From: a virus
Virus record (IMG/VR): IMGVR_UViG_3300031963_000003
Location: 1 to 64,000 of that record
Direction: 5' to 3' (one strand)
Length of the DNA stretch: 64,000 bases
The notes beneath the pieces are model-generated. The model did no database searches. It saw nothing but the letters and a program-made list of their open reading frames with translations, and was not told the DNA's origin. Position 1 is the first letter of the stretch; every line of letters begins with the position of its first letter. Positions 1 to 64,000 of this stretch are shown here, one piece after another. The position numbers were made by a program, and so were the translations under genes.

Positions 1-21
1 CGCGTGGAGTGGTCTTCCCAT
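1..21 (-). CDS. possible 5' end of a CDS running off the window
   Basis: An open minus-strand frame begins with ATG at 21 and reads MGRPLHA before the window ends. The upstream bases contain AAGGAAA. The frame is also open between this ATG and the stop of the next gene, so a start further upstream (for example a GTG near 62) is possible. Too little is visible to name a product. Confidence 0.3.
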
Positions 22-72
22 AACGATTTCCTTAACAGGTTTTGGAGTTAAGGGTGCGACCACATGATGATA

Positions 73-525
73 TTATTTTTGATTTTTTTGTTGCCACTCA
101 TATGACACCGTATTTTCGGTAATCGGACCACCTTTTGCCCATGTTTTACATGTTCTTGCGGAGTGACATTTAAAGTGATGCATCCAACAGTATCCTAATC
201 TACCACTATCATCAGAAACCGAACCTGGCATACATTCATCCATTCTTGGTGATATATCAAATGCAACACAATTACCACATAGTGATTTTTTAGCGGCTTC
301 AACAGTCGTATTCCAATCGGATGCAACCATTTCCCAATAATCACCGGGTTCATCAATATTAAGTGGACCATATTTTATATAATCCGCTTTTATTGATTTG
401 TCTCTATTATTAGTGTTCAACTCTAAATCTTGAGTTGCTTTAGGACACTCCATTTCGGCTTCAGATAATAATCTTTTGTTTAATCTTTCGATAAGTTGTT
501 TTTTCTTTTTTAATTCAATTCCCAT
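73..525 (-). CDS. Cys-rich phage protein of unknown function
   Basis: The protein has 150 aa when started at the ATG at 525. The longer frame would run back into the tRNA-Met gene, and a TATTTATA motif lies at 538-545, just upstream of this ATG. The N-terminus is a charged helix. The C-terminal half carries a cluster of cysteines and histidines (CGNC, a later C, GYCWMHHFKC, RTCKTW), which suggests a bound metal or iron-sulfur cluster. I recall similar CGNC/GYC proteins in large T4-like phages but know no proven role. It is the last intact gene downstream of the tRNA array on this strand. Confidence 0.75.
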   Translation of the reverse strand: MGIELKKKKQLIERLNKRLLSEAEMECPKATQDLELNTNNRDKSIKADYIKYGPLNIDEPGDYWEMVASDWNTTVEAAKKSLCGNCVAFDISPRMDECMPGSVSDDSGRLGYCWMHHFKCHSARTCKTWAKGGPITENTVSYEWQQKNQK

Positions 526-537
526 GATTTTTTTATA

Positions 538-545
538 TATAAATA
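538..545 (-). promoter_or_regulatory. late-promoter-like TATTTATA
   Basis: An exact TATTTATA on the coding strand ends 12 nt before the ATG at 525. The same octamer precedes many virion genes in this window. Confidence 0.5.
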
Positions 546-550
546 TCTCG

Positions 551-624
551 TGGTCCCTCACGGGCTTGAACCGTGGACCTACCGATTATGAGTCGGGTGC
601 TCTAACCAACTGAGCTAAGGGACC
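551..624 (-). tRNA. tRNA-Met/Ile2 (CAT)
   Basis: Full cloverleaf. The acceptor GGTCCCT pairs with AGGGACC, the D-arm is AGCTCAGTTGGTTAGAGC and the anticodon loop is CTCATAA (CAT). CCA is not encoded. It could be elongator Met or an Ile2 tRNA needing lysidine; sequence alone does not decide. Confidence 0.93.
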
Positions 625-626
625 AA

Positions 627-703
627 TGGTAGTGGTGACGGGATTTGAACCCATAACCTTGACGGTATAAGCGTCCTGCTCTCACCAATTGAGCTACACC
701 ACC
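627..703 (-). tRNA. tRNA-Ile (TAT)
   Basis: The anticodon loop CTTATAC gives TAT, reading AUA codons. The acceptor GGTGGTG pairs with CACCACT, and CCA follows the discriminator, so it appears genome-encoded. Confidence 0.9.
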
Positions 704-1245
704 AAATCCAACGAAAACTCTATAATCGTACTCATTAAATGTTCTTCGTCATAGATTTTTATGTTCTCAAGTTCGATGTTATAAGAACACATATCACAAT
801 CCCATAATGCAAATCTTAAACCTTTTTTGAAATCATCCATATCTCGAATGTTCAAAACACCCATGTGACAATAAAGAGGATTGGGTAGGTATTTCCTTTC
901 CAACATTTTATTGTGTTGGTGGTATAAGTCCCATTTTTCTTTATTGCCACTTTCATCCTTACCATTCCATTCCCCACCATGTTGTGTTGTTACATACCAT
1001 TCGGTGTCCAATCTTTCATTCTCTAATGAATCTTCTTCAGATACCTCAATGACATTACGAGTTTGTAACATATCAGTTGATAGGGTTGGGAGATAATTGT
1101 GAACGATTTCCAAACCAACATAATGACCAAGTTGATATTCTGCGGTTAAACTATTTTTCCACTCGATTCTTTCTTGTTTGAACCTTTCCTCCATTTCAGG
1201 AGTGATTGAATCCATCATACTTTTAATAATGTTATTTCTTTCCAT
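694..1245 (-). CDS. hypothetical protein in tRNA array
   Basis: The protein has 183 aa starting at MERNN (ATG at 1245). The longer open frame upstream is tRNA-Tyr sequence read as protein, so it is excluded. The last codons overlap the 5' end of tRNA-Ile by about 10 nt. It is acidic with many aromatic residues and has no motif I recognise. A second array gene (3936-4364) also begins MERN followed by a charged helix, but the two do not look alike beyond that. Confidence 0.75.
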   Translation of the reverse strand: MERNNIIKSMMDSITPEMEERFKQERIEWKNSLTAEYQLGHYVGLEIVHNYLPTLSTDMLQTRNVIEVSEEDSLENERLDTEWYVTTQHGGEWNGKDESGNKEKWDLYHQHNKMLERKYLPNPLYCHMGVLNIRDMDDFKKGLRFALWDCDMCSYNIELENIKIYDEEHLMSTIIEFSLDLVV

Positions 1246-1259
1246 ACTATTACTTTTTG

Positions 1260-1342
1260 TTGAAAGGGAGGGATTCGAACCCCCGTACCCCGAAGAGAGC
1301 AAATTTACAGTCTGCCGGTTTTAACCACTCACCCACCTTTCA
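1260..1342 (-). tRNA. tRNA-Tyr (GTA)
   Basis: The anticodon loop is CTGTAAA (GTA), with the long variable arm expected of bacterial tRNA-Tyr. The acceptor TGAAAGG pairs perfectly with CCTTTCA. CCA is not encoded. Confidence 0.93.
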
Positions 1343-1348
1343 TTGTTG

Positions 1349-1429
1349 TACCGAAGAAGGGACTCGAACCCCCACGCAATTACGCGCGACATCCTAAGTG
1401 TCGTGTGTCTACCATTCCACCACTTCGGC
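1349..1429 (-). tRNA. tRNA-Leu (TAG)
   Basis: The anticodon loop CTTAGGA gives TAG. It has a class II long variable arm and acceptor GCCGAAG/CTTCGGT with a terminal G-T pair. Confidence 0.92.
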
Positions 1430-1435
1430 AAAGTG

Positions 1436-1496
1436 TAGGACATCGCTTAACCTACGGTGTTGCTAGCATTACACACCTTCGATGTTTCCATCAGCG
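1436..1496 (-). ncRNA. hairpin spacer between tRNA-Leu and tRNA-Asn
   Basis: On the minus strand GATG-GAAA-CATC forms a GNRA tetraloop hairpin. It overlaps a larger ACATCG/CGATGT pairing that encloses GGTGT/ACACC. This is one of several structured non-tRNA spacers in the array. Function is unknown. Confidence 0.4.
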
Positions 1497-1505
1497 ATTT
1501 TTTTG

Positions 1506-1577
1506 CTCCCCGACCAAGATTCGAACTTGGGACCCAACGGTTAACAGCCGTTTGCTCTACCACTGAGCTATCAAGGA
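1506..1577 (-). tRNA. tRNA-Asn (GTT)
   Basis: The anticodon loop is CTGTTAA (GTT). The acceptor TCCTTGA pairs with TCGGGGA using G-T wobbles. The discriminator is G and CCA is not encoded. Confidence 0.93.
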
Positions 1578-1582
1578 ATTTG

Positions 1583-1656
1583 TAGGGAAAACAGGACTCG
1601 AACCTGCGACCCCCTGGTCCCAAACCAGGTGCGCTAACCAACTGCGCTACTTCCCT
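1583..1656 (-). tRNA. tRNA-Pro (TGG)
   Basis: The anticodon loop TTTGGGA gives TGG on a perfect CCTGG/CCAGG stem. The acceptor AGGGAAG pairs with TTTCCCT. Confidence 0.93.
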
Positions 1657-1663
1657 ATTAAAA

Positions 1664-1803
1664 AAGATAGTGATGGAGTACCCGTCTCGCTCCAATCTTA
1701 ACGGCTTCTTCTGAGTTTTATCAGTGCACCGGCCGAGGGTGATGAACACTATGAACCTTACAACTACTTTGTCGACTTTCATTGTAAGAGTGACCACTAT
1801 CTT
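1664..1803 (-). ncRNA. structured RNA element closed by a 9-bp helix
   Basis: The ends AAGATAGTG and CACTATCTT pair perfectly over 9 bp. Inside are three hairpins on the minus strand: CTTACAA/TTGTAAG, AGTG..CACC/GGTG..CACT and GGAG/CTCC. The 3' side runs into a T-tract. It has no tRNA arms and the only open frame across it also reads through tRNAs, so a non-coding RNA or processing element is more likely than a gene for protein. Confidence 0.5.
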
Positions 1804-1805
1804 AG

Positions 1806-1877
1806 TAGGCCCACCAAGACTCGAACTTGGAACATCTCATTAGAAGTGAGAAGTTATATCCCTTTAACTATGGGCCC
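1806..1877 (-). tRNA. tRNA-Arg (TCT)
   Basis: The anticodon loop CTTCTAA gives TCT (AGA codons). The acceptor GGGCCCA pairs with TGGGCCT. CCA is not encoded. Confidence 0.92.
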
Positions 1878-1880
1878 ATT

Positions 1881-2081
1881 AAAATGAAAACCTCCTTCTA
1901 CGCTCACCGTAGTTGTAGATTTGATTGGACATAGTTTACTGTCCACCTGTTGACGTGCACATCAGAGCAGGGTCCATCACAGTTCACTTTGGGTCATGTA
2001 ACTCATTTGGGTAGCTAATCCCAAGAGCCAAAGTTTCTTTCAACGGTGCTAATCCGTCCTCTGTAAGGAGTTTTTCATTTT
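1881..2081 (-). ncRNA. ~200-nt multi-hairpin RNA element
   Basis: The two ends (1881-1897 and 2065-2081) are near-perfect reverse complements over about 17 nt. Between them lie compact hairpins: ACGG-ATTAGCA-CCGT, TTGGG-ATTAGCTA-CCCAA, GGACA/TGTCC and CTACG/CGTAG. Two of the loops share ATTAGC. This looks like one folded RNA, not a spacer. It does not match a family I recognise and is not tRNA. Confidence 0.6.
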
Positions 2082-2083
2082 TG

Positions 2084-2168
2084 TACCGAGGATGGGAGTC
2101 GAACCCACACGAACATTACTGTCCAAGGGATTTTAAGTCCCTCATGTCTACCATTCCATCACCTCGGC
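2084..2168 (-). tRNA. tRNA-Leu (TAA)
   Basis: The anticodon loop CTTAAAA gives TAA. It has a long variable arm and acceptor GCCGAGG/CCTCGGT. A boxA-like element lies about 20 nt upstream. Confidence 0.92.
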
Positions 2169-2180
2169 ATTTACCAATTC

Positions 2181-2197
2181 CAATATGTCAAAGAACA
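2181..2197 (-). promoter_or_regulatory. boxA-like antitermination element, copy 1
   Basis: The minus strand reads TGTTCTTTGACATATTG between a promoter-like sequence (2206-2236) and tRNA-Leu(TAA). It resembles the boxA region of Bacteroidetes rRNA leaders, and 17 nt are identical to copy 4841-4857. Confidence 0.55.
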
Positions 2198-2205
2198 AAT
2201 CTAAT

Positions 2206-2236
2206 CAAAATATAAACAACAAAATCTTAAAAACAA
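2206..2236 (-). promoter_or_regulatory. host-type promoter candidate
   Basis: TTG, a 20-nt spacer, then ATATTTTG, near the Bacteroidetes TTG/TAnnTTTG form. It overlaps the T-tract of the preceding terminator and sits just before the boxA-like element. Confidence 0.35.
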
Positions 2237-2264
2237 AAAACCCGAACTTTTTTTGAGTTCGGGT
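2235..2264 (-). terminator. Rho-independent terminator
   Basis: On the minus strand ACCCGAAC/GTTCGGGT forms an 8-bp stem with an A-rich loop, followed by a T6 run. It ends the short transcript carrying the 34-aa ORF. Confidence 0.8.
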
Positions 2265-2288
2265 CTTCTTATTAGTAGGTTAAGTTCC

Positions 2289-2393
2289 TTACACTTTTAA
2301 AAACTCCGAACATGGGTCACATAAATATATACCTCTCCCATTACCACTTAGTGGGTTGTTCAAGGGTTGTTGTATGTAAACCATTTTCATCAT
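2289..2393 (-). CDS. 34-aa small protein with its own promoter and terminator
   Basis: The ORF starts MMKMVYIQQPL and ends YLCDPCSEFLKV. A TTG-N19-TATCTTTG promoter lies just upstream (2411-2440) and a strong terminator just downstream (2235-2264), giving a monocistronic unit of about 170 nt. The CDPC pair could bind metal. I do not recognise the family. The tight promoter/terminator framing is the main support, although the transcript could instead act as RNA. Confidence 0.55.
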   Translation of the reverse strand: MMKMVYIQQPLNNPLSGNGRGIYLCDPCSEFLKV

Positions 2394-2410
2394 TTTGTTT
2401 ATAACTATCA

Positions 2411-2440
2411 CAAAGATACAAAAAGTTTTTTAATTTCCAA
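2411..2440 (-). promoter_or_regulatory. host-type promoter TTG-N19-TATCTTTG
   Basis: An exact match to the Bacteroidetes primary-sigma consensus (TTG, 19 nt, TAnnTTTG). Transcription would begin near 2405, upstream of the 34-aa ORF. Confidence 0.65.
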
Positions 2441-2457
2441 GTTTTTTTAAAAAAAAA

Positions 2458-2700
2458 TTAAAATAAATCTTCACACCATATTGGAGTCTTTTCACCAACG
2501 TAAGAACCGGAAACATTAAATTCAAAATATTCTACCGCTTCTGTCATATCCATTCCTTGATTCATAAGTATAGTGATACACTTCTCAACAGAATAGATTA
2601 ATCTCATTGAAGATGTTTCAATTCCTATTACCGCATCATCAAATCCATCAGCAATTAAGATTTGTTCATCTTCGTATTGTTCTAAAATTTTTTCTAACAT
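2458..2700 (-). CDS. conserved small phage hypothetical protein
   Basis: The protein has 80 aa starting at MLEKILEQ (ATG at 2700). The longer frame runs into tRNA-Glu. The core has the pattern ADGFDDAVIGI, YSVEKCITILM, EAVEYFEFNVSGSYVGE and TPIW. I recall this layout from a widespread small hypothetical protein of phages and some archaea, with no known function. It sits alone between tRNA-Glu and the 34-aa gene. Confidence 0.8.
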   Translation of the reverse strand: MLEKILEQYEDEQILIADGFDDAVIGIETSSMRLIYSVEKCITILMNQGMDMTEAVEYFEFNVSGSYVGEKTPIWCEDLF

Positions 2701-2728
2701 ATTGGTTTTTTTTAATTTAATTTCAGTG

Positions 2729-2800
2729 TAGCCCGACGGGGAATCGAACCCCGCTTTCATCCGTGAAAGGGACGTGTCCTAACCGATAGACGACCGGGCC
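2729..2800 (-). tRNA. tRNA-Glu (TTC)
   Basis: The anticodon loop CTTTCAC gives TTC. The acceptor GGCCCGG pairs with TCGGGCT. CCA is not encoded. Confidence 0.92.
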
Positions 2801-2806
2801 AATTTG

Positions 2807-2894
2807 AGGAGAGTGAGGGATTCGAACCCCCGGAACCCTCACGAGTTCTCCTGATTTCAAGTCAGGTGCAATAAACCAACTCTACCAACTCTCC
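2807..2894 (-). tRNA. tRNA-Ser (TGA)
   Basis: The anticodon loop CTTGAAA gives TGA on a CCTGA/TCAGG stem. It has a long class II variable arm and a perfect acceptor GGAGAGT/ACTCTCC. The apparent discriminator is T, where G is usual for Ser. Confidence 0.92.
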
Positions 2895-3106
2895 AATTAC
2901 CCCACCTGAGATTACGGTGAGTAGTCATTTCGGTTTATTTTCTTTCAAACAACCTGAAGGGCGTCCCCGTTAAAAAAAGTCAACACTACTGGGAGGAGGT
3001 GTGTCGCTCTCCTTTGTTCCCATGAAGTCCCACTCGCGCCGTAGACTTTCTGCGGAATCATTCTTAAAGTCTTGATTCGAAGACTCTGAGTATCTCTTAC
3101 TCATTG
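2895..3106 (-). ncRNA. hairpin-rich non-coding segment
   Basis: There is no supported ORF and no tRNA arm set. Minus-strand hairpins include TGAGTA/TACTCA (3087-3103), AGTCTT/AAGACT with a CGAATC loop (3068-3085) and CCG/CGG. The segment separates tRNA-Asp from tRNA-Ser and may be a stable RNA or processing spacer. Confidence 0.45.
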
Positions 3107-3178
3107 CGGTCCCACCGGGAATCGAACCCGGCACTTCGCCGTGACAGGGCGATATTATAGCCGATTAACTATGAGACC
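3107..3178 (-). tRNA. tRNA-Asp (GTC)
   Basis: The anticodon loop CTGTCAC gives GTC on a CGCC/GGCG stem. The acceptor GGTCTCA pairs with TGGGACC and the discriminator is G. Confidence 0.93.
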
Positions 3179-3184
3179 AATCGG

Positions 3185-3258
3185 AGCCTCCTGTCGGATT
3201 CGAACCAACGACCCGCTGATTACAAATCAGCTGCTCTGGCCAACTGAGCTAAGGAGGC
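3185..3258 (-). tRNA. tRNA-Thr (TGT)
   Basis: The anticodon loop TTTGTAA gives TGT on a GCTGA/TCAGC stem. The acceptor GCCTCCT/AGGAGGC is perfect. Confidence 0.93.
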
Positions 3259-3264
3259 AATAGT

Positions 3265-3347
3265 GGGTCAGAGTAGTCACGGCCACCTCTGTTCCTTCTG
3301 ACCCTTGTCATAACCGTGGCAAGATGTGGCTCGACCCTAATTATGAC
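3265..3347 (-). ncRNA. tandem hairpins between tRNA-Thr and tRNA-fMet
   Basis: Two adjacent stem-loops: GGGTCAGA/TCTGACCC (3265-3304) and GTCATAA/TTATGAC (3307-3347), each with a long loop of further pairing potential. There is no ORF or tRNA here. Confidence 0.5.
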
Positions 3348-3353
3348 CATTTG

Positions 3354-3425
3354 TTGCGGGGGTCGGATTCGAACCGACGACCTTTAGGTTATGAGCCTAA
3401 CGAGCTACCACTGCTCTACCCCACG
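3354..3425 (-). tRNA. initiator-like tRNA-fMet (CAT)
   Basis: The anticodon loop is CTCATAA. Acceptor CGTGGGG opposite CCCCGCA leaves an unpaired C1-A72, the hallmark of bacterial initiator tRNA. The body closely resembles the Bacteroidetes initiator as I recall it. Only two G-C pairs adjoin the anticodon loop, not the usual three. Confidence 0.88.
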
Positions 3426-3427
3426 AT

Positions 3428-3443
3428 ATATTTCAAAGAACAA
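3428..3443 (-). promoter_or_regulatory. boxA-like antitermination element, copy 3
   Basis: The minus strand reads TTGTTCTTTGAAATAT directly before the initiator tRNA gene and just after a promoter candidate at 3446-3475. Confidence 0.5.
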
Positions 3444-3445
3444 AT

Positions 3446-3475
3446 AAAATATAAGAAGTAAATTCCATATTTCAA
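3446..3475 (-). promoter_or_regulatory. host-type promoter candidate TTG-N19-TATATTTT
   Basis: TTG with a 19-nt spacer and TATATTTT, one base off TAnnTTTG. It is placed to drive tRNA-fMet, with a boxA-like element in the leader. Confidence 0.45.
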
Positions 3476-3481
3476 AATGTT

Positions 3482-3559
3482 TGGTTGCGGGACCCGGACT
3501 CGAACCGGGAACTTCAGCTTATGAGACTGACGAGATGACCACTTTCTACGCATCCCGCA
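3482..3559 (-). tRNA. tRNA-Met (CAT), second/third CAT gene
   Basis: The anticodon loop CTCATAA sits on a TCAGT/GCTGA stem. The acceptor TGCGGGA/TCCCGCA is perfect and CCA is encoded. The D-arm is irregular (short AGA/TCT pairing). Confidence 0.82.
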
Positions 3560-3564
3560 ATGTT

Positions 3565-3641
3565 TGGTTGGAATAATAGGAATCGAACCTATAACCTTTC
3601 GCGTATCAGACGAATGCTCTAACCAATTGAGCTATATTCCA
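3565..3641 (-). tRNA. tRNA-Ile (GAT)
   Basis: The anticodon loop CTGATAC gives GAT. The acceptor TGGAATA/TATTCCA is perfect and CCA is encoded. Confidence 0.93.
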
Positions 3642-3644
3642 ATT

Positions 3645-3722
3645 TGGGGTAAATAATCGGATTCGAACCGACGACCTTCTGGACCACAATCAGACGTTCT
3701 AACCAACTGAACTATATCTACC
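3645..3722 (-). tRNA. tRNA-His (GTG)
   Basis: The anticodon loop TTGTGGT gives GTG. There is an extra G-1 opposite C73, as expected of tRNA-His. The acceptor GTAGATA pairs with TATTTAC and CCA is encoded. Confidence 0.93.
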
Positions 3723-3731
3723 ATTTATAAA

Positions 3732-3753
3732 TTATAAGGTTCAAACCTTATAA
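3732..3753 (-). repeat. perfect hairpin between tRNA-His and tRNA-Cys
   Basis: TTATAAGG/CCTTATAA with a 6-nt loop, and further copies of the TATAAG word nearby. It could be a processing or termination signal but has no T-run. Confidence 0.4.
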
Positions 3754-3784
3754 TGAACCATTATAAGTCTCACACCTTATATTG

Positions 3785-3858
3785 AGGTCCCGAGTGGATT
3801 CGAACCACCGAATAAGAGTTTTGCAGACTCCCCCCTTAAGCCACTTGGGTACAGGACC
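3785..3858 (-). tRNA. tRNA-Cys (GCA)
   Basis: The anticodon loop CTGCAAA gives GCA. The acceptor GGTCCTG pairs with CGGGACC. The discriminator is T, as usual for Cys. Confidence 0.92.
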
Positions 3859-3859
3859 G

Positions 3860-3934
3860 TGGTGATTCCTAAAGGACTCGAACCCTTACTTCAACGTCCG
3901 TAGCGTTGCGTGCTATCCATTACACCAAAGAACC
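3860..3934 (-). tRNA. tRNA-Arg (ACG)
   Basis: The anticodon loop CTACGGA gives ACG on a CAACG/CGTTG stem. Acceptor GGTTCTT/AGGAATC and CCA is encoded. Confidence 0.92.
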
Positions 3935-3935
3935 A

Positions 3936-4364
3936 TTACTTAATTCGTTCATCCCATTCTTCTTGGGTCCCCAATCTAATTGGAACGAACAATGCAAATC
4001 CATCATCATCTTCAAAATGGTTACAATCATCCTCTCTCCAACCAAACTTATATCTCATGTGTATAAATTTGTTTGTCTCTTGATTCCATCTTGCGATTGT
4101 GGTATTTCTATGTTCACCAATATAAATTTGACCATTTACTAAATCTTTTTTAGGAATCGCACCTGCGTCAATTAGTTTCGGAACATAGAACTCTCTCCAT
4201 TCTTTTTCATCCACTCTTGGAAGAGTTGGGACATCTTCGGGATTATTAATCTTTGGTAAATTCTCCCAATGATTCCTAATCATTCTTTCCCTCTCTTCTT
4301 TTAGTTTCATTTTCTCCGCTTCAAATTTCATTTTGACGGCGTTGATGTTATCATTTCTTTCCAT
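3936..4364 (-). CDS. hypothetical protein in tRNA array
   Basis: The protein has 142 aa starting at MERNDN (ATG at 4364). The longer frame reads through tRNA-Val and tRNA-Trp and is rejected. It begins with a highly charged helix of about 35 aa. The C-terminal half has the pattern RNTTIARW, FIHMRYKFGW and EDDDGFALFVPI, which I recall from hypothetical proteins of marine T4-like phages. Function is unknown. The stop lies 1 nt before tRNA-Arg(ACG), so the mRNA and tRNA must be separated by processing. Confidence 0.78.
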   Translation of the reverse strand: MERNDNINAVKMKFEAEKMKLKEERERMIRNHWENLPKINNPEDVPTLPRVDEKEWREFYVPKLIDAGAIPKKDLVNGQIYIGEHRNTTIARWNQETNKFIHMRYKFGWREDDCNHFEDDDGFALFVPIRLGTQEEWDERIK

Positions 4365-4386
4365 GTCGTTTATTTTTAAAAGTTTG

Positions 4387-4457
4387 CACAGGTGGAGAGA
4401 TTCGAACTCCCAACAACGGTTTTGGAGACCGGTATGATACCCTTTCACTACACCTGT
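4387..4457 (-). tRNA. tRNA-Trp (CCA)
   Basis: The anticodon loop CTCCAAA gives CCA. The acceptor ACAGGTG/CACCTGT is perfect and the discriminator is G. Confidence 0.93.
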
Positions 4458-4465
4458 GTATTGTG

Positions 4466-4538
4466 TAGTCCCTGTCGGATTCGAACCGACGACCCTCTGC
4501 ATGTAAGGCAGACGCTCTCCCAACTGAGCTAAGGAACT
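4466..4538 (-). tRNA. tRNA-Val (TAC)
   Basis: The anticodon loop CTTACAT gives TAC on a TCTGC/GCAGA stem. The acceptor AGTTCCT pairs with AGGGACT. Confidence 0.93.
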
Positions 4539-4541
4539 ATG

Positions 4542-4679
4542 AAAGGAAAGAGGAAGATGGTTCAGTGGACATCCTCTTTTACGATTGGCGTTACTTCAGG
4601 TGAATATCTGCAAACTCCGAATACATCATCCAATATTCACTCTCGAGATATTGATGTATCATTCCCCAATCAACCTTTG
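4542..4679 (-). ncRNA. structured RNA between tRNA-Lys and tRNA-Val
   Basis: Nested pairings: an outer AAAGG/CCTTT, a hairpin AAAGAGGA/TCCTCTTT (4547-4579), a GATTGG/CCAATC closing helix, and inside it an AT-rich stem (TACATCA/TGATGTA). There are no coding frames or tRNA arms. The organisation suggests one folded RNA. Confidence 0.5.
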
Positions 4680-4753
4680 TGTCCCCGATGCGACTCGAAC
4701 GCATAACCCCCACATTAAAAGTGTGGTGCTCTAACCAATTGAGCTACGAAGAC
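4680..4753 (-). tRNA. tRNA-Lys (TTT)
   Basis: The anticodon loop CTTTTAA gives TTT on a CCACA/TGTGG stem. The acceptor GTCTTCG pairs with CGGGGAC. Confidence 0.93.
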
Positions 4754-4758
4754 AAATG

Positions 4759-4831
4759 TGGTACCGACAGGAATTGAACCTGTGACACCCAGATTTTCAG
4801 TCTGGTGCTCTACCAACTGAGCTACGGTACC
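4759..4831 (-). tRNA. tRNA-Phe (GAA)
   Basis: The anticodon loop CTGAAAA gives GAA on a CCAGA/TCTGG stem. The acceptor GGTACCG/CGGTACC is perfect. Confidence 0.94.
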
Positions 4832-4840
4832 ATTTTAAAC

Positions 4841-4857
4841 CAATATGTCAAAGAACA
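4841..4857 (-). promoter_or_regulatory. boxA-like antitermination element, copy 2
   Basis: The minus strand reads TGTTCTTTGACATATTG, identical over 17 nt to copy 2181-2197. It lies just upstream of tRNA-Phe. Confidence 0.55.
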
Positions 4858-4863
4858 ACTTTG

Positions 4864-4933
4864 TGGACACTGTGGGAATCGAACCCAATCGTTCTGATTG
4901 CAAATCAGACGGTCTGCCGTTGACATCAGGCCC
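4864..4933 (-). tRNA. tRNA-Ala (TGC)-like, degenerate
   Basis: A clear anticodon arm (TCTGA-TTTGCAA-TCAGA, TGC) and a T-loop-like TTCGATT are present. The acceptor GGGCCTG against AGTGTCC has two mismatches, though G3-T70 (the Ala identity pair) is present. The T-stem is only 4 bp. It may be a decaying tRNA-Ala or one needing editing. Confidence 0.55.
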
Positions 4934-4940
4934 ATAAAAC

Positions 4941-4969
4941 AAAAAAACCTCGAGATTTCTCCCGAGGTT
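4941..4969 (-). terminator. terminator/attenuator candidate ahead of the tRNA array
   Basis: On the minus strand AACCTCG/CGAGGTT forms a 7-bp stem followed by T7. It sits between a 29-codon leader ORF and the first tRNA, downstream of the array promoter, so it would cut most transcripts unless bypassed. Confidence 0.7.
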
Positions 4970-4996
4970 CCTTTATATCGTTTTAAACTAAACAAC

Positions 4997-5086
4997 TTAC
5001 AAGACACCTCGGGACATGCAAATATCAGCCACCTCCGCCCATTTTGAACAGATTGTAAATGACATTGTATGTGTAAAGCGTCTCAT
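4997..5086 (-). CDS. 29-aa leader ORF upstream of tRNA array
   Basis: The ORF reads MRRFTHTMSF to the C-terminal CMSRGVL, and starts about 25 nt after the predicted transcription start of the array promoter (5117-5147). A terminator hairpin follows 28 nt after its stop. It may be a leader peptide in an attenuation arrangement, or simply a small protein. The ORF is short enough to be chance. Confidence 0.4.
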   Translation of the reverse strand: MRRFTHTMSFTICSKWAEVADICMSRGVL

Positions 5087-5116
5087 TGAAGTTTTATTTA
5101 ATTTTAAAATCTTTTA

Positions 5117-5147
5117 CAAAGATAATAATAAGTATGCTGAAAAACAA
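5117..5147 (-). promoter_or_regulatory. host-type promoter TTG-N20-TATCTTTG for the tRNA array
   Basis: An exact TTG and exact TAnnTTTG with a 20-nt spacer, reading leftward into the tRNA array. It lies in the divergent gap (4934-5245) that otherwise holds only the leader ORF, a terminator and AT-rich sequence. Confidence 0.7.
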
Positions 5148-5211
5148 GAAAAGTTTGAAATTTTTTTAAAAAAATATATATAACAATCTCGATTGCCGAG
5201 GTATTTATAGT

Positions 5212-5219
5212 AAACCAAA
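5212..5219 (+). promoter_or_regulatory. late-promoter-like TATTTATA
   Basis: An exact octamer 26 nt upstream of the ATG at 5246. Confidence 0.5.
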
Positions 5220-5245
5220 TAAATAAACTAAACTAAATTACAACT

Positions 5246-5500
5246 ATGAACTTCAAAAAATGGATTATTGACCTTTTCAAAGATGAAAGAGGGTCAACTT
5301 CAATCAAACCGGTAATCGCCCTTTTAGGTGCATTATTCCTTTGCGGAACCATGATGGCAAATTCTTTTACACATGGTGACATTAAACCATCAGAAGAATT
5401 GGTAAACGCGGTGATGGTCATTACCGCTATTGGAATGGGTGCAGATACTTTAGATAAGTTCTCACATAAAAAGAAATCAGACGACGAAGTTTCTGAGTAA
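5246..5500 (+). CDS. holin-like small membrane protein
   Basis: The protein has 84 aa with two hydrophobic segments (about 21-41 and 52-68), a basic N-terminus after a short DERGS stretch, and a charged C-terminal tail (HKKKSDDEVSE). This layout, with the second helix ending near GADTLDKFS, matches small phage holin-like proteins of Bacteroidetes phages, where a TxDKF segment is common. It would sit in the inner membrane. It opens the plus-strand secretion/adhesin region and is followed at once by a terminator. The holin role is inferred from topology; no lysin is visible in this window. Confidence 0.6.
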   Translation: MNFKKWIIDLFKDERGSTSIKPVIALLGALFLCGTMMANSFTHGDIKPSEELVNAVMVITAIGMGADTLDKFSHKKKSDDEVSE

Positions 5501-5506
5501 AAATTA

Positions 5507-5530
5507 TGGGGTTAGATAACCCCATTTTTT
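5507..5530 (+). terminator. Rho-independent terminator
   Basis: TGGGGTT/AACCCCA stem with a short loop, followed by a T-rich run just after the holin-like gene. Confidence 0.8.
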
Positions 5531-5540
5531 CTTTTTTGTG

Positions 5541-6035
5541 ATGAAGAGACTGCCCATCATATTATTATTATTTCTAATATCATTTGGATTTTCGAATCTG
5601 AATGCCCAAACTATTGTTGTTGATACGGTAATCAATAACATTAAAATTGGTCCGTTCACCGAAAATAAGAATTTGGCTTTCGGTGTTAAAAATATAATTG
5701 AAGAAATCATCAATGAACAGGATAGTTTAATTCTGATTACAGATAAAAATAAAGCAGACTACAAAATTAAAGTTGAACTCATATTTTTTGACATTGTAAC
5801 GACTAACTCGGGGGTTAGTATTTTTCACGAAGACAAAACAACCACCGTCATAAGAATGAAAGGTGTATTGTACAAAGGTGATAAAAAAATTAAACAGGAA
5901 TTTTCGGAAGGTAAATCAACCGAAATTTCAACCTCAACCATAATGATTGATGAGGGTGGTAAATTCAATCAACAATCTGCTAGTTCGGCATTAAAGAAAA
6001 CAACTCAAAACCTAATAAACAAACTAATACTATGA
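5541..6035 (+). CDS. secreted periplasmic protein, distantly CsgG/LpoB-like
   Basis: I start at the ATG at 5541; a GTG one codon earlier is the alternative. The protein has 164 aa with a signal peptide ending NLNA before Q. The mature part has the pattern KIGPF, GVKNIIEEI and DKNKADYKIKVEL. This recalls the 'pF..n....l...l' fold of CsgG/LpoB-type periplasmic proteins, but the match is weak. The stop overlaps the next start (ATGA), so translation is coupled. It may be an accessory to the CsgG-like gene at 8835. Confidence 0.55.
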   Translation: MKRLPIILLLFLISFGFSNLNAQTIVVDTVINNIKIGPFTENKNLAFGVKNIIEEIINEQDSLILITDKNKADYKIKVELIFFDIVTTNSGVSIFHEDKTTTVIRMKGVLYKGDKKIKQEFSEGKSTEISTSTIMIDEGGKFNQQSASSALKKTTQNLINKLIL

Positions 6036-7948
6036 AAAAATTATTATTTATCCTAACCGCGTTAATTTTTACGACGACCGCGTTTTCTCAAACTACGCCA
6101 CAGATTGGTAATCCTGTTGCGTATAAAACAATCAAAAGGGGTGACACCCTTGATGTTGTGTTTAAATACACACCAGCATCTTCTGTTGATGTTAGAACTT
6201 TCCAAGTTGATTTTCAATATAGAAAACAACTTTTCACTCACGTATCAACAACTGTCGACCCAACTGTGAGTACTATGACACCAGCACTTTCGATTAAGTT
6301 CTTTAACAACTACAAATACTCAAGCTACAGTTCGGGAACTGGTTTGTACTCATATTCAACGGATACAAATTACACTGTGGCAAGAAACTTTTTGGTTTTG
6401 TCAAGTGGTTCTCAAATCACCCAAGACACCTTTTTGATTCACAACAAATTTATCATCAACGATGTTGAATCGAACTTCGACGCGGACAGTGTTGAAATAA
6501 ACTGGGCTCGAATGTTCAAATATGACGGTACTACAATAGGTGATAACATTGCAATCTTAGATGTTCAAGACATGCATCTTGAACTTTTGGGTAACTTGGT
6601 TATCAGTGGTGTTGTTGAATTACCGCCAACAATGAAACTAAATGGTAGAAGACCAACAGTTATATGTACAAAATACAACACAGGTACATTTGTATCATCA
6701 GCACTTTGTGACACTGCGGGTTTCTACTCACTTAACAACGTAGATAAAAATACTAAGTATAAATTACTTGTAAGATTCCCCGCGGATAGTATGGAAGTTT
6801 TCAGAGATTACGCAGTGACAATATCAGACGCGGTAAAAACATATGATGAATATACAGTAACTGATGTAAACCAAGGATTTGGTCAACAATATTTGAAAAA
6901 TGGCTTGGCTTATCTAATAGGTGATATGAACCAAAACGGAAAGTTAGATGGTGGTGACCCATACTTGATTTATGCAAACGTTAGTGGTATGAAAAAAATT
7001 GACACCACAACCATGATTAGAACATTCCACGCTGATGTTTATGATTCATTAGTGTTAGGTTCAACACAATGGAATGATTGGCCAAATCATTTAACCGCCA
7101 CCAATTTTATTACTGATAGTGTTGGATTAACTAATAAGACAGTAAACATTAAGTACTTTATTCAAGGTGATGTTGACAGAACTTACTCATCGAGAGTATG
7201 GAACTCATCAGGTGTATTAGTAGCTAAGGCGGTGTTTAAAGGTAAATTAGATGTTGAGATACCTAATACCGCATCATCAGGTAATCAACCAATATACGTA
7301 CCATTTAATGTAAACACTAATGGTGATAATAATTATGGTCTACAGTTTGAAATGAAATATGATAAAAACAAGGTTAAATTTGAAGAAATCATATCTAATT
7401 TTAACGGAGGTCCATGGTTACAGTACGTTACACATGACGCAACTGCTGGTACAATTAGATTTGGTGGTATGAATAACCAATTTAAAGATGGTTTAATTGG
7501 TCAAGCAACACCATTTAAATTAAAATTTTCACCTATTGGAAATAATGATATTGTGAGTAATATTTACGTTAGACAATTAATGGACGCATCCGATGAAAGA
7601 GGTGACCACTTGAATATTGACTTAGTTAGTAGTGTTGCTGTTATTATGTACAAAATGGCACCACCTATGAATCAAGACATTGATGAAATTACAGCATCAA
7701 TTCGTCCAAACCCAACTGGTGGTTGGTTTGAATTAGAAGTAAAATTTCCCAACCCAAACATGTCAATGAATGTTTCCATCTATGATAATAGAGGTCAACT
7801 AATTAAACAAGTTGGTTCTGTTACCACTAACTATATGGAAACAACTGCCTACAAACAAATTGATATGAGTTCTGCATCATCAGGTAATTATTATCTGATT
7901 TTGAATAATTATAATAAACAATTAACAAGACAATTTATAAAAGTTTAA
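6032..7948 (+). CDS. secreted multidomain protein with T9SS C-terminal sorting domain
   Basis: The protein has 638 aa. A signal peptide (about 1-19, TTAFS before Q) leads into a cohesin-like beta domain and a short carboxypeptidase-regulatory-like stretch. A dockerin/EF-hand-like loop (GDMNQNGKLDGGD, about 296-308) is followed by a second cohesin-like segment (about 425-545). The end (about 553-638: IRPNPTGG, MNVSIYDNRGQLIKQV, SSGNYYLIL, LTRQFIKV) fits the Por/T9SS type A sorting domain of Bacteroidetes. The predicted route is Sec, then T9SS, to the cell surface. A phage gene with this tail implies use of the host T9SS. The dockerin region has a paralogue in the lectin protein at 11438. Confidence 0.8.
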   Translation: MKKLLFILTALIFTTTAFSQTTPQIGNPVAYKTIKRGDTLDVVFKYTPASSVDVRTFQVDFQYRKQLFTHVSTTVDPTVSTMTPALSIKFFNNYKYSSYSSGTGLYSYSTDTNYTVARNFLVLSSGSQITQDTFLIHNKFIINDVESNFDADSVEINWARMFKYDGTTIGDNIAILDVQDMHLELLGNLVISGVVELPPTMKLNGRRPTVICTKYNTGTFVSSALCDTAGFYSLNNVDKNTKYKLLVRFPADSMEVFRDYAVTISDAVKTYDEYTVTDVNQGFGQQYLKNGLAYLIGDMNQNGKLDGGDPYLIYANVSGMKKIDTTTMIRTFHADVYDSLVLGSTQWNDWPNHLTATNFITDSVGLTNKTVNIKYFIQGDVDRTYSSRVWNSSGVLVAKAVFKGKLDVEIPNTASSGNQPIYVPFNVNTNGDNNYGLQFEMKYDKNKVKFEEIISNFNGGPWLQYVTHDATAGTIRFGGMNNQFKDGLIGQATPFKLKFSPIGNNDIVSNIYVRQLMDASDERGDHLNIDLVSSVAVIMYKMAPPMNQDIDEITASIRPNPTGGWFELEVKFPNPNMSMNVSIYDNRGQLIKQVGSVTTNYMETTAYKQIDMSSASSGNYYLILNNYNKQLTRQFIKV

Positions 7949-7952
7949 AACT

Positions 7953-8291
7953 ATGAGCGACGAAACAAACGTACCAGAATCTGACGGAACATGGTCAGGC
8001 CTTAAGAAAACATTAATCGGAACTATTTCAACCGCAATTTTAGCTGGTGGTACATGGTTTACTACTACTCTTATGGGTGGTGGTGAAGAAAAAAATGAAC
8101 CCACACCAACTCAACAATCGGCACCTGTTATTAATTTAAATGTAGATAATTCTTCTAAGAACACATCATCAAGTGGTGGGGGAAATACTACAATTATAAA
8201 AGAAAGAGTGGTTGAAAAACCATCCAAATCAGAACCTTCTAAACCTAAAAAAGAAGGTGATGAATTTAAAGAAAAAGAACCACAATGGTAA
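7953..8291 (+). CDS. single-pass membrane protein with polar tail
   Basis: The protein has 112 aa. A short acidic N-terminus precedes one hydrophobic segment (about 22-42, TLIGTISTAILAGGTWF). A Ser/Asn/Gly-rich linker and a Lys/Glu/Pro-rich C-terminal tail follow. It probably anchors in the inner membrane with the tail in the periplasm, like a spanin or secretion accessory, but no lipobox or other diagnostic motif is present. It starts 5 nt after the T9SS-tail protein and overlaps the next gene by 7 nt, so it belongs to the same transcript. Confidence 0.6.
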   Translation: MSDETNVPESDGTWSGLKKTLIGTISTAILAGGTWFTTTLMGGGEEKNEPTPTQQSAPVINLNVDNSSKNTSSSGGGNTTIIKERVVEKPSKSEPSKPKKEGDEFKEKEPQW

Positions 8292-8833
8292 ATAATCAAC
8301 CAACCGGATTTAAAGACCTTCTTAATTCAATGATGAAAAGAAGGTGGTTTATTACCGCGATTGTTTTAGGTGGATTTATGTTTATTATGGCTGGAATATT
8401 TGCCGCCATAATTGGTAAAAATGAAATAGGTGGAGAATGGAAAGAACTTCTTCTTTTACTTCTTGGTGCTTTCATTGGTTCTTATGGTAAAATCATTGAC
8501 TATTGGTTCAGTGATACCGATAAAGATAAAATGTTAGTACAAAAAATGGATGAGGAAGATGGTACATCTTTGTCAAACACCGCCGATATGAAAACACCAA
8601 TCAATCAAAGTTTAGATGAATCTACCCCTCAAGTCACTCCTCAAGTCACCCCCCAAGTTGGTGTGGAAATAGACGAAGATGGTGATGGTGTAATGGATGG
8701 TTTAGATTTTGATAATGATGGTATCATAGATGAATATTTTGAACATCGTCAATGTGAGCACGTTTGGGGCGACCAAGATAATGACGGTGATTTAGAATGT
8801 TTGAAATGTGGTAAGATTAAAGACCCTGAGTAA
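8285..8833 (+). CDS. holin-like protein fused to EF-hand-like and zinc-ribbon-like tail
   Basis: The protein has 182 aa. Two transmembrane helices (about 20-43 and 54-72) end in LGAFIGSYGKIIDYWF, a pattern typical of a phage/gene-transfer-agent holin family. The tail holds three TPQV repeats, then an Asp-rich calcium-loop run (DEDGDGVMDGLDFDNDG, about 133-149). It ends in a small C/H set (CEHVW, CLKCGK) that could bind zinc. Fusion of a holin-like anchor to calcium- and metal-binding tails is unusual. It overlaps the preceding gene and lies 1 nt before the CsgG-like gene. Confidence 0.65.
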   Translation: MVNNQPTGFKDLLNSMMKRRWFITAIVLGGFMFIMAGIFAAIIGKNEIGGEWKELLLLLLGAFIGSYGKIIDYWFSDTDKDKMLVQKMDEEDGTSLSNTADMKTPINQSLDESTPQVTPQVTPQVGVEIDEDGDGVMDGLDFDNDGIIDEYFEHRQCEHVWGDQDNDGDLECLKCGKIKDPE

Positions 8834-8834
8834 T

Positions 8835-9593
8835 ATGAAAAATTTCTTATTTAAGAAAATTTTATCTCCAATTGTTTTAGTAATACTATGGTTTTTGGCG
8901 ATGTTACTATTTGCTAATACGGTAAGTGCTCAAGTTGTGGGTAAGACACAAACAGAACAATATAAAGCGTCTTTTGAAACAAATGTGTCTATAGATTCTC
9001 TTATGGATTATGATGGCCCTCAAATCCCAATACAAATTTTGAAAATTGGTATTAGTGATGAGGTGTATGAACAATATCCCGAACTAAAAGAAAAAAAAGT
9101 TGGTTTGGGTGTTGCCAATATTACACTTGAATATTTGGAGAATTTAAATAGATTCACATTTACCGAAGACAAAACTGAAATCAAAAATCGTATGGTGAAA
9201 CAATACCAAGCATCTCAAGCCGGTATTAGTTATGACACATTAAATGGTAGAGGTAAGATAAGATTGGCACATTATTTTGTGACAATTGAAGTTTATGAAT
9301 TTTCAGTGAGTGAGGATGAAACCGTAAATCTTAGTAATGGTGTTAAAAATACCGTTGTAACTAGATTAGGTTTACAGGTTAGATTTACAGACGCAGAAAC
9401 CGGTCAAATAATCGCCGCAAGTGGTTTAGGTGAAGCGGTAACAGTAAGAGAACTCAGTCTTTTGAATGATGATAATTTAAGTGAAGTGAAGTTTAATCAA
9501 TCAACAATAGGTATTAGTACAAAAAAAGCATTAGATATTGCTTGTTCAAGAATTCTATTAAGAATGATAAAAAAGGGTGTATTCCCAAAATAA
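8835..9593 (+). CDS. CsgG-like secretion/assembly protein
   Basis: The protein has 252 aa from ATG 8835. The N-terminus is a long hydrophobic signal ending in VSAQ. The mature protein has CsgG family features: GVANITLEYLENLNRFTF, a 'vk.qyqASQAGISYDTL' segment, an LAHYFVTIEVYEF strand and a later RLGLQVRFTDAETGQIIAA. In curli systems CsgG forms the outer-membrane secretion pore; no lipobox cysteine is visible here, so this may be a soluble or divergent member. The neighbours are secreted or membrane proteins, consistent with an export role. A terminator follows. Confidence 0.72.
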   Translation: MKNFLFKKILSPIVLVILWFLAMLLFANTVSAQVVGKTQTEQYKASFETNVSIDSLMDYDGPQIPIQILKIGISDEVYEQYPELKEKKVGLGVANITLEYLENLNRFTFTEDKTEIKNRMVKQYQASQAGISYDTLNGRGKIRLAHYFVTIEVYEFSVSEDETVNLSNGVKNTVVTRLGLQVRFTDAETGQIIAASGLGEAVTVRELSLLNDDNLSEVKFNQSTIGISTKKALDIACSRILLRMIKKGVFPK

Positions 9594-9616
9594 CTTCATA
9601 ATGTTTAAAAGTTAAT

Positions 9617-9641
9617 AAAAGGGGGGTTAAACCCCCTTTTT
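9617..9641 (+). terminator. Rho-independent terminator
   Basis: AAAAGGGGG/CCCCCTTTT stem with loop GTTAAA, then T's, between the CsgG-like gene and the next gene. Confidence 0.85.
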
Positions 9642-9644
9642 AAT

Positions 9645-11441
9645 ATGGTTATGAATTTTAAAACGTTAATATTAAGTTTTTTTCTTATTTTCGTATGTAA
9701 CATATCGAAAGCACAGGTATCAACATATACCTTTATCGACCCTTGTACAAAAGAGGTAACTATGTTTAGTGTACCAATACAGGGTGGTAAAACAATGATT
9801 ATTTTTTTAGATAATGTTGGTTACTTTGATGCTAATGATTTGTCAAATGGTAATTTTTCAAATTGGGTAAATCAGGTTTACACAAAATACAGACAGACCA
9901 ATCCCTGTTCACAACAACAAGGTCAGGTAATTCAAAATCAGATAACCGCACAAATAATTGGAGGTACGATTCAGTCAGTTGTTAGTTCTATTTTGTCAAG
10001 CAGTCAATCACAATCAACAAGTTTAGAAAGTGGTTCGTCAAGTAGTGATGCTGGTGGAAAAGACAATAAAAATTCTGAAAAAAAGAAAAATAATAATTCA
10101 TCCCAAACAAATGGAAATAATTCATCTCAATCAAATACAACGAGTACTACTTCAACTCAAACTGGAGGACAATCCCAAACGAATTCAGGAACTAATAACT
10201 CAAATGGAGGAAGTGGTTCAACATCAGGAAATGGGAATACAACGAATGGTGGAGGGACATCAGGTTCAGGTAACACAACTCAAGGTGGAAATTCAACGAC
10301 TCAACCGTCTGTAGGAACAAACACGTCTACTAACAACAATTCAGGTTCAACCAATAGTGGTGGTTCTGGTGGTACTAACAATAGTTCGTCTAATAATACG
10401 AACACAACAACCGGTAACAATGGAACATCTACAAATACTTCGGGTGGTTCAACAACTAATACAAACGGTTCGGCAACCACAAGTGGTAGTGGTGGTAGTA
10501 ATACCAACAATTCAAATAGTGGAGGTTCTAATACAAACGGTTCTAATGGTAATACCACAGGTGGTTCTACAAATGGTAATAGTGGGGGTTCTAATGGTGG
10601 TACCACTAGTGGTACAAATACAACAGGTGGAAGCGGTTCAAGTAATACTAATAACACCAACACAAATAATCAAAAGGGTGAGGAAGTTGGTGCCACAACA
10701 CAAATGAATAATGATGCACACAATGATAATAATGCGGGTGGAGGTTCTAATAGTGGTGGTAAAGGTAAATCAGGGGGTAGTGGTAGTGCGAGGTCAAACC
10801 CTATAATAGTTTCTTCTGATATTACCTCAGCACAAAACTTGAATAGAACATTTACACCTATTGTTAATATAGGTACAAGTAAATCGTCAATGACGGGTTT
10901 ATCAAGTTATGGTGTTACTGGTATGGTATGGTTAAACTTTAAACAGTTTGCTGTTTCGGCTAAATACACTAAAATACATTACAGTAAATCAAAAAAATTA
11001 AAATTCATACATAATTTAAATTTAACGGGTGTATATACTTACGGAAACTACTTGGGTTTTGTTGGTTATAGTGGGATTTTAAATGGTGGAAAATACGGTG
11101 TAACAGGTTTTAATATAAGTGGTGCAGCCACGATAATATCAGAAGAAAAAAGTGGTTATTATTCACCATCAATTACCGCTTTTTATACAAGACCAATTAA
11201 GGTTAGTAAAAAAATGATAGTTAGTCCTGAATTATATGTTATTTCTACACCATTGGTTTATTCAACCAAAGACAAAGTATCAATAAGTGATAGATACGTG
11301 AGTGGGTTTATTGGGACGGGTATTGATTATCAAATATCAAAAAGATTTAAGTTAAATGTCAACTATAAAGCAAATATGAGTACAAATCCGGAATTTCCGA
11401 TTTTGTCATTCTTTTTAATTGGTAGTAAGATAAATTTATGA
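9645..11441 (+). CDS. secreted protein: low-complexity stalk plus outer-membrane-barrel-like domain
   Basis: The protein has 598 aa; the ATG at 9651 is an equally good start. A signal peptide ends SKAQ. A small unknown domain (about 25-110) contains two Cys (FIDPC, NPCSQ). A long Ser/Thr/Asn/Gly-rich stretch (about 118-382) follows. The last 200 aa alternate hydrophobic and polar residues in strands ending FFLIGSKINL, as in an outer-membrane beta-barrel. It may present a flexible stalk at the surface or form a channel. The start follows the terminator by 4 nt, so its mRNA needs readthrough or an unseen promoter. The stop overlaps the next ATG. Confidence 0.65.
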   Translation: MVMNFKTLILSFFLIFVCNISKAQVSTYTFIDPCTKEVTMFSVPIQGGKTMIIFLDNVGYFDANDLSNGNFSNWVNQVYTKYRQTNPCSQQQGQVIQNQITAQIIGGTIQSVVSSILSSSQSQSTSLESGSSSSDAGGKDNKNSEKKKNNNSSQTNGNNSSQSNTTSTTSTQTGGQSQTNSGTNNSNGGSGSTSGNGNTTNGGGTSGSGNTTQGGNSTTQPSVGTNTSTNNNSGSTNSGGSGGTNNSSSNNTNTTTGNNGTSTNTSGGSTTNTNGSATTSGSGGSNTNNSNSGGSNTNGSNGNTTGGSTNGNSGGSNGGTTSGTNTTGGSGSSNTNNTNTNNQKGEEVGATTQMNNDAHNDNNAGGGSNSGGKGKSGGSGSARSNPIIVSSDITSAQNLNRTFTPIVNIGTSKSSMTGLSSYGVTGMVWLNFKQFAVSAKYTKIHYSKSKKLKFIHNLNLTGVYTYGNYLGFVGYSGILNGGKYGVTGFNISGAATIISEEKSGYYSPSITAFYTRPIKVSKKMIVSPELYVISTPLVYSTKDKVSISDRYVSGFIGTGIDYQISKRFKLNVNYKANMSTNPEFPILSFFLIGSKINL

Positions 11442-13723
11442 GAAATGTACTATTTTTTATATTGTTTTTGTTGTTACCTGTCTTAGCTTTTTCACAAGCA
11501 ACAACAATGTCATTGGGTACAAGTAGTACGGGTGTGGTATCATCTACTTACAATACATGGACCAAGGTTGACCCTAATTTAACAATTACAGCAAATGGGA
11601 CAATAAATGGATTTAGAGTTCAAATATCTCAAACGTACACAAGTGGCGACCAATTGAGGTCAACATCAACTTTACCAACAGGTGTGAGTGCTTCTTTTAA
11701 TACTACCACAGGTATATTAGTATTTTCGGGCACAGCAAGTGCAAGTGATTGGCAAACAGTATTGAGAGGTGTTGAATTTAAATCAACAACATCAACTTGT
11801 TACCCACTACAAAGGAGAGTCACATTTGTTGCTGGTTTAGTTTTTTACAACCCATTAACTGAACATTTTTATGAATATGTTTCATCATCAGGTTCATGGA
11901 CAACCGCAAAAACTAATTCTGAGTTAAGGTCTTATTTTGGTAGAGCCGGTTATTTAGCGACCATGTCTTCTGAAGCTGAAAATAATTTTATTTGGAAATT
12001 AATGTCATCAGATGGTTGGTTTGGGGCGTCGGATGAGATGAGTCAGGTTAATACCGCTAAGGGTTCTACCGTTTATACTTCACAAGCGGCGGTAGAACAA
12101 AAATGGCATTGGGTGTCAGGTCCTGAGAAGGGGACACAGTTTTCTAACGGTAGTACCGCGGTAACGGGTCAATACTCAAAATGGGCTGGTGGTGAACCAA
12201 ATAATGCGGGTGGTGAACATTATGCACAATTTTATTCCGCGAACAGTGGACAATGGAATGATTTACCTAACACTAACTTACCCGGTTATATTTGTGAATA
12301 TGGAGACATGCCAAACGACCAAACATCAAGTATCACAATATTAACAAGGAATGTTGAAATCAGTAACGCTTCAAGTGGTTACATAAGTGGTGGTAACATA
12401 AATGTTTGTTCGGGTAGTAACAGCACAACTTTAACGTTAAATGGGTATACAGGTAGTATTGTTAGATGGGAATCTTCTTTTGATAACTTTTTTACCGCAG
12501 CAACCACAATATCGAGTACATCTTCAAGTATAACAGTAACCAACTTAACTAAAACCACATACTACAGAGCGGTAATAAATTCAACAAGTCCTGTGAGTTG
12601 TACAGGTTTAGTAACATCAAGTGTTTATCTGTCTGTAAAACCAACAAAATCAGGTTCAGTATTTGCGGTAAATAATAGTATATGTGCGGGAGGGCAATCC
12701 GAATTAACATTATCTGGTCAACAAGGTAATGTAAATAAATGGCAACGCTCAACTAATGGAACAACATGGACCGATATATCAAATACAACCACAAGTCTTA
12801 CCGAAACAATTAGTAGCGCCGGAACTTATTATTATAGGGTAGAAGTTCAAACTCCAAATTGTGGTAGTGCGGTCTTTTCTGATTCTAAAATAATCACAGT
12901 TACATCGGGAACACCTCCTGTTGGTGGTTCTATATCTTCATCAACACATACTTCTACAACAAACTCAGGAACACTTACACTAAGTAGTTACACGGGTACA
13001 ATTGTTAAATGGCAACGTTCAACAAATGATGGTGTAACATGGACTGACATTGTAAACACATCGACAACTTATTCATACACAAATATAACCGTCAAAACAT
13101 TGTTCAGAGCTCAATTACAAAGTGGTACTTGTGGTTTCGCTTATAGTTCATCAGGTTCTGTAACGATTATAACTGAAACAATAATCGGTACAATTACGAT
13201 ACCTACAGGTTTATCGGTAAGACCACAAGTAAAATTATATTTGGTTGAAAATGGTGTTGAGACACTGTTACAAACTGTCACGGTTGGTACAACAGGTACT
13301 TACACTTTAAACCCAACAAAATATAACTCAACTTATAAAATAGTTCCTTCGTTTTCATCATCATTAACGTCCGCAGATTTTGATAATGTTTTTAATGAGT
13401 CACAAAACGAAAATACACCGAGTTTATTACAACCCGGTGTAGTATTGAATAATGGCCCGAAAATGAAAGCTGGCGATATTAATAAAGATGGTAAGGTAAC
13501 AATATCGGATGCGTACTTATTAGGTGCTAATTTAACAAGTATGATAACATTTGATGAGGTTTATTGGTACACCGCGAATGATTTTAATTCGTTAACAATA
13601 TCAAACTTCAATACAGTCACTCCATCAAATAATTTCTCAATAAATTTTACAAATACATCAGTTACTTTTAACATCAAGTATATTGTAAAAGGAGATGCTA
13701 ACTTATCTTCTTCGTCTTATTGA
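11438..13723 (+). CDS. large secreted C-type-lectin adhesin, C-terminally short
   Basis: The protein has 761 aa. The signal peptide ends LAFS before Q. A C-type-lectin-like domain (about 134-288) shows the WTTAK, YLATMSS, WKWVSGPE-type core (here WHWVSGPE), W-GGEPNN and the final YICEYG. Two or three Ig-like repeats of the type found in Bacteroidetes adhesins follow (about 310-510). A dockerin-like loop (GDINKDGKVTISD, about 679-691) lies near the end. The protein stops right after IKYIVKGDANLSSSSY, exactly where the paralogue at 6032 continues into a cohesin-like segment and the T9SS tail. It therefore lacks a sorting domain. It meets the next minus-strand gene tail to tail. Confidence 0.78.
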   Translation: MRNVLFFILFLLLPVLAFSQATTMSLGTSSTGVVSSTYNTWTKVDPNLTITANGTINGFRVQISQTYTSGDQLRSTSTLPTGVSASFNTTTGILVFSGTASASDWQTVLRGVEFKSTTSTCYPLQRRVTFVAGLVFYNPLTEHFYEYVSSSGSWTTAKTNSELRSYFGRAGYLATMSSEAENNFIWKLMSSDGWFGASDEMSQVNTAKGSTVYTSQAAVEQKWHWVSGPEKGTQFSNGSTAVTGQYSKWAGGEPNNAGGEHYAQFYSANSGQWNDLPNTNLPGYICEYGDMPNDQTSSITILTRNVEISNASSGYISGGNINVCSGSNSTTLTLNGYTGSIVRWESSFDNFFTAATTISSTSSSITVTNLTKTTYYRAVINSTSPVSCTGLVTSSVYLSVKPTKSGSVFAVNNSICAGGQSELTLSGQQGNVNKWQRSTNGTTWTDISNTTTSLTETISSAGTYYYRVEVQTPNCGSAVFSDSKIITVTSGTPPVGGSISSSTHTSTTNSGTLTLSSYTGTIVKWQRSTNDGVTWTDIVNTSTTYSYTNITVKTLFRAQLQSGTCGFAYSSSGSVTIITETIIGTITIPTGLSVRPQVKLYLVENGVETLLQTVTVGTTGTYTLNPTKYNSTYKIVPSFSSSLTSADFDNVFNESQNENTPSLLQPGVVLNNGPKMKAGDINKDGKVTISDAYLLGANLTSMITFDEVYWYTANDFNSLTISNFNTVTPSNNFSINFTNTSVTFNIKYIVKGDANLSSSSY

Positions 13724-14061
13724 ATTTGAATTATTTTATTGTAAGTGTCGGTAATCTCACCACATGTTTCATAATCTTCATTGGTTTCAAAGAAAGGTAA
13801 GATATCTCTAACTAATACTATTGATTCTTGTCTCTTAAATTTTAATTCGGTCTCCCACTGTAAACCATTTATCTTAGCGCCCAAGACTAAAGTTACATTG
13901 TTTTTATCTTTTCTTTTGAGACTTTTAAATAGATTCGCTAAGGTGCGATAAATAAGTTCTTTATTGACGTTGTAAAAATCACCAAAACTTTTATAGTCTT
14001 GTTTTAGTATTAACTTCTTGATTACGGTGTCATTTGGTTTTTTAGGTAGTTTTGTTGACAT
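13717..14061 (-). CDS. hypothetical protein at end of RNA-repair operon
   Basis: The protein has 114 aa, starting MSTKLPKKPNDTVIKKLIL. It is basic with mixed helix and strand and has no recognised motif. It follows the receiver-like gene on the same strand but has its own promoter candidate (14087-14117), so it may be separately expressed. Its last codons overlap the end of the convergent lectin gene by 7 nt. Confidence 0.65.
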   Translation of the reverse strand: MSTKLPKKPNDTVIKKLILKQDYKSFGDFYNVNKELIYRTLANLFKSLKRKDKNNVTLVLGAKINGLQWETELKFKRQESIVLVRDILPFFETNEDYETCGEITDTYNKIIQIQ

Positions 14062-14086
14062 TGTCGATTTAATTATTGGTTCATCA

Positions 14087-14117
14087 CAAATATGAACAAT
14101 AAAGTCGACATAAACAA
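14087..14117 (-). promoter_or_regulatory. host-type promoter candidate TTG-N20-CATATTTG
   Basis: One mismatch from TTG/TAnnTTTG with a 20-nt spacer, 26 nt upstream of the ATG at 14061. Confidence 0.45.
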
Positions 14118-14144
14118 ACTTTACCCCAAATTGTTTAAAGTATT

Positions 14145-14555
14145 TTATACAGTATGTTCAATCTGAACCCGTACACAATTTTGTGGTAATCTATGGATGT
14201 GTCTGTAATTGTTGATGTAACCCATCATATTGGCACTACCAATCGCGTTAGCTGAATGTATAACAACATCAACAACTGGTTTACCATCCAACCATTGTTC
14301 CACTAACCACTTGGTACAATCCATACCTGTTTTTTCTTTGATGTTGTTGTAGTCTAATTCGTAATTATGATAAACATTACGATGCCATTCAGCCATTGCG
14401 GTATCACCTAAATCATGGTCAAGAGAAATTAAACTAATATTCTCCAATCCAATTTCTGATACTTTCTCAACAAACTCCTCATATGTTCGAACAATGACCC
14501 ATTCGTCCTTTAGTACTGGTGTTCTAACGTCATCTAAATAAATTCTTTTTTTCAT
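14145..14555 (-). CDS. cyclic-phosphate-processing receiver-like protein (cREC)
   Basis: The protein has 136 aa from ATG 14555. The receiver-like fold is seen in MKKRIYLDDVRTP at the N-terminus and LISLDHDLGDTAM near residue 45, with a conserved DVVIHSAN segment late. I recall this as the cREC family, predicted to act on RNA 2',3'-cyclic or terminal phosphates. The placement supports that: it lies directly downstream of RNA ligase and polynucleotide kinase. The kinase here lacks a phosphatase domain, so this protein may supply that step. That last point is inference. Confidence 0.7.
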   Translation of the reverse strand: MKKRIYLDDVRTPVLKDEWVIVRTYEEFVEKVSEIGLENISLISLDHDLGDTAMAEWHRNVYHNYELDYNNIKEKTGMDCTKWLVEQWLDGKPVVDVVIHSANAIGSANMMGYINNYRHIHRLPQNCVRVQIEHTV

Positions 14556-14571
14556 TGTATGATTTTTCTTA

Positions 14572-15657
14572 CTAATTCTCTTCATCTTTTTTAAATGGTT
14601 TTGAATATGGTGGATATAATATTTTCCATATTATATTTTTATATGATTTACCATCCAACATATTAAACAGTATTGAAGGGTGGGAATATCTTTTAGCTAA
14701 TTCAGCAAACTCCGCTCGGGTAAATTCTTTTTGGTATGATTCAAAATAAACGTTACGAATTTTGTTGAATATCCATTTATATTCCTTTTCGATATTTTCA
14801 AATCGAATCACAAAGTCCTTTACCGTTTCTTTCACCCAACTATTAAATTCATCTGGTACCTTCTCAAGTAACTCATCAAATGGTTTATCTTCTTTAAGAT
14901 ATTCCCAAATATCTCTACTTGACACATTAGTTAGTATTCTATGTAAACGAACATACTCTTCGAATTTTATTTTCATTCTAAAGTTCGATGGGTAGAAACG
15001 AATAACAAACCCTTCACTATTTGGGGTGTTTAGTTTTTTATAGTTGTCAAATGTTTCCTTGTTGAAGGTTACCATAGTGCTATCGACAATATCTTTCTCT
15101 TCAATATCCGATGAATGAAAAATTGCTCGAGCGGTGTGCCAGTTTAATTCTCCTATGGGTGTTGTTACAGATAAAAAGGTAATCTTATCACAACCATAGT
15201 TCACTACTATCCTATTTTCGGGATAAATAATTTCACATAAATAGGTAACTTCCTTCATGAATTTACTTAAATCATATTTTGATTTAAGAATTTCTAAACC
15301 ACGAATGGATTGTTCCGAGGTAAAAGAACCTCTTGTTGACATAATCCATTCACCATCATAAAAGAAAAGGATTCCAAGAGAACCATCCATTTTATCTTGG
15401 ATGTGAGTATACTCACTATCCCAAGGAATTAAATTTTTATCAATAACCTCTTCGTAGTTGAAAAATTTACCAAATGGTTTTGATATTACTTCTCCTGAAT
15501 GGGTTGTAATAAGACCACGACATTGCATAGTAATATCATCCCACAAAGATTCATATTGTACTCTTGGTGTGTAATTCCATATGTACAAATCTTTGGTTGG
15601 GTGAGTTTGTTTCATTAACAAACCATCCTTATGATATCTCTCTAAAACTTCAATCAC
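14572..15657 (-). CDS. rnlA: RNA ligase, T4 Rnl1 type
   Basis: The protein has 361 aa. The nucleotidyltransferase motif I is KMDGS with K89 as the lysine to be adenylated. Motif III/IIIa-like strands follow, then motif IV EGFVIRF and motif V MKIKFEEYVRLH. The C-terminal helical domain is about the size of T4 Rnl1 (374 aa). It would seal 3'-OH/5'-phosphate RNA ends, classically in tRNA anticodon loops cut by host defence nucleases. The start overlaps the kinase stop by 4 nt, so the two are translationally coupled. Confidence 0.9.
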   Translation of the reverse strand: MIEVLERYHKDGLLMKQTHPTKDLYIWNYTPRVQYESLWDDITMQCRGLITTHSGEVISKPFGKFFNYEEVIDKNLIPWDSEYTHIQDKMDGSLGILFFYDGEWIMSTRGSFTSEQSIRGLEILKSKYDLSKFMKEVTYLCEIIYPENRIVVNYGCDKITFLSVTTPIGELNWHTARAIFHSSDIEEKDIVDSTMVTFNKETFDNYKKLNTPNSEGFVIRFYPSNFRMKIKFEEYVRLHRILTNVSSRDIWEYLKEDKPFDELLEKVPDEFNSWVKETVKDFVIRFENIEKEYKWIFNKIRNVYFESYQKEFTRAEFAELAKRYSHPSILFNMLDGKSYKNIIWKILYPPYSKPFKKDEEN

Positions 15658-16067
15658 AACTTAATTTCAAAACGATTTTTCATAATCTCTAATTTGTCTT
15701 CAGGAACTCCATGTATGTTCTCACCACCGTGTCTGTTTTCAACCACAATAGTGTGAACTCTGTAACCATATCTTTTAGCCATTTCAAAATATGGCTCCAT
15801 TTCCCATTCTTGTGTAAAAGTGTTTGAAACAACAACCCTAACAACACTATTCATCATTAAATTGGCACATCTTTGTTGACAATCATTATGTGCTTCCCTT
15901 AATTTTGTTGGGTCGAAATTATAATTACCCTCTTTATCTGTAAAGTAATCGTCCGCAGACAATGGTTTCAACGGGTTATTTGGAGTGTATAAAATTATCT
16001 CCCCTAAAGTAGATTTACCCGAACCAGGTAACCCTCTCACTAAAATCAAATCTTTTGTATATTCCAT
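15654..16067 (-). CDS. polynucleotide kinase-like P-loop protein
   Basis: The protein has 137 aa. Walker A is GLPGSGKST (residues 13-21). A SADDYF segment and a VSNTF strand follow, typical of the small P-loop kinases of the PNK/NEDD4BP2-like group. There is no HAD phosphatase domain like that of T4 Pnkp. It would phosphorylate 5'-OH RNA ends before ligation by the neighbouring Rnl1-type ligase. It is the first gene of the operon, behind a strong TTG-N20-TATATTTG promoter. Confidence 0.83.
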   Translation of the reverse strand: MEYTKDLILVRGLPGSGKSTLGEIILYTPNNPLKPLSADDYFTDKEGNYNFDPTKLREAHNDCQQRCANLMMNSVVRVVVSNTFTQEWEMEPYFEMAKRYGYRVHTIVVENRHGGENIHGVPEDKLEIMKNRFEIKL

Positions 16068-16085
16068 GATAAATTAGATTTATCA

Positions 16086-16116
16086 CAAATATACGTATTA
16101 ATTTTTAGAATACCAA
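16086..16116 (-). promoter_or_regulatory. host-type promoter TTG-N20-TATATTTG (RNA-repair operon)
   Basis: An exact match to the Bacteroidetes consensus. The -7 box ends 18 nt before the ATG at 16067, giving a short leader and likely early expression. Confidence 0.7.
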
Positions 16117-16120
16117 AAAA

Positions 16121-16153
16121 AATAAAAACCCCCAACGGTGAGTCGGGGGTTTG
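16121..16153 (-). terminator. Rho-independent terminator
   Basis: AAACCCCC/GGGGGTTT stem with T5 on the minus strand. It lies downstream of the clpC-like gene and of the possible small RNA. Confidence 0.85.
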
Positions 16154-16217
16154 CGGTCATTTTGTGGATTCAACACCACGGACTATAAAACGAGAGGAAA
16201 TCGGCAAAGATATCCTG
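16121..16217 (-). ncRNA. candidate small RNA
   Basis: A late-type TATTTATA (16224-16231) would start transcription near 16217, and a strong terminator ends it near 16121, giving about 95 nt. Internal pairing GTGG..CCAC (16164-16179) forms a second hairpin. No ORF of note is present. It could equally be the 3' UTR of the clpC-like mRNA. Confidence 0.45.
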
Positions 16218-16223
16218 TGTGAA

Positions 16224-16231
16224 TATAAATA
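16224..16231 (-). promoter_or_regulatory. late-promoter-like TATTTATA
   Basis: An exact octamer on the minus strand, 29 nt downstream of the clpC-like stop and not upstream of any ORF. Confidence 0.4.
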
Positions 16232-16259
16232 TATATGTTTTTTTAAAAAGTCTGAATAT

Positions 16260-18278
16260 TTACCCCTTTTTTTTAAAAATTTTTATTTCTCCGTCTTTAA
16301 TTTTCAAATTAATTGTTTCGTTTTCTTTGATTTCACCTCTTAAAATTGAATCACTTAAATAATCTTCACACATATTTTGGATAATTCTTTTAATAGGTCT
16401 CGCACCAAAATCTTCTTGTGTATTCAATTCAGATATCCTTTCTACAATTGTTTTATCAAAAGAAACTTTAAAATTCTTTTCTTTAAGTCGGATTACTAAT
16501 TTATTCAATTCAATCTCAATAATCTTTTTAATCACATCTTTATCTAAAGAATTAAAACTGATTATATCATCTACTCGATTTAAAAACTCAGGATTAAAAT
16601 GTTGTTTGAGTGATTTTTGAACAATTGACTTTTTGACTTCATAGTTTTGAGACGTTGATGACGACGAACTAAACCCAACACCCTTACCGAATTCGGATAC
16701 TTTTTTAGCACCGATGTTAGATGTCATAATCACAATAGTGTTGGTAAAATTCACTTTTCTTCCAAAAGAATCTGTCAAGTGCCCCTCATCCAATATTTGA
16801 AGTAGAATGTTGAACACATCTTTATGTGCTTTTTCAACCTCATCAAATAGAACTACTGAGAATGGATTATTTTTGATTTTTTCAGTGAGTTGTCCACCTT
16901 CATCATAACCAACATATCCTGGAGGTGACCCGATTAATTTAGCAACATTGTGTTTTTCCATGTACTCACTCATGTCAACACGAATTACTTTTTCAGCATC
17001 CCCAAAAAGTAGTTCGGCGATACTTTTAGCGAGATACGTTTTACCAACACCTGTTGAACCTAAGAAAATAAAAGAACCGATTGGTTTATTGGTATCTTTG
17101 ATACCAACTCTATTTCTTCTAATGGCTTTAGAGATGATTGATATTGCCTCGTCCTGTCCAATCACTTTAGATTTTAATTTTTCTTCTAAATTTAATAGAT
17201 TTGTTGTTTCTCTGTCATCAATTTTAGAAAGAGGTACTCCAGTTATTTGTGATATTATCTCGTAAACATCAGCAATTGTTACTGGTGTTTTATTGTCTTT
17301 TTGTTTATCTAACCATTTCTTTTTCTCTTCATCTAACTTACTTAATAACTTTCTTTCTTCATCACGTAACTTAGCTGCCTGTTCGTAGTTTTGACTTTTA
17401 ACGACTTGTATTTTTTTATCCTTCAAATCATCAGATTCCTTTTTAAGTTTTTCAATAATTTCGGGAATCTTTGTGTTGATTTTTTTATCAGAACCTAATT
17501 CGTCCATTACGTCAATCGCCTTATCGGGGAACTGACGGTCCGTGATAAATCTAGATGAGAGACTAACAATAGTTTCAAAAACTTCCGGTTCGTAAAAAAC
17601 TTTATGGAAGTTTTGATAAGAATCTCTTAGGTTATTTAGAATTTGTACGGTTTCTTCTTTAGTTGGTTCTTTAAGGATTATCTTTTGGAATCTACGAACC
17701 AACGCACCATCTTTTTCGATATGTTTTTTAAATTCGTCAAATGTTGTTGCACCAATACATTGAATTTCACCCCTTGCTAAAGCGGGTTTCATAATATTAG
17801 CAGCATCCATTGAACCACTAGCATTACCCGCTCCAACCATAGTGTGAATCTCATCTATGAATACAATTACGTTTGGTTCGTTCTGTAATTCATTTAGAAT
17901 AGCTTTAATCCTTTCTTCAAACTGTCCTCTATATTTCGTGCCAGCAACTAAGGATGTTAAATCTAACGAGACTATTCTCTTATCTAAAAGATTTGATGGA
18001 CAATCTCCCTTGACAATCATTTGTGCTAATTTTTCAACCAACGCTGATTTACCAACACCCGCATCACCAACTATTACTACGTTGTTTTTCTTTTTTCGAG
18101 ATAATATCTGTGCAATTCTCTTGACCTCACTATCTCGACCTATAACGGGGTCTACTTTACCCTCTTCAACCATTTTATTCAAATCTCTTGAAAAGTTATC
18201 AAGGATAGGGGTGGTTGAACCCTTCCTTGTTTTCTTTGGGTTGGTTGTGTTTCCTTCTTCGAAAAAATCTACTGACAT
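16260..18278 (-). CDS. ClpC-like AAA+ unfoldase lacking the N-domain
   Basis: The protein has 672 aa with two AAA+ modules. Walker A1 is GDAGVGKSA (near 73), Walker B1 is VIVFIDEIH, Walker A2 is GSTGVGKTY (near 411) and Walker B2 is VVLFDEVEKAH. A short middle region carries a UVR-like NYEQAAKLRDEE segment, as in ClpC. The usual double Clp N-domain is missing; the protein begins with an 18-residue tail, then TPILDNFSRDL. A VGF tripeptide (near 532) sits where ClpC carries its ClpP-docking loop, so it may recruit host ClpP. Loss of the N-domain suggests different substrate choice. Confidence 0.9.
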   Translation of the reverse strand: MSVDFFEEGNTTNPKKTRKGSTTPILDNFSRDLNKMVEEGKVDPVIGRDSEVKRIAQILSRKKKNNVVIVGDAGVGKSALVEKLAQMIVKGDCPSNLLDKRIVSLDLTSLVAGTKYRGQFEERIKAILNELQNEPNVIVFIDEIHTMVGAGNASGSMDAANIMKPALARGEIQCIGATTFDEFKKHIEKDGALVRRFQKIILKEPTKEETVQILNNLRDSYQNFHKVFYEPEVFETIVSLSSRFITDRQFPDKAIDVMDELGSDKKINTKIPEIIEKLKKESDDLKDKKIQVVKSQNYEQAAKLRDEERKLLSKLDEEKKKWLDKQKDNKTPVTIADVYEIISQITGVPLSKIDDRETTNLLNLEEKLKSKVIGQDEAISIISKAIRRNRVGIKDTNKPIGSFIFLGSTGVGKTYLAKSIAELLFGDAEKVIRVDMSEYMEKHNVAKLIGSPPGYVGYDEGGQLTEKIKNNPFSVVLFDEVEKAHKDVFNILLQILDEGHLTDSFGRKVNFTNTIVIMTSNIGAKKVSEFGKGVGFSSSSSTSQNYEVKKSIVQKSLKQHFNPEFLNRVDDIISFNSLDKDVIKKIIEIELNKLVIRLKEKNFKVSFDKTIVERISELNTQEDFGARPIKRIIQNMCEDYLSDSILRGEIKENETINLKIKDGEIKIFKKKG

Positions 18279-18294
18279 ACGAAATAATTTTCTT

Positions 18295-18325
18295 TAAGTA
18301 TACAAAAAGAATCCCGTAAAAACAA
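18295..18325 (-). promoter_or_regulatory. weak promoter candidate for clpC-like gene
   Basis: TTG, 20 nt, TATACTTA: correct spacing but two mismatches in the -7 box. It lies 16 nt upstream of the start codon. Confidence 0.3.
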
Positions 18326-18389
18326 ATGTTGACTCCGAGAAGTTGTTTTTAGGAATATCAGTTTCTACAAACATAAATAAAAAATGACA

Positions 18390-18408
18390 CCCCTACAAGG
18401 GGTTTTTT
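18390..18408 (+). terminator. terminator-like hairpin in divergent gap
   Basis: CCCCT/AGGGG stem with a 3-nt loop, then T6. No plus-strand gene ends nearby, so it may insulate the late capsid operon from upstream or antisense transcription. Confidence 0.55.
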
Positions 18409-18414
18409 ATTTGA

Positions 18415-18422
18415 TATTTATT
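18415..18422 (+). promoter_or_regulatory. late-promoter-like TATTTATT
   Basis: A one-base variant of the TATTTATA octamer, 27 nt upstream of the KTSC gene. Confidence 0.35.
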
Positions 18423-18449
18423 ATGTATACTAATATCTAAAAAAAAATT

Positions 18450-18695
18450 ATGTCAATTATTTTAGAAAAAACAGAAGGTAACATTACAGAGGTTGTGGTT
18501 TCATCATCAAATCTGAATCGAGCGATTTATAATTCCTCTGAAAACCATTTATCGATTGAATTTAATAATGGCTCTATTTATGAGTATGAAAATGTGCCGC
18601 TAGAGATTTTTGAAAATTTTAAAAAATCGGAATCTCAAGGTAAATTTTTTAATTCGAATATATCGAGAACGTACAAATATAAAAAAATCAAATGA
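18450..18695 (+). CDS. KTSC-domain protein
   Basis: The protein has 81 aa and is almost entirely the KTSC fold: SNLNRAIYNSSENHLSIEF, NGSIYEYENVP, then FKKSESQGKFFNSNI. In related proteins this small domain often has a K-T-S-C ending; here the end is SRTYKYKKIK. It is found alone or near RNA and translation genes, and its function is poorly known. It overlaps the next start (ATGA) and opens the plus-strand capsid region. Confidence 0.8.
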   Translation: MSIILEKTEGNITEVVVSSSNLNRAIYNSSENHLSIEFNNGSIYEYENVPLEIFENFKKSESQGKFFNSNISRTYKYKKIK

Positions 18696-19480
18696 GTGTA
18701 ATTGATGAAATAATTGAAGATATGGAAAAGGACCAAGAGATTGTAAAGTCTTTTGTTCCAAAAGAGACATTACCAAAAAATATCTTTGATATTAATAATG
18801 GTAAATCTATTTTAAATTCTGAAGTCAGAAAAAAAATGTTAGAAATAACAGAAGAATTTATTGACTTTGTTGGAGTTAATTTTTTCATTTACGATATTAT
18901 TTTTATTGGTTCATTAGCAAACTATAATTGGTCTGAATATTCAGACGTTGATATTCACATATTAATCGATTATGACGAATTTGATGAGTCCGAAAACAAA
19001 GACTTGGTCGTTTATCATCAAATTGTGCAAGAGTTTTTTGATGTCAAAAGAAGATTGTGGAATGAAACCACAGACATTAAAATAAAAGGATACGAGGTCG
19101 AAATGTACGTTCAAGACGTAGATGACAAATATGTTGCTACGGGTGTTTATTCAATTTTAAATAACGAATGGATTGTTGAACCTAAAAAAATTGAGTCGGC
19201 TTTCGATATAGATGAGAAGAAAATTTTAGAAAAGTCTGAAGAATATGCGAAAGAGGTAGAACGTTTAGAAGACTTAAACAACAAAGGTCAAGACGTTTCA
19301 AAAGAAATAAAAACCCTAAAAGATAAACTTAAAAAATTCAGACAGTCGGGATTAGAAAAAGGAGGTGAGTATTCTTATGAAAATTTAACCTTCAAATTAT
19401 TAAGAAGAAATGGGTTTATCGAAAAACTTTTTAATATCAAAAGTTCAATACGAAATAAAAAATTGTCCTTACCGCAATAG
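18692..19480 (+). CDS. nucleotidyltransferase-fold protein
   Basis: The protein has 262 aa. The N-terminal half has a polymerase-beta/MNT-type active site: FIGSLANYNWSEYSDVDIHI, with GS and DxD spaced as in nucleotidyltransferases. The C-terminal half is a charged coiled-coil followed by a basic segment. It could add a nucleotide to a protein or RNA target, but nothing visible gives the substrate. It is coupled to the KTSC gene and placed just before the packaging and capsid genes. Confidence 0.7.
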   Translation: MSVIDEIIEDMEKDQEIVKSFVPKETLPKNIFDINNGKSILNSEVRKKMLEITEEFIDFVGVNFFIYDIIFIGSLANYNWSEYSDVDIHILIDYDEFDESENKDLVVYHQIVQEFFDVKRRLWNETTDIKIKGYEVEMYVQDVDDKYVATGVYSILNNEWIVEPKKIESAFDIDEKKILEKSEEYAKEVERLEDLNNKGQDVSKEIKTLKDKLKKFRQSGLEKGGEYSYENLTFKLLRRNGFIEKLFNIKSSIRNKKLSLPQ

Positions 19481-19509
19481 AAACAATAAATTTTTTATCT
19501 ATATGCATG

Positions 19510-19517
19510 TATTTATA
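19510..19517 (+). promoter_or_regulatory. late-promoter-like TATTTATA
   Basis: An exact octamer 37 nt upstream of the ATG at 19555, the first gene of the head operon. Confidence 0.55.
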
Positions 19518-19554
19518 GGATACAAGAATAATATAATTATCAACATTTAAAGAA

Positions 19555-20592
19555 ATGGCAGATTTAAAACCATTAGGAAGCGAAAAACTTAACGGAGACG
19601 ACAAACTAAGACGTATCCTCGAGTTGACCTATTACGGTAATGATAAAAAATCATCTACCCCTAACCAATCACCAGTATCTAAAACTGAATATCTTTCTGA
19701 ATCCGTAAGTGGTTTCAGATTTGGTATTGTAAGAGAAAAAGATGGATACTACGTAAAAAAAGGTTTAAACGAAAATTCATTAGACTACATTGGTGGTCTT
19801 TTCATGAAAAATAAAAACAGATTTAATTCATATGCTGAAGCACTAAAAAGATTAGAGTTATTATCGGGAGGTGAATTAAATGAAGCGACTAAGTACGTTT
19901 TAAAACAAAAACCAACTTCAGAACCCGCTAACGAAGCTCCTGTTCCATCACCAGAAATGGGTGAGGTTCCGCCAGCTCCCGTAGCTCCTGAGGGTGACGT
20001 ACCACCATCACCCGAAATGGGTGGTGATGTTCCGATGGCACCTGAAGGGGATGTTCCGATGTCACCTGAAGGAGATGAAATGGGTGATGATTTACCATCT
20101 GATGAATCAGGTAAACCTTCTGATTATATGGCCGAAATCCAAAAATTTGCTGGAAAATTGGGTCAAGAATTGAGAGACCAAAAAGATAAAATGGAAAGTG
20201 ACGATATTAAATACGTACTTAACATGATTATCTCGGCTGTTGATTTAGACAAATTAGAAGATGATGATATTGAAGAAATTGGTAAAAAATTTGATAGAGA
20301 CATAGAAGATGATGTTGCGTTATCTGACGAACCTTCTGATGATATGTCTGACGTTCCTTCTGATGATGAAACAACACCAGCTGAACCAACCGCAGATGAT
20401 GATTTAGGTGAAATGCACGCAATGGACAAATTGGAAAGTTTTATAAACACACCAATGTCAACCGATGAAGAAATTGATTTATCTAAATACGCAGATTTGG
20501 GTGGTGATGATGTTAAAGAAATTGATTTAGATGAAATAAAAAAAGAAATCAACAAAACTATATCTGATACTTTAGGTAAATACTTTAAGTAA
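19555..20592 (+). CDS. acidic virion/head-associated protein
   Basis: The protein has 345 aa, very acidic. The N-terminal 115 aa form a small domain (FRFGIVREKDGYYVKKG). A Pro/Glu/Met-rich repeat (about 122-180) with APEGDVP and SPEMG units follows, then long acidic helices. Proteins of this type sit near T4-like packaging genes and are usually virion or scaffold associated. It heads a tightly packed run of genes leading to the terminase. Confidence 0.6.
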   Translation: MADLKPLGSEKLNGDDKLRRILELTYYGNDKKSSTPNQSPVSKTEYLSESVSGFRFGIVREKDGYYVKKGLNENSLDYIGGLFMKNKNRFNSYAEALKRLELLSGGELNEATKYVLKQKPTSEPANEAPVPSPEMGEVPPAPVAPEGDVPPSPEMGGDVPMAPEGDVPMSPEGDEMGDDLPSDESGKPSDYMAEIQKFAGKLGQELRDQKDKMESDDIKYVLNMIISAVDLDKLEDDDIEEIGKKFDRDIEDDVALSDEPSDDMSDVPSDDETTPAEPTADDDLGEMHAMDKLESFINTPMSTDEEIDLSKYADLGGDDVKEIDLDEIKKEINKTISDTLGKYFK

Positions 20593-20593
20593 A

Positions 20594-20995
20594 ATGCGTC
20601 TTATCTATGTCAACGAAATCGGAACCGATTATAAGGGTCAAAAACAGTATGAATTCATCTTTAGTGAATCAACTGAAATAGACATGGACGAATGGTTTGA
20701 CGTACCCGCATCATCGACCTCAACATCTAAATCACCAAACATAGAATATATAGACCAAGTAGGTCTCCTTCAAGACACCGATATAGTTTTTGAATTAATA
20801 CAAAATTCAGACTATTTCGGTGTTATTGATGCTGTGGACGGTATAATAGCCATGGCTTGGGAAAAATCTAATTTTGATTTAGAAGAAGACAGATTGTTTT
20901 TTCGATTTGGTGAATCATATGAAAACGTTTCAAAAAAATTAAAAGAAAGGGGAATATCCCTTGAAAAAAAATCAATAAAATTCAAAGAATCATGA
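20594..20995 (+). CDS. hypothetical protein
   Basis: The protein has 133 aa, starting MRLIYVNEIGTDYKGQKQYEFIF. It has mixed alpha/beta predicted content and no motif I recognise. It lies 1 nt after the acidic protein and overlaps the next start by 4 nt, so it belongs to the head operon and is likely a late structural or assembly protein. Confidence 0.65.
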   Translation: MRLIYVNEIGTDYKGQKQYEFIFSESTEIDMDEWFDVPASSTSTSKSPNIEYIDQVGLLQDTDIVFELIQNSDYFGVIDAVDGIIAMAWEKSNFDLEEDRLFFRFGESYENVSKKLKERGISLEKKSIKFKES

Positions 20996-21597
20996 ATAGA
21001 AAATTAATCATTGAAAAATTAATAATAGAAGGGTTTTCAGAGAGAACTCTTTCTCGTTTAAATGATAACGAATTATCTACCCTATCAAAAACAGTTCTTA
21101 AAGAAGCTGTTATGATTAAAAAAGATAATTTAAAAGATATTGCAGCAGCTAAAGCCGCTGGTAAAACTATTGAAACTTACGAATCAAAAGTTTGTCCAAA
21201 ATGTGGTATGAAAAACTGTAAGTGTAAGGATAAGAAACATCAAGACGTTAATGAAATTGAAGAGTGGGTGTTAGATTTAGCTGAATCAAAATATTCACAA
21301 TTCACATCTAAAAACGATATCATGAGTATTATTAGTGAGAAAATAGAAACAACGTTCCAACCTATGCCAAAAACTAAAGCAAAAAAAGGTCACAATGGTG
21401 TACCTGAGTTTATGACATATGATTCTATCATGGCCGCAGCGCAACCCGCACCTGTTGAAACACCTGTTGAAACCCCAACAAAACCAAAAACACCAACAAG
21501 ACCTCAAGAAGACGAACCATTTGACCCGTTTGAACCACAACCAGGTCCCGATACTAAACCAAAGGCGTTAGCCGAAAAGAAAAAAATCAAAAAATGA
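20992..21597 (+). CDS. hypothetical protein with CxxC knuckle and Pro-rich tail
   Basis: The protein has 201 aa. A helical N-terminus leads to CPKCGMKNCKCKDKK (about 64-78), a likely metal knuckle, then another helical block. A Pro/Thr/Glu-rich tail (PVETPVETPTKPKTPTRP) and a basic end follow. It is coupled to both neighbours by ATGA overlaps. The role is unknown; the position suggests head assembly. Confidence 0.65.
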   Translation: MNRKLIIEKLIIEGFSERTLSRLNDNELSTLSKTVLKEAVMIKKDNLKDIAAAKAAGKTIETYESKVCPKCGMKNCKCKDKKHQDVNEIEEWVLDLAESKYSQFTSKNDIMSIISEKIETTFQPMPKTKAKKGHNGVPEFMTYDSIMAAAQPAPVETPVETPTKPKTPTRPQEDEPFDPFEPQPGPDTKPKALAEKKKIKK

Positions 21598-23033
21598 AAT
21601 TCAAAAAGAAAGATTTAATATCTTTACTGGAAGATATTAACGAAATGCCAATGGATTTTGATTCGGAAGATAGACCGAATATAGACATACAAAGGGCACT
21701 ATCCACAGGTGATACTCCTCTTAAGAAAGTCCCACTACCTCAATCAGGTCAAGAACCTAATAAAAACTTTCAGGAATTATTAGCCTCCGAAAGATATAGA
21801 CAAGTTGTTGCGAGATTAAGGGAACTTACAGGTTCTAATGTTAGATTAACAGATGATGAAGGCGGAATTATGCCGTTGGTTCAGATGATGATGACGGCAC
21901 ATAATGAAATTGTTCAAACAGAACAAAACCATAGACCCGAATTAATCGCATTAGGTGTTAAATTGGCTGTTGATGAGATACCTGTTTTATCAAGAAAAGA
22001 AATTGCAACCTTAAGTGAGGGTGACAATGGAGGAATTGAATTTGATAATGGAATTTATAAAGTTTTTTATAGATTACCCGACGGTAGTAAAAAATATAAA
22101 ATACAATACGACGCCAAACTTGTTAGTCAAGGTCAAGTAAATCCTGAAGGTTTTAACCGAGAAATGCAAAATCAACCAAACATCGACCCTGTTGATGTTG
22201 AGAAGGATTTAGCAACCGATTTGGAAAAAATGGATTTTGAAAAAGCTAAGAGAAGGATGATTAACGCGATGATTCAAGGTGTATCAAAAAAAGGTCACTA
22301 CATGTATTCATACGTCGCGGATAAACTCGCAGAAATTACTGGTTCTAATAATATAGTTAATAACTATGGTATTTTAATGTCAATAAATGACACATTATAT
22401 TGGCAATTAAGTGATAATCAAATGAAAGGTATGATGGGGGGTGCTGGTATGGGTGGAAAAGAACAAGTTAAACGTAGTACAACACCACCAACAGTTTATG
22501 TAGAAGCGGTAAATTTTCCAATTTTAGTACATGAATTAATTAAGGGTACTTATGAATTATTCGGTATTCAAGGAAGACCAAAAGATGATGAGGGTAAAGA
22601 AGACCCAAGATTCGCTGAAATTGAACAATCGGAAGATACTCTTGAAAAAGAGGTTTGGGATTTAAGATTAGGTCCCGCCATTTATGATAGAATCAGACAA
22701 CAATTTCCCGATGAAATTTTTAATGAGGAAGAGTCATATTATCTTCAAAACTACCTAATCACAAGTATTTTTAGATTACCAGCAAAAGAGTTCTTGGTTT
22801 TCACTAAAGAAGTTGTATCGGGTTCTCGTGAAGGTAAAAGATTAATGGGTGTTTTACTTCAAGGAATTAGTCAAATGTTACAAGACAAAGATTATAACGA
22901 AGCAATTAATAGATTTAACCAAGAATTGGAACAAGTTACCGATAAAATAGATGATGATGATTTAAGAGATTTCTTAGGAGATATTGGTATACGATTATCG
23001 GATGACGATGGTCCACAAGGTCCTACGGTATAA
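21594..23033 (+). CDS. virion-associated hypothetical protein
   Basis: The protein has 479 aa, helical, with a beta insertion around 150-180. No enzyme motif is seen. It lies directly upstream of the terminase gene, from which it is separated by a terminator and a late-type octamer, so it ends the first head transcript. It is probably a structural or packaging accessory by position; its family is unknown to me. Confidence 0.65.
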   Translation: MKFKKKDLISLLEDINEMPMDFDSEDRPNIDIQRALSTGDTPLKKVPLPQSGQEPNKNFQELLASERYRQVVARLRELTGSNVRLTDDEGGIMPLVQMMMTAHNEIVQTEQNHRPELIALGVKLAVDEIPVLSRKEIATLSEGDNGGIEFDNGIYKVFYRLPDGSKKYKIQYDAKLVSQGQVNPEGFNREMQNQPNIDPVDVEKDLATDLEKMDFEKAKRRMINAMIQGVSKKGHYMYSYVADKLAEITGSNNIVNNYGILMSINDTLYWQLSDNQMKGMMGGAGMGGKEQVKRSTTPPTVYVEAVNFPILVHELIKGTYELFGIQGRPKDDEGKEDPRFAEIEQSEDTLEKEVWDLRLGPAIYDRIRQQFPDEIFNEEESYYLQNYLITSIFRLPAKEFLVFTKEVVSGSREGKRLMGVLLQGISQMLQDKDYNEAINRFNQELEQVTDKIDDDDLRDFLGDIGIRLSDDDGPQGPTV

Positions 23034-23040
23034 AAGTTTT

Positions 23041-23066
23041 AAGGGTGGTTTTTAACCACCCTTTTT
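23041..23066 (+). terminator. Rho-independent terminator
   Basis: AAGGGTGGTT/AACCACCCTT stem with a T3 loop and a T5 tail. Confidence 0.85.
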
Positions 23067-23068
23067 CA

Positions 23069-23076
23069 TATTTATA
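23069..23076 (+). promoter_or_regulatory. late-promoter-like TATTTATA at terminase
   Basis: An exact octamer ending 3 nt before the ATG at 23080. A T4-like geometry would make the terminase mRNA leaderless. Confidence 0.55.
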
Positions 23077-23079
23077 TAT

Positions 23080-24855
23080 ATGAGTAATCAAAAAATAGAA
23101 CAATTAAAAGAGTATGCCCGTATTTTAAAAGATACACCATATGCTTTAAGAACATATCTACAGACTTACGATAACACTCAGAAAAGATACGTCCCGTTAG
23201 AACTTTTTCCTGACCAAATTCAATTGTTAAAAGACTACGAATCGTACAATGAAAATATCACAAGAAAGTATAGACAGGCAGGTGTAACAACTGTTACCGC
23301 GGCTTGGATTTCTAAAAAGTTACAATTAGCAAAACCTGAAAATCCTGAAAGGGTTCTTGTTATTGCGAACAAAAAAGATACTGCGGTAGAAATGGCTAAT
23401 AAGATTAGAAATTTCTTAGACCAATGGCCTGATTGGATTAATGTTGGGTTTTCACCCGATAAAAACTCAGAAAGTAGATTTAGATTAAACAATGGATGTG
23501 AGGTAAAAGCTGTAGCAACTTCTGCGGATGCGTTACGTGGTTATACACCAACTATACTTGTATTTGACGAAGCTGCGTACATTGAAGCCGGTGAAGACTT
23601 TTGGGCTGCATCTATGGCGTCTCTATCTACGGGTGGTAAGATTATTCTTATTTCGACACCAAACGGTTTTGACCCAATTTATTACGGTGTTTACGACCAA
23701 GCGATTAGAGGTGTAAACGATTTTCATATTACCGATTTAAGATGGTTTAAAGACCCGAGATACACAAAAGATTTAAGATGGGTTAAGTGTAGTGATATAG
23801 TCCATTACATGTTGAATAGAGAGCAATACGATGATGACGAAGTTGTAATGACCGACTTTGAAATTCAAAACTATAAACAATACGAAGAAGAAGGTTATAA
23901 ACCTTTATCTTCTTGGTTTGAATCAATGTCAAAAAAATTCAAATTTGATAGAAGAAAAATTGCACAGGAATTAGAGTGTGACTTTCTTGGTTCAGGTGAT
24001 GGTGTAATTCCTTCAGATGTTCAAGACAATATTGTAAAAAATATGTTGAGAGACCCTAAGGAAAAATACATGCAAGGAACATTTTGGCAATGGAAAGAAC
24101 CAATTCAAGGACACAAATACATAATGGGTGTTGATGTTTCTCGTGGGGATAGTGAAGACTTTTCATCAATAAACATAATTGACTTTGATGAGAGGGAACA
24201 AGTGGCTGAATACATTGGTAAAATACCACCTGACGATTTGGCGTCCGTCGCATACAAATGGGGTGTTCTTTATGAAGCATTTATTGTTGTTGATATCACT
24301 GGTGGAATGGGTGTTGCAACATCAAGAAAACTACAAGAATTGAACTACAAAAATCTCTATATTGATGGTATCAACACAAAGAATATTTGGGAATATAATT
24401 CCAAAGCGATGGAGAAAATCCCCGGTATTAATTTCAATAATAAGAGGACTCAAATCGTTGCGGCATTTGAAGAACAATTAAGAAAAGGATTTCAGGTTAG
24501 GTCCGCAAGGTTAATGAATGAATTAAACACATTTGTTTACATCAATGGTAGACCAGACCACATGAAAGGAGCTCACGATGATGCTATCATGAGTATGTCT
24601 ATGGCTCTATATGTTGGGGACATTTCTTTCTCTCAACTAAGTAAAAATGAAAACGCAAATAAAGCGATGTTAGAATCGTGGACAATATCTGAAAGGACGT
24701 ATGAACCAAATAAATCTTTTTATTCATATGGTACCGCATTTGACCAAATAGGTTCAATGTCTATGGATAATGACCCAAATGTCCCAAGACACAACAACAA
24801 TGCAACAAAAGAACAATACGCACAGTATTCTTGGTTATTTGGTAAAAAAAGATAA
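23080..24855 (+). CDS. terminase large subunit, T4 gp17-like
   Basis: The protein has 591 aa. The ATPase domain has an atypical Walker A, KYRQAGVTTVTAAW (about 63-76), with Val where Lys is usual. Walker B is ILVFDEAAYIE and the coupling motif is ISTPNGFD. The C-terminal RNase H-like nuclease shows GVDVSRGDSEDFS, FIVVDITGG and AHDDAIMSM acidic sites. It packages DNA into proheads and cuts the concatemer, working with the portal encoded next. Confidence 0.93.
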   Translation: MSNQKIEQLKEYARILKDTPYALRTYLQTYDNTQKRYVPLELFPDQIQLLKDYESYNENITRKYRQAGVTTVTAAWISKKLQLAKPENPERVLVIANKKDTAVEMANKIRNFLDQWPDWINVGFSPDKNSESRFRLNNGCEVKAVATSADALRGYTPTILVFDEAAYIEAGEDFWAASMASLSTGGKIILISTPNGFDPIYYGVYDQAIRGVNDFHITDLRWFKDPRYTKDLRWVKCSDIVHYMLNREQYDDDEVVMTDFEIQNYKQYEEEGYKPLSSWFESMSKKFKFDRRKIAQELECDFLGSGDGVIPSDVQDNIVKNMLRDPKEKYMQGTFWQWKEPIQGHKYIMGVDVSRGDSEDFSSINIIDFDEREQVAEYIGKIPPDDLASVAYKWGVLYEAFIVVDITGGMGVATSRKLQELNYKNLYIDGINTKNIWEYNSKAMEKIPGINFNNKRTQIVAAFEEQLRKGFQVRSARLMNELNTFVYINGRPDHMKGAHDDAIMSMSMALYVGDISFSQLSKNENANKAMLESWTISERTYEPNKSFYSYGTAFDQIGSMSMDNDPNVPRHNNNATKEQYAQYSWLFGKKR

Positions 24856-24896
24856 TCCTTTATTATAAAAATAAAATTAATTATATTCTCTTAAAC

Positions 24897-24904
24897 TATT
24901 TATA
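24897..24904 (+). promoter_or_regulatory. late-promoter-like TATTTATA at portal
   Basis: An exact octamer ending 3 nt before the ATG at 24908. Confidence 0.55.
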
Positions 24905-24907
24905 TAC

Positions 24908-26716
24908 ATGGCGGAAAGTAATTTGACGGTATTTCAGAGATTGACAAAAATGTTTGGGTTTCCTGGTAAGGTAACTCCTGAAGAAGCTCCGTCTTTCAAT
25001 TTTGACAAAGAACAAATTTTAAAAACAAGTAGTAGAGAGGAATACGAAAAGGCGATGTTACAAGCTCAACAGAGCCAGTACGTTGCGGATAAGTGGACAA
25101 AACTTGACCAATCTCTTTATAATCAATCTGTATACTATGAACCAAATAGGATATCAGCTTACTACGATTATGAATCAATGGAGTTTACTCCTGAAATTTC
25201 AGCAGCGTTAGACATTTATGCGGAAGAATCAACAACACTATCAGAAAAGGGTGAAATATTAACTATTTTTTCAGAATCGACAAGAATTAAATCCATTCTT
25301 GAAGATTTGTTTATGAATAGATTGGATTTGAATACCAATCTACAGATGTGGACAAGAGGTGTTTGTAAATATGGTGATAATTTTGTTTACCTTAAAATAG
25401 ACCCCGAAAGAGGTATAATTGGGTGTCAACAATTACCAAATATTGAAATAGAAAGACACGAAGGAAAAGAGAGTAAAACTTCTAATCAACAAAACACAAT
25501 GCAACTTCCTACAAGGGAATTGAGATTCCAATGGAAGAACAAAGATTTAGAATTTCAAGCTTGGGAAATTGCACATTTTAGGTTATTAGGTGATGATAGA
25601 AAACTTCCTTATGGTACATCTATGTTAGATAAAATCAGAAGGATTTGGAAACAGTTACTTTTAGCTGAAGACGCTATGTTGATTTACAGAACAACAAGAG
25701 CACCTGAAAGAAGAGTCTTTAAAATATTTGTTGGAAACATGGACGATAAAGATATCGAAGCTTATGTTCAACGTGTGGCAAATAAATTTAAAAGAGACCA
25801 AATTGTTGATTCAAGAAACGGCCAGGTTGATATGAGGTATAACCAAATGGCGGTTGACCAAGATTATTTTATTCCTGTTCGTGACCCTGCTCAAACAAAC
25901 CCGATTGAAACATTAGCGGGAGCACAGAACTTAGGTGAGATTGCGGATATTGAATATATCCAAAAGAAAATGTTAGCGGCTCTTCGTATACCAAAAGCTT
26001 TCTTAGGGTTTGAAGAGGTTGTAGGTGATGGTAAAACTCTCGCGTTAATGGATATACGTTTTGCGAGAACAATTAATAGAATTCAAAAATCAATTATTCA
26101 AGAATTAAATAAAATTGCACTAATACACCTTTATTTACTTGGATTAGAAGATGAGTTGGATAATTTTACATTGTCTTTAACTAATCCGTCGGCACAGTCT
26201 GACTTATTAAGAATTGAACAATGGAAAGAAAAAATTACACTATATAAAGACGCAACTTCAGACCAATCTCAGATTGGTATTCTTCCTGTTTCACATACTT
26301 GGGCTAAGAAAAATATTCTTGGTATGAGTGATAGTGAAGTAATTCTTGATTTACAACAACAAAGAATTGAAAGAGCAATTGGATTTGAATTGACAAATAC
26401 ACAAAACGTTATTAAACGAAGTGGTGTATTTGATGATGTTGATTCCAAATATGGTGTTCCTGAAGAAGAAAGACAAGAGGGTGGTGAAACTGCCGGTGGT
26501 GAAGCTGGTGGAATGGATATGGGTGCGGGTGCACCACCACCTCCGCCACCAGCCGGTGGAGGGGAAGCTCCATTAAGCGAAAACGAAACAAAAAAACATA
26601 ATATTTTAAGTATGTTGAGTGAAAACAATAAATTGGAAGATTTATTTGATATGAATAGAGCTCAACAGAATATTTATGAAATAGAAAATAAACTAAAAGA
26701 CTTCTTAAACGAATAA
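24908..26716 (+). CDS. portal protein, T4 gp20-like
   Basis: The protein has 602 aa. Portal features include YYDYESMEFTPEISAALD, a WEIAHFRLLGDDRKLPYG segment, RRVFKIFVGNM, and KMLAALRIPKAFLGFEE followed by the long stem helix. The C-terminus adds a Gly-rich stretch and a run of prolines (about 540-555) before a final helix. It forms the dodecameric head vertex through which the terminase packages DNA. It sits immediately after the terminase, as in T4-like genomes. Confidence 0.93.
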   Translation: MAESNLTVFQRLTKMFGFPGKVTPEEAPSFNFDKEQILKTSSREEYEKAMLQAQQSQYVADKWTKLDQSLYNQSVYYEPNRISAYYDYESMEFTPEISAALDIYAEESTTLSEKGEILTIFSESTRIKSILEDLFMNRLDLNTNLQMWTRGVCKYGDNFVYLKIDPERGIIGCQQLPNIEIERHEGKESKTSNQQNTMQLPTRELRFQWKNKDLEFQAWEIAHFRLLGDDRKLPYGTSMLDKIRRIWKQLLLAEDAMLIYRTTRAPERRVFKIFVGNMDDKDIEAYVQRVANKFKRDQIVDSRNGQVDMRYNQMAVDQDYFIPVRDPAQTNPIETLAGAQNLGEIADIEYIQKKMLAALRIPKAFLGFEEVVGDGKTLALMDIRFARTINRIQKSIIQELNKIALIHLYLLGLEDELDNFTLSLTNPSAQSDLLRIEQWKEKITLYKDATSDQSQIGILPVSHTWAKKNILGMSDSEVILDLQQQRIERAIGFELTNTQNVIKRSGVFDDVDSKYGVPEEERQEGGETAGGEAGGMDMGAGAPPPPPPAGGGEAPLSENETKKHNILSMLSENNKLEDLFDMNRAQQNIYEIENKLKDFLNE

Positions 26717-26721
26717 TAAAA

Positions 26722-27462
26722 ATGACAAACTTTGGTGAATTAAAAACAAAACTGTTAACAAAACTTACCGAATCTTACACCTCAAATAATAAAGGTGAAA
26801 TTAAAGATTTAGTAAATAAACTAAAATCAAATAAATCTTTATCTGAAATGTATATGTTTTATGAAAATATTGAAAACTTAAACATTTCATCAAAAGATAA
26901 AGCCAAATTATATGTGGAATCTATTGAACCTATTTTGATTGAAAAAACAAAATCTTTGAAAAAAGAAATGAAGGAGTTTGGTAAATCACTCAAAGACGTT
27001 GTGGTGGAATCAAATTCACTTTATAATGATTTGGATGTTCTTTCAGAAGAGACTAATATGCACAATATCGCGTCTAAGATTGACGCTAGAGAAAACTTAA
27101 TGTCTCATTTAATTAAAGAAAAGAAAAAAGAGGTTTTTGAAAAACCTTCAGTTCAAATTGAAAACCATTCTTTATTGAATACGGTATTGGTAAATAATTT
27201 CAATATTAAGTATGGTGATTTTTTAAATGAGGAACAAAAAGAAACTTTTAATAAGATTGTATCAATGACTAACGAGGAGTTGATTAGTGAAATGAACTCT
27301 GTTAAAAAAGAACTCAATAACAAATTAGATTCACTCTTAAAAGAATCTACTGAAGATTCTGTAGTTAGTAAACTTACGAATGTAAAATCGGAAGTGGAAA
27401 AATCGGAAATTTCAAAATTCAATTACTATAAATTAATTGAATTAAAGAACGGTTTAATTTGA
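26722..27462 (+). CDS. helical head-assembly protein
   Basis: The protein has 246 aa, almost all helical and Lys/Glu-rich, with coiled-coil potential. It begins 5 nt after the portal. In T4 this position holds small prohead core proteins (gp67/gp68), so a core or assembly role is plausible, but no clear sequence match is visible. Its 3' end overlaps the convergent bS21 gene by 9 nt. Confidence 0.6.
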   Translation: MTNFGELKTKLLTKLTESYTSNNKGEIKDLVNKLKSNKSLSEMYMFYENIENLNISSKDKAKLYVESIEPILIEKTKSLKKEMKEFGKSLKDVVVESNSLYNDLDVLSEETNMHNIASKIDARENLMSHLIKEKKKEVFEKPSVQIENHSLLNTVLVNNFNIKYGDFLNEEQKETFNKIVSMTNEELISEMNSVKKELNNKLDSLLKESTEDSVVSKLTNVKSEVEKSEISKFNYYKLIELKNGLI

Positions 27463-27654
27463 TTTTTCTTCGTCGGTAAACAATTGTTGCTTATAAATCG
27501 CCTTTAATTTTTTACCCCTTCTTTCAACCGATGGTTTAGTGTATTCTTGTTTTTCTCTAAGTTTTTCGGTTTGTTTAGTTTTCTGAACCTTGTATTTGTA
27601 TTTTTTTAATGCAGATTCAAGGTTCTTTTCTTTACTGACGTTTACTATTATCAT
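27454..27654 (-). CDS. rpsU: ribosomal protein bS21, phage-encoded
   Basis: The protein has 66 aa. It aligns end to end with bS21: IIVNV start, ESALKKYKYKV, LREKQEYTKPSVERRGKK and LKAIYKQQL. Residue 54 is Tyr, within AIYKQQ. I recall the equivalent Tyr in Flavobacterium bS21 being implicated in holding the 16S anti-Shine-Dalgarno tail. No Shine-Dalgarno is visible upstream. It is alone on the minus strand inside the head operon. It may replace host bS21 on ribosomes and bias initiation to phage mRNAs; that role is inference. Confidence 0.93.
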   Translation of the reverse strand: MIIVNVSKEKNLESALKKYKYKVQKTKQTEKLREKQEYTKPSVERRGKKLKAIYKQQLFTDEEKSN

Positions 27655-27684
27655 AATCTTTTTTTGAAATATAAATGAAAAGTT

Positions 27685-27714
27685 TTGATTTGTTAAGTTT
27701 ATTTTGTATATTTT
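27685..27714 (+). promoter_or_regulatory. host-type promoter candidate TTG-N19-TATATTTT
   Basis: One base off TAnnTTTG with a 19-nt spacer, upstream of the gene at 27752. Confidence 0.4.
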
Positions 27715-27751
27715 AAATACACCATAAAATATATAAGTATGATATTATTAA

Positions 27752-28177
27752 ATGAAAAAAGGAAAGTTTATTTCAATCGGTGTACACAATAATGTAAAAA
27801 TTGGATACGGTACGGTTGATTATAAGAACTTAAAAACAATCTACGTCCAATTAAACTCATGGACTCAACCACTAATAAATGACCACGATTTTGAAAAATT
27901 GATTTCAAAAACAAGAAGACAGATAAAAGAAAAAGTATATTCTTTAAATTCTGATTTATTCAAAAAAGAATCAATTGTTGACTTGGATATTAAAACTAGT
28001 GGTATAAAGACAAACAAAAGGTCTTTTATGGACCTTGAAATTACCTTGTACGTTGATAAATTTTTTGATGTGCGTTCTAAAGAGGTTAAAAGTATTATCA
28101 CCAACTTATCAGAATCTATAGTAGATACCGTTCTGACAGACGAAACTTTATTTAATTTCTTTGAAAAAAAGAATTAA
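27752..28177 (+). CDS. hypothetical protein between portal and protease
   Basis: The protein has 141 aa, starting MKKGKFISIGVHNNVKIGYG. It is basic with mixed alpha/beta content and no recognised motif. It lies between bS21 and the prohead protease and is read in the head direction, so it is probably a late structural or assembly protein. A host-type promoter candidate lies upstream. Confidence 0.65.
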   Translation: MKKGKFISIGVHNNVKIGYGTVDYKNLKTIYVQLNSWTQPLINDHDFEKLISKTRRQIKEKVYSLNSDLFKKESIVDLDIKTSGIKTNKRSFMDLEITLYVDKFFDVRSKEVKSIITNLSESIVDTVLTDETLFNFFEKKN

Positions 28178-28191
28178 TTCAGTATTCGGGG

Positions 28192-28199
28192 TATTTATT
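28192..28199 (+). promoter_or_regulatory. late-promoter-like TATTTATT
   Basis: A one-base variant of the octamer, 13 nt upstream of the prohead protease ATG. Confidence 0.4.
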
Positions 28200-28212
28200 A
28201 TAAAAAAGTTGG

Positions 28213-28896
28213 ATGAAAATACTCGGCCCAAATGAAACCGGTAAAGGTATATTAATAGAATACGACGCTGGTTATATATCACCAAAAGAAAATCAGAAAA
28301 TTATTTCTGAAATGAAAGACGTGGACTACTCTCAGGATGTAGTTCTTTACGCTGTTTTACAAAAATACGATACACCGAATAAAAACGGTAGAATCTACCC
28401 TGAAAGTATTCTTAAGAGAGAGAATGAAAAATATCAATCTCTTATAAAGAAGGGTAGTGCGTTAAATGAATTAAATCACCCAACTTCTTCCCTAATAGAT
28501 TTAGATAGAGTTTCACATTCAATTTTAGAAACTTGGTGGGATGGTAAAATCCTAATGGGTAAAATCAAATTGTTCACATCTCCCGCTTGGAAAAAAATGG
28601 GTATTGTTAGTACTAAAGGCGACCAAGCCGCCATGTTATTAATGAATGGTGCAACACTTGGTATATCATCAAGAGGTGTTGGTTCCTTAAAAAATATTAA
28701 AGGTCAAAACATTGTTCAAGAAGATTTTGAATTAGTTTGTTTTGATTTGGTGTCATCCCCAAGTACACCAGGTGCCTATGTATTCTCCGATTTAAAAGAC
28801 AGGGACCAATACCAAGAATCAATTCAAGAAAACCCAACAGACGCAAATAGAATGAAAAATCTAATGTCTAAGTTGGATAGTTATTTAGGTAAATAA
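28213..28896 (+). CDS. prohead protease, T4 gp21-like
   Basis: The protein has 227 aa. Catalytic signatures are ALNELNHP (His) and GATLGISSRGVGS (Ser), with acidic residues in the DFELVCFDLVSSPS region; these fit the gp21/herpes-assemblin type serine protease. It opens with an alternative-length N-terminus (KILGPNETGKG) and has a helical C-tail. It matures the prohead by cutting scaffold and capsid proteins. It stands directly before the scaffold and major capsid genes. Confidence 0.9.
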   Translation: MKILGPNETGKGILIEYDAGYISPKENQKIISEMKDVDYSQDVVLYAVLQKYDTPNKNGRIYPESILKRENEKYQSLIKKGSALNELNHPTSSLIDLDRVSHSILETWWDGKILMGKIKLFTSPAWKKMGIVSTKGDQAAMLLMNGATLGISSRGVGSLKNIKGQNIVQEDFELVCFDLVSSPSTPGAYVFSDLKDRDQYQESIQENPTDANRMKNLMSKLDSYLGK

Positions 28897-28949
28897 TAAT
28901 TTATTATTGGTTATCATACTATAATCAGTATTTTTTTACATTATCAGCA

Positions 28950-28957
28950 TATTTATA
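28950..28957 (+). promoter_or_regulatory. late-promoter-like TATTTATA
   Basis: An exact octamer, 19 nt upstream of the scaffold ATG. Confidence 0.55.
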
Positions 28958-28976
28958 GGTAAATATATTTAATAAA

Positions 28977-30230
28977 ATGAGCGAAAAATCCATTCTAGAA
29001 CAAGCATTACTTCAAGTACAGACTCTTGAAGAGGCAGTAAAGGCAAACGCAAAAGGTATACTTGCTTCAACTATGAAGCAAGAAATCGGCGATTTGTTGA
29101 AAGAATCAATGGAAGATGAGGAAGAAGTTGTTAAAGAACAACCTAATCCTGAAGAAGACCCCGCAGACGATGTATCAGCTGATGCTGACGATAACACAGG
29201 GGATGATAAATCGGACGAAGATGATGATTCATCTGACGAACTATCTAAGGGCATCGACTCAAAAGATTCATCTGATGACGACTTTGGCGACATGGGTAAC
29301 ATGAACGACTTTGGCGATATGGGTGATGACGTGGTTGATATGACCAACGCCGATGAAGACGAAATTTTAAAGGTTTTCAAAGCAATGAGTCCTGAGGATG
29401 GTGTAATCGTTAAGAAAGATGATGACCACATTGAATTGTCTGATGGTGATGATGAGTATATCATTAAGTTAGGTGAGGAAGATTTGGATGAAACCATGAT
29501 GTCTGAAGATGATTACTATGAAGGTCACGACGAAGACCACTCTGATAAAGATTTAGAAGAGGGTGATGAGTCTGAATATTCAAATGAAGAATTGGAAGAA
29601 ATGATGGATGACACTGAAGAAACTGTTTACGAAATCGAACTTGATGATGTTGATGAAGACATGATGAGTGATGAAGACCCTAATATGGGAGATGAATCAC
29701 TTGAAGAATATGTCGACGAGACTTACGAAGGTGATGAGCCTGTAGAAGGTGATGTTGAAGAATCTGCTCGTACTAAAGGTTACGGTTACCATGGAGGTCT
29801 TAAAAGTAAAAATGTATTTAAGGCCGGTAATAAAAGAGAAGAAATCAACGAAGAAGTTAGCAAACTTAGAAAACAAAATGATGAGTATAAGAAAGCTCTT
29901 GTATTATTCAAAGAAAAGTTAAATGAGGTTGCTGTATTTAACGCCAACTTAGCTTACGCTACTCGTTTGTTTACTGAACACTCAACCACCAAACAAGAGA
30001 AGTTAAACATCTTAAAAAGATTCGATTCAATTTCAACCTTGAAAGAGTCTAAGAACTTATATAGTTCTATAAAAACTGAATTAGATACTAAAAAACCTGT
30101 AACTGAATCAGTGGTTGATAAAATAACAACGTCACAAACATCTTCTTCTTCAAAAGTATTGTCGGAATCAAAAGCATATGAGAATCCACAATTCAAGAGA
30201 ATGAAAGATTTAATGACAAAAATAAAATAA
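28977..30230 (+). CDS. prohead scaffold/core protein, gp22-like
   Basis: The protein has 417 aa. The first 260 aa are extremely Asp/Glu-rich; the last 150 form coiled-coil helices ending NPQFKRMKDLMTKIK. Position between the protease and major capsid, and the acidic-plus-helical make-up, fit the T4 gp22 scaffold. It would be cleaved and removed during maturation; several xxE sites are present but cannot be assigned. Confidence 0.8.
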   Translation: MSEKSILEQALLQVQTLEEAVKANAKGILASTMKQEIGDLLKESMEDEEEVVKEQPNPEEDPADDVSADADDNTGDDKSDEDDDSSDELSKGIDSKDSSDDDFGDMGNMNDFGDMGDDVVDMTNADEDEILKVFKAMSPEDGVIVKKDDDHIELSDGDDEYIIKLGEEDLDETMMSEDDYYEGHDEDHSDKDLEEGDESEYSNEELEEMMDDTEETVYEIELDDVDEDMMSDEDPNMGDESLEEYVDETYEGDEPVEGDVEESARTKGYGYHGGLKSKNVFKAGNKREEINEEVSKLRKQNDEYKKALVLFKEKLNEVAVFNANLAYATRLFTEHSTTKQEKLNILKRFDSISTLKESKNLYSSIKTELDTKKPVTESVVDKITTSQTSSSSKVLSESKAYENPQFKRMKDLMTKIK

Positions 30231-30257
30231 ACTTAAAAATTAAAAATCAATACTAAA

Positions 30258-32021
30258 ATGGGAGCATTATTAGAATCTGGTATGGTTGGTAACATTGGTC
30301 TTAAGCACCTACGTGTTATCAAAGAAGATACCATCAAAAAATGGGACGACTTAGGATTCCTTGAGGGTCTTAACGGTCACCAAAAAGACAACATCGCACA
30401 ATTGTATGAAAACCAAGCTTCATACCTAATCAACGAATCGGCTGTGGCTGATGCTTCAGGTTCATTTGAAACTGTAGTATTCCCTATCATCCGTCGTGTT
30501 TTCTCTAAATTGTTAGCGAACGACATCGTATCTGTACAAGCAATGAACTTACCTATCGGTAAATTGTTCTACTTCGTACCTAAAATCCAAGACAGAACTG
30601 CAGGAGGTGCACACCGTCAACCATACGGTTTCCCTTCTTCTGAAACTGACCCAGCTGCCGGTTACACTGGTAACAACTTGTATGACCGTTTCTACGAAGC
30701 TGATGATTCAGTTGATTCTGGTTTGTTTGACTACTCAAAAGGTGCTTACACAACAATTACTGGTGTAACATCTGAATTTGTTACTTTCAGTAACGGTGTT
30801 GCTTCAACTCAATCAGCTATCGCTTCAGGTACCTCAGTATCAAGTGTGATTGCTAAAATTACAGGTTTCACAACTTACGAAGGTGCTGGTAAACTTGCGG
30901 GTCCTAACGGTCATGTTATGGATACTGAAGAGTTCTTAGCATCATTAACTGTTTATACCCTATCAGGTCTTGATAGTTCATTGTATAGTCACTTAGGTGC
31001 TACAGTAGCTGCTAACATTCCTTTTAACGTAGTAACTCAAAAATACGGTAAAGGTATCGTTGAGTACGGTTCTAAAGACAGTGGTAGAACAGGTAAATAT
31101 GCTAACATTTGTGACGCCGAAGGAGTTATCTACTTATCTATCGACTTACAAAAGTATAACGGTACAACAACAGGTTTCACAAACTATACAGTTGCCGCTA
31201 ATACATCATTAGCATCAACTGACATTAAGGTAAGTTGGAGAGAATATAGTTCATTAGAATTCGAAGAAGAAATCGGTGAAGTATCTTTCGACCTTGAGTC
31301 AGTAACAGTTTCTGTAACTGAAAGAAAGTTGAGAGCTAGCTGGTCTCCTGAATTGGCACAAGACGTAAGTGCATTCCACAACATCGATGCTGAAGCCGAA
31401 TTGACAGCTTTATTGTCTGAGCAAATCGCAGCAGAAATCGACCGTGAAATCCTTCGTGACCTTCGTAAAGGTGCGGCTTGGACAGCTAAGTGGGACTACA
31501 ACGAATGGAGATACGGTAACAACGGTTCATCATTCGCTGGATACACTCAAAAAGATTGGAACCAAACTTTGGTTACCAAGATTAACCAAATCTCAGCTCA
31601 AATCCACAAAACTACCTTAAGAGGTGGAGCTAACTGGATTGTTGTATCTTCTGAGGTATCTGCAGTATTTGATGACTTGGAATACTTCCACGTTTCAAAC
31701 GCAAATCCTGAGCAAGACCAATACAACATGGGTATCGAGAAAATCGGTTCATTAGCAGGTCGTTACCAAGTGTTCAGAGACCCGTATTTACCAGCAGGTA
31801 AAATCATCATTGGACACAAAGGTAAATCATTGTTGGACGCTGGTTACATCTACGCACCATACGTTCCATTACAATTGACACCTACAATGTACAATCCATT
31901 CAACTTTACACCAATCAAAGGTATCATGACCAGATACGCTAAGAAAATGGTTAACAACCGTTACTTTGGTGTGGTAAACGTAAGTGGTTTGTCTACATTC
32001 AGTCTTGACACCTTGAGATAA
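30258..32021 (+). CDS. major capsid protein, T4 gp23-like
   Basis: The protein has 587 aa. The N-terminus (about 30-60: DDLGFLEGLNGHQKDNIAQL then YENQASYLINE) is the gp23 delta region. I58-N59-E60 fits the T4 cleavage rule I/L-x-E, so mature capsid probably begins at Ser61. The following FETVVFPIIRRVFSKLLAND and the HK97-like core (LAQDVSAFHNIDAEAELTALL) are typical. Codon use is noticeably richer in C-ending codons than in neighbours, as expected for the most expressed gene. A terminator follows. Confidence 0.95.
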   Translation: MGALLESGMVGNIGLKHLRVIKEDTIKKWDDLGFLEGLNGHQKDNIAQLYENQASYLINESAVADASGSFETVVFPIIRRVFSKLLANDIVSVQAMNLPIGKLFYFVPKIQDRTAGGAHRQPYGFPSSETDPAAGYTGNNLYDRFYEADDSVDSGLFDYSKGAYTTITGVTSEFVTFSNGVASTQSAIASGTSVSSVIAKITGFTTYEGAGKLAGPNGHVMDTEEFLASLTVYTLSGLDSSLYSHLGATVAANIPFNVVTQKYGKGIVEYGSKDSGRTGKYANICDAEGVIYLSIDLQKYNGTTTGFTNYTVAANTSLASTDIKVSWREYSSLEFEEEIGEVSFDLESVTVSVTERKLRASWSPELAQDVSAFHNIDAEAELTALLSEQIAAEIDREILRDLRKGAAWTAKWDYNEWRYGNNGSSFAGYTQKDWNQTLVTKINQISAQIHKTTLRGGANWIVVSSEVSAVFDDLEYFHVSNANPEQDQYNMGIEKIGSLAGRYQVFRDPYLPAGKIIIGHKGKSLLDAGYIYAPYVPLQLTPTMYNPFNFTPIKGIMTRYAKKMVNNRYFGVVNVSGLSTFSLDTLR

Positions 32022-32042
32022 TTTTAAAAAATCTCATAATAG

Positions 32043-32069
32043 AAAGGGGGACATTAGTCCCCCTTTTTT
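32043..32069 (+). terminator. Rho-independent terminator after major capsid
   Basis: AAAGGGGGA/TCCCCCTTT stem with loop CATTAG, then T-rich sequence. Confidence 0.88.
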
Positions 32070-32087
32070 ATTGCGGTGTTTTTTACG

Positions 32088-32095
32088 TATATTTG
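32088..32095 (+). promoter_or_regulatory. TATATTTG -7 box candidate
   Basis: An exact TAnnTTTG, 4 nt before ATG 32100. The nearest TTG is only 14 nt upstream, so the promoter is uncertain. If used, the mRNA is leaderless. Confidence 0.3.
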
Positions 32096-32099
32096 TAAT

Positions 32100-32453
32100 A
32101 TGGGAAAAATATCAAAAAAAGATATACAAAAAACCATCAATTCCAACGAACCGTTTGATTATGAAAAATTAAGATTGGATGTATTAAAAGGTTTGATAGA
32201 AAGTAGGAATATTGAGTGTAAACAAACAAAAGATGAGATGGTTAAACATCTTACCATGGACGACCAAGGTAAGTACATTAGACCTGTCACATATCAAAAG
32301 GCACCTGACGGTAAATTTATTGTTGGTATTGATATTGGTGATTCAGATAATTGTAGAGAGATGGGTAAATTAGTAGAAAAGGGTCTCGCTGAAAATCTTA
32401 GATTATATTACGATAACAGAGTACATTTTATTTCAAACCAAAAATTAATATGA
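32100..32453 (+). CDS. SAP-like small protein
   Basis: The protein has 117 aa from ATG 32100. Residues about 20-50 (YEKLRLDVLKGLIESRNIE then KDEMVKHL) fit the helix-turn-helix shape of a SAP DNA-binding motif. The rest is unassigned. It overlaps the dCMP deaminase start by 4 nt, so the two are coupled. A nucleic-acid-binding role is inferred only from the SAP-like stretch. Confidence 0.65.
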   Translation: MGKISKKDIQKTINSNEPFDYEKLRLDVLKGLIESRNIECKQTKDEMVKHLTMDDQGKYIRPVTYQKAPDGKFIVGIDIGDSDNCREMGKLVEKGLAENLRLYYDNRVHFISNQKLI

Positions 32454-32890
32454 ATTGGACAGATTATTTCTTAAACATTGCTGAACAGGTAAAATTAAAA
32501 TCTAAAGACGAATCCACACAAATAGGTGCGGTAGTTGTTGGATTGGATAATGAGGTACTTTCTACGGGTTATAATTCCTTTCCGAGAGGTTTAGATGACA
32601 CAAAACAAGAACGTCAGGAAAGACCTGAAAAGTACTTTTGGTTTGAACATGCTGAACGTAACGCGATTTATAATGCAGCGAGAATAGGGGTATCTTTGAA
32701 GAATTCGAAAATTTATTTAACTTCAGGAATACCTTGTATGGACTGTGCTAGAGGTATAGTAAATAGTGGGATTAAAACTGTTTACTGTAAAGAGGTGTGT
32801 ACCACAAAAAATAAGGAAAAGTGGGAAGAGTCTCAAAAGAAATCACTCCAACTTCTCCTCGAATGTGGGGTTGTTGTTAATTATTATTAA
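32450..32890 (+). CDS. deoxycytidylate (dCMP) deaminase
   Basis: The protein has 146 aa. The zinc site is FEHAERNAIYNA (His and catalytic Glu) and SGIPCMDCARGIV (two Cys). The N-terminal strand STQIGAVVVG and the GYNSFPRG turn are typical of phage dCMP deaminases. It converts dCMP to dUMP, feeding thymidylate synthesis, and pairs functionally with the dUTPase at 44056. It is slightly shorter than T4 Cd and lacks the extra N-terminal zinc insert. Confidence 0.9.
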   Translation: MNWTDYFLNIAEQVKLKSKDESTQIGAVVVGLDNEVLSTGYNSFPRGLDDTKQERQERPEKYFWFEHAERNAIYNAARIGVSLKNSKIYLTSGIPCMDCARGIVNSGIKTVYCKEVCTTKNKEKWEESQKKSLQLLLECGVVVNYY

Positions 32891-33919
32891 TTACCAAGTT
32901 TTACAAGCCCAATATCTCGCTTTCCATCTTGGTCCAGGATTATTACAATTGTGTCTGGCTCTAAATGATTTTCTTCTTTCGGGATTATTTTTTTTAATTC
33001 TCATTACTTTACCCTTAGCGGATTTGCCACCAAATCCAAAGTTTACTTTAACAACCTTTCCTTTATCGTTTTTAACGTAAACTTTAAATTTCTTTATATC
33101 ACCTTGCATAATTTTACCAAGTTCTACCTTTCTTCCTTGGTATTCCGCCTCGTTTAAAACGTTAATGACTTCATAATTAGTTTCTTCAATTGGACCATAT
33201 TCGTTTTCGTAAATGAATGTAATTTCTTCATCTGATAAATCTATATAACCACTCAGATATAATTCTTTACATTCTTCTAATAATTGAAAAAAACTATCGG
33301 TACCTAATTTGTACACATTTTCTAATAATGATTTTTTTGAAGTAACATGATACTTCAAAGCGTTTGAAATTTCCACATTTTCAGTAATCAATTTTGGATA
33401 TTGAATTGATTCTCGTATCAAAGATAAATCCAATTTAATATTGTTTTCCATATTTTCATCAAATCTTGTCATTGTCGGTTTATTACCTTTACCAATTTTG
33501 GGCTCTTTTTTTTCTGCCCTTCTCTTTTGAGAAGTCATAGATTTTTTTTCTTTTTTACTATATGAGGAAGCTATTTTTGGAGTTTCTTTTGAAACCTTTT
33601 TTTGTGGCCTACATTTTGGGTAACCCTTTCTACCTTCTTCACCGTTGGCAGATTTTCTACCACAAGGTGGATGTTTACCATCAATCTTACGGGAAACATC
33701 GACCCATTTTTCTTTGAACCATCTGGATAAATCTTCTTTTATCACCTCACCAGATTCAATAGATTCATTTACATAAGATAAATCTTCTTCACTAATATAA
33801 ATCTTCATTGTGTACTTATCTGTATTATCATGACCACATTTATGACATGTATATGGGTCATCTCCACCATCAGATAGAGACCAATTCCAACCACATTCAC
33901 AAACGATTTTTTTATCCAT
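32891..33919 (-). CDS. virion-associated protein with Zn ribbon, DUF5872-like segment and RARHxC tail
   Basis: The protein has 342 aa. The N-terminus has a zinc ribbon (CECGWNW, CHKCGHD). Next is a DUF5872-like block (SRWFKEKWVDVSRKIDG, PPCGRKS, GYPKCRP), a Lys-rich stretch and a helical middle. The C-terminal module (about 270-342) ends PERRKSFRARHNC, PGPRWKARYWACKTW. The last module recurs in large T4-like phage virion proteins as I recall. It is the last gene of the long minus-strand operon, with its stop 1 nt past the convergent dCMP deaminase. Confidence 0.65.
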   Translation of the reverse strand: MDKKIVCECGWNWSLSDGGDDPYTCHKCGHDNTDKYTMKIYISEEDLSYVNESIESGEVIKEDLSRWFKEKWVDVSRKIDGKHPPCGRKSANGEEGRKGYPKCRPQKKVSKETPKIASSYSKKEKKSMTSQKRRAEKKEPKIGKGNKPTMTRFDENMENNIKLDLSLIRESIQYPKLITENVEISNALKYHVTSKKSLLENVYKLGTDSFFQLLEECKELYLSGYIDLSDEEITFIYENEYGPIEETNYEVINVLNEAEYQGRKVELGKIMQGDIKKFKVYVKNDKGKVVKVNFGFGGKSAKGKVMRIKKNNPERRKSFRARHNCNNPGPRWKARYWACKTW

Positions 33920-34350
33920 TATTTTTTACCTGAACAATATGAGCCAGAACATTTTTTCTTTCCGTCGAGACCTTTTATTTTACCTTTACAAACTTGAACA
34001 GCGTATCCATTTGCGTATGCACTTGGATAAACTTTAAATTTTGATTTAGCGGCCGATACACCTCTTGCACATAATTTGTTTGATTTTGCCTCGTTTATTG
34101 ATTCTTTGGTTGTGTTCATCATAAAATCAAAAACTTGGTCAATATTTTCTTTTGCAACTGCGACATGGTCGTCAGCCCAATCGTGACCATTTTGTATAAT
34201 AGATTCAACCACAGATGGGTCTAATTCCAACAACATTTGACACTGTCTATGTAATTGTTTTAAGTTACTGAAAAACATATAGTTTTCAGTGATATTACCA
34301 TCTTTGAAACTATCAAGTTGGTTTTTGATTAAATTATCTAAATTATCCAT
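33919..34350 (-). CDS. small protein with KFKVYPSAYANGYA module
   Basis: The protein has 143 aa. The helical N-terminal 90 aa precede a basic Cys-containing module (LCARGVSAAKSKFKVYPSAY then ANGYAVQVCKGK). I recall this module from proteins of marine and T4-like phages, often near structural genes; function is not known. It overlaps the next gene's start by 1 nt. A TATTTATA ends 3 nt before its ATG. Confidence 0.7.
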   Translation of the reverse strand: MDNLDNLIKNQLDSFKDGNITENYMFFSNLKQLHRQCQMLLELDPSVVESIIQNGHDWADDHVAVAKENIDQVFDFMMNTTKESINEAKSNKLCARGVSAAKSKFKVYPSAYANGYAVQVCKGKIKGLDGKKKCSGSYCSGKK

Positions 34351-34353
34351 AGT

Positions 34354-34361
34354 TATAAATA
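34354..34361 (-). promoter_or_regulatory. late-promoter-like TATTTATA
   Basis: An exact octamer on the minus strand, 3 nt upstream of the ATG at 34350. Confidence 0.55.
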
Positions 34362-34364
34362 TTT

Positions 34365-35738
34365 TTAAATCTCTGATAATATTTCAAACTTCACGTAGTC
34401 ATTGTAAAATATTTCCTCAGTATATGTCTTGGATTTAAACTCCATAAAGTATTCTCTTGGAATCATGTAGGATGTATCCAAATAGAAAGAGTTTTCGTTT
34501 GTCACATCAACCTTTGTCCAATCGTAAACAATTACATTTGTTTTACCTTCTTTTATAAAGATTCGGTAATAAACTTCATCAAACAATATTGTTTTTGACT
34601 GTTCAATAGATTTGAGATAAAGTACAATTTTCTTTAATTCACCTCTTATTATTTTTTCGTTCTGTTTTATGCCTGAGAACTGAATTTTGTAGTTTTGAGT
34701 TTCAGTTGGGTTCGTACCAATACTATATCCTGATGTGTATGGTTTTGGTACAAATTTTTGAGTAACGTCACTTACGGATATACCGTCAACTGATAGTCCT
34801 TTCCATTTATCATAGAAAAATCTTTTACCGTCACATAGTTGTCCTGTCAATCCAAATCTAACTTTGTATACCCCTTTTCTAACTCTTGTTGTTGTAAGAC
34901 CTGTGAGACCTGAAATTGGGGTACTACTTGAGTTGAGAATGTCAACGGTTGGGTTGCTTGTTAAATTGTAATAATTAGAACCTTTTGTTACATACAAATA
35001 AAGGTTATTGTACCTCTCTTCTATAAAATTGTGTCGGTTATCATCAATTCTATCATCAAAAGTTGATTCAACAAATGGTTCAAAAAAAGTTTGTGTATAT
35101 TTTGAGAAGAATGCAACAGATTGTTGTGTTTCACCAGTCGTGATTGTTTCGTAAGCTGATGTAAATGCTAAACCCAATCCGTGGTCGGTGTTTCCTGATA
35201 CAATAATACCATTTACATAATTCGTGATATCAACGTCAATGTCTTCATTACCATTATTAAAATGGATTGTACTTAAGACGGTTGCACCTGTATAAATACC
35301 CGGATACGTCCATCCTGAAGTGGTTGTCCTGTCGTACCAATTAGATGGTCTTGTATCGTACAATTTGTTTCCTAAACTATCGTCATATGTTGTGAATTCG
35401 TAATCGTATCCAACACCCTCATCCCAAGATTGTGGTATAGAAAATAATATTAAATCAAAAGAAGTTGCACGGTCTTTTCCGTTAGATTTACTGTCCCCTA
35501 TTAATTTAGGGTCACCAACGACCGTGTTAGTCATTTTAAGATGATGAGTAGTTCCTGTGGTGATAACTAAATCACCATTAGATATTTTACTTTGTAAATC
35601 TGTAAAATCAACTTTAAATATGAATCTGGAAAACCCATCCCCATAATAAATCTCAGTTGTTGGATTTTTTGCGGTGTTGACCCTACTATTTTCTATGATA
35701 GTATTGTTCTTTGAAAAATATGAGCGATAGTACGACAT
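34365..35738 (-). CDS. virion structural protein, beta-rich
   Basis: The protein has 457 aa, largely beta-strand, without signal peptide or transmembrane segment. It begins MSYYRSYFSKNNTIIENSRVN. Neighbouring baseplate genes and the late octamer (35750-35757) suggest a tail or baseplate protein. Several repeated Gly/Thr turns suggest an extended fibre-like fold, but there is no domain I can name. Confidence 0.65.
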   Translation of the reverse strand: MSYYRSYFSKNNTIIENSRVNTAKNPTTEIYYGDGFSRFIFKVDFTDLQSKISNGDLVITTGTTHHLKMTNTVVGDPKLIGDSKSNGKDRATSFDLILFSIPQSWDEGVGYDYEFTTYDDSLGNKLYDTRPSNWYDRTTTSGWTYPGIYTGATVLSTIHFNNGNEDIDVDITNYVNGIIVSGNTDHGLGLAFTSAYETITTGETQQSVAFFSKYTQTFFEPFVESTFDDRIDDNRHNFIEERYNNLYLYVTKGSNYYNLTSNPTVDILNSSSTPISGLTGLTTTRVRKGVYKVRFGLTGQLCDGKRFFYDKWKGLSVDGISVSDVTQKFVPKPYTSGYSIGTNPTETQNYKIQFSGIKQNEKIIRGELKKIVLYLKSIEQSKTILFDEVYYRIFIKEGKTNVIVYDWTKVDVTNENSFYLDTSYMIPREYFMEFKSKTYTEEIFYNDYVKFEILSEI

Positions 35739-35749
35739 TCCTTTTATAG

Positions 35750-35757
35750 TATAAATA
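35750..35757 (-). promoter_or_regulatory. late-promoter-like TATTTATA
   Basis: An exact octamer, 11 nt upstream of the ATG at 35738. Confidence 0.55.
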
Positions 35758-35762
35758 TCGTT

Positions 35763-37322
35763 TTAGTTGATTTTAATAGATTTATTTGTTAACTCATCCC
35801 TTAATTTATTATATAGTATTTCCAATTTTGCGTGGTCAGAGTATCCATTTTTAACATACTCTTTATTGATATTGTGAACATGACCAGTTAAAACATTGTA
35901 AAGAGCGTCAATAAAATCTAATAGTATTTCACCTCTAACTAAAGAATATGTGTTTGGTTCTATCTTTTCAATATAATCAGACTGTTCATATTCATAAGTG
36001 TTTAAAACAGGGAAATCAATTTTCTTATCAGTAAAATTGGTATCCGTTGAAAGTAAATAAATTTTATCCGCGGTTATATTTCCAAAAGTTTGTTCAAAAG
36101 ACGTGGTATCTGTTTTTAAAACTTTTACCGTTCTGTCTACTGTTCTTGTGTTAGGATTTACTTTGTCTTTACTATAAACCAAACTAGATTTAGATGTTGA
36201 ACCCGGTAATTTAATGTTATTAAATAACGTTAATCTATCAGATTGTTCTGTTGTAGTAACACTTCGGTTTTCAAATTCACTTGTTGGTCTATAAAAAAAC
36301 GGATAGATGTTAGAATCTGATTGTGTAACTATTAAATCAGTCAAAATTTTAAATGAAACAATACCATTAAATCCATTACTTTGAATTTGAGTTAATTTGT
36401 TTCTAATTTCTTGGTAAATTAATTTTATTTTATTTGTTAATGTTGACCCACTATAATCTGTTATTGTGTTTAACTCACTTCTAAAAGTATATGTGTTACC
36501 CGACTCGTATAAAAATACGGATTCACCAGCCAATATTTGTGTTGATTCAGTAAAGTTACTTGAATTGTACTTTTTTGTTACATTTGGTTTTATTTGGTAC
36601 AAATAAAAATTTACATAGTTTGGATTTGAAAGATTATCAACATCGTATTCTATTATGAATTTTAAATTTGAATTTTCAGTGATACTTTCTTTTTTTGTCT
36701 CTTCTGTTACAAATTGTTTTGGTCCGAATTTTTTTAAATGAAGTTTTGCAACTTTATCGGAAACAATCGGAAATCCTTTTGTTAGGAGTTCTCTGTTTTG
36801 GTCACTGGTAACATCCTTTTGAACTAATTTACCACCTCTTAACACTAATCCGTCTTGTGTGAATAGAGCATCAGAGCCGTATTTTCCACCAACAGAGTAG
36901 TCTTTATATTTTGATAATGCATTTTTACAATTTTCGGGTAGTGTACCTTCTTCATTTTTTATAATATCCACTTTATCCTCCACAGATACACCATATGATG
37001 TTAAAGATATTTGGGTGTTAAATTCTTGAGAATTAAAATCGTACCTTGTTGAGAATGGTCCAGCGATGTATTCTTGGTTTACTGTTGTTTTATTCGTATC
37101 ATAACGAATTATTTTTACCGCTTGTTTAAATTCAGGTATAAAATTTATGTTGTTAGGTAAAAATGGTGCAGCAACAAAAGGGTCATCCTTACTCCAATGT
37201 TGTATACCCTCTTTAATGTTTGATTTACCACCAATATAATCATCATAATCAACTACACGAATTCTACCTAACCCTTTAGGGTCGTTATTATCTAAACAAA
37301 CACCAATGTCAACTATTTTCAT
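35763..37322 (-). CDS. baseplate protein with gp5/VgrG-like OB-fold start
   Basis: The protein has 519 aa. The opening MKIVDIGVCLDNNDPKGLGR (then IRVVDYDDYIGGK) is the start pattern of gp5/VgrG-type OB-fold baseplate proteins. ALFTQDGLVLRGGKL (about 142-156) is another signature of large-phage baseplate proteins. No lysozyme domain is seen. The C-terminus is helical with a HVHNI segment. It overlaps the next small gene by 1 nt. Confidence 0.72.
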   Translation of the reverse strand: MKIVDIGVCLDNNDPKGLGRIRVVDYDDYIGGKSNIKEGIQHWSKDDPFVAAPFLPNNINFIPEFKQAVKIIRYDTNKTTVNQEYIAGPFSTRYDFNSQEFNTQISLTSYGVSVEDKVDIIKNEEGTLPENCKNALSKYKDYSVGGKYGSDALFTQDGLVLRGGKLVQKDVTSDQNRELLTKGFPIVSDKVAKLHLKKFGPKQFVTEETKKESITENSNLKFIIEYDVDNLSNPNYVNFYLYQIKPNVTKKYNSSNFTESTQILAGESVFLYESGNTYTFRSELNTITDYSGSTLTNKIKLIYQEIRNKLTQIQSNGFNGIVSFKILTDLIVTQSDSNIYPFFYRPTSEFENRSVTTTEQSDRLTLFNNIKLPGSTSKSSLVYSKDKVNPNTRTVDRTVKVLKTDTTSFEQTFGNITADKIYLLSTDTNFTDKKIDFPVLNTYEYEQSDYIEKIEPNTYSLVRGEILLDFIDALYNVLTGHVHNINKEYVKNGYSDHAKLEILYNKLRDELTNKSIKIN

Positions 37323-37519
37323 TATATTTTTCTATTTTCAATCTCTGTTGTTATCGTTTCATGTAGATTCTCAATAAACTCTAATTTTTTTGTCAATTCA
37401 ACGATGTATAATTTTAATTCCTCGTGTTGTTTAAAAAGAAACTCCTCAGCATCAAATAAATCTTTATTTGATTTATCTTTAGCATTTTCTACAATGTTTT
37501 GTAATTTTTCAATATTCAT
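37322..37519 (-). CDS. short coiled-coil protein
   Basis: The protein has 65 aa and is a single long amphipathic helix (QNIVENAKDKSNKDLFDAEE onwards) with heptad spacing. It sits between two virion genes with 1-nt gaps or overlaps. It is probably a small assembly or structural component; there is nothing more specific to support. Confidence 0.6.
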   Translation of the reverse strand: MNIEKLQNIVENAKDKSNKDLFDAEEFLFKQHEELKLYIVELTKKLEFIENLHETITTEIENRKI

Positions 37520-37520
37520 A

Positions 37521-39479
37521 TTATTGTTTTTTACCTACGCCCGTTATAAAACCAGGTGGTATTACCGCCCCCCCTGCAAGTGGCGGTCCGGGTAACGTCC
37601 CACCTTTTAATACAATTTTTACAAATGAATTAGCGTCTTCTTCTTCGGTGTACCCATCAACAACAGATTTTACCAAATTACCTATGTCATTTGATTCACC
37701 ATATAGTGGCCCTGTTGGTACTCCCGCAGCTTCTAGTTTATTCATAATGTTCATAAACGCCCTGTCTTGACTAAATCCGGGTAATGAATCTGAGAATAAT
37801 AAAAGAATTGACGGTATTGTTATTGGTGCTTTTTGTGATAACGCAGCTTCAATTGTTGACAAAATTGTTTGAAACAAGTCATAACAATTATTAATTTCTG
37901 TTTCTAAAGCTTTTCTCAATAACGCAATTAATGATGTAATAATTAGTAGATATCTTTTATACTTATTTTTAATAATTCTTTGTACAATACTTTGAATAAA
38001 AGCCAATAAATCTACTTTTATCAATCTCCAAAATTCTCTTATAAATAACCAAAATAAATCTTTAATTATTGCACCTATAGCTTTGTAGAATTTCTTGGCT
38101 AGTTCTTTACTATTTAAATACACATTAGTCAATCCGGTTTTAAATATTTTATACAATACTATAATTGGTAAAAATATTTTAGCCGATAAAATTGACATTA
38201 CCAAAGCCTTCGGTAAACTTATAATAAAATTGTTTAATAGGTTATTTAAAAATGCACTAATATCAAAAGAAGAATCAGATTGTGATAAAGCGTCTTTGGA
38301 TAAATTTTCTAAAGTTTTATCAACCGCTTTATCTACACTCTGATTGTTTGTTAAGTAAATGAAATCTTCCACGTGCATATCATCCACAGGAATTTCAAAA
38401 TTATAACAGTCTTTAAACCTTAATACTCTTTTAAATCTATTTTGTTCGTCATCTAAGTCAATACCTTCTACATCGTCGAAATCAAAATAAAATTCAATAT
38501 CTTGGTCGTTTTCACTAAACATATCAACCGGTGTCTGATTCTTTAACTCATCTTTTTGAGTATTTGAACCACACACTTTGAATAATTTATCAATTAGTCT
38601 TAGAGATTTATTTAATGATACAGTAAATTTACTTGAGTCACTACAACTTGAACCACCTTGTATAGTTAACATCATAGCGGTCTTCATAATATCTTCAATA
38701 TCAGGAAATTCCAAAGACTCATAATAATCTTTGATGAAGTCTTGTACTTTGGTTGTACCCGTTGTACCTTGAGTTAATCCTGTGATTAAAAATTGTTGTG
38801 TTGAAGCACTCCATTGAGTACTAAATAGGTTTTTACCATTGTTTGATGAGTAAGTGTATAAACCTCCTGAAGACATTAAATCATAAAATTTTCTATTCGC
38901 CTTTTGTTTGTTTTTATCCGGTGACTTTTTCTCATAAATTAATTGACCACAATCTGAATCGGGGTCAATTGTAAAAATATCTAAAAAGTCAAATTCATCG
39001 GGTTTTAAAACTATTGAATCTATGTTAAAAACAGACTGACTGCCACAAATTCCATCACCCATAAAAAGAGCTTCAGAAAAGTGTTTAATTGCTATTTGTT
39101 TTGCAGATTGTAAAGTTGTTTTTGCGGAAGAAACCGCATAACGTTTTATTTTTCCTTTTACAAGATTCTTATCAACGTTGACAGGTACACTGTCACTTTT
39201 TGTTGGTGTAGTATCGGTTTTTGTTTTTTTGTTACTGGTAATAAATTGTTCTGTAATTTCTAACAATTCTTTAAAGATGTCTTTATTATTTTCTACCTTG
39301 GATTTTAATTTGTTTTTTAAGTCCGCACTTTTTTTAGAAAATAACTCGTTTGGGTCCGGTATGTTTTTTTGATAAGAGTCAGCAACAGAACCCAATGAAC
39401 CTTTTGGGTCGTCATTAATTTTTTTTATCGCCTCAATCGAAGCTTGAAGTTTTTTTTTGGGTTCTTTTGAATTAGCCAT
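37521..39479 (-). CDS. large virion protein with hydrophobic helical core
   Basis: The protein has 652 aa. A Lys-rich N-terminus is followed by a mixed domain with several Cys. A long hydrophobic region (about 430-560) follows with repeated helices such as IFLPIIVLYKIFKTGL and RYLLIITSLIALL. It ends in a Gly/Pro-rich tail (GGTLPGPPLAGGAVIPPGF). Hydrophobic helices within a virion gene cluster are typical of tail or baseplate proteins that contact membranes. It overlaps the next gene by 1 nt. The role is inferred from context. Confidence 0.6.
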   Translation of the reverse strand: MANSKEPKKKLQASIEAIKKINDDPKGSLGSVADSYQKNIPDPNELFSKKSADLKNKLKSKVENNKDIFKELLEITEQFITSNKKTKTDTTPTKSDSVPVNVDKNLVKGKIKRYAVSSAKTTLQSAKQIAIKHFSEALFMGDGICGSQSVFNIDSIVLKPDEFDFLDIFTIDPDSDCGQLIYEKKSPDKNKQKANRKFYDLMSSGGLYTYSSNNGKNLFSTQWSASTQQFLITGLTQGTTGTTKVQDFIKDYYESLEFPDIEDIMKTAMMLTIQGGSSCSDSSKFTVSLNKSLRLIDKLFKVCGSNTQKDELKNQTPVDMFSENDQDIEFYFDFDDVEGIDLDDEQNRFKRVLRFKDCYNFEIPVDDMHVEDFIYLTNNQSVDKAVDKTLENLSKDALSQSDSSFDISAFLNNLLNNFIISLPKALVMSILSAKIFLPIIVLYKIFKTGLTNVYLNSKELAKKFYKAIGAIIKDLFWLFIREFWRLIKVDLLAFIQSIVQRIIKNKYKRYLLIITSLIALLRKALETEINNCYDLFQTILSTIEAALSQKAPITIPSILLLFSDSLPGFSQDRAFMNIMNKLEAAGVPTGPLYGESNDIGNLVKSVVDGYTEEEDANSFVKIVLKGGTLPGPPLAGGAVIPPGFITGVGKKQ

Positions 39480-39853
39480 TAGTCTCTATATGTTCCTGAC
39501 GACTCTCCCTCAGTATCATTCATCAGTTTTTCCAATATGACCCTATCTTCATCAGTAAGTTGTAATTTACCTCCACTTGAATTAGGTCCACTTCCTTGAG
39601 TTTGTTTTAATAAAGCACCTTGGAGTTTAACTAACGAAATCTTCTTTTCAGTACAATCGTTTAGTATTTTTTGTTGTTCTTTAATGACGGGACCAATAAC
39701 ACTCATGTCTTCAGCGTCTTTCATAAATGTTAACATTTTTTTAGTTATCATCGACGCGGTATTTTTCTGTTCAACAATATCATTGTAGATTTCTTGCATT
39801 AATGCCAATGCTGAGTCGGTGTCTAATGATATTATGTTTTTCTTTTCCCTCAT
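39479..39853 (-). CDS. small helical virion-operon protein
   Basis: The protein has 124 aa with two amphipathic helical blocks and a C-terminal segment with GGKLQLTDEDRVILEKLM. No known motif. A TATTTATA (39858-39865) ends 4 nt before its ATG, marking it as the first gene of a late transcript covering the baseplate genes. Confidence 0.6.
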   Translation of the reverse strand: MREKKNIISLDTDSALALMQEIYNDIVEQKNTASMITKKMLTFMKDAEDMSVIGPVIKEQQKILNDCTEKKISLVKLQGALLKQTQGSGPNSSGGKLQLTDEDRVILEKLMNDTEGESSGTYRD

Positions 39854-39857
39854 AATA

Positions 39858-39865
39858 TATAAATA
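39858..39865 (-). promoter_or_regulatory. late-promoter-like TATTTATA
   Basis: An exact octamer, 4 nt upstream of the ATG at 39853. Confidence 0.55.
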
Positions 39866-39874
39866 GAGAAATAG

Positions 39875-40573
39875 TTAATTTATGAATCCTACCATGATTC
39901 CTTCGTAAACTTTTTTATATCTCTTTAAAGAAAGTCTAATTTCTTTTGTGGATAATGAAGTCATTTCTCTTAGTGACAAAAGAATTAAATTTTTATTGAA
40001 TTTATTTCCCTCACCCACTTGAAATATTTTTTCAAAGTTGCTAAAAATCTCAATCAATGCATATCCTAATTTTTGTTCATTATCATTCAACTCTTCGACC
40101 TCCATAAAAGTTTCCAATTCAATTATAAATTTTATTATAACATCTTTATAATCAATATGATATTCATCAATTGAGTATGAGTGTTCCGCACTTTCTTCTA
40201 AATCAGATGATATGTCATCATATGAGACACTTCGATTCATTTCCTTAGTGTCTTTTTGAATAGCACCCATCAAATAATTTTTACAGATGGTCCCAAAATA
40301 AGAATAAGCTTTATGGTTTTTGGTGTGGTCGAATTTGTTAATTTTTGTCATAAGAAACGACATTGTATCTGCGTGTATGTCCACAAATTCAAAGTCTTTT
40401 CTATACAATTTATAACGTCGAATTATACTTTCGACCATTATTGTGAGAGGTTCTCTTAAATATTCGTTGAATATCTTATTCTTTTCTGTATCGGATTCGG
40501 ATTCTAGGTATCTTACAACCGCTTGTTCTTGCTCCTCCCCAAAATATATTTTTTGGGTTCGTTTACGCGGCAT
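39875..40573 (-). CDS. sigma factor-like protein, gp55-type late sigma candidate
   Basis: The protein has 232 aa. It contains a sigma region-2-like core: FVDIHADTMSFLMTKINKFD then HKAYSYFGTICKNYLMGAIQK, the layout seen in T4-type late sigma factors (gp55), followed by a helical C-terminus. No region 4 is obvious. It would direct host RNA polymerase to late promoters, and the TATTTATA octamers across the window are candidate sites. It is embedded in the virion operon. Confidence 0.7.
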   Translation of the reverse strand: MPRKRTQKIYFGEEQEQAVVRYLESESDTEKNKIFNEYLREPLTIMVESIIRRYKLYRKDFEFVDIHADTMSFLMTKINKFDHTKNHKAYSYFGTICKNYLMGAIQKDTKEMNRSVSYDDISSDLEESAEHSYSIDEYHIDYKDVIIKFIIELETFMEVEELNDNEQKLGYALIEIFSNFEKIFQVGEGNKFNKNLILLSLREMTSLSTKEIRLSLKRYKKVYEGIMVGFIN

Positions 40574-40576
40574 ATA

Positions 40577-41356
40577 TTAATTTTCTACATAGTTTATGTC
40601 TCTGTTATTTTTAAAGAAAAACTCTTTTTTTGCAGTGTCTAACCAAAATTTAACCTCTTCTTGTGAGAGTCTCATTTTCTCTGAATTTTTATAATTCCAA
40701 AATAAAGAATCCTCTCTAAAGTTTACGTGTTGGTATCCTAATCTTGGAATCGTCATCACAATAACATTGTTATGTGTTAATCTTAATAAAAATTCATAAC
40801 CAAACGTTAGTTTAATATTTGATTTTAATTTACCATACTCCGTTATAACAGAAGTTTTGTATAGACCACCATTAATTTGAAAGTTTTGATATTCTAATAA
40901 GGCTTCATTATCTAAGAATCCCTGTTTATCTGTGAATCCGTAAGCCCAAGTCGATTCATTGGTGTAACTTAAAAATTTACCTTCAACATTGATATCTTTT
41001 ACTAAACTTAAAAAGGCACCGACTTCAGGGTTTTCATTTCTGTATGAGTTTACTAATGTTAACCAGTTTTTGTGGTACTCATCATCAACTTCCAAAATTG
41101 AAAACCACTCTGTGTCACAATTTGTGATACCAAGATTAATTTGTGAACAAAAATCATGTTCTCCACTGTTTTCGATTATTTTATATTCTAAATTAGATTG
41201 TTCAATGTTTATTTTTGAAACGACACTTGATGGTCCAACAATCAACAATTTCACATCGTTATAAAATTGTTCAACTGAACTGAATGCGTTTTTAAACATT
41301 GTTTCATATTCCTCGTCCCATTTATGAATGGGTAAAATTATTGATATGTCTTTCAT
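40577..41356 (-). CDS. glycosyltransferase family 2-like
   Basis: The protein has 259 aa with a GT-A fold start, ISIILPIHKWDEEYETMF. A DxD-like EVDDEY follows DTEWFSIL, with later ...LRLTHNNVIV and PRLGYQH strands. It transfers a sugar from a nucleotide donor; the acceptor is unknown and could be virion protein, DNA or host glycan. It overlaps the upstream glycosyltransferase by 4 nt, so the two are coupled. Confidence 0.8.
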   Translation of the reverse strand: MKDISIILPIHKWDEEYETMFKNAFSSVEQFYNDVKLLIVGPSSVVSKINIEQSNLEYKIIENSGEHDFCSQINLGITNCDTEWFSILEVDDEYHKNWLTLVNSYRNENPEVGAFLSLVKDINVEGKFLSYTNESTWAYGFTDKQGFLDNEALLEYQNFQINGGLYKTSVITEYGKLKSNIKLTFGYEFLLRLTHNNVIVMTIPRLGYQHVNFREDSLFWNYKNSEKMRLSQEEVKFWLDTAKKEFFFKNNRDINYVEN

Positions 41357-42426
41357 GCTACTTCTTCTTTATTTTCTTCTTTTATTTTATTTAACGCCTT
41401 TTCTATTGCGTCAATTCTTTTATTTATGAATGAATCAAAAATATTTAATATGTTACTTTTTGTAATATCTGATTCATATGGTAACAATGTGTCTTTCATT
41501 TTCTTTTTGACATCATCATTAATTTCAACTCCCTCTAACCAAGCGTTGATATATGTTCCAAGGATTTCAACAATTTTTGAATCGTCATATGTCCACATTC
41601 CATTCTCACTTAACCAATCTGGTTCGTTCTTTGGTATTTTACCGATTACAGGTACTCCTGACTTCATCGATTCTAACGGGAAGGTTCCAAATGTGGAATC
41701 TTCATCTACCCATACCGAAACAACACATTCTCTTAGGTTATCGGCGAATTCTTGGTAAGACATATTAACCATGTCTCTAAAAGTCAACCATCTCAAATGT
41801 GGGTATCTAATATAAAATTCAGATATAATTCTCTTATTTGTTGACCTGTCTTTACACATTATTGCAATGATTGGTTTTGTGTTTTTATCACTAACCTTAA
41901 ATTCATCACTAATAATTGGAGGAATAATATGCACTAAAGACTCAGGGAAAACCTCACTAATGTATTTTTTAGAAAATTCAGTAGTTGTGATTACTCTATC
42001 AAATCCGTAGTCAGACCATCTACTACCAATTGGTAATGTTTCAAAAATGTATTCTTTTTGTTGAACTAACATGACTTTTACACATCTAATATTTGTCATG
42101 GACTCCAAAACATTTGAATAGTACTCGGGAACAATAATAACGTCTTCAATTTTAATTTCAACTCGGTCGTCTTTAATTGTTACGATTTCCAATTCAGAGT
42201 ATGTATCCCCTAACCAAGAGTTAACCCCTGAATATGTTTTATCTTCAACAAGTAATTTTGAATTATACCCATTTTGCTTTAAAGTTAAAGCAATGTCGTA
42301 AATGTGTTTTACTGACGCTCTTGGGTTGTTTTTGGTATCGTACACCAAAAAATATATGGTGTTAGTTTTGGTGTTTAGTTTTTCTAAAGCCACCGATAAT
42401 TTTTCTATGTTTTCTTTGTTATTCAT
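41353..42426 (-). CDS. glycosyltransferase, GT-B fold
   Basis: The protein has 357 aa. The N-terminal region has RASVKHIYDIALTLKQNGY, and the donor-binding C-terminal half has FGTFPLESMKSGVPVIGKIP, the usual E-x7-E type end of GT4-like enzymes. The C-terminal 50 aa are helical. It pairs with the GT2 gene, suggesting a two-step glycan or two linked modifications. Confidence 0.8.
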   Translation of the reverse strand: MNNKENIEKLSVALEKLNTKTNTIYFLVYDTKNNPRASVKHIYDIALTLKQNGYNSKLLVEDKTYSGVNSWLGDTYSELEIVTIKDDRVEIKIEDVIIVPEYYSNVLESMTNIRCVKVMLVQQKEYIFETLPIGSRWSDYGFDRVITTTEFSKKYISEVFPESLVHIIPPIISDEFKVSDKNTKPIIAIMCKDRSTNKRIISEFYIRYPHLRWLTFRDMVNMSYQEFADNLRECVVSVWVDEDSTFGTFPLESMKSGVPVIGKIPKNEPDWLSENGMWTYDDSKIVEILGTYINAWLEGVEINDDVKKKMKDTLLPYESDITKSNILNIFDSFINKRIDAIEKALNKIKEENKEEVA

Positions 42427-42700
42427 CTTCTGATATTAATATGTCATATTTTATTAGTGTGTTAAAAGCAATTTTAAAAGATATTGATAAACCGTTTTCA
42501 CCGAATTCACCTAATCCTTCATCCACTTCTTCAAACTCATTTAGTATTCTTTCAATACAAGTTTTGATAATCTCATATTTGAATAGGTTTATTTCTAATG
42601 TTGTGGTTCCGTCTTCATTTTGGATTTGATTACCCGTTTGACATTTGTTACTGATTCCATCAACATCGATATAATAGTTTTTACCGAAAATTTCAACCAT
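42419..42700 (-). CDS. small conserved phage hypothetical protein
   Basis: The protein has 93 aa, starting MVEIFGKNYYIDVDGISNKC with GTTTLEINLFKYEIIKTCIE. I recall similar small proteins in T4-like phages of marine hosts; no function known. It overlaps the upstream gene by about 106 nt in another frame and the downstream glycosyltransferase by 8 nt. Confidence 0.7.
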   Translation of the reverse strand: MVEIFGKNYYIDVDGISNKCQTGNQIQNEDGTTTLEINLFKYEIIKTCIERILNEFEEVDEGLGEFGENGLSISFKIAFNTLIKYDILISEDE

Positions 42701-43275
42701 GTTTTATTTATTTCTGATAATTTATTTATTTGTAGTTTATTTGTAAAGTTATTATTATAAAAGGTATTAAATTTTATAACCTTTTTGTGTATTGGACATT
42801 GTGAAACAACATTTATATCATCTGTTATCCATAAATCACATTTTTTCCATAATTTTTTTATCTCATCAGGCGTTGAAAAAACGATATTATCAGCCATAAT
42901 ACCGTTTTTTGAAAGAAAGAAAAGTGTGGCAGGTTTTGCTTTACCTTTTTCACTTAAACCAACTAAAGTTATTTTAGCATTTTTGTTTTCAAAAATGAAT
43001 GTGTTTAATTCAGTGGCGGCTTGATTATAACTTAAACCGGCGTGTCCATATATTTCAATTGGGAAATCGAAATATAAAAATTTATTAAATTCATCGATTG
43101 ATTGAAACTTGTAGGTACTTAACAAATTTTCAATAGATATTGGTACACCATTTACACCATAATCAAACTTTTCTTCTTCGTCTGTTTCAGTGTTTAAGAA
43201 ATAATCTTTATAATGGTAATCAAATTTCTGTATCGTGTTTCTTAAAACACCATCAATACTAACAAATATTTCCAT
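42595..43275 (-). CDS. HAD-like protein with altered catalytic motif
   Basis: The protein has 226 aa. It opens EIFVSIDGVLRNTI, where HAD phosphatases usually have DxDG; the first Asp is Ser here, so the enzyme may be inactive. A later KITLVGLSEKGKAKPATLFF and DLWITDDINV resemble HAD motif II-III strands. The last ~34 codons overlap the next gene in another frame, so that tail may be translated but not required. Confidence 0.6.
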   Translation of the reverse strand: MEIFVSIDGVLRNTIQKFDYHYKDYFLNTETDEEEKFDYGVNGVPISIENLLSTYKFQSIDEFNKFLYFDFPIEIYGHAGLSYNQAATELNTFIFENKNAKITLVGLSEKGKAKPATLFFLSKNGIMADNIVFSTPDEIKKLWKKCDLWITDDINVVSQCPIHKKVIKFNTFYNNNFTNKLQINKLSEINKTWLKFSVKTIISMLMESVTNVKRVIKSKMKTEPQH

Positions 43276-43312
43276 ATAGGAAATATAATAGATAAAATAT
43301 TATAAGTAAAGT

Positions 43313-44029
43313 TTAATCGTACCTTTTTAAGATTTGAGTGATGATTGGATTTCTAACAATATCCTCATTACCAAATTCAAATACACCGACATTTTTTAAA
43401 TCACCAAGTCTTACTTTTGCGTCGTATAATCCGGTTTTTGTTTTGTCTTTAAATTTGTCTGATTGTTCTAAATCTCCTGAAATAAAAAACTTTGAATTGA
43501 ACCCAATACGGGTCAATAAAAGTTTCATTTGTGACGGGGTTGTGTTTTGAGCTTCTTCGAATACTAAAATTGTGTTGTCAACATTCCAACCTCTCATATA
43601 AGCCAATGCGGCAATTTCAATAAATCCTTCATCCTTTAATTTTTCTCTAGCATCTTTACCAATTATTTTATTTAGTAAATAATATGAAGGATAGATGTAT
43701 GGGTCAAGTTTTTCTTCTAATCCACCGGGTAGTGAACCTAATTTTTCCTCAGCTTCAACCGCTGGTCTAACAATGATAATTTTTTCGTATTTATTACTGT
43801 CGTCCCAAAGTAAATCAACAGCCCTTTTCATTGCAATATATGATTTACCAACACCAGCAGGACCAAAACAAAGTGTTATTTCGTTTTCACCTAAAGTTCT
43901 CCAATAGTCTTCTTGATTCTTGGTTAGAAATTTTTCTTTAGGTTGTTTTATTATTTGCCTAATTCTATCTTTTTTAGGTGTTTTTTTATCTTCTACAAGA
44001 TTTACGGTTTTTGTTGTTGATTTTCTCAA
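43313..44029 (-). CDS. phoH: PhoH-like ATPase
   Basis: The protein has 238 aa. Walker A is CFGPAGVGKSYIAM, and Walker B is TILVFEEAQNTTPSQMKLLL. RPAVEAEEKLGSLPG and the FISGDLEQSD motif are diagnostic of PhoH. It is a common phage gene with an ATPase/RNA-helicase-like role that is not settled. The N-terminal 35 aa are a Lys-rich extension. It lies among virion genes and dUTPase. Confidence 0.92.
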   Translation of the reverse strand: MRKSTTKTVNLVEDKKTPKKDRIRQIIKQPKEKFLTKNQEDYWRTLGENEITLCFGPAGVGKSYIAMKRAVDLLWDDSNKYEKIIIVRPAVEAEEKLGSLPGGLEEKLDPYIYPSYYLLNKIIGKDAREKLKDEGFIEIAALAYMRGWNVDNTILVFEEAQNTTPSQMKLLLTRIGFNSKFFISGDLEQSDKFKDKTKTGLYDAKVRLGDLKNVGVFEFGNEDIVRNPIITQILKRYD

Positions 44030-44055
44030 TTGAGTGTTTTTTATTAATATAATTA

Positions 44056-44661
44056 TTATGAACCTGTAGAACCAAATCCACCTTCACCCCTATCTGTTTG
44101 AGACAATTCGTCCACCTCTACAAAGGTTACAGAAGGATAAGGTATTATCATTATTTGAGCAATTCTATCACCCACTTTATAATCTAATTCATCTAATCTG
44201 ACATCGTTTTTACCAAAGACTTTTTTAAATGTTGCTTGGATTTCACCTCTATATCCACTGTCAATAACCCCAACACAATTTGTAAGTGATAAATCGGTTT
44301 TTCTAATAGAAGAGCGAGGAAAAACTAAACCAACGTATCCTTTTGGTATTTCCATGGCGATTCCTGTACCATAAGTAACATCAAATGTGGTATTTGAAAT
44401 TATTTCTGTTGCAACCAAATCCATACCAGCGTCCCCATCTTTTGCGTATTTGGGAATTACCGCTTTCGGATGTAATCTTTTAACTTTAACTTCAAAACGA
44501 TTAACCTGTTCCTCAACTTGATTTTTAATATCATCACCGAGATTAAATAATAAATTATTTAAATCTCCCATAATTGATGTGTCGTCAGAATTATCACTAA
44601 GGATTTCTTTTTCTAATTCTTGTAGTCGTTTGATATACGACTCAATTTCATTTTTGTCCAT
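44056..44661 (-). CDS. dut: dUTPase with N-terminal extension
   Basis: The protein has 201 aa. All five trimeric dUTPase motifs are present: GDAGMDL, PRSSI, GVIDSGYRGEI, GDRIAQIMI and RGEGGFGSTG. A helical N-terminal extension of about 55 aa precedes the core. It hydrolyses dUTP to dUMP and so works with the dCMP deaminase at 32450. It overlaps the HD-like gene by 14 nt. Confidence 0.95.
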   Translation of the reverse strand: MDKNEIESYIKRLQELEKEILSDNSDDTSIMGDLNNLLFNLGDDIKNQVEEQVNRFEVKVKRLHPKAVIPKYAKDGDAGMDLVATEIISNTTFDVTYGTGIAMEIPKGYVGLVFPRSSIRKTDLSLTNCVGVIDSGYRGEIQATFKKVFGKNDVRLDELDYKVGDRIAQIMIIPYPSVTFVEVDELSQTDRGEGGFGSTGS

Positions 44662-45214
44662 TTTTTTCTTCTATGATTGATAGTTCAAAACCGATTCTTA
44701 TTACGTTGGATAAAGTACCCGAACGATATTTCGCCATTTTATCATCAGATTCTTTATCTGAATTCATAATTGATTGAAATTCATCTTCTGATAATTTTAC
44801 TCCATTGTTTACCGCATAATATACTGCTCGTTCTCCTGATTTCATTGAAACTTCTTGTTCATTGAATTCGTACATTTTACCAAGGTTTTTTCTATGCCAT
44901 TCACTTGGGTTTGGTTTAAACATAAAAGTTTTACCAATCTGTGATAAAAATATACACTTCAAAATAGAAGAAGTTTCTACCCTCATTGTTTCAGGGAGTA
45001 GTTCATTGGTTTTAACCGAATACTTCGCAGCTTTAAAACAATGACTTAATAGACCACCCGGAAAACACCCATACATGTCTAAAGATGTGGATGCTGGTGC
45101 TAAAAAAAAGTCATTACCCAAAAAGTCTAACAACTCTTCTGTAAAAATTTTATATTTTGAGTTCGTTTCAAGAAACTTTTTCTTGTTTGACTCTATTTGT
45201 TCTGCGGTTAACAT
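44648..45214 (-). CDS. HD-domain-like protein
   Basis: The protein has 188 aa. The segment YGCFPGGLLSHCFKAAKYSV resembles the first His helix of HD hydrolases seen in large phages. The following position that normally holds the His-Asp pair reads LSQIGKTFMF, so catalysis is doubtful. It overlaps the dUTPase start, suggesting coupled expression and a possible nucleotide-related role. Confidence 0.6.
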   Translation of the reverse strand: MLTAEQIESNKKKFLETNSKYKIFTEELLDFLGNDFFLAPASTSLDMYGCFPGGLLSHCFKAAKYSVKTNELLPETMRVETSSILKCIFLSQIGKTFMFKPNPSEWHRKNLGKMYEFNEQEVSMKSGERAVYYAVNNGVKLSEDEFQSIMNSDKESDDKMAKYRSGTLSNVIRIGFELSIIEEKNGQK

Positions 45215-45219
45215 TTTAA

Positions 45220-45453
45220 TTATTTTTTAAAGTACTCAGGAGTATTTTGTGGGTCAATAATACATTCGATTGGCATCTTTACAATCGCCAAACTTTCTGA
45301 AGACCTCATGTCTCCGGCTCTGTACTTTGAAACAACCAAAGTCGCTTCTTCAACCGACTCAGCTTCTACAATGTACTTAACTTTTTGTAATCTTGGATTA
45401 CCGTTTCTGTCTAAATTTTCGGTTTCATAACCTACTGTTACTAAATAATGCAT
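45220..45453 (-). CDS. DUF4494-like small protein
   Basis: The protein has 77 aa, starting MHYLVTVGYETENLDRNGNP. The pattern of an N-terminal strand, a VKYIVEAESVEEA helix and a short C-terminal half recalls the DUF4494 family of Bacteroidetes proteins. Function is unknown. It lies between the HD-like gene and a glycosyltransferase. Confidence 0.5.
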   Translation of the reverse strand: MHYLVTVGYETENLDRNGNPRLQKVKYIVEAESVEEATLVVSKYRAGDMRSSESLAIVKMPIECIIDPQNTPEYFKK

Positions 45454-45465
45454 GGTTTTTTGTTT

Positions 45466-46686
45466 TTAAATTATTGATTTGAAAAATTCTGTTCTGTTTT
45501 TTGAAACTGTTACTAAAGAGTATTTGTCTTTCACTGTTTCGTATAATCTATTACCCAAGTCTTCAACCATATTTGGATTGTCTATTAATAATTTCATATA
45601 CTTTGACCACAGTTTATGGTTTTTGTTTTCATGTACTAATAAAGCATTACCGTCATCTAATAACTTACCTTCTTTGTATGCAGTTTTTAAATCAATTGTA
45701 TACGGCATTGTTTCACTTGCAATGATAGGTTTTTTATGGAAGCCCGCCTCAATTATTTTTAATTGTGATTTACAGGAATTGAATTCTGATGGTATGATTG
45801 GTGCTAAAGATACATCAAATAAGTTATAATTAGAACCATATCTACCAATTGGTTGTGTCCAAACTCTTCTATATTTTTTATCACTAACGTCAATTTCTGG
45901 TGTTTGTGTAAAATTCATTAAATATGATTTATACTCGGGGTCAACTGTTTTGTAATTGTCCGTAAATATTTGTTCGTATTTGTACCAAACCGTTTCGGTG
46001 GGTTGAATTTGTCTTGTTTTTCTTTCGCCTGTTTGTGGATTTACTTCCGTGATTGAACCCCTTAAATCGTAACCACACAAAACAAATTGAATATTATCGT
46101 ATTGATTAGCAATCATTGAAATTCCACCTCTAATTTGTTCTAAATCATGTAAGTGAGTTGAACCTCCAAGCCACCCAAATCTAAGTCTATCTGACTCTGT
46201 GGGTTTAGGTTGGAATTGACTTTCATTCGGGTCAATTGCATTGGGGAATACTAAAACATTTTTTAAATTTAATCTTTTTCTTAAAGTTTCAGCAAAATAT
46301 TCGGTCGTACACGTAACGTAGTCCGACTCTTTCATCATGTCGGCTTTTTTCTTCGGTAACTCGTTTTCTCTAATGTGAAAATACATTGGGTGTCTATGGT
46401 CGGGAGACCAATGGTCATCAATATCCATTACGATTTTAATACCTTGGGATTTTAACCACTTAATTCTTGAAATATTTTCTTCGTGACTTGTTTGATGGAT
46501 AAAACTATGGAATACTACAATATCGTAGTTCTTAAAAAAATTATCACTGTTTTCAACAGATAATGCAATGTCGACATGAAATTCGTCGGCATAATGGTCT
46601 CCAATAAATTTATATGGGTCTAATATTCTATATTTACCCACACCATGTGTATCGGGGGGTATTGCTAAAATTCTAATTTTTGACAT
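45466..46686 (-). CDS. glycosyltransferase, GT-B fold (third)
   Basis: The protein has 406 aa with HGVGKYRILDPYKFI near the start, IKIVMDIDDHW in the N-lobe, and FGWLGGSTHLHDLEQ with SQLKIIEAGFHKKPIIASE in the donor-binding lobe. It is the third glycosyltransferase in the operon. The acceptor is unknown. Confidence 0.82.
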   Translation of the reverse strand: MSKIRILAIPPDTHGVGKYRILDPYKFIGDHYADEFHVDIALSVENSDNFFKNYDIVVFHSFIHQTSHEENISRIKWLKSQGIKIVMDIDDHWSPDHRHPMYFHIRENELPKKKADMMKESDYVTCTTEYFAETLRKRLNLKNVLVFPNAIDPNESQFQPKPTESDRLRFGWLGGSTHLHDLEQIRGGISMIANQYDNIQFVLCGYDLRGSITEVNPQTGERKTRQIQPTETVWYKYEQIFTDNYKTVDPEYKSYLMNFTQTPEIDVSDKKYRRVWTQPIGRYGSNYNLFDVSLAPIIPSEFNSCKSQLKIIEAGFHKKPIIASETMPYTIDLKTAYKEGKLLDDGNALLVHENKNHKLWSKYMKLLIDNPNMVEDLGNRLYETVKDKYSLVTVSKNRTEFFKSII

Positions 46687-46737
46687 TCAAATTTTTCCTT
46701 TTTATAAATTATAAGAAAAAAAATTGAAAAGTCAAAC

Positions 46738-47319
46738 TTACTTAGATTTATTTACGCCAGTAATTTTACCTTTAAAAACAGAATCACCAACCTTTAATAC
46801 CAAATTTTCATTGATACTCATGGTTTGTTGTGCCGTTAAAATTTGATTGAGTTTGGAATCCATAATTTCGACTACAGTCTTTCTTACAATGTTTTCAATT
46901 ATTGGTGTAAGTTGTTTAACTAAATCTGAACTATCCACTTGTGAACTCCTTTGTTGTGTAGATTTTTTTGTGGCGACACCTTCAGATTCCATTAGTTTTT
47001 TTGTTTTTTCAACAAAGTTTAAATCTAAAGAATCTGATAAACTAATTTGAGGTATCGGATTTTCAATCATCGCTCTTTTGATTGCTTCAGGTAATTTGGA
47101 TTCTTGTATTTTTTGCAAATTAGGTTGTTGTGGTTGTCTAATTTGTGGATTTTGATTTGATGATGATAATACATCTTCAGGGTTACTTCTTAATATTTCT
47201 TCGTTTACATGGCCAGTTTCAAAGTCTCCAGTTTCAACTTTGTTCAATATTTTTTTGGCTTGTACTAGTCTTTGCATTAGGTCATTTTGTGATATCACCC
47301 CTTGTCCTGTTTTTTCCAT
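46738..47319 (-). CDS. hypothetical virion-operon protein
   Basis: The protein has 193 aa with a Gln/Asn/Ser-rich middle (QNPQIRQPQQPNLQKIQ) flanked by helices, and a C-terminal beta-like segment (ENLVLKVGDSVFKGKITGV). No catalytic motif. It is probably structural by position. Confidence 0.6.
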   Translation of the reverse strand: MEKTGQGVISQNDLMQRLVQAKKILNKVETGDFETGHVNEEILRSNPEDVLSSSNQNPQIRQPQQPNLQKIQESKLPEAIKRAMIENPIPQISLSDSLDLNFVEKTKKLMESEGVATKKSTQQRSSQVDSSDLVKQLTPIIENIVRKTVVEIMDSKLNQILTAQQTMSINENLVLKVGDSVFKGKITGVNKSK

Positions 47320-47346
47320 ATTGATTTTTTTATAAAATAAGTATTT

Positions 47347-48201
47347 TTAAAAGAAAATTAAAGTCTTGATTCTTTTTAATTGTTCTTGCAGTTCAACGGG
47401 TTCTTCCGATGACGGTTCAATAACTTTAATATTATCTTGTTTTAGTAGTCTATCTAAATCTGACTCAGAATCTTTTTCCATTCTTCTTCTTGTTCCCTCA
47501 CCCGCATTTACATTTCCACCAATTTCTGTTTGTGATTTTTTCCAATCATCCATTTTCTTTTTGTATAAATCATCAATCGCGGTTTTAAAATCTTCAGGAT
47601 TAATTTGTTTTATATTGTCAACAACTTTTACTTTAGTTTTTAAATCATTGAAAACTTCGACTTCTCTTTTTGGTGTTTCAACCGGAGTGACCGTTGGTTT
47701 TTCTTTTGGTTTTGGTTGAGGTAGTTCCTGTCTTCTTGGTTCTTCTTTACGTTTTGGTTCAGGTGATGGTGTTGGTTTTGTTTGTTGGGGTTGTTTCACG
47801 GCTCCCCAATCACTTGTTACATATGTTGTGGAAAAACTTTTATCATCACCTTCTTTATATCCGGGTCTTTTTTGTGTGAATTGTTCGTCCTCGTAAACTT
47901 GTACTGAACCAGATGATATTCTGTCTAAAATAAATGTTCTCCATCCATGCTCTCTAAATCCTTTTTTAGAAACTGACGGTGGTTGTACCCACCCTCTGAC
48001 AGCTAAATTTCCTTTTTTAGTTAATCCCGATGCAACCAATTCGGCTTTAATTCTTCTACCAGGTAAAACTTCACCTTTTGGTCCTCTATAATCAAAAGAA
48101 ACGGGCATCCTATTTTTAATAGCATATTCAAGAGTTTTTTGGGTACCCCTTGAAGGTGCCTCAGTAAGAATGTTTGTTAATATTGATTCAAAGTTTATCA
48201 T
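47347..48201 (-). CDS. virion-operon protein with WYL-like N-terminal domain
   Basis: The protein has 284 aa. The first 110 aa follow the WYL fold pattern: YAIKNRMPVSFDYRGPKGE, then a beta run with AVRGWVQPP and TFILDRISSGSVQV. A Pro/Lys-rich linker (about 135-175) leads to a helical tail. WYL domains usually bind ligands or nucleic acid in regulators; here it sits in a structural operon. It overlaps the next gene by 1 nt. Confidence 0.6.
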   Translation of the reverse strand: MINFESILTNILTEAPSRGTQKTLEYAIKNRMPVSFDYRGPKGEVLPGRRIKAELVASGLTKKGNLAVRGWVQPPSVSKKGFREHGWRTFILDRISSGSVQVYEDEQFTQKRPGYKEGDDKSFSTTYVTSDWGAVKQPQQTKPTPSPEPKRKEEPRRQELPQPKPKEKPTVTPVETPKREVEVFNDLKTKVKVVDNIKQINPEDFKTAIDDLYKKKMDDWKKSQTEIGGNVNAGEGTRRRMEKDSESDLDRLLKQDNIKVIEPSSEEPVELQEQLKRIKTLIFF

Positions 48202-48866
48202 TAAAAATCAGGATATGTTTTTGTACTACCGTATTTGTTTTTAGCGCCTAAAGTTGTCCTCTCATTTATGTCGGTAACAGTACCTACACCACCTGTATTA
48301 TTTTCTCCTCTACCTCTTTCATCACCATCTGATATTGCATTTGGGTTAATGGTTGAGTACCCAAAATTATTATTGTAAATATTTTTAGCTAATAGAGTTG
48401 TCCTCTCATTTATGTCGGTAACAGTGCCTACACCACCTGTATTATTTTCTCCTCTACCTCTTTCATCACCATCTGACAAAGCGTTTGGATTACCTGAAGA
48501 ATATTGAAAAGAGTTATTGTAAATATTTTTAGCTAAAAGACTATTTCTTTCCGCGATGTCGGTTTTAGAACCAATACTATTATTCAGTTCTCCTTTACCT
48601 TTTTCATCACCGTCTGACAGTGCGTTAGGATTACCACTGTTATACTGATTTGTTGGACCGTAAGGATTTTTTGCGACTAAAGAAGTTCTTTCCATGATAT
48701 CAGTTTTAGAACCAATATTTCCGCTTAATTCACCTTTTCCTCTTTCATCACCGTCTGATAACGCACCAGTATTATTTGAACTGTACAAATCTCCAAGATT
48801 GTATTCGTTCCTTGACATGAGAATGTTTCTCTCTCTATCTCCGATTATTTCTAATTGTGTTGGCAT
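48201..48866 (-). CDS. tandem-repeat virion protein
   Basis: The protein has 221 aa built from four tandem units of about 44-50 aa, each with ALSDGDERGKGE, a GSKTDI or GTVTDI segment, ERTSLLAKN and a Tyr-containing spacer. The repeats are conserved at the DNA level too. Repetition and operon position suggest a structural or decoration component. No known domain. Confidence 0.7.
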   Translation of the reverse strand: MPTQLEIIGDRERNILMSRNEYNLGDLYSSNNTGALSDGDERGKGELSGNIGSKTDIMERTSLVAKNPYGPTNQYNSGNPNALSDGDEKGKGELNNSIGSKTDIAERNSLLAKNIYNNSFQYSSGNPNALSDGDERGRGENNTGGVGTVTDINERTTLLAKNIYNNNFGYSTINPNAISDGDERGRGENNTGGVGTVTDINERTTLGAKNKYGSTKTYPDF

Positions 48867-48867
48867 A

Positions 48868-49365
48868 TTAGTAACTAATTAATTTTTTTATTTTATCTAT
48901 TTCTTCAAATAATTTCATTGATGTAAGTGGAGATACACTCGTCTTATGAGAATTACTCTTAATCAAATTTGTTGGAATTTTAAAACTAAATCTTTTTTTG
49001 TGTGATTTTAAATGACTGTTTTTTCTTTCCCCTGTCATTGACGTAATCTCATCGGCTCTTTTTTTGGAGTCTTTTCTATTACTTACTAAATCTCTTTCTC
49101 CTTGTAAAAATTGTTTAGCCCATTTTTCCATGAGGTCTCCGCCACATAAGTCGTACTTAGTTTTTTCTTGCATTTTATCCATATTTTGGATGTCATGGAT
49201 AATTCTTTTAAGTTGACCGTATTTTACTTTTTTATCAATTAAAAGTTTTTTAGCTCTTTCAATACCTCGCACATTTTCACCGTTTAAACCAACTACAGTG
49301 TGGTTTATCTTGTCTAAAATATCTTGCGGGATATCAAAAATTCTACCTTTTAATTCTTTATTCAT
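48868..49365 (-). CDS. hypothetical protein, basic and helical
   Basis: The protein has 165 aa, Lys-rich, starting MNKELKGRIFDIPQDILDKI. A conserved-looking LCGGDLMEKWAKQFL segment lies mid-protein. It overlaps the upstream gene by 8 nt. No function can be assigned. Confidence 0.65.
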   Translation of the reverse strand: MNKELKGRIFDIPQDILDKINHTVVGLNGENVRGIERAKKLLIDKKVKYGQLKRIIHDIQNMDKMQEKTKYDLCGGDLMEKWAKQFLQGERDLVSNRKDSKKRADEITSMTGERKNSHLKSHKKRFSFKIPTNLIKSNSHKTSVSPLTSMKLFEEIDKIKKLISY

Positions 49366-50119
49366 CGGAATCTTCTTCCTTTTTAAGGATATTAATTACA
49401 TCTTCAACAGATACGTTATTTTTTACTAAAGTATTTTTTAAAGACATAACCTGTCTTTTAATAATTGGACTTAATTCTGTTTCAATATCTTCTGTTTGGT
49501 CTTTTTTTACTAAATCACTACTGTTAGATTTTTTATTAAGAACACTTTCAACATAATCATTTACAAATTTTTTAGGATTTTCAATAAGTCTGACCTTGTC
49601 TCCTTTTAATTTTTCATCATAACCATAGGAAGATAATCTTTCTTTGCTCTCATCATCACTCATACCTAAATCGTCTTCAAAATATTCATAAGCACCTTCA
49701 ATGTCTTCGTCCTGACCTAAAGTTTTTTCATAACCTAAAGCTTTACTTAAATCAGACTCCGTCCAATATTTTATGGTTGTATTTGTCCCATGAGCAATAC
49801 CATGTGTACCCATTTGACCAAAACCTGTTTTGACAACTTTATCGGTTATTGCGTGAGAACCACCTTTACTTGCTTTAGAAATTGGAATTTTTCTTCTTGC
49901 TACGTTACCTTTTTCATCAACAATTTCATCTACCTCAGTTTCAACCTTTTCTGGAATTTTCTCAAAGTCGGTATCATCAGAATATTCTTTGGCCCACTTT
50001 GACCATTTTTTTCTTTCTTTCTTTGGGATTGACTTATCGTTTGCTTTCGCGTAGAAATATCTTTGTTGTTTTTTGGACGCAAATGTCTCTTCAATTATAT
50101 TTTTAACATATTTATCCAT
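49358..50119 (-). CDS. virion-operon protein, first gene of minus-strand late operon
   Basis: The protein has 253 aa. The N-terminus ASKKQQRYFYAKANDKSIPK then KKWSKWAKEYSDDT is a pattern I recall from structural proteins of large phages. The rest is acidic and helical, with an HAIT/HGIAHG stretch. A TATTTATA (50136-50143) precedes it, marking the start of the long leftward operon. Confidence 0.65.
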   Translation of the reverse strand: MDKYVKNIIEETFASKKQQRYFYAKANDKSIPKKERKKWSKWAKEYSDDTDFEKIPEKVETEVDEIVDEKGNVARRKIPISKASKGGSHAITDKVVKTGFGQMGTHGIAHGTNTTIKYWTESDLSKALGYEKTLGQDEDIEGAYEYFEDDLGMSDDESKERLSSYGYDEKLKGDKVRLIENPKKFVNDYVESVLNKKSNSSDLVKKDQTEDIETELSPIIKRQVMSLKNTLVKNNVSVEDVINILKKEEDSDE

Positions 50120-50135
50120 GCAATTATCTTTTTAA

Positions 50136-50143
50136 TATAAATA
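50136..50143 (-). promoter_or_regulatory. late-promoter-like TATTTATA
   Basis: An exact octamer upstream of ATG 50119, at the head of the leftward late operon and facing the rightward copy at 50161. Confidence 0.55.
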
Positions 50144-50160
50144 TCAAAAGAAAGGAAAGA

Positions 50161-50168
50161 TATTTATA
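50161..50168 (+). promoter_or_regulatory. late-promoter-like TATTTATA
   Basis: An exact octamer, 7 nt upstream of ATG 50176. Confidence 0.55.
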
Positions 50169-50175
50169 GAATATC

Positions 50176-51519
50176 ATGAATAGTCAAAACATACTTAAAT
50201 TTTGGGGGAGTAAATTAGATTTACAACTCGATTCTTCGGAATATTACGATTACGAAATCTCTAAAACTGAATTAGATTACGATGATTTGGTTTTAGATTT
50301 AGATAACACTATCGTGTATACCGGATTGACTATTAATACAACGGGTTTATCGGGAACCGATTGTACAAGAGATACAATATCTTTGGTTGAATATAACAAT
50401 ACAGTCAATGATGCTTCCTATGTGTATTTGGGACTCTCTTGGACTTTACAATATTCTGCATTTACGGCTACATTAGGTAATTCCGATACTATATTACAAA
50501 ACGACGTTTATTCTTATACACTGAATAATAACACTCATTATTTAATAAATAGTGGTTATAACAACGCTTTATCAAATCCATTTTCTTTACAAACATCGGG
50601 ATTAGGTTCTTCGTCATATGCGTGTACTGAACAATTAGGAGGAGATGATTGTTGTCCTCAGGATTTAATATCTGAAGCAAAACCTTGGGCTTATCAAATA
50701 AATCATGGTGCGGGGGTTGATAATTGTTCCTACAAAGTCAAAAGAAGAACAGAAAAAGGATGGACAATTGATTTGGTTTTAAATAGAAATAATTCAGGTT
50801 GGTCGAGCGGAAGAACCATTTATTATTTAGGTGTGAGAGGTGAATCTGATTTAAGAAACTACGCAGATAATAACCTATCTTTTTCTTTTACAAATGACGG
50901 TAGAATTCAATGGAGAGCAATAAGATATTCGGGTATTTGTACAACAAACAGTGGATACAGTGAAACTTTTTATACATCTTCAGGTCAAACACCTGTTTTA
51001 TGTACAAGTGGAACATCTAAAGATTTTAATATCACAATAACTTTTGAAAGAGATAAATATTTTAATGATTGTGAATTAGAAAATGATGGTGGTTGGAATG
51101 ATTTGATTACAGGTCGAACATTGACCACCCCGATTAGTAGTTGGTTAACGGGAGCGACTCCAACATATGAAGACATTGAAATTTTAAATAAAAAATGGGC
51201 ACTAGAAAGAAATAGAAGAATTGGTACATTAAAAATTTATTTAAATGGAAGAACCATATATAAATTAAAAGGATGGGAAGAAGTTATCCCTTCAACAAGG
51301 GGTAATCAAATAATGATTCAATCGTGGGCTGGTGGTACACAATATTCTGGTGGCATACATAATATGGGTATTTCTTGTTTTAATTTTAAAAGAGTACAAT
51401 ATTATGAAGAACCATTAAATTTTGTAAGAGTAAGACATCATTATCTTGTTGATACTAAACCCAACTATGACATAACGGAATGTGTTGAAAATTGTGTGGA
51501 TAGTATGATTGGCCTTTAA
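50176..51519 (+). CDS. tail/baseplate structural protein, Cys-rich
   Basis: The protein has 447 aa, beta-rich, with no signal peptide. A concanavalin-like layout is suggested by a NFVR segment and alternating strands, but nothing is decisive. It has at least ten Cys, including CCPQ and TECVENCVD near the end, unusual for a cytoplasm-assembled phage protein. It starts the rightward fibre region. Confidence 0.65.
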   Translation: MNSQNILKFWGSKLDLQLDSSEYYDYEISKTELDYDDLVLDLDNTIVYTGLTINTTGLSGTDCTRDTISLVEYNNTVNDASYVYLGLSWTLQYSAFTATLGNSDTILQNDVYSYTLNNNTHYLINSGYNNALSNPFSLQTSGLGSSSYACTEQLGGDDCCPQDLISEAKPWAYQINHGAGVDNCSYKVKRRTEKGWTIDLVLNRNNSGWSSGRTIYYLGVRGESDLRNYADNNLSFSFTNDGRIQWRAIRYSGICTTNSGYSETFYTSSGQTPVLCTSGTSKDFNITITFERDKYFNDCELENDGGWNDLITGRTLTTPISSWLTGATPTYEDIEILNKKWALERNRRIGTLKIYLNGRTIYKLKGWEEVIPSTRGNQIMIQSWAGGTQYSGGIHNMGISCFNFKRVQYYEEPLNFVRVRHHYLVDTKPNYDITECVENCVDSMIGL

Positions 51520-51551
51520 AAAAATGATACAAATTGATATAATTTAAATAA

Positions 51552-52478
51552 ATGGATACTTTAAAAATAGTTTCGACAAATTATACAGGTCAAAGTGCGG
51601 TTATTACTTATTATCCAGATACTGGTGGTACTATTAATCTTGGCACCCAAGTATTACCCTATGATTATGTTGCGTCTTATTTTTATGGAACATATTCTTT
51701 ATTTTTTCCCGCGTTTGGTAGTACTTGTACACTGTACGTAGAAGATTTATCAGGTAATTTTTTACTACAAGAAAACGGTGATTATATTTTCCAAGAAAAC
51801 TATTATAAAATAAAAATAGAAACAGGTCCATCTCCGACCCCAACAGTGACACCTTCAACAAGTGTAACACCATCGATAACACCATCTGTTACACCGTCTA
51901 TAACCCCAAGTGTAACACCATCTGTTACACCGTCTGTTACACCAAGTAGAACACCTTCAACAAGTGTAACACCATCAATAACACCAAGTAGAACACCGTC
52001 GGTTACCCCAACACCAACACCAACACCATCAAGACCCGCATACACATATTATAGGTGGCAGATTACTGAAAGTAAAACATCACCACCTAATGCGAATTGC
52101 ATACAAGCATCCGAATTCGTTTTTCAAATAGGTGGTGTAGACCAAAGTATGGCTGGTGTTACGGTAACTAACCCAAGTGGTAATAACCCTGTTGGTGAGG
52201 AACCTCCAAAGTTAGCGGATGGTAATTTAACAACTAAAGCTTTGGATTTGAATTTTGTAACAAATGGAAATGTAAGTAATTTTATTTTTCAATTTAGTAG
52301 TGCAAAGGCGTTTACGGGTTATAGATGGGGTACCGCAAATGATGAAGAAAGTAGAGACCCTAAATCATGGACGATTGCCGGTAGTAATAATGGAACAACT
52401 TGGACAACGTTACATACGGTATCAGGATTTAACTCTACCACCACAAGAAATACGTATCAAACACCTCAAACGTATTAA
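51552..52478 (+). CDS. tail fibre: TPS-repeat stalk plus discoidin-like tip
   Basis: The protein has 308 aa. The N-terminal 90 aa are beta-rich. Residues about 93-161 are tandem TPS(V/I/R)TPS-type repeats forming an extended stalk. The C-terminal 145 aa resemble an F5/8-discoidin carbohydrate-binding domain ([45 protein letters not shown]). It is a likely receptor-binding fibre. The same kind of stalk occurs in the protein at 61128. Confidence 0.7.
51829..52035 (+). repeat. 12-bp tandem repeats encoding TPS(V/I/R)TP stalk
   Basis: Imperfect 12-bp units of the ACACCATCTGTT/ATAACACCGTCT type run through the gene. They are likely prone to copy-number change. Confidence 0.75.
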
Positions 52479-52492
52479 AATATAAAAATAGA

Positions 52493-52500
52493 TATTTATA
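52493..52500 (+). promoter_or_regulatory. late-promoter-like TATTTATA
   Basis: An exact octamer, 7 nt upstream of ATG 52508. Confidence 0.55.
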
Positions 52501-52507
52501 AAATAAG

Positions 52508-53140
52508 ATGAATTTACCAATATCCCAATTACCCGAACTTACAGGTTTAACCGCAAATGCGGAGTTTGCTGTTTCTCAAGGTGGAACCACATATAGAGTT
52601 AAAAATAGTGTTTTAGCTCCATTTCCAACGGTTTATGGTTTGTTTTCTCAAACAGGAAATAGTGTAACTATAAGTGGTACAACATCAGAATTAAGTGTTA
52701 TTGACGGTGGGGTTGGAACCTTAAGTGTTCCCGCTAATGGATTTAGGGTTGGTGATAGCTTTAGAGCGGATTTTGGTGGTCTTTTATCCGCAAAAAATGG
52801 TGATGATATAAGAATAAAAGTTAAAACTGGTTCGGTAATTTTAGCAGATTCTGGACTTCAAAATATGACAACATCAGTTGATGACGTTTGGCAACTTTCT
52901 ATAAATTTCACAATTAGGTCTCTCGGTGTTGCGGGTGTTGCCAGTATAGTTGCTCTTGGTGTATTTCATACAACAAAACAATCTAATGGTTCACAAGGTG
53001 GGTTTGCGTTCAATACGGTTAATAGTACTACGTTTGATACCACCGTTTCAAATACAATTGAAGTAACAGCTCAGTTTAGTTCAAGTGACCCCGCAAATAA
53101 AATATATAGTGACATTTTTGTATTAAATAAAATATATTAA
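52508..53140 (+). CDS. tail fibre/head decoration-like protein
   Basis: The protein has 210 aa. The N-terminus (MNLPISQLPELTGLTANAEF) is the short adaptor common to Bacteroidetes phage tail proteins. The body is Gly-rich beta sandwich-like. It is likely a virion surface or fibre protein. It is followed closely by the next tail gene. Confidence 0.6.
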   Translation: MNLPISQLPELTGLTANAEFAVSQGGTTYRVKNSVLAPFPTVYGLFSQTGNSVTISGTTSELSVIDGGVGTLSVPANGFRVGDSFRADFGGLLSAKNGDDIRIKVKTGSVILADSGLQNMTTSVDDVWQLSINFTIRSLGVAGVASIVALGVFHTTKQSNGSQGGFAFNTVNSTTFDTTVSNTIEVTAQFSSSDPANKIYSDIFVLNKIY

Positions 53141-53145
53141 ATAAG

Positions 53146-53514
53146 ATGGAATTTTTTATAAGACAAGGTGCTTCACAACCGATATTAAAAATGAGACTTA
53201 TTGATGATGGAAAAAATGATAAATCCGGATTCAACGATATGTTGGAAAGTTGTGATATTACTTTTGATATGTTTGATGTTGAGACAGGTGAACCTGAAAT
53301 CCTAAACTCAACTTGTTTAATCACCACAAGAGACAAAAAGTACAATCAAACCACAGACGAATATTATATTACCCACCAATTCACAGAATCACAAACCGCA
53401 AGAATTGGTAAGTATGAAGGTAAAGTTACAGTTCAATTTTTAGATACCAACTTAAATCCAACCACAAAACTGATTCTTCCTGTAAAGGAAAAATTATTTA
53501 TCACCATATTTTGA
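53146..53514 (+). CDS. small tail/virion protein
   Basis: The protein has 122 aa, starting MEFFIRQGASQPILKMRLID. The pattern of strands with YNQTTDEYYITHQFT and YEGKVTVQFLD suggests a small beta-sandwich virion protein. It lies between a fibre gene and the DNA polymerase. Its stop overlaps the TTG of the polymerase promoter. Confidence 0.6.
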   Translation: MEFFIRQGASQPILKMRLIDDGKNDKSGFNDMLESCDITFDMFDVETGEPEILNSTCLITTRDKKYNQTTDEYYITHQFTESQTARIGKYEGKVTVQFLDTNLNPTTKLILPVKEKLFITIF

Positions 53515-53540
53515 TATGTGATGATTATTTCGTATAATTG
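53511..53540 (+). promoter_or_regulatory. host-type promoter TTG-N19-TATAATTG
   Basis: One mismatch from TTG/TAnnTTTG with a 19-nt spacer, upstream of the DNA polymerase leader. Confidence 0.5.
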
Positions 53541-53554
53541 TTAGCAAGACAAAC

Positions 53555-53571
53555 TACAACACGGTGTTGTA
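53555..53571 (+). promoter_or_regulatory. 17-nt palindrome in DNA polymerase leader
   Basis: TACAACAC-G-GTGTTGTA is a perfect 8-bp inverted repeat lying between the promoter and ATG 53602. As RNA it could fold with a 5-nt loop. T4 DNA polymerase represses its own mRNA through a leader hairpin, so an operator is a possibility. Confidence 0.4.
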
Positions 53572-53601
53572 AGCAAATGTGTCAAAACAAAAATATACGA
53601 T

Positions 53602-56499
53602 ATGTCAGAAGTTATTTCTCAAGAGGTAATCGAAAGTTTTTTAAATGGTTGGGACCCTGAAGAATACATTGTAGGGGTTGAATACGATTACCAAACCAAC
53701 AAAATTTACAAAATTATTCAAGACCCTGTAAGGGGTAAGGTAGTAAAACCCGACACTTTAACTCCATTTCTATGGGTTGGTGATTTAAGTTCTTGTAATT
53801 TCTATCAAGGAAGTAAATCCATACAAAAGAAAAAAATGGGGGAATACGGTATTATTATTGATAAACTTGAGACCCAAGGTAATGATAGACTTGAAAATGG
53901 ACAAAATTTTTTAGTAAAAAGTCTAAAGGGTTATCGTGAATTAATTAGTTTTTTCAAACAAGGCGGTATTGACCCGTGGGGTGATAATTTTAAACACTTA
54001 TTTACTATTTTATCACCTGTAGAACAATATCTTATTCAAAAGAAAAAAAGATTATTTAAAGGTATTGATGATTATTCAGGTGTTCATCGATTTGTATTCG
54101 ATATCGAGACCACGGGCCTTGAACCTGAGACTAATGAGATAATTCTTATTGGAGTAAAGGACAACCGTGGTTTACAAAAAACCATACCCGCTTTTGGTCC
54201 TGATGGTGAGAAAAAATGTATCGAAGAATTTTTTGAAATAATAAAAGAATTAAAACCAACAATTATTGGTGGGTATAATTCAGCGTCATTTGACTTTCCA
54301 TTCATATTAAAAAGAGCCGAAATTTTAGGTGTTGATATTGTTGAGTGTACATCAATACTCACATCGGATGGGATTAAACAAAAAGAAGGTGTATTAAAGT
54401 TAGCAAATGAAATTGAACCTTACACTCAACATATCATTTGGGGTCATAATATTGTTGATATCGCTCACGCAGTAAGAAGGGCACAAGCAATTAATTCGGA
54501 AATTAAATCTTGGGGATTGAAATACATTACCCAATATTTGGAAAAAGAAAAACCAAATCGGGTATATGTCGATGGTGCTTTTATTTCAAAAATATATTTG
54601 GAAAATGATAGTTATTACGTTAACCCTAAAACAGGTAAATACAAAAAGATTGGTGAACCCGGTACTGAAAATTTATTAGACAAATACCCTAATAAATACG
54701 AAATATGGCCAGGTCAAAGAATTGTAGAACAGTATCTTGATGATGACTTGTACGAAACAATGATTGTGGATGATTCGTTCTCTCAATCTACGTTCTTACT
54801 TTCTAAATTGGTACCAACAACTTATGAAAGAATTGCAACGATGGGAACTGCAACACTTTGGAAAATTATCATGTTAGCTTGGTCATATGAAAACGGTTTG
54901 GCAATACCCACCAAAGATGAAAAAAGAGCAATTACAGGAGGTCTTTCAAGATTATTAAATGTCGGATACTCCAAGAATATTGTAAAATTTGACTACGCAT
55001 CTCTTTACCCATCAATCCAATTGGTTTATGATGTATTTCCTGAATGTGATGTTATGGGTGTTCAGAAGTCTATGTTAAAGTACTTTAGAAACATTCGTAT
55101 CAAATATAAAAGACTTGCTGGTGAACTTAAAGATAGTGACCCCGTACAAGCAGAAATGTACGACCGTAAACAATTACCAATCAAGATTTTTATCAACGCT
55201 TATTTTGGTTCCTTGTCCGCACCACAGGTATTTCCATGGGGTGATATGAACATGGGTGAAACCATCACATGTACTGGTCGTCAGTGTCTTCGTATGATGA
55301 TTATGTTCTTTGAGAAAAAAGGATATAAACCTCTTGTAATGGATACGGACGGTGTTAACTTTTCTACTCCCGATGATATTGATACCCACATATACATTGG
55401 TAAAGGTTTGAATGAATTAGTAGAAGAAGGGAAAGAATACGTTGGTATCGAAGCAGATACCGCGGAATTCAATGACACTTTTATGAGAAATGAAATGGGT
55501 CTTGATATTGATTACACCGCACCTGCGTGTATCAACGTTTCAAGAAAAAATTACATCATTAAACTTCTTAAAAAAGGTAAAGAAAAAATCAAACTTACGG
55601 GGAATACTATTAAATCAAAAAAACTTCAACAATATGTTGTAGAATTTTTAGATGAAGGATTAAAACACCTATTAAATGGCGATGGATTATCTTTTGTTGA
55701 GCTTTATTACAGATATGTCCAACAAATTTATGATAAGAAAATCCCATTGTCTAAAATGGCTAATAAGTCTCGTGTAAAACAATCGGTCGAGGATTACAAA
55801 AAACATATTAAAAAAACCACGAAAGCTGGTTCTTTGATGTCTCGACAAGCACATATGGAGTTGGTTATTCAGAATAACTATCCCGCCAGTCTTGGTGAGA
55901 CCATTTACTATATTAATAATGGTGAAAAAAAATCAGACGGTGATGTTCAGAAAATAACAAAACCAACCAAAAAACAACAAGAGGAGTTTACTAAATTACA
56001 CGGTAAACCAATGCCAGATAATTACATACAGATTAATTGTTACATGATTTCTGAAAAGGAGTTAACAAACAATCCCGACATGACTGGTGATTATAACGTG
56101 GCGAGATACTTGACTAATTTTAATAAGAGAATAGAACCATTGTTAGTTGTTTTCAACCCTGAAATACGTCACGATATTTTGGTTGAAAAACCCGAAGACA
56201 GACAATATTTTACAAGAGCTCAATGTGAATTAGTAAGTGGGTTTCCTCTTAAGGAAGATGGTCAAGATAAGTACGATGAGGTAATGACACTATCTGATAG
56301 TGAAGTACTATTTTGGAATAGAGTAAAAAGAGACCCTTTCTTTATGTATGTGGAGGACAGTTTGAAGTTAGCAGACCCTTATTGGGTGGATTTGAATAGA
56401 AAAGTGGTATCTCTACAAGCTGAAAGTATCAAGAGTAATGAGGATGAGATTATTCAGACCAACGGTAATGATTACGCTTATCACGCAACCAATATCTAA
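53602..56499 (+). CDS. DNA polymerase, family B (T4 gp43-like)
   Basis: The protein has 965 aa. The 3'-5' exonuclease has FDIETTGLEPE (about 167-177) and GGYNSASFDFPFIL. Polymerase motif A is FDYASLYPSIQLVYD (about 460-475), motif B is KQLPIKIFINAYFGSLSA and motif C is LVMDTDGVNF (about 580). Motif C has Gly where Ser is usual. Length and layout match phage replicative polymerases. It replicates the phage genome, and its leader has a host-type promoter and a palindrome. Confidence 0.95.
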   Translation: MSEVISQEVIESFLNGWDPEEYIVGVEYDYQTNKIYKIIQDPVRGKVVKPDTLTPFLWVGDLSSCNFYQGSKSIQKKKMGEYGIIIDKLETQGNDRLENGQNFLVKSLKGYRELISFFKQGGIDPWGDNFKHLFTILSPVEQYLIQKKKRLFKGIDDYSGVHRFVFDIETTGLEPETNEIILIGVKDNRGLQKTIPAFGPDGEKKCIEEFFEIIKELKPTIIGGYNSASFDFPFILKRAEILGVDIVECTSILTSDGIKQKEGVLKLANEIEPYTQHIIWGHNIVDIAHAVRRAQAINSEIKSWGLKYITQYLEKEKPNRVYVDGAFISKIYLENDSYYVNPKTGKYKKIGEPGTENLLDKYPNKYEIWPGQRIVEQYLDDDLYETMIVDDSFSQSTFLLSKLVPTTYERIATMGTATLWKIIMLAWSYENGLAIPTKDEKRAITGGLSRLLNVGYSKNIVKFDYASLYPSIQLVYDVFPECDVMGVQKSMLKYFRNIRIKYKRLAGELKDSDPVQAEMYDRKQLPIKIFINAYFGSLSAPQVFPWGDMNMGETITCTGRQCLRMMIMFFEKKGYKPLVMDTDGVNFSTPDDIDTHIYIGKGLNELVEEGKEYVGIEADTAEFNDTFMRNEMGLDIDYTAPACINVSRKNYIIKLLKKGKEKIKLTGNTIKSKKLQQYVVEFLDEGLKHLLNGDGLSFVELYYRYVQQIYDKKIPLSKMANKSRVKQSVEDYKKHIKKTTKAGSLMSRQAHMELVIQNNYPASLGETIYYINNGEKKSDGDVQKITKPTKKQQEEFTKLHGKPMPDNYIQINCYMISEKELTNNPDMTGDYNVARYLTNFNKRIEPLLVVFNPEIRHDILVEKPEDRQYFTRAQCELVSGFPLKEDGQDKYDEVMTLSDSEVLFWNRVKRDPFFMYVEDSLKLADPYWVDLNRKVVSLQAESIKSNEDEIIQTNGNDYAYHATNI

Positions 56500-57618
56500 T
56501 TAGATTACGTTAAATGGTGATTGGAAAGGTCTGTACTTAAGTGCTTTGTTTAGGTTTTCCGCTTCCGCTCCTTTTCTTTCCATTAACTTATCGGGTCTTA
56601 ATCTTTCTAAACGATTCATTAATTCCTCAATAAGTTTTAATTTTTCATCTTTACCTTCTTGTAACAATGTTGAATAATCTAACTTAACAGAACTATCAGG
56701 TACTTGTAAATCACCTGAGAATTTACCCCATATTCTACCTAAACCTTCTTTTGAATATGCGATAAGATATTTCCTAACCCAGTTTTGTGCTGGTTTATTT
56801 AACATGTCCCAAGTAAGTTCTTCGGTTTCAACATCAGAAGGTAATTTTACAATACCACTATTTTTGTCTAAACAAGTATCGGGGTCTGTGGTATCATAAT
56901 ACCAATACCACACTTTTTGTCTATTGTTTTGAATCGAACCAAAATCAAATCTACCACCTGGTACATTGTATAGGTGAACTATTTTTGTTCCGTTTGGTCC
57001 TGCCGTAATTCTATATGTTAAGTCACCACCAATTAATCGGTTTTTAATATTTCTATCGCCCATTCTTAATAATAAATCATAAGCTGGTAATAAGAAATAA
57101 GAACCCGAAGCTCCTTGTTGTGCAAATCCACCGACACCACCAAAAGCAACACCCCCAAGACCACCAAAACCGCCTAAAAATGGGTCAACAATTGAGTCTG
57201 TTAATTCCGCTCTTGAGAACCACAATAATTCATTAATCTCTCTACCAGCAGGAATCACATAAGTTTGTGTGTTCGCAGATAATGAAATATAATCTTTTTT
57301 TAATTCACTATTACCACCCGTCTGTAGACCTACAATCTTAGAGTAAGAATGGGTGTATTGTGTCTCGTAATCTAAACTCCTTGTGGTAAACGCTCTTGTT
57401 AATGATTGTGTATCCACATTAAGACCAGCGAGTGCTGACCACTGTGATTCAATCAACCAATCACTTACATATTGTTCATATTCAGATACTGACAACTCTA
57501 AAAAGGTGTCCATTTGTTCTTCTGTGAGTTCAACTCCCCTAACGGGTAAACCCAATAAATGAAACACTTGGGTGTACAATTTTTGTTTTTCAGTATTTGA
57601 AATGACAGTTGTTGACAT
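56500..57618 (-). CDS. virion protein, neck-like by pattern
   Basis: The protein has 372 aa from ATG 57618 (MSTTVISNTEKQKLYTQVF). The longer frame would cross the divergent promoter region, so it is rejected. The N-terminus (LLGLPVRGVELTEEQMDTFL) is a pattern I associate with phage neck or tail-completion proteins. A Gly-rich loop (FLGGFGGLGGVAFGG) lies mid-protein. The stop abuts the polymerase stop. The assignment is tentative. Confidence 0.6.
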   Translation of the reverse strand: MSTTVISNTEKQKLYTQVFHLLGLPVRGVELTEEQMDTFLELSVSEYEQYVSDWLIESQWSALAGLNVDTQSLTRAFTTRSLDYETQYTHSYSKIVGLQTGGNSELKKDYISLSANTQTYVIPAGREINELLWFSRAELTDSIVDPFLGGFGGLGGVAFGGVGGFAQQGASGSYFLLPAYDLLLRMGDRNIKNRLIGGDLTYRITAGPNGTKIVHLYNVPGGRFDFGSIQNNRQKVWYWYYDTTDPDTCLDKNSGIVKLPSDVETEELTWDMLNKPAQNWVRKYLIAYSKEGLGRIWGKFSGDLQVPDSSVKLDYSTLLQEGKDEKLKLIEELMNRLERLRPDKLMERKGAEAENLNKALKYRPFQSPFNVI

Positions 57619-57623
57619 TAACT

Positions 57624-57653
57624 TTGATTTATCAATAAATATCTGTATATTTG
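57624..57653 (+). promoter_or_regulatory. host-type promoter TTG-N19-TATATTTG
   Basis: An exact match to the Bacteroidetes consensus. The -7 box ends 20 nt before ATG 57674, giving a short leader. Confidence 0.7.
57634..57641 (-). promoter_or_regulatory. late-promoter-like TATTTATT
   Basis: A one-base variant of the octamer on the minus strand, 15 nt upstream of ATG 57618. Confidence 0.4.
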
Positions 57654-57673
57654 TTTTAATATTCCAAATATTA

Positions 57674-58828
57674 ATGTATTCCACCGGAAACTTAAGAAAC
57701 ATAGAAAACCACGTAAAAAAGATTTGCACAATAAAGGGACCTATCAAGGACCTTTTTTTGAGTGAATGGAGAGAGGTTTTTAAGGAATGCTACTTGAGTA
57801 AAAACCAATATGGTTTTTGTCAAAAAAATGGGACATATGGTGTTTTAACCCCAAGGGGGTCGTGGTCTCCTGTAAATCAGTTTAATACGAACTATATTGT
57901 CAACATAAAAATTGTTGAGAAATTAAACGAATGGATTTTTCAAGATTATTTTCTTAAGGGAATAAACAATCTAAATGGCGTACCATTAAAAGAAATTACT
58001 TTTGATGGTAATAGTTCAAGTTATATTGAAGAAGAAATAAAAAACTATTTTAAATGGTTTCGAGTATACAAAGACAAAATATTGATAGACCATAGGACTG
58101 TTGGTCCTAGCGATTTTTTATATGAACTTTTTCATATTGCATCCAAAACGATTGGTACGGGTACATATGGTGAATTGTGTATTGAACATTATTTTAAAAA
58201 AAATGTAAAAACAGCTAAGATTTACAGGACATCATTGGTGAGGGGTTCTTCGATTGACATGGTTAACGGTTGTGATTTATTCACGGTCAACAACGATGAT
58301 AATACAAAAGTTAAAAGAATCCAAAGCAAGGTTGTTAAATTTCAAGGTGATAGTTTTAAAAATATTATAGATGTAAGGGATTACATTGGTAAAAATATTG
58401 ATTATTTAGTTTTGGTATCATTGAACTATGATTTTAGATTTCATACTGTGAACCCAACGAGAATGATTTTTTTACATCTTAAAGAAGATACCATTATAAC
58501 CGAATTAAATGGTTGGTATACATATAACAAAAATAATATACTAATGGAAGAAAAAATTGATGATATTTTTAACTCAAAAATTTTCTTTGAGTTTTTCATG
58601 TATTGTTCAAAAAACGATGTAGAGTTTTCTCTTGAAGTTTCTGAAGACACAAACTTAAATTTTATAAAAGAAGAAAGAAAAGTTTGTGTGAGTTTGCCTT
58701 CAAGTAGTGAAAATTTTGATATTGATAAAATCCACGATGTGTGGGTTGAAATAATTCAGAGTATTTCTCAAAAACAAGAGGACATTGATTTCATGATGAA
58801 TATCTTAAAGAATCTCTTTAAGAATTGA
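57674..58828 (+). CDS. orphan protein with possible PD-(D/E)XK nuclease core
   Basis: The protein has 384 aa from ATG 57674; the longer frame overlaps the promoter. Residues about 162-217 contain GELCIEHYF, then NGCDLF, then RIQSKVVKF about 15 aa later. This Glu / Asp / Gln-x-Lys spacing is compatible with a restriction-endonuclease fold. No known family match is evident to me. It alone here has a perfect host-type promoter and divergent orientation, which suggests an early, independently expressed gene, for example an anti-host nuclease or selfish element. The nuclease call is inference. Confidence 0.55.
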   Translation: MYSTGNLRNIENHVKKICTIKGPIKDLFLSEWREVFKECYLSKNQYGFCQKNGTYGVLTPRGSWSPVNQFNTNYIVNIKIVEKLNEWIFQDYFLKGINNLNGVPLKEITFDGNSSSYIEEEIKNYFKWFRVYKDKILIDHRTVGPSDFLYELFHIASKTIGTGTYGELCIEHYFKKNVKTAKIYRTSLVRGSSIDMVNGCDLFTVNNDDNTKVKRIQSKVVKFQGDSFKNIIDVRDYIGKNIDYLVLVSLNYDFRFHTVNPTRMIFLHLKEDTIITELNGWYTYNKNNILMEEKIDDIFNSKIFFEFFMYCSKNDVEFSLEVSEDTNLNFIKEERKVCVSLPSSSENFDIDKIHDVWVEIIQSISQKQEDIDFMMNILKNLFKN

Positions 58829-60559
58829 TTGTGCAAAACTTTCTGAGAAATCTCCATCACCCATTACTTGGTCGATAATATTCTTTTTCTTTTGAAGCAT
58901 ATTATACACTATCTTTTCAATAGTATTTTCGAAAATCGGATAATACACTAATACATTTTTCTTTTGTCCGTATCTAAACGCTCTGTCTTCTGCTTGACTG
59001 TGATGTGCAGGAACAAATGATAAGTCATTCATAATCACACATTCCGCAGCGGTTAAGGTGATACCAACTCCACCTGCAATAATATTTGAAATAAACACTT
59101 TTACTTTGTCTTCATTTTGAAAACGGTCAACAGATTGTTGTCTTTTTTCTTTAGACATTCTACCATCTAAAACCACCGAGTTCTTTTTGTATTTCTCATG
59201 TAACATATCTAAAGACATGGTGAAGTTCGTAAACACAATAACCTTTTTACCTTGTTCTAAACATCTATCAATAATCTCACAAGTATAATCAATTTTTTCC
59301 TGAGAGATAATTTGTCTAACTTTCATTAAACGATTAATAGTAACAGATAATGATTCTTTGTTTTTAGATTCACTTGTAATTCTTAAAAAGTCCTCAAGTT
59401 CTTCATCATAGTATGTACTCTTTAAATCTAAGAATATTGGTGTGATAATTTTATCGGGAAGGTCTAATATGTCAGTTTTCATTCTTCTTAAAACAAGATT
59501 TTTAGTTCTCATTCTAAGTTCATCTAAATTTGTTGCACCGTTAGTATTCCATATTTTCTTTTTGTTTACCGTGAATTGATAACCACCACAATACCTTTTA
59601 ACATAACCTTGCCAATTTAACGTAACATTTGAATTTACGATTCTTAATAGATTATAATAATTGATTGGTTTTGAGGTCATGGGTGTACCTGTAAGTAACC
59701 AAACTTTTGGTATATTTTTTAATATATCATTTATTAATTTAGTTCTTTGAGCGGTAGTATTTGATATGTAATGAGCTTCATCTACTATTGCCAAATCAAA
59801 TTTTTCATTGGCAATTAAATTAGTATTTTCTTGACCAATTTCAGGTGTTTCAGTTGAGTGATAGTTTTTTACAATATCATAATTTATAATATAGTAATTA
59901 AATGTTGAACCCCACTTACGACCTTCAACAATTAAAGTTTTCTTATCTGAGTAATTTTCAATTTCTCTCTGCCAATTAATCTTTAGAGATGCTGGGCATA
60001 TTATTAAAATCTTTTTTGCTCCACTTTCTAAAGAGGCAATAATCGCTGATGTGGTTTTACCCAGTCCCATATCATCAGCGAGAATATATTTGTCGTTGGC
60101 CAATAATTTCTCAATAGCTTCTTTTTGGTGAGGTAATGGAGGTCGGTTATCGTAAGATGAATAATCAATCTCTCTGTTTAATTTTTTTTCCTCTTGGATG
60201 ATTGCGGATTTAGGAACCCACATAGCTGAATTTTTTTCAGTTTCAAAAATTTTACCCCATATGTGATATGCCATATCACTTTCACATAATAACTTTTCAC
60301 ACCATATTTTTTCGGGTGGTTTTGTTAGATGTTTAGATTCCATTAACTTGTCTGCAAATCCATCAACAATACTGATATATTTTTTTGCAACCCGAGGAAC
60401 TACCTCATGGTATTTTAAAACATACTCAGCTTGGGGTCTTGTTAACTGAAAACCTTTAACTTCAGATAACTTTCTTTTCCACTCAATTAGTTGGTTGTTA
60501 AAACCTTCGTAAGTGGACAAAATTTCCCTTGCTTCTATCTCAGGAATCTTACTCTGCAT
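58805..60559 (-). CDS. SNF2-family DNA helicase/translocase
   Basis: The protein has 584 aa. Motif I is ADDMGLGKTTSA (about 161-172), motif II is VDEAHYISN, motif III is LLTGTPMTSKP. The helicase C-lobe has VIVFTNFTMSLDML and AGGVGITLTAA with AEDRAFRYGQ (motif VI). A helical N-terminal domain of about 130 aa precedes it, and the layout resembles the SMARCAL1-type group. It may act in fork remodelling or recombination, as UvsW does in T4. Its 3' end overlaps the nuclease-like gene by 24 nt. Confidence 0.93.
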   Translation of the reverse strand: MQSKIPEIEAREILSTYEGFNNQLIEWKRKLSEVKGFQLTRPQAEYVLKYHEVVPRVAKKYISIVDGFADKLMESKHLTKPPEKIWCEKLLCESDMAYHIWGKIFETEKNSAMWVPKSAIIQEEKKLNREIDYSSYDNRPPLPHQKEAIEKLLANDKYILADDMGLGKTTSAIIASLESGAKKILIICPASLKINWQREIENYSDKKTLIVEGRKWGSTFNYYIINYDIVKNYHSTETPEIGQENTNLIANEKFDLAIVDEAHYISNTTAQRTKLINDILKNIPKVWLLTGTPMTSKPINYYNLLRIVNSNVTLNWQGYVKRYCGGYQFTVNKKKIWNTNGATNLDELRMRTKNLVLRRMKTDILDLPDKIITPIFLDLKSTYYDEELEDFLRITSESKNKESLSVTINRLMKVRQIISQEKIDYTCEIIDRCLEQGKKVIVFTNFTMSLDMLHEKYKKNSVVLDGRMSKEKRQQSVDRFQNEDKVKVFISNIIAGGVGITLTAAECVIMNDLSFVPAHHSQAEDRAFRYGQKKNVLVYYPIFENTIEKIVYNMLQKKKNIIDQVMGDGDFSESFAQSILKEIL

Positions 60560-60600
60560 ACAATAAGTTAAATATAGTAAAATAGAATCAATAAATGAAC

Positions 60601-60608
60601 TATTTATA
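60601..60608 (+). promoter_or_regulatory. late-promoter-like TATTTATA
   Basis: An exact octamer, 4 nt upstream of ATG 60613. Confidence 0.55.
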
Positions 60609-60612
60609 GTAA

Positions 60613-61125
60613 ATGAAGAATAAACTACCGATAACCAGATTAAGTAAATTTTTTTCTCAAACTGATTTTGATTTAAATGTTCAGTTAGGGGAAGAATACT
60701 TGCATGGTGATTTAGGTATGAAATTAGTTTTATTTAGAGTAGATAGACAAAAAACCGACACTGATGATGTATACGGTGAAGTTGGTAAAGACCAAATTAA
60801 ATTTTTACCACCTACCGAATTTTTCGGATTGGTTAAAATTGAAGAACCTAAAAACAATTCATATACTAAAGGTGTAAATAGATATTTGGAACCCGGTAAT
60901 ATGACCATTTCAGTTTATATAAAACACTTAGAAGAAATGGGTATTGATATTAGATATGGTGATTTTATTGGGTACCCCGAATCGGAAGAAAGAATTAGAT
61001 ACTATACGGTGGTAAACGATGGAAAAGTTACTTCCGATAATAAACATAATATGTTTGGTTTTAGACCTCATTATAGAACTATCACCTGTGCAATTGCACA
61101 AGAATCTGAATTTAGAGGAATTTAA
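60613..61125 (+). CDS. virion structural protein
   Basis: The protein has 170 aa. Segments such as [40 protein letters not shown] and [20 protein letters not shown] recall T4-like neck or tail-sheath-end proteins of marine phages. It precedes the baseplate-like gene and has a late octamer, so it is expressed late. The exact role is uncertain. Confidence 0.65.
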
Positions 61126-61127
61126 TT

Positions 61128-63662
61128 ATGGGATTACCAAAAAGAAAAAAAGATATTAAAGTATACGGTGTAAACCAAAACGCGGATGGTCCTGCAATTA
61201 CCGGTAGAAGAAAAGAATTATTAGAAGAAATAATTAAATCTGATACTTTTCTTCCTGATTCGATATTGCACGACGACCTTGATTTGGGTATGTTAGAATT
61301 TGTAAAAGAAAATTTTAAAGTAATATCTGACGGGGACCAAATACCAATGATTCCAAAAATTCTCACAATTCAAAGATGGGGTGAGTATACCAACAATTGG
61401 TCTTTTAGTGATGAAGATGGAAATATTAAGTTACCATTTATTGCTGTTGTAAGAAAACCTGAAGTTCAGTTAGGTACAAACCCATCTATTCAAAGAACTA
61501 TTCCTGATAGAAGAGACTTTTTTTATGCATCGGTTCCGACTTGGGATGGAAATCAAATGGGTGCGGACATATACAAAATACCTCAACCAATTGCGGTTGA
61601 TATTAGTTTTGATGTAACTATTGTTTGTACAAAATTTAGAGATATAAATAAGTTCAATCAAAAGGTTTTACAAAAGTTTTCATCTCGTCAAGCATACACT
61701 CGAGTAAAAGGTCATTATATCCCAATTGTATTAGATAGAATCGAAGATAATACTCCGATGGATACTTTAGATGGTAGAAGATTCTACATTCAAAATTACG
61801 GGTTTACAATGTTAGGATTCTTAATTGATGATGAAGAATTTGAAGTTTCTCCTGCAATTAACAGAAGTATTACCATGGTGGAACCCGATTTAAGGTCAAT
61901 TCCATCTATAAAAAAAATTGAAAACTCAATAACAATATCATCAAATTATAGTAGTGGTTCAATCGTTGCGGACTACACCGCAACCGCAACAAATAAGGTA
62001 GATAAGACGGTTGAAATTTCATTTACTGACACTTTATTAACTGTGACTGGTAGTTCAATATCAATTCCTGTTAAAATTTTTATTGAACCAAATCAATTAA
62101 GTGGTACTACACAATATACTGTCGATGGTACGTTTAGTAATTTAACTTTGGTTAATAATTTTAGTTCGGTAGATATTAATACGTCGTCTAAAACAAAATT
62201 TAGATATGATTTTACAACACAATCAACTTTTACAATACCAATAACACCGACCCCAACACCTTCAATAACACCATCTTCATCTGTAACACCATCAATAACC
62301 CCAACATCAACACCTACGGTTACCCCTACTTTAACCTCAACCTCTATTATCACCCCAACCATAACTGTAACACCTTCAGTTACCCCCTCAGTAACACCGT
62401 CAATTACTCCGTCACTTACATCATCGGTTACACCAACCCCTACTTTAACCTCAACACCCACAGTTACCCCTTCGGTAACAATTGAGTCTTCACCGACACC
62501 ATCACCAACTCAATCAGTAACACCATCCATTACTCCCAATAGTTCTGTCACACCATCGGCCACCCCAACACCATCATTGATGGTGGATGATAAACTATTA
62601 ATTTCTGGTGGATTCTCATTATACAATGGCACATTATATAATGACATAATTAAATTAAACTCAAATGGTTCAGTTGATAGTTCATTTAGCGGTGGAACCG
62701 GATTTGATAATTTCTTAGAAAATCACATAATATATAATAACAAAATTTACGGTGCGGGTTATTTTACAACATACAGTGGTGTATCGTCCAATTATATAAT
62801 TAGATTAAACTTAGACGGTTCAATCGATAATACATTCAGTATCGGAACGGGATTCAATAGTATCACAAAATTTGTTGTACCCCAATCTGATGGAAAACTA
62901 TTAATCGGTGGATATTTTACATCATATAATGGCACGTCGGCGAATAAAATTATTAGGTTAAATTCTGACGGAACAATTGATAATACATTTAGTGGTTCAA
63001 CGTCTACTACTTATGATGCAAACTCAACTGTTCAAGATGTTTCTTTACAATCAGATGGTAAAATGATTCTTTGTGGTAGTATGACCACAAGAAGAATTGA
63101 GAGACTTAATTCCGATAAGAGTCACGATTCTAGTTTTACAACTACAGTCGGTACGGGATTTAATGCCTACACATACATGTCATCGGTACAATCAGATGGT
63201 AAGATTGTCGTTGGTGGAGATTTTACATCATATAGTGGAGTGACATCTAATAGAATAATTAGATTAAATTCCGGAGGAACTATCGATGATACATTTATTA
63301 TTGGAACCGGATTTAATAATAGTGTTTATTTTGTCTCGACTCTTTCAAGTGGTAAAATAATGGTCGGGGGAGCTTTCACATCGTATAGTGGTGTAACATC
63401 TAATAGGATAGTTAGACTAAATTCTGATGGAACTATTGATAATACATTTAGTATTGGAACCGGATTTAATAATCATGTACTCAGTATTGTTGTTCAAACA
63501 AATGGTAAAATACTAATTAGTGGTAATTTTACATCATATAACGGCACATCGGTAGGAAACATTGTACGTTTATTTTCAGATGGAACTTTAGACACGACAC
63601 TTAATACCGGTACAGGATTTGGTTCTGGAGCAACAATCACAACAGTAACCCCAATAAATTAA
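61128..63662 (+). CDS. baseplate-like protein fused to TPS stalk and delta-60 propeller
   Basis: The protein has 844 aa. The N-terminal 250 aa form a virion-type domain ([20 protein letters not shown], later [20 protein letters not shown]). A beta segment follows, then a TPS(V/I)TP stalk (about 371-484). The C-terminal 350 aa are delta-60 repeats (units like [18 protein letters not shown] and [15 protein letters not shown]), probably a beta-propeller. It is likely a tail-tip or fibre protein presenting a propeller to the host surface. The stalk matches that of the fibre at 51552. Confidence 0.75.
62240..62580 (+). repeat. TPS-repeat stalk-coding repeats
   Basis: Imperfect 6-12 bp ACACC(A/C) type repeats coding Thr-Pro-Ser units, parallel to those at 51829-52035. 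Confidence 0.7.
62610..63650 (+). repeat. delta-60 propeller-coding repeats
   Basis: About six to seven direct repeats of 120-150 bp, each encoding an [11 protein letters not shown] block and a GGYFTSYNG block. The same phrases recur near 62810, 62960, 63250 and 63420. Confidence 0.75.
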
Positions 63663-63667
63663 ACAAC

Positions 63668-63895
63668 ATGACAATACAAGAATTTTTATACGAAAAAACA
63701 TTATCTCATATTGAAATATATGAAAATTTAATAATCAATTTGGTTGTTGATAATGACATCTATGGTCTTAGTGTTGATACTAGTCATCTTGAATCATTAT
63801 TGGTTTTAGAAAGAACTGACAATTTTATAATTGATGGTAATTTATTAATTTGTAATAACATTACCGTTGATATGACGGAGATTAGTATGTTATAA
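63668..63895 (+). CDS. small hypothetical protein
   Basis: The protein has 75 aa, starting MTIQEFLYEKTLSHIEIYEN. It is acidic, with two short helices and two strands. It begins 5 nt after the fibre-like gene, so it may be an assembly partner, but there is no sequence evidence for function. Confidence 0.6.
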   Translation: MTIQEFLYEKTLSHIEIYENLIINLVVDNDIYGLSVDTSHLESLLVLERTDNFIIDGNLLICNNITVDMTEISML

Positions 63896-63899
63896 AAAA

Positions 63900-64000
63900 T
63901 TAATCTCCATAGATATCTTTTTTCTTAGGTGAATCATTCACCTTTCCTGTTTTACAAACTTCATCAATCCATTTCTGAACAACCTTATAAATTTTTAATC
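63900..64000 (-). CDS. 3' end of a minus-strand CDS (partial)
   Basis: An open frame from the window edge ends with a stop at 63900-63902. The visible part is about 32 codons (YKVVQKWIDEVCKTGKVND to KKKDIYGD). It starts outside the window and cannot be identified. Confidence 0.65.
   Translation of the reverse strand, partial: LKIYKVVQKWIDEVCKTGKVNDSPKKKDIYGD

Follow-up and report, generated by a model that had tools for sequence, protein, structure and literature searches.

The probable full-length form of freshwater-1 RNA in phage tRNA arrays, with palindrome-switching loops that indicate pairing between copies

To our knowledge, few natural RNAs assemble solely with their own copies, and most of the known ones are large. 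GOLLD (RF02032) forms a 14-mer and ROOL (RF03087) an 8-mer nanocage (PMC12286853). In OLE RNA, loop L9.3 contains a symmetric kissing tetranucleotide that occurs as GGCC, GAUC, and AGCU. An argument from palindrome switching was used for both OLE L9.3 and GOLLD L21a, and it agrees with the cryo-EM structures of these RNAs (PMC12286853). In HIV-1, likewise, the loop at the tip of the dimerization initiation site is the palindrome GUGCAC, through which two copies kiss (PMC7357161). Freshwater-1 (RF02979) is described in Rfam by a model of 62 nt, in which a hairpin loop is drawn as UGCA with no self-pairing role assigned. Its Rfam type is sRNA.

The window analysed here is the first 64,000 nucleotides of IMG/VR virus record IMGVR_UViG_3300031963_000003. 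The record as a whole comprises 233,563 bases and has phage genes for terminase, portal, and major head proteins; the nearest cultured relatives of its portal protein are T4-like phages, Flavobacterium phages among them. The first 5 kb of the window include a minus-strand tRNA array, with 22 tRNAs called by ARAGORN and 23 matches found with Rfam. At the array end, 4864-4933 gives a weak Rfam tRNA match (31.8 bits) without an ARAGORN call. An RNA of approximately 200 nt is, like the tRNAs, encoded on the minus strand, at 2082-1878, its 5' end near 2082 and its 3' end near 1878. ARAGORN places tRNA-Leu(taa) (2083-2168, minus strand) directly upstream of it and tRNA-Arg(tct) (1805-1877, minus strand) directly downstream. 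Five other spacers of the array (1657-1804, 2895-3105, 3259-3352, 4539-4678, and 1430-1504) have diverged relatives in other phage arrays at about 75-94% identity; none of the five reaches an Rfam cut-off, and they resemble distinct elements of the array, structured or conserved.

A sequence-only reading of the 2082-1878 spacer had found no family that it recognised, a claim that fails through the very result that it had named as refuting, an Rfam match to a known family: RF02979 matches 1981-1920 on the minus strand over 62 nt with 84.7 bits (gathering cut-off 72, E 2.4e-18, model positions 1-62). The features that mark membership are present, namely the adjacent hairpins CCUG-CUC...CAGG and the next stem (helices 5 and 6). 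RF02979 spans only these two hairpins, P6 and P7, or about 30% of the RNA. The other ~140 nt, comprising the paired ends, P2, P3, P4, P5, and P8, lie outside the model, as do variants whose loops read differently. Where L6 holds another palindrome or P7 takes another form, the score often drops under the RF02979 cut-off, and 10 of 28 phage records fall below it. The window RNA is most likely the full-length form of freshwater-1.

Seven productive pattern scans of IMG/VR yielded approximately 130 phage contigs with the element, most of which hold the whole RNA. Three loci (L084-L086) were dropped as unrelated matches. Coding-sequence false positives of loose gapped patterns (L030, L031, L045, L050, L052, L058-L066, L068-L070, L072-L078, and L080) were also dropped, because they lacked the GAAAG and P7 context. 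When the scan used a pattern for the 5' half only, a 3' half resembling the Rfam model stood at the expected distance in every locus except three truncated copies (L092, L096, and L130) and loci cut by a contig end, which shows the two halves to be a single unit. R1, a covariance model of the whole RNA (207 positions, 49 training sequences), scores window 1878-2080 at 214 bits, the window being one of its training sequences, and finds divergent subtypes beyond the training set at 105-184 bits.

Folding of the minus strand gave -59.2 kcal/mol against -44.3 +/- 4.3 for shuffled sequences (z = -3.46), a value that none of 200 shuffles equalled, with weaker folding of the plus strand (z = -2.96). 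The sequence-only reading had described a multi-hairpin RNA of about 200 nt with 17-nt pairing ends, and both descriptions were borne out, the RNA reading on the minus strand with five hairpins. Its ends, AAAAUGAAAAACUCCUU (2081-2065) and AAGGAGGUUUUCAUUUU (1897-1881), are complementary by eye at 16 of 17 positions and form P1 (5' strand 2065-2082, 3' strand 1881-1897), a stem predicted as two segments of 9 and 6 bp around a small internal loop. P1 sits in poorly aligned columns of the homologues and was given a separate end-pairing test. Among 62 sequences, an RNA's own 5' and 3' ends paired at a mean of -12.9 kcal/mol, compared with -6.8 for ends mixed between homologues. The pairing is kept despite quite different end sequences.

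P1 encloses two domains and a final hairpin, all read here on the minus strand. In the first, P2 pairs UUACAG (2061-2066) with CUGUGA (1977-1982); this helix 1 is 98.8% paired, with double changes GC to UA and AU to UA. P2 encloses the hairpin P3 (2042-2059, helix 2), with double changes in 4 of 5 pairs and loop L3 at 2047-2053, and the long hairpin P4 (1986-2036, helix 3), with double changes in 6 of 7 pairs. Two loci, L081 and L109, have an insertion of ~50 nt in P4. The second domain is closed by P5, in which UGGA (1973-1976) pairs with UCUA (1916-1919); helix 4 is 96.9% paired, with double changes in 4 of 4 pairs. P5 encloses P6 and P7. P6 (1946-1971), CCUG-CUC-UG...CA-A-CAGG, is the most conserved part of the RNA: CCUG/CAGG is invariant in alignment A1, an invariance partly imposed by patterns that demanded parts of P6 (CCUGCUCU, CAGG), and CUCU is invariant as well, but was demanded by several search patterns. 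P7 (1926-1945, helix 6) exchanges stem and loop as a block between two forms, GNACAGUAAACUAUGUNC and GAUGGGGAACAAACCAUC, whose loops may be alternative tertiary-contact modules. The last hairpin, P8 (CUACGGUGAGCGUAG, 1898-1912, helix 7), is missing from a second subtype (L090, L101, L112, L121, L127, L144, and L153-L160), most members of which have a conserved single-stranded CGGAG ahead of the closing stem.

Across 49 sequences, the seven helices (36 pairs) are paired in 97.8% of cells, and 27 of the 36 pairs show two-sided changes. The covariation score is 0.424, compared with 0.174 +/- 0.007 for shuffles and at most 0.082 for slid controls, so that covariation, the absence of which the sequence-only reading had named as refuting, is strong. 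The presence of a conserved, structured RNA in the tRNA array, as the same reading had held, is genuine; the fold and its conservation are seen directly in the alignment. Judged from these sequences, the comparative support for the predicted fold far exceeds that from folding energy. A noncanonical covariation of A-A to G-G (57 AA, 24 GG) links the base after the P2 5' strand with the base before the P2 3' strand, near 2059 and 1984, and suggests that a specific tertiary pair forms where P2 meets P4.

The loop of P6, L6 (1955-1960), is the self-complementary hexamer GUGCAC. Among 86 homologues the hexamer is GUGCAC in 71, UGGCCA in 10, UGCGCA in two (within GUGCGCAC), AGCGCU in one, and GUCGAC in one, so that 85 are palindromic. 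The single exception is GUACAC in L119, which breaks the central pairing; this locus is without a close tRNA, and the copy may be decaying. L6 was left unconstrained in all but the earliest pattern scan, and two scans demanded nothing of the 5' side of P6. Four of the five alternative hexamers are palindromic, with a binomial p of 7e-5 on the central four bases (chance 1/16) or 3e-7 on all six (1/64). On a tree built without the loop, L6 underwent 13 state changes, a count that, like all loop-change counts here, rests on many weak branches and could be inflated by block exchange between phages. Some L6 changes may indeed be block exchange by recombination and not separate mutations. In phylogenetically independent pairs, taken from supported branches only, the outer bases of the central tetranucleotide co-changed 7:0 (p = 0.016); the inner pair changed 2:0, too few for a test. 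The stem is interrupted in several homologues, yet the hexamer stays palindromic there (GUGCACU and GUGCACA loops). Loops L3, L7, and L8 were also searched for hexamer palindromes, and none was found.

Repeated AUUAGC loops had also been pointed out in the sequence-only reading. The motif does stand between GG and CC in two hairpins, CGG-AUUAGC-A-CCG (P3) and GGG-AUUAGC-UA-CCC (P4), but as a repeat it appears to be partly coincidental, because L3 and L4 evolve differently: L3 stays close to NNNNGC, whereas L4 switches among UAGCUA, UAAUUA, and UCGCAA. A contact between L3 and L4, for which the window offers UAGC and GCUA, was considered and rejected, since L3 remains constant while L4 changes. 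In the window, L4 is the self-complementary hexamer UAGCUA (2012-2017), and its central dinucleotide is self-complementary (AU or GC) in 82 of 83 homologues. UAGCUA and UAAUUA interchanged 10 times with no intermediate, a count subject to the same weak branches, and phylogenetically independent pairs on supported branches gave 8:0 for the centre (p = 0.008). The evolution of L6 and L4 thus visibly preserves palindromes. About a third of the homologues (27 of 83) have UCGCAA in L4, where self-pairing is limited to the central GC (-2.3 kcal/mol), and L4 is for this reason the weaker of the two loops.

The position of the RNA among tRNAs is observed directly in its homologues. A tRNA was counted as close when it lay no more than 160 nt upstream or 130 nt downstream of the core, which places it within roughly 100 nt of the RNA ends; 115 of 133 loci have one, and many of the 18 loci without one stop at a contig edge. 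All 174 neighbouring tRNAs are on the same strand as the RNA and they have many different anticodons. On three contigs the tRNA arrays are accompanied by tmRNA genes (L008:13561-13958, L019:13556-13957, and L132:7375-7771). Each of the 28 phage records searched contains exactly one copy. The freshwater-1 element is a phage RNA. Searches of 396 bacterial genomes of one phylum with RF02979 and R1 recovered a single genome, the MAG that the pattern scans had turned up before (L087/G001), on which ground a bacterial chromosomal origin was rejected. A blastn search of cultured phages and plasmids gave no useful match to the RNA. We also rejected a cis-regulatory leader, because what lies downstream is usually a tRNA or unrelated sequence.

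Adjacent loop bases cannot pair inside one molecule, and the palindrome-preserving changes in L6 and L4 therefore point to pairing between copies. They indicate that copies of freshwater-1 RNA would pair via kissing loops, and self-association appears well supported by this pattern of loop evolution. We consider it quite probable that freshwater-1 is a phage RNA of ~200 nt, freed from a tRNA precursor, whose copies associate as a homodimer or larger homo-oligomer through kissing of L6, with a weaker contribution from L4, and that this assembly acts as a scaffold or decoy. The RNA would be co-transcribed with its flanking tRNAs and is probably freed by their processing, with RNase P setting its 3' boundary and 3' tRNA processing its 5' boundary; standard cuts at these tRNAs would release it almost exactly at the paired ends. 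The ends would close after excision and protect the RNA. Symmetric kissing between self-complementary L6 hexamers would then join copies, with L4 as a second, weaker contact, to give the homodimer or larger assembly. A role as an RNA scaffold or decoy in infection, comparable to GOLLD and ROOL, is the most conjectural step; it is favoured by analogy, because GOLLD and ROOL occupy the same niche and GOLLD sometimes the same phage. With two different self-complementary loops, each molecule might even hold two neighbours and so build a ring, cage, or filament; freshwater-1 would then be a compact counterpart of GOLLD and ROOL, ~200 nt long and made from tRNA precursors, sometimes in the same phage as GOLLD. 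This extension is tentative, and we regard it as somewhat doubtful.

The same loops could instead belong to a monomeric structured RNA, with L4 and L6 making tertiary contacts within the molecule or with a partner RNA and their palindromes being incidental. The compact multi-helix fold over most of the RNA would suit a monomer, and the AA to GG covariation near P2/P4 hints at intricate tertiary structure. However, a fixed partner would not impose self-complementarity on each new loop, and a mutual-information scan, in which L6 was masked, showed no column group tracking L4; we regard the monomer as unlikely. Dimeric DNA-binding proteins typically recognise inverted repeats that have no spacer, and L6 together with its stem often makes up a perfect inverted repeat of 12 bases, so that the self-complementary loop could be the site of a two-fold symmetric protein, on RNA or DNA, instead of a second RNA. 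This is quite improbable given that a single protein would keep one sequence, whereas five different hexamers are seen, that the loop caps a hairpin inside a covarying RNA, and that the hexamer is palindromic even where its stem is interrupted.

Phage small RNAs can also work as antisense or sponge RNAs, and freshwater-1 might pair with a host or phage target via its loops, a reading to which the highly conserved and possibly single-stranded L3 and CUCU lend themselves. Its loops, however, vary often and in a palindrome-preserving manner, and the invariant parts lie mostly within or beside helices, which leaves antisense action very improbable. Scarcely credible is a spacer that serves the processing or folding of the tRNA precursor and is functionless once excised: although the RNA lies exactly between tRNAs and its paired ends adjoin both tRNA ends, ~160 internal nucleotides and the loop palindromes are kept, at a single copy per phage, next to tRNAs that vary.

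The middle third of the RNA, the 62 nt of RF02979, was known; the full unit of ~200 nt and the palindrome switching in L6 are new. What was a 62-nt catalogue entry becomes a complete gene with defined ends, located in phage tRNA arrays, and the Rfam freshwater-1 model needs extension. A small, mutable molecule also makes the function of array RNAs testable. If copy-to-copy kissing, the reading that we prefer, is true, freshwater-1 would offer an easily made system of ~200 nt for studies of RNA self-assembly.

Compared with its Rfam entry, the unit described here shares the P6 and P7 hairpins and the conserved bases over the full 62-nt model, but it extends to ~200 nt with P1-P5 and P8, and the loop drawn there as UGCA is here part of a self-complementary hexamer. 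The GUGCAC of L6 is common to the HIV-1 dimerization loop, although that loop is a packaging signal of genomic RNA with flanking purines and the likeness is an analogy of mechanism only. OLE is a large RNA that is not described as a tRNA-array RNA in PMC12286853, but its dimer loop L9.3 has the same signature as L6, symmetric kissing palindromes that switch. ROOL is, like freshwater-1, an RNA of phage and prophage tRNA islands, with a much larger model of 574 positions; neither the window nor any of 28 freshwater-1 phage records matched RF03087 in a covariance search, but the control search was silent as well. GOLLD differs in sequence and fold and is at least twice as long, but is also phage-encoded near tRNA islands, with symmetric kissing loops that switch palindromes. 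A covariance search for RF02032 found nothing in either the window or the 233-kb record that contains it, whereas other records scored above 240 bits. Of 35 phage records with freshwater-1, 9 also contain GOLLD (L008:11836-12243, L109:1277-1693, and the records of L015, L043, L048, L091, L102, L110, and L141), 8 of the 9 above the Rfam cut-off. Freshwater-1 thus has in common with the homo-oligomeric RNAs GOLLD, ROOL, and OLE self-complementary loops that switch palindromes (L6 and L4), and with GOLLD and ROOL a location in phage tRNA islands, where freshwater-1 shares the strand of its neighbouring tRNAs.
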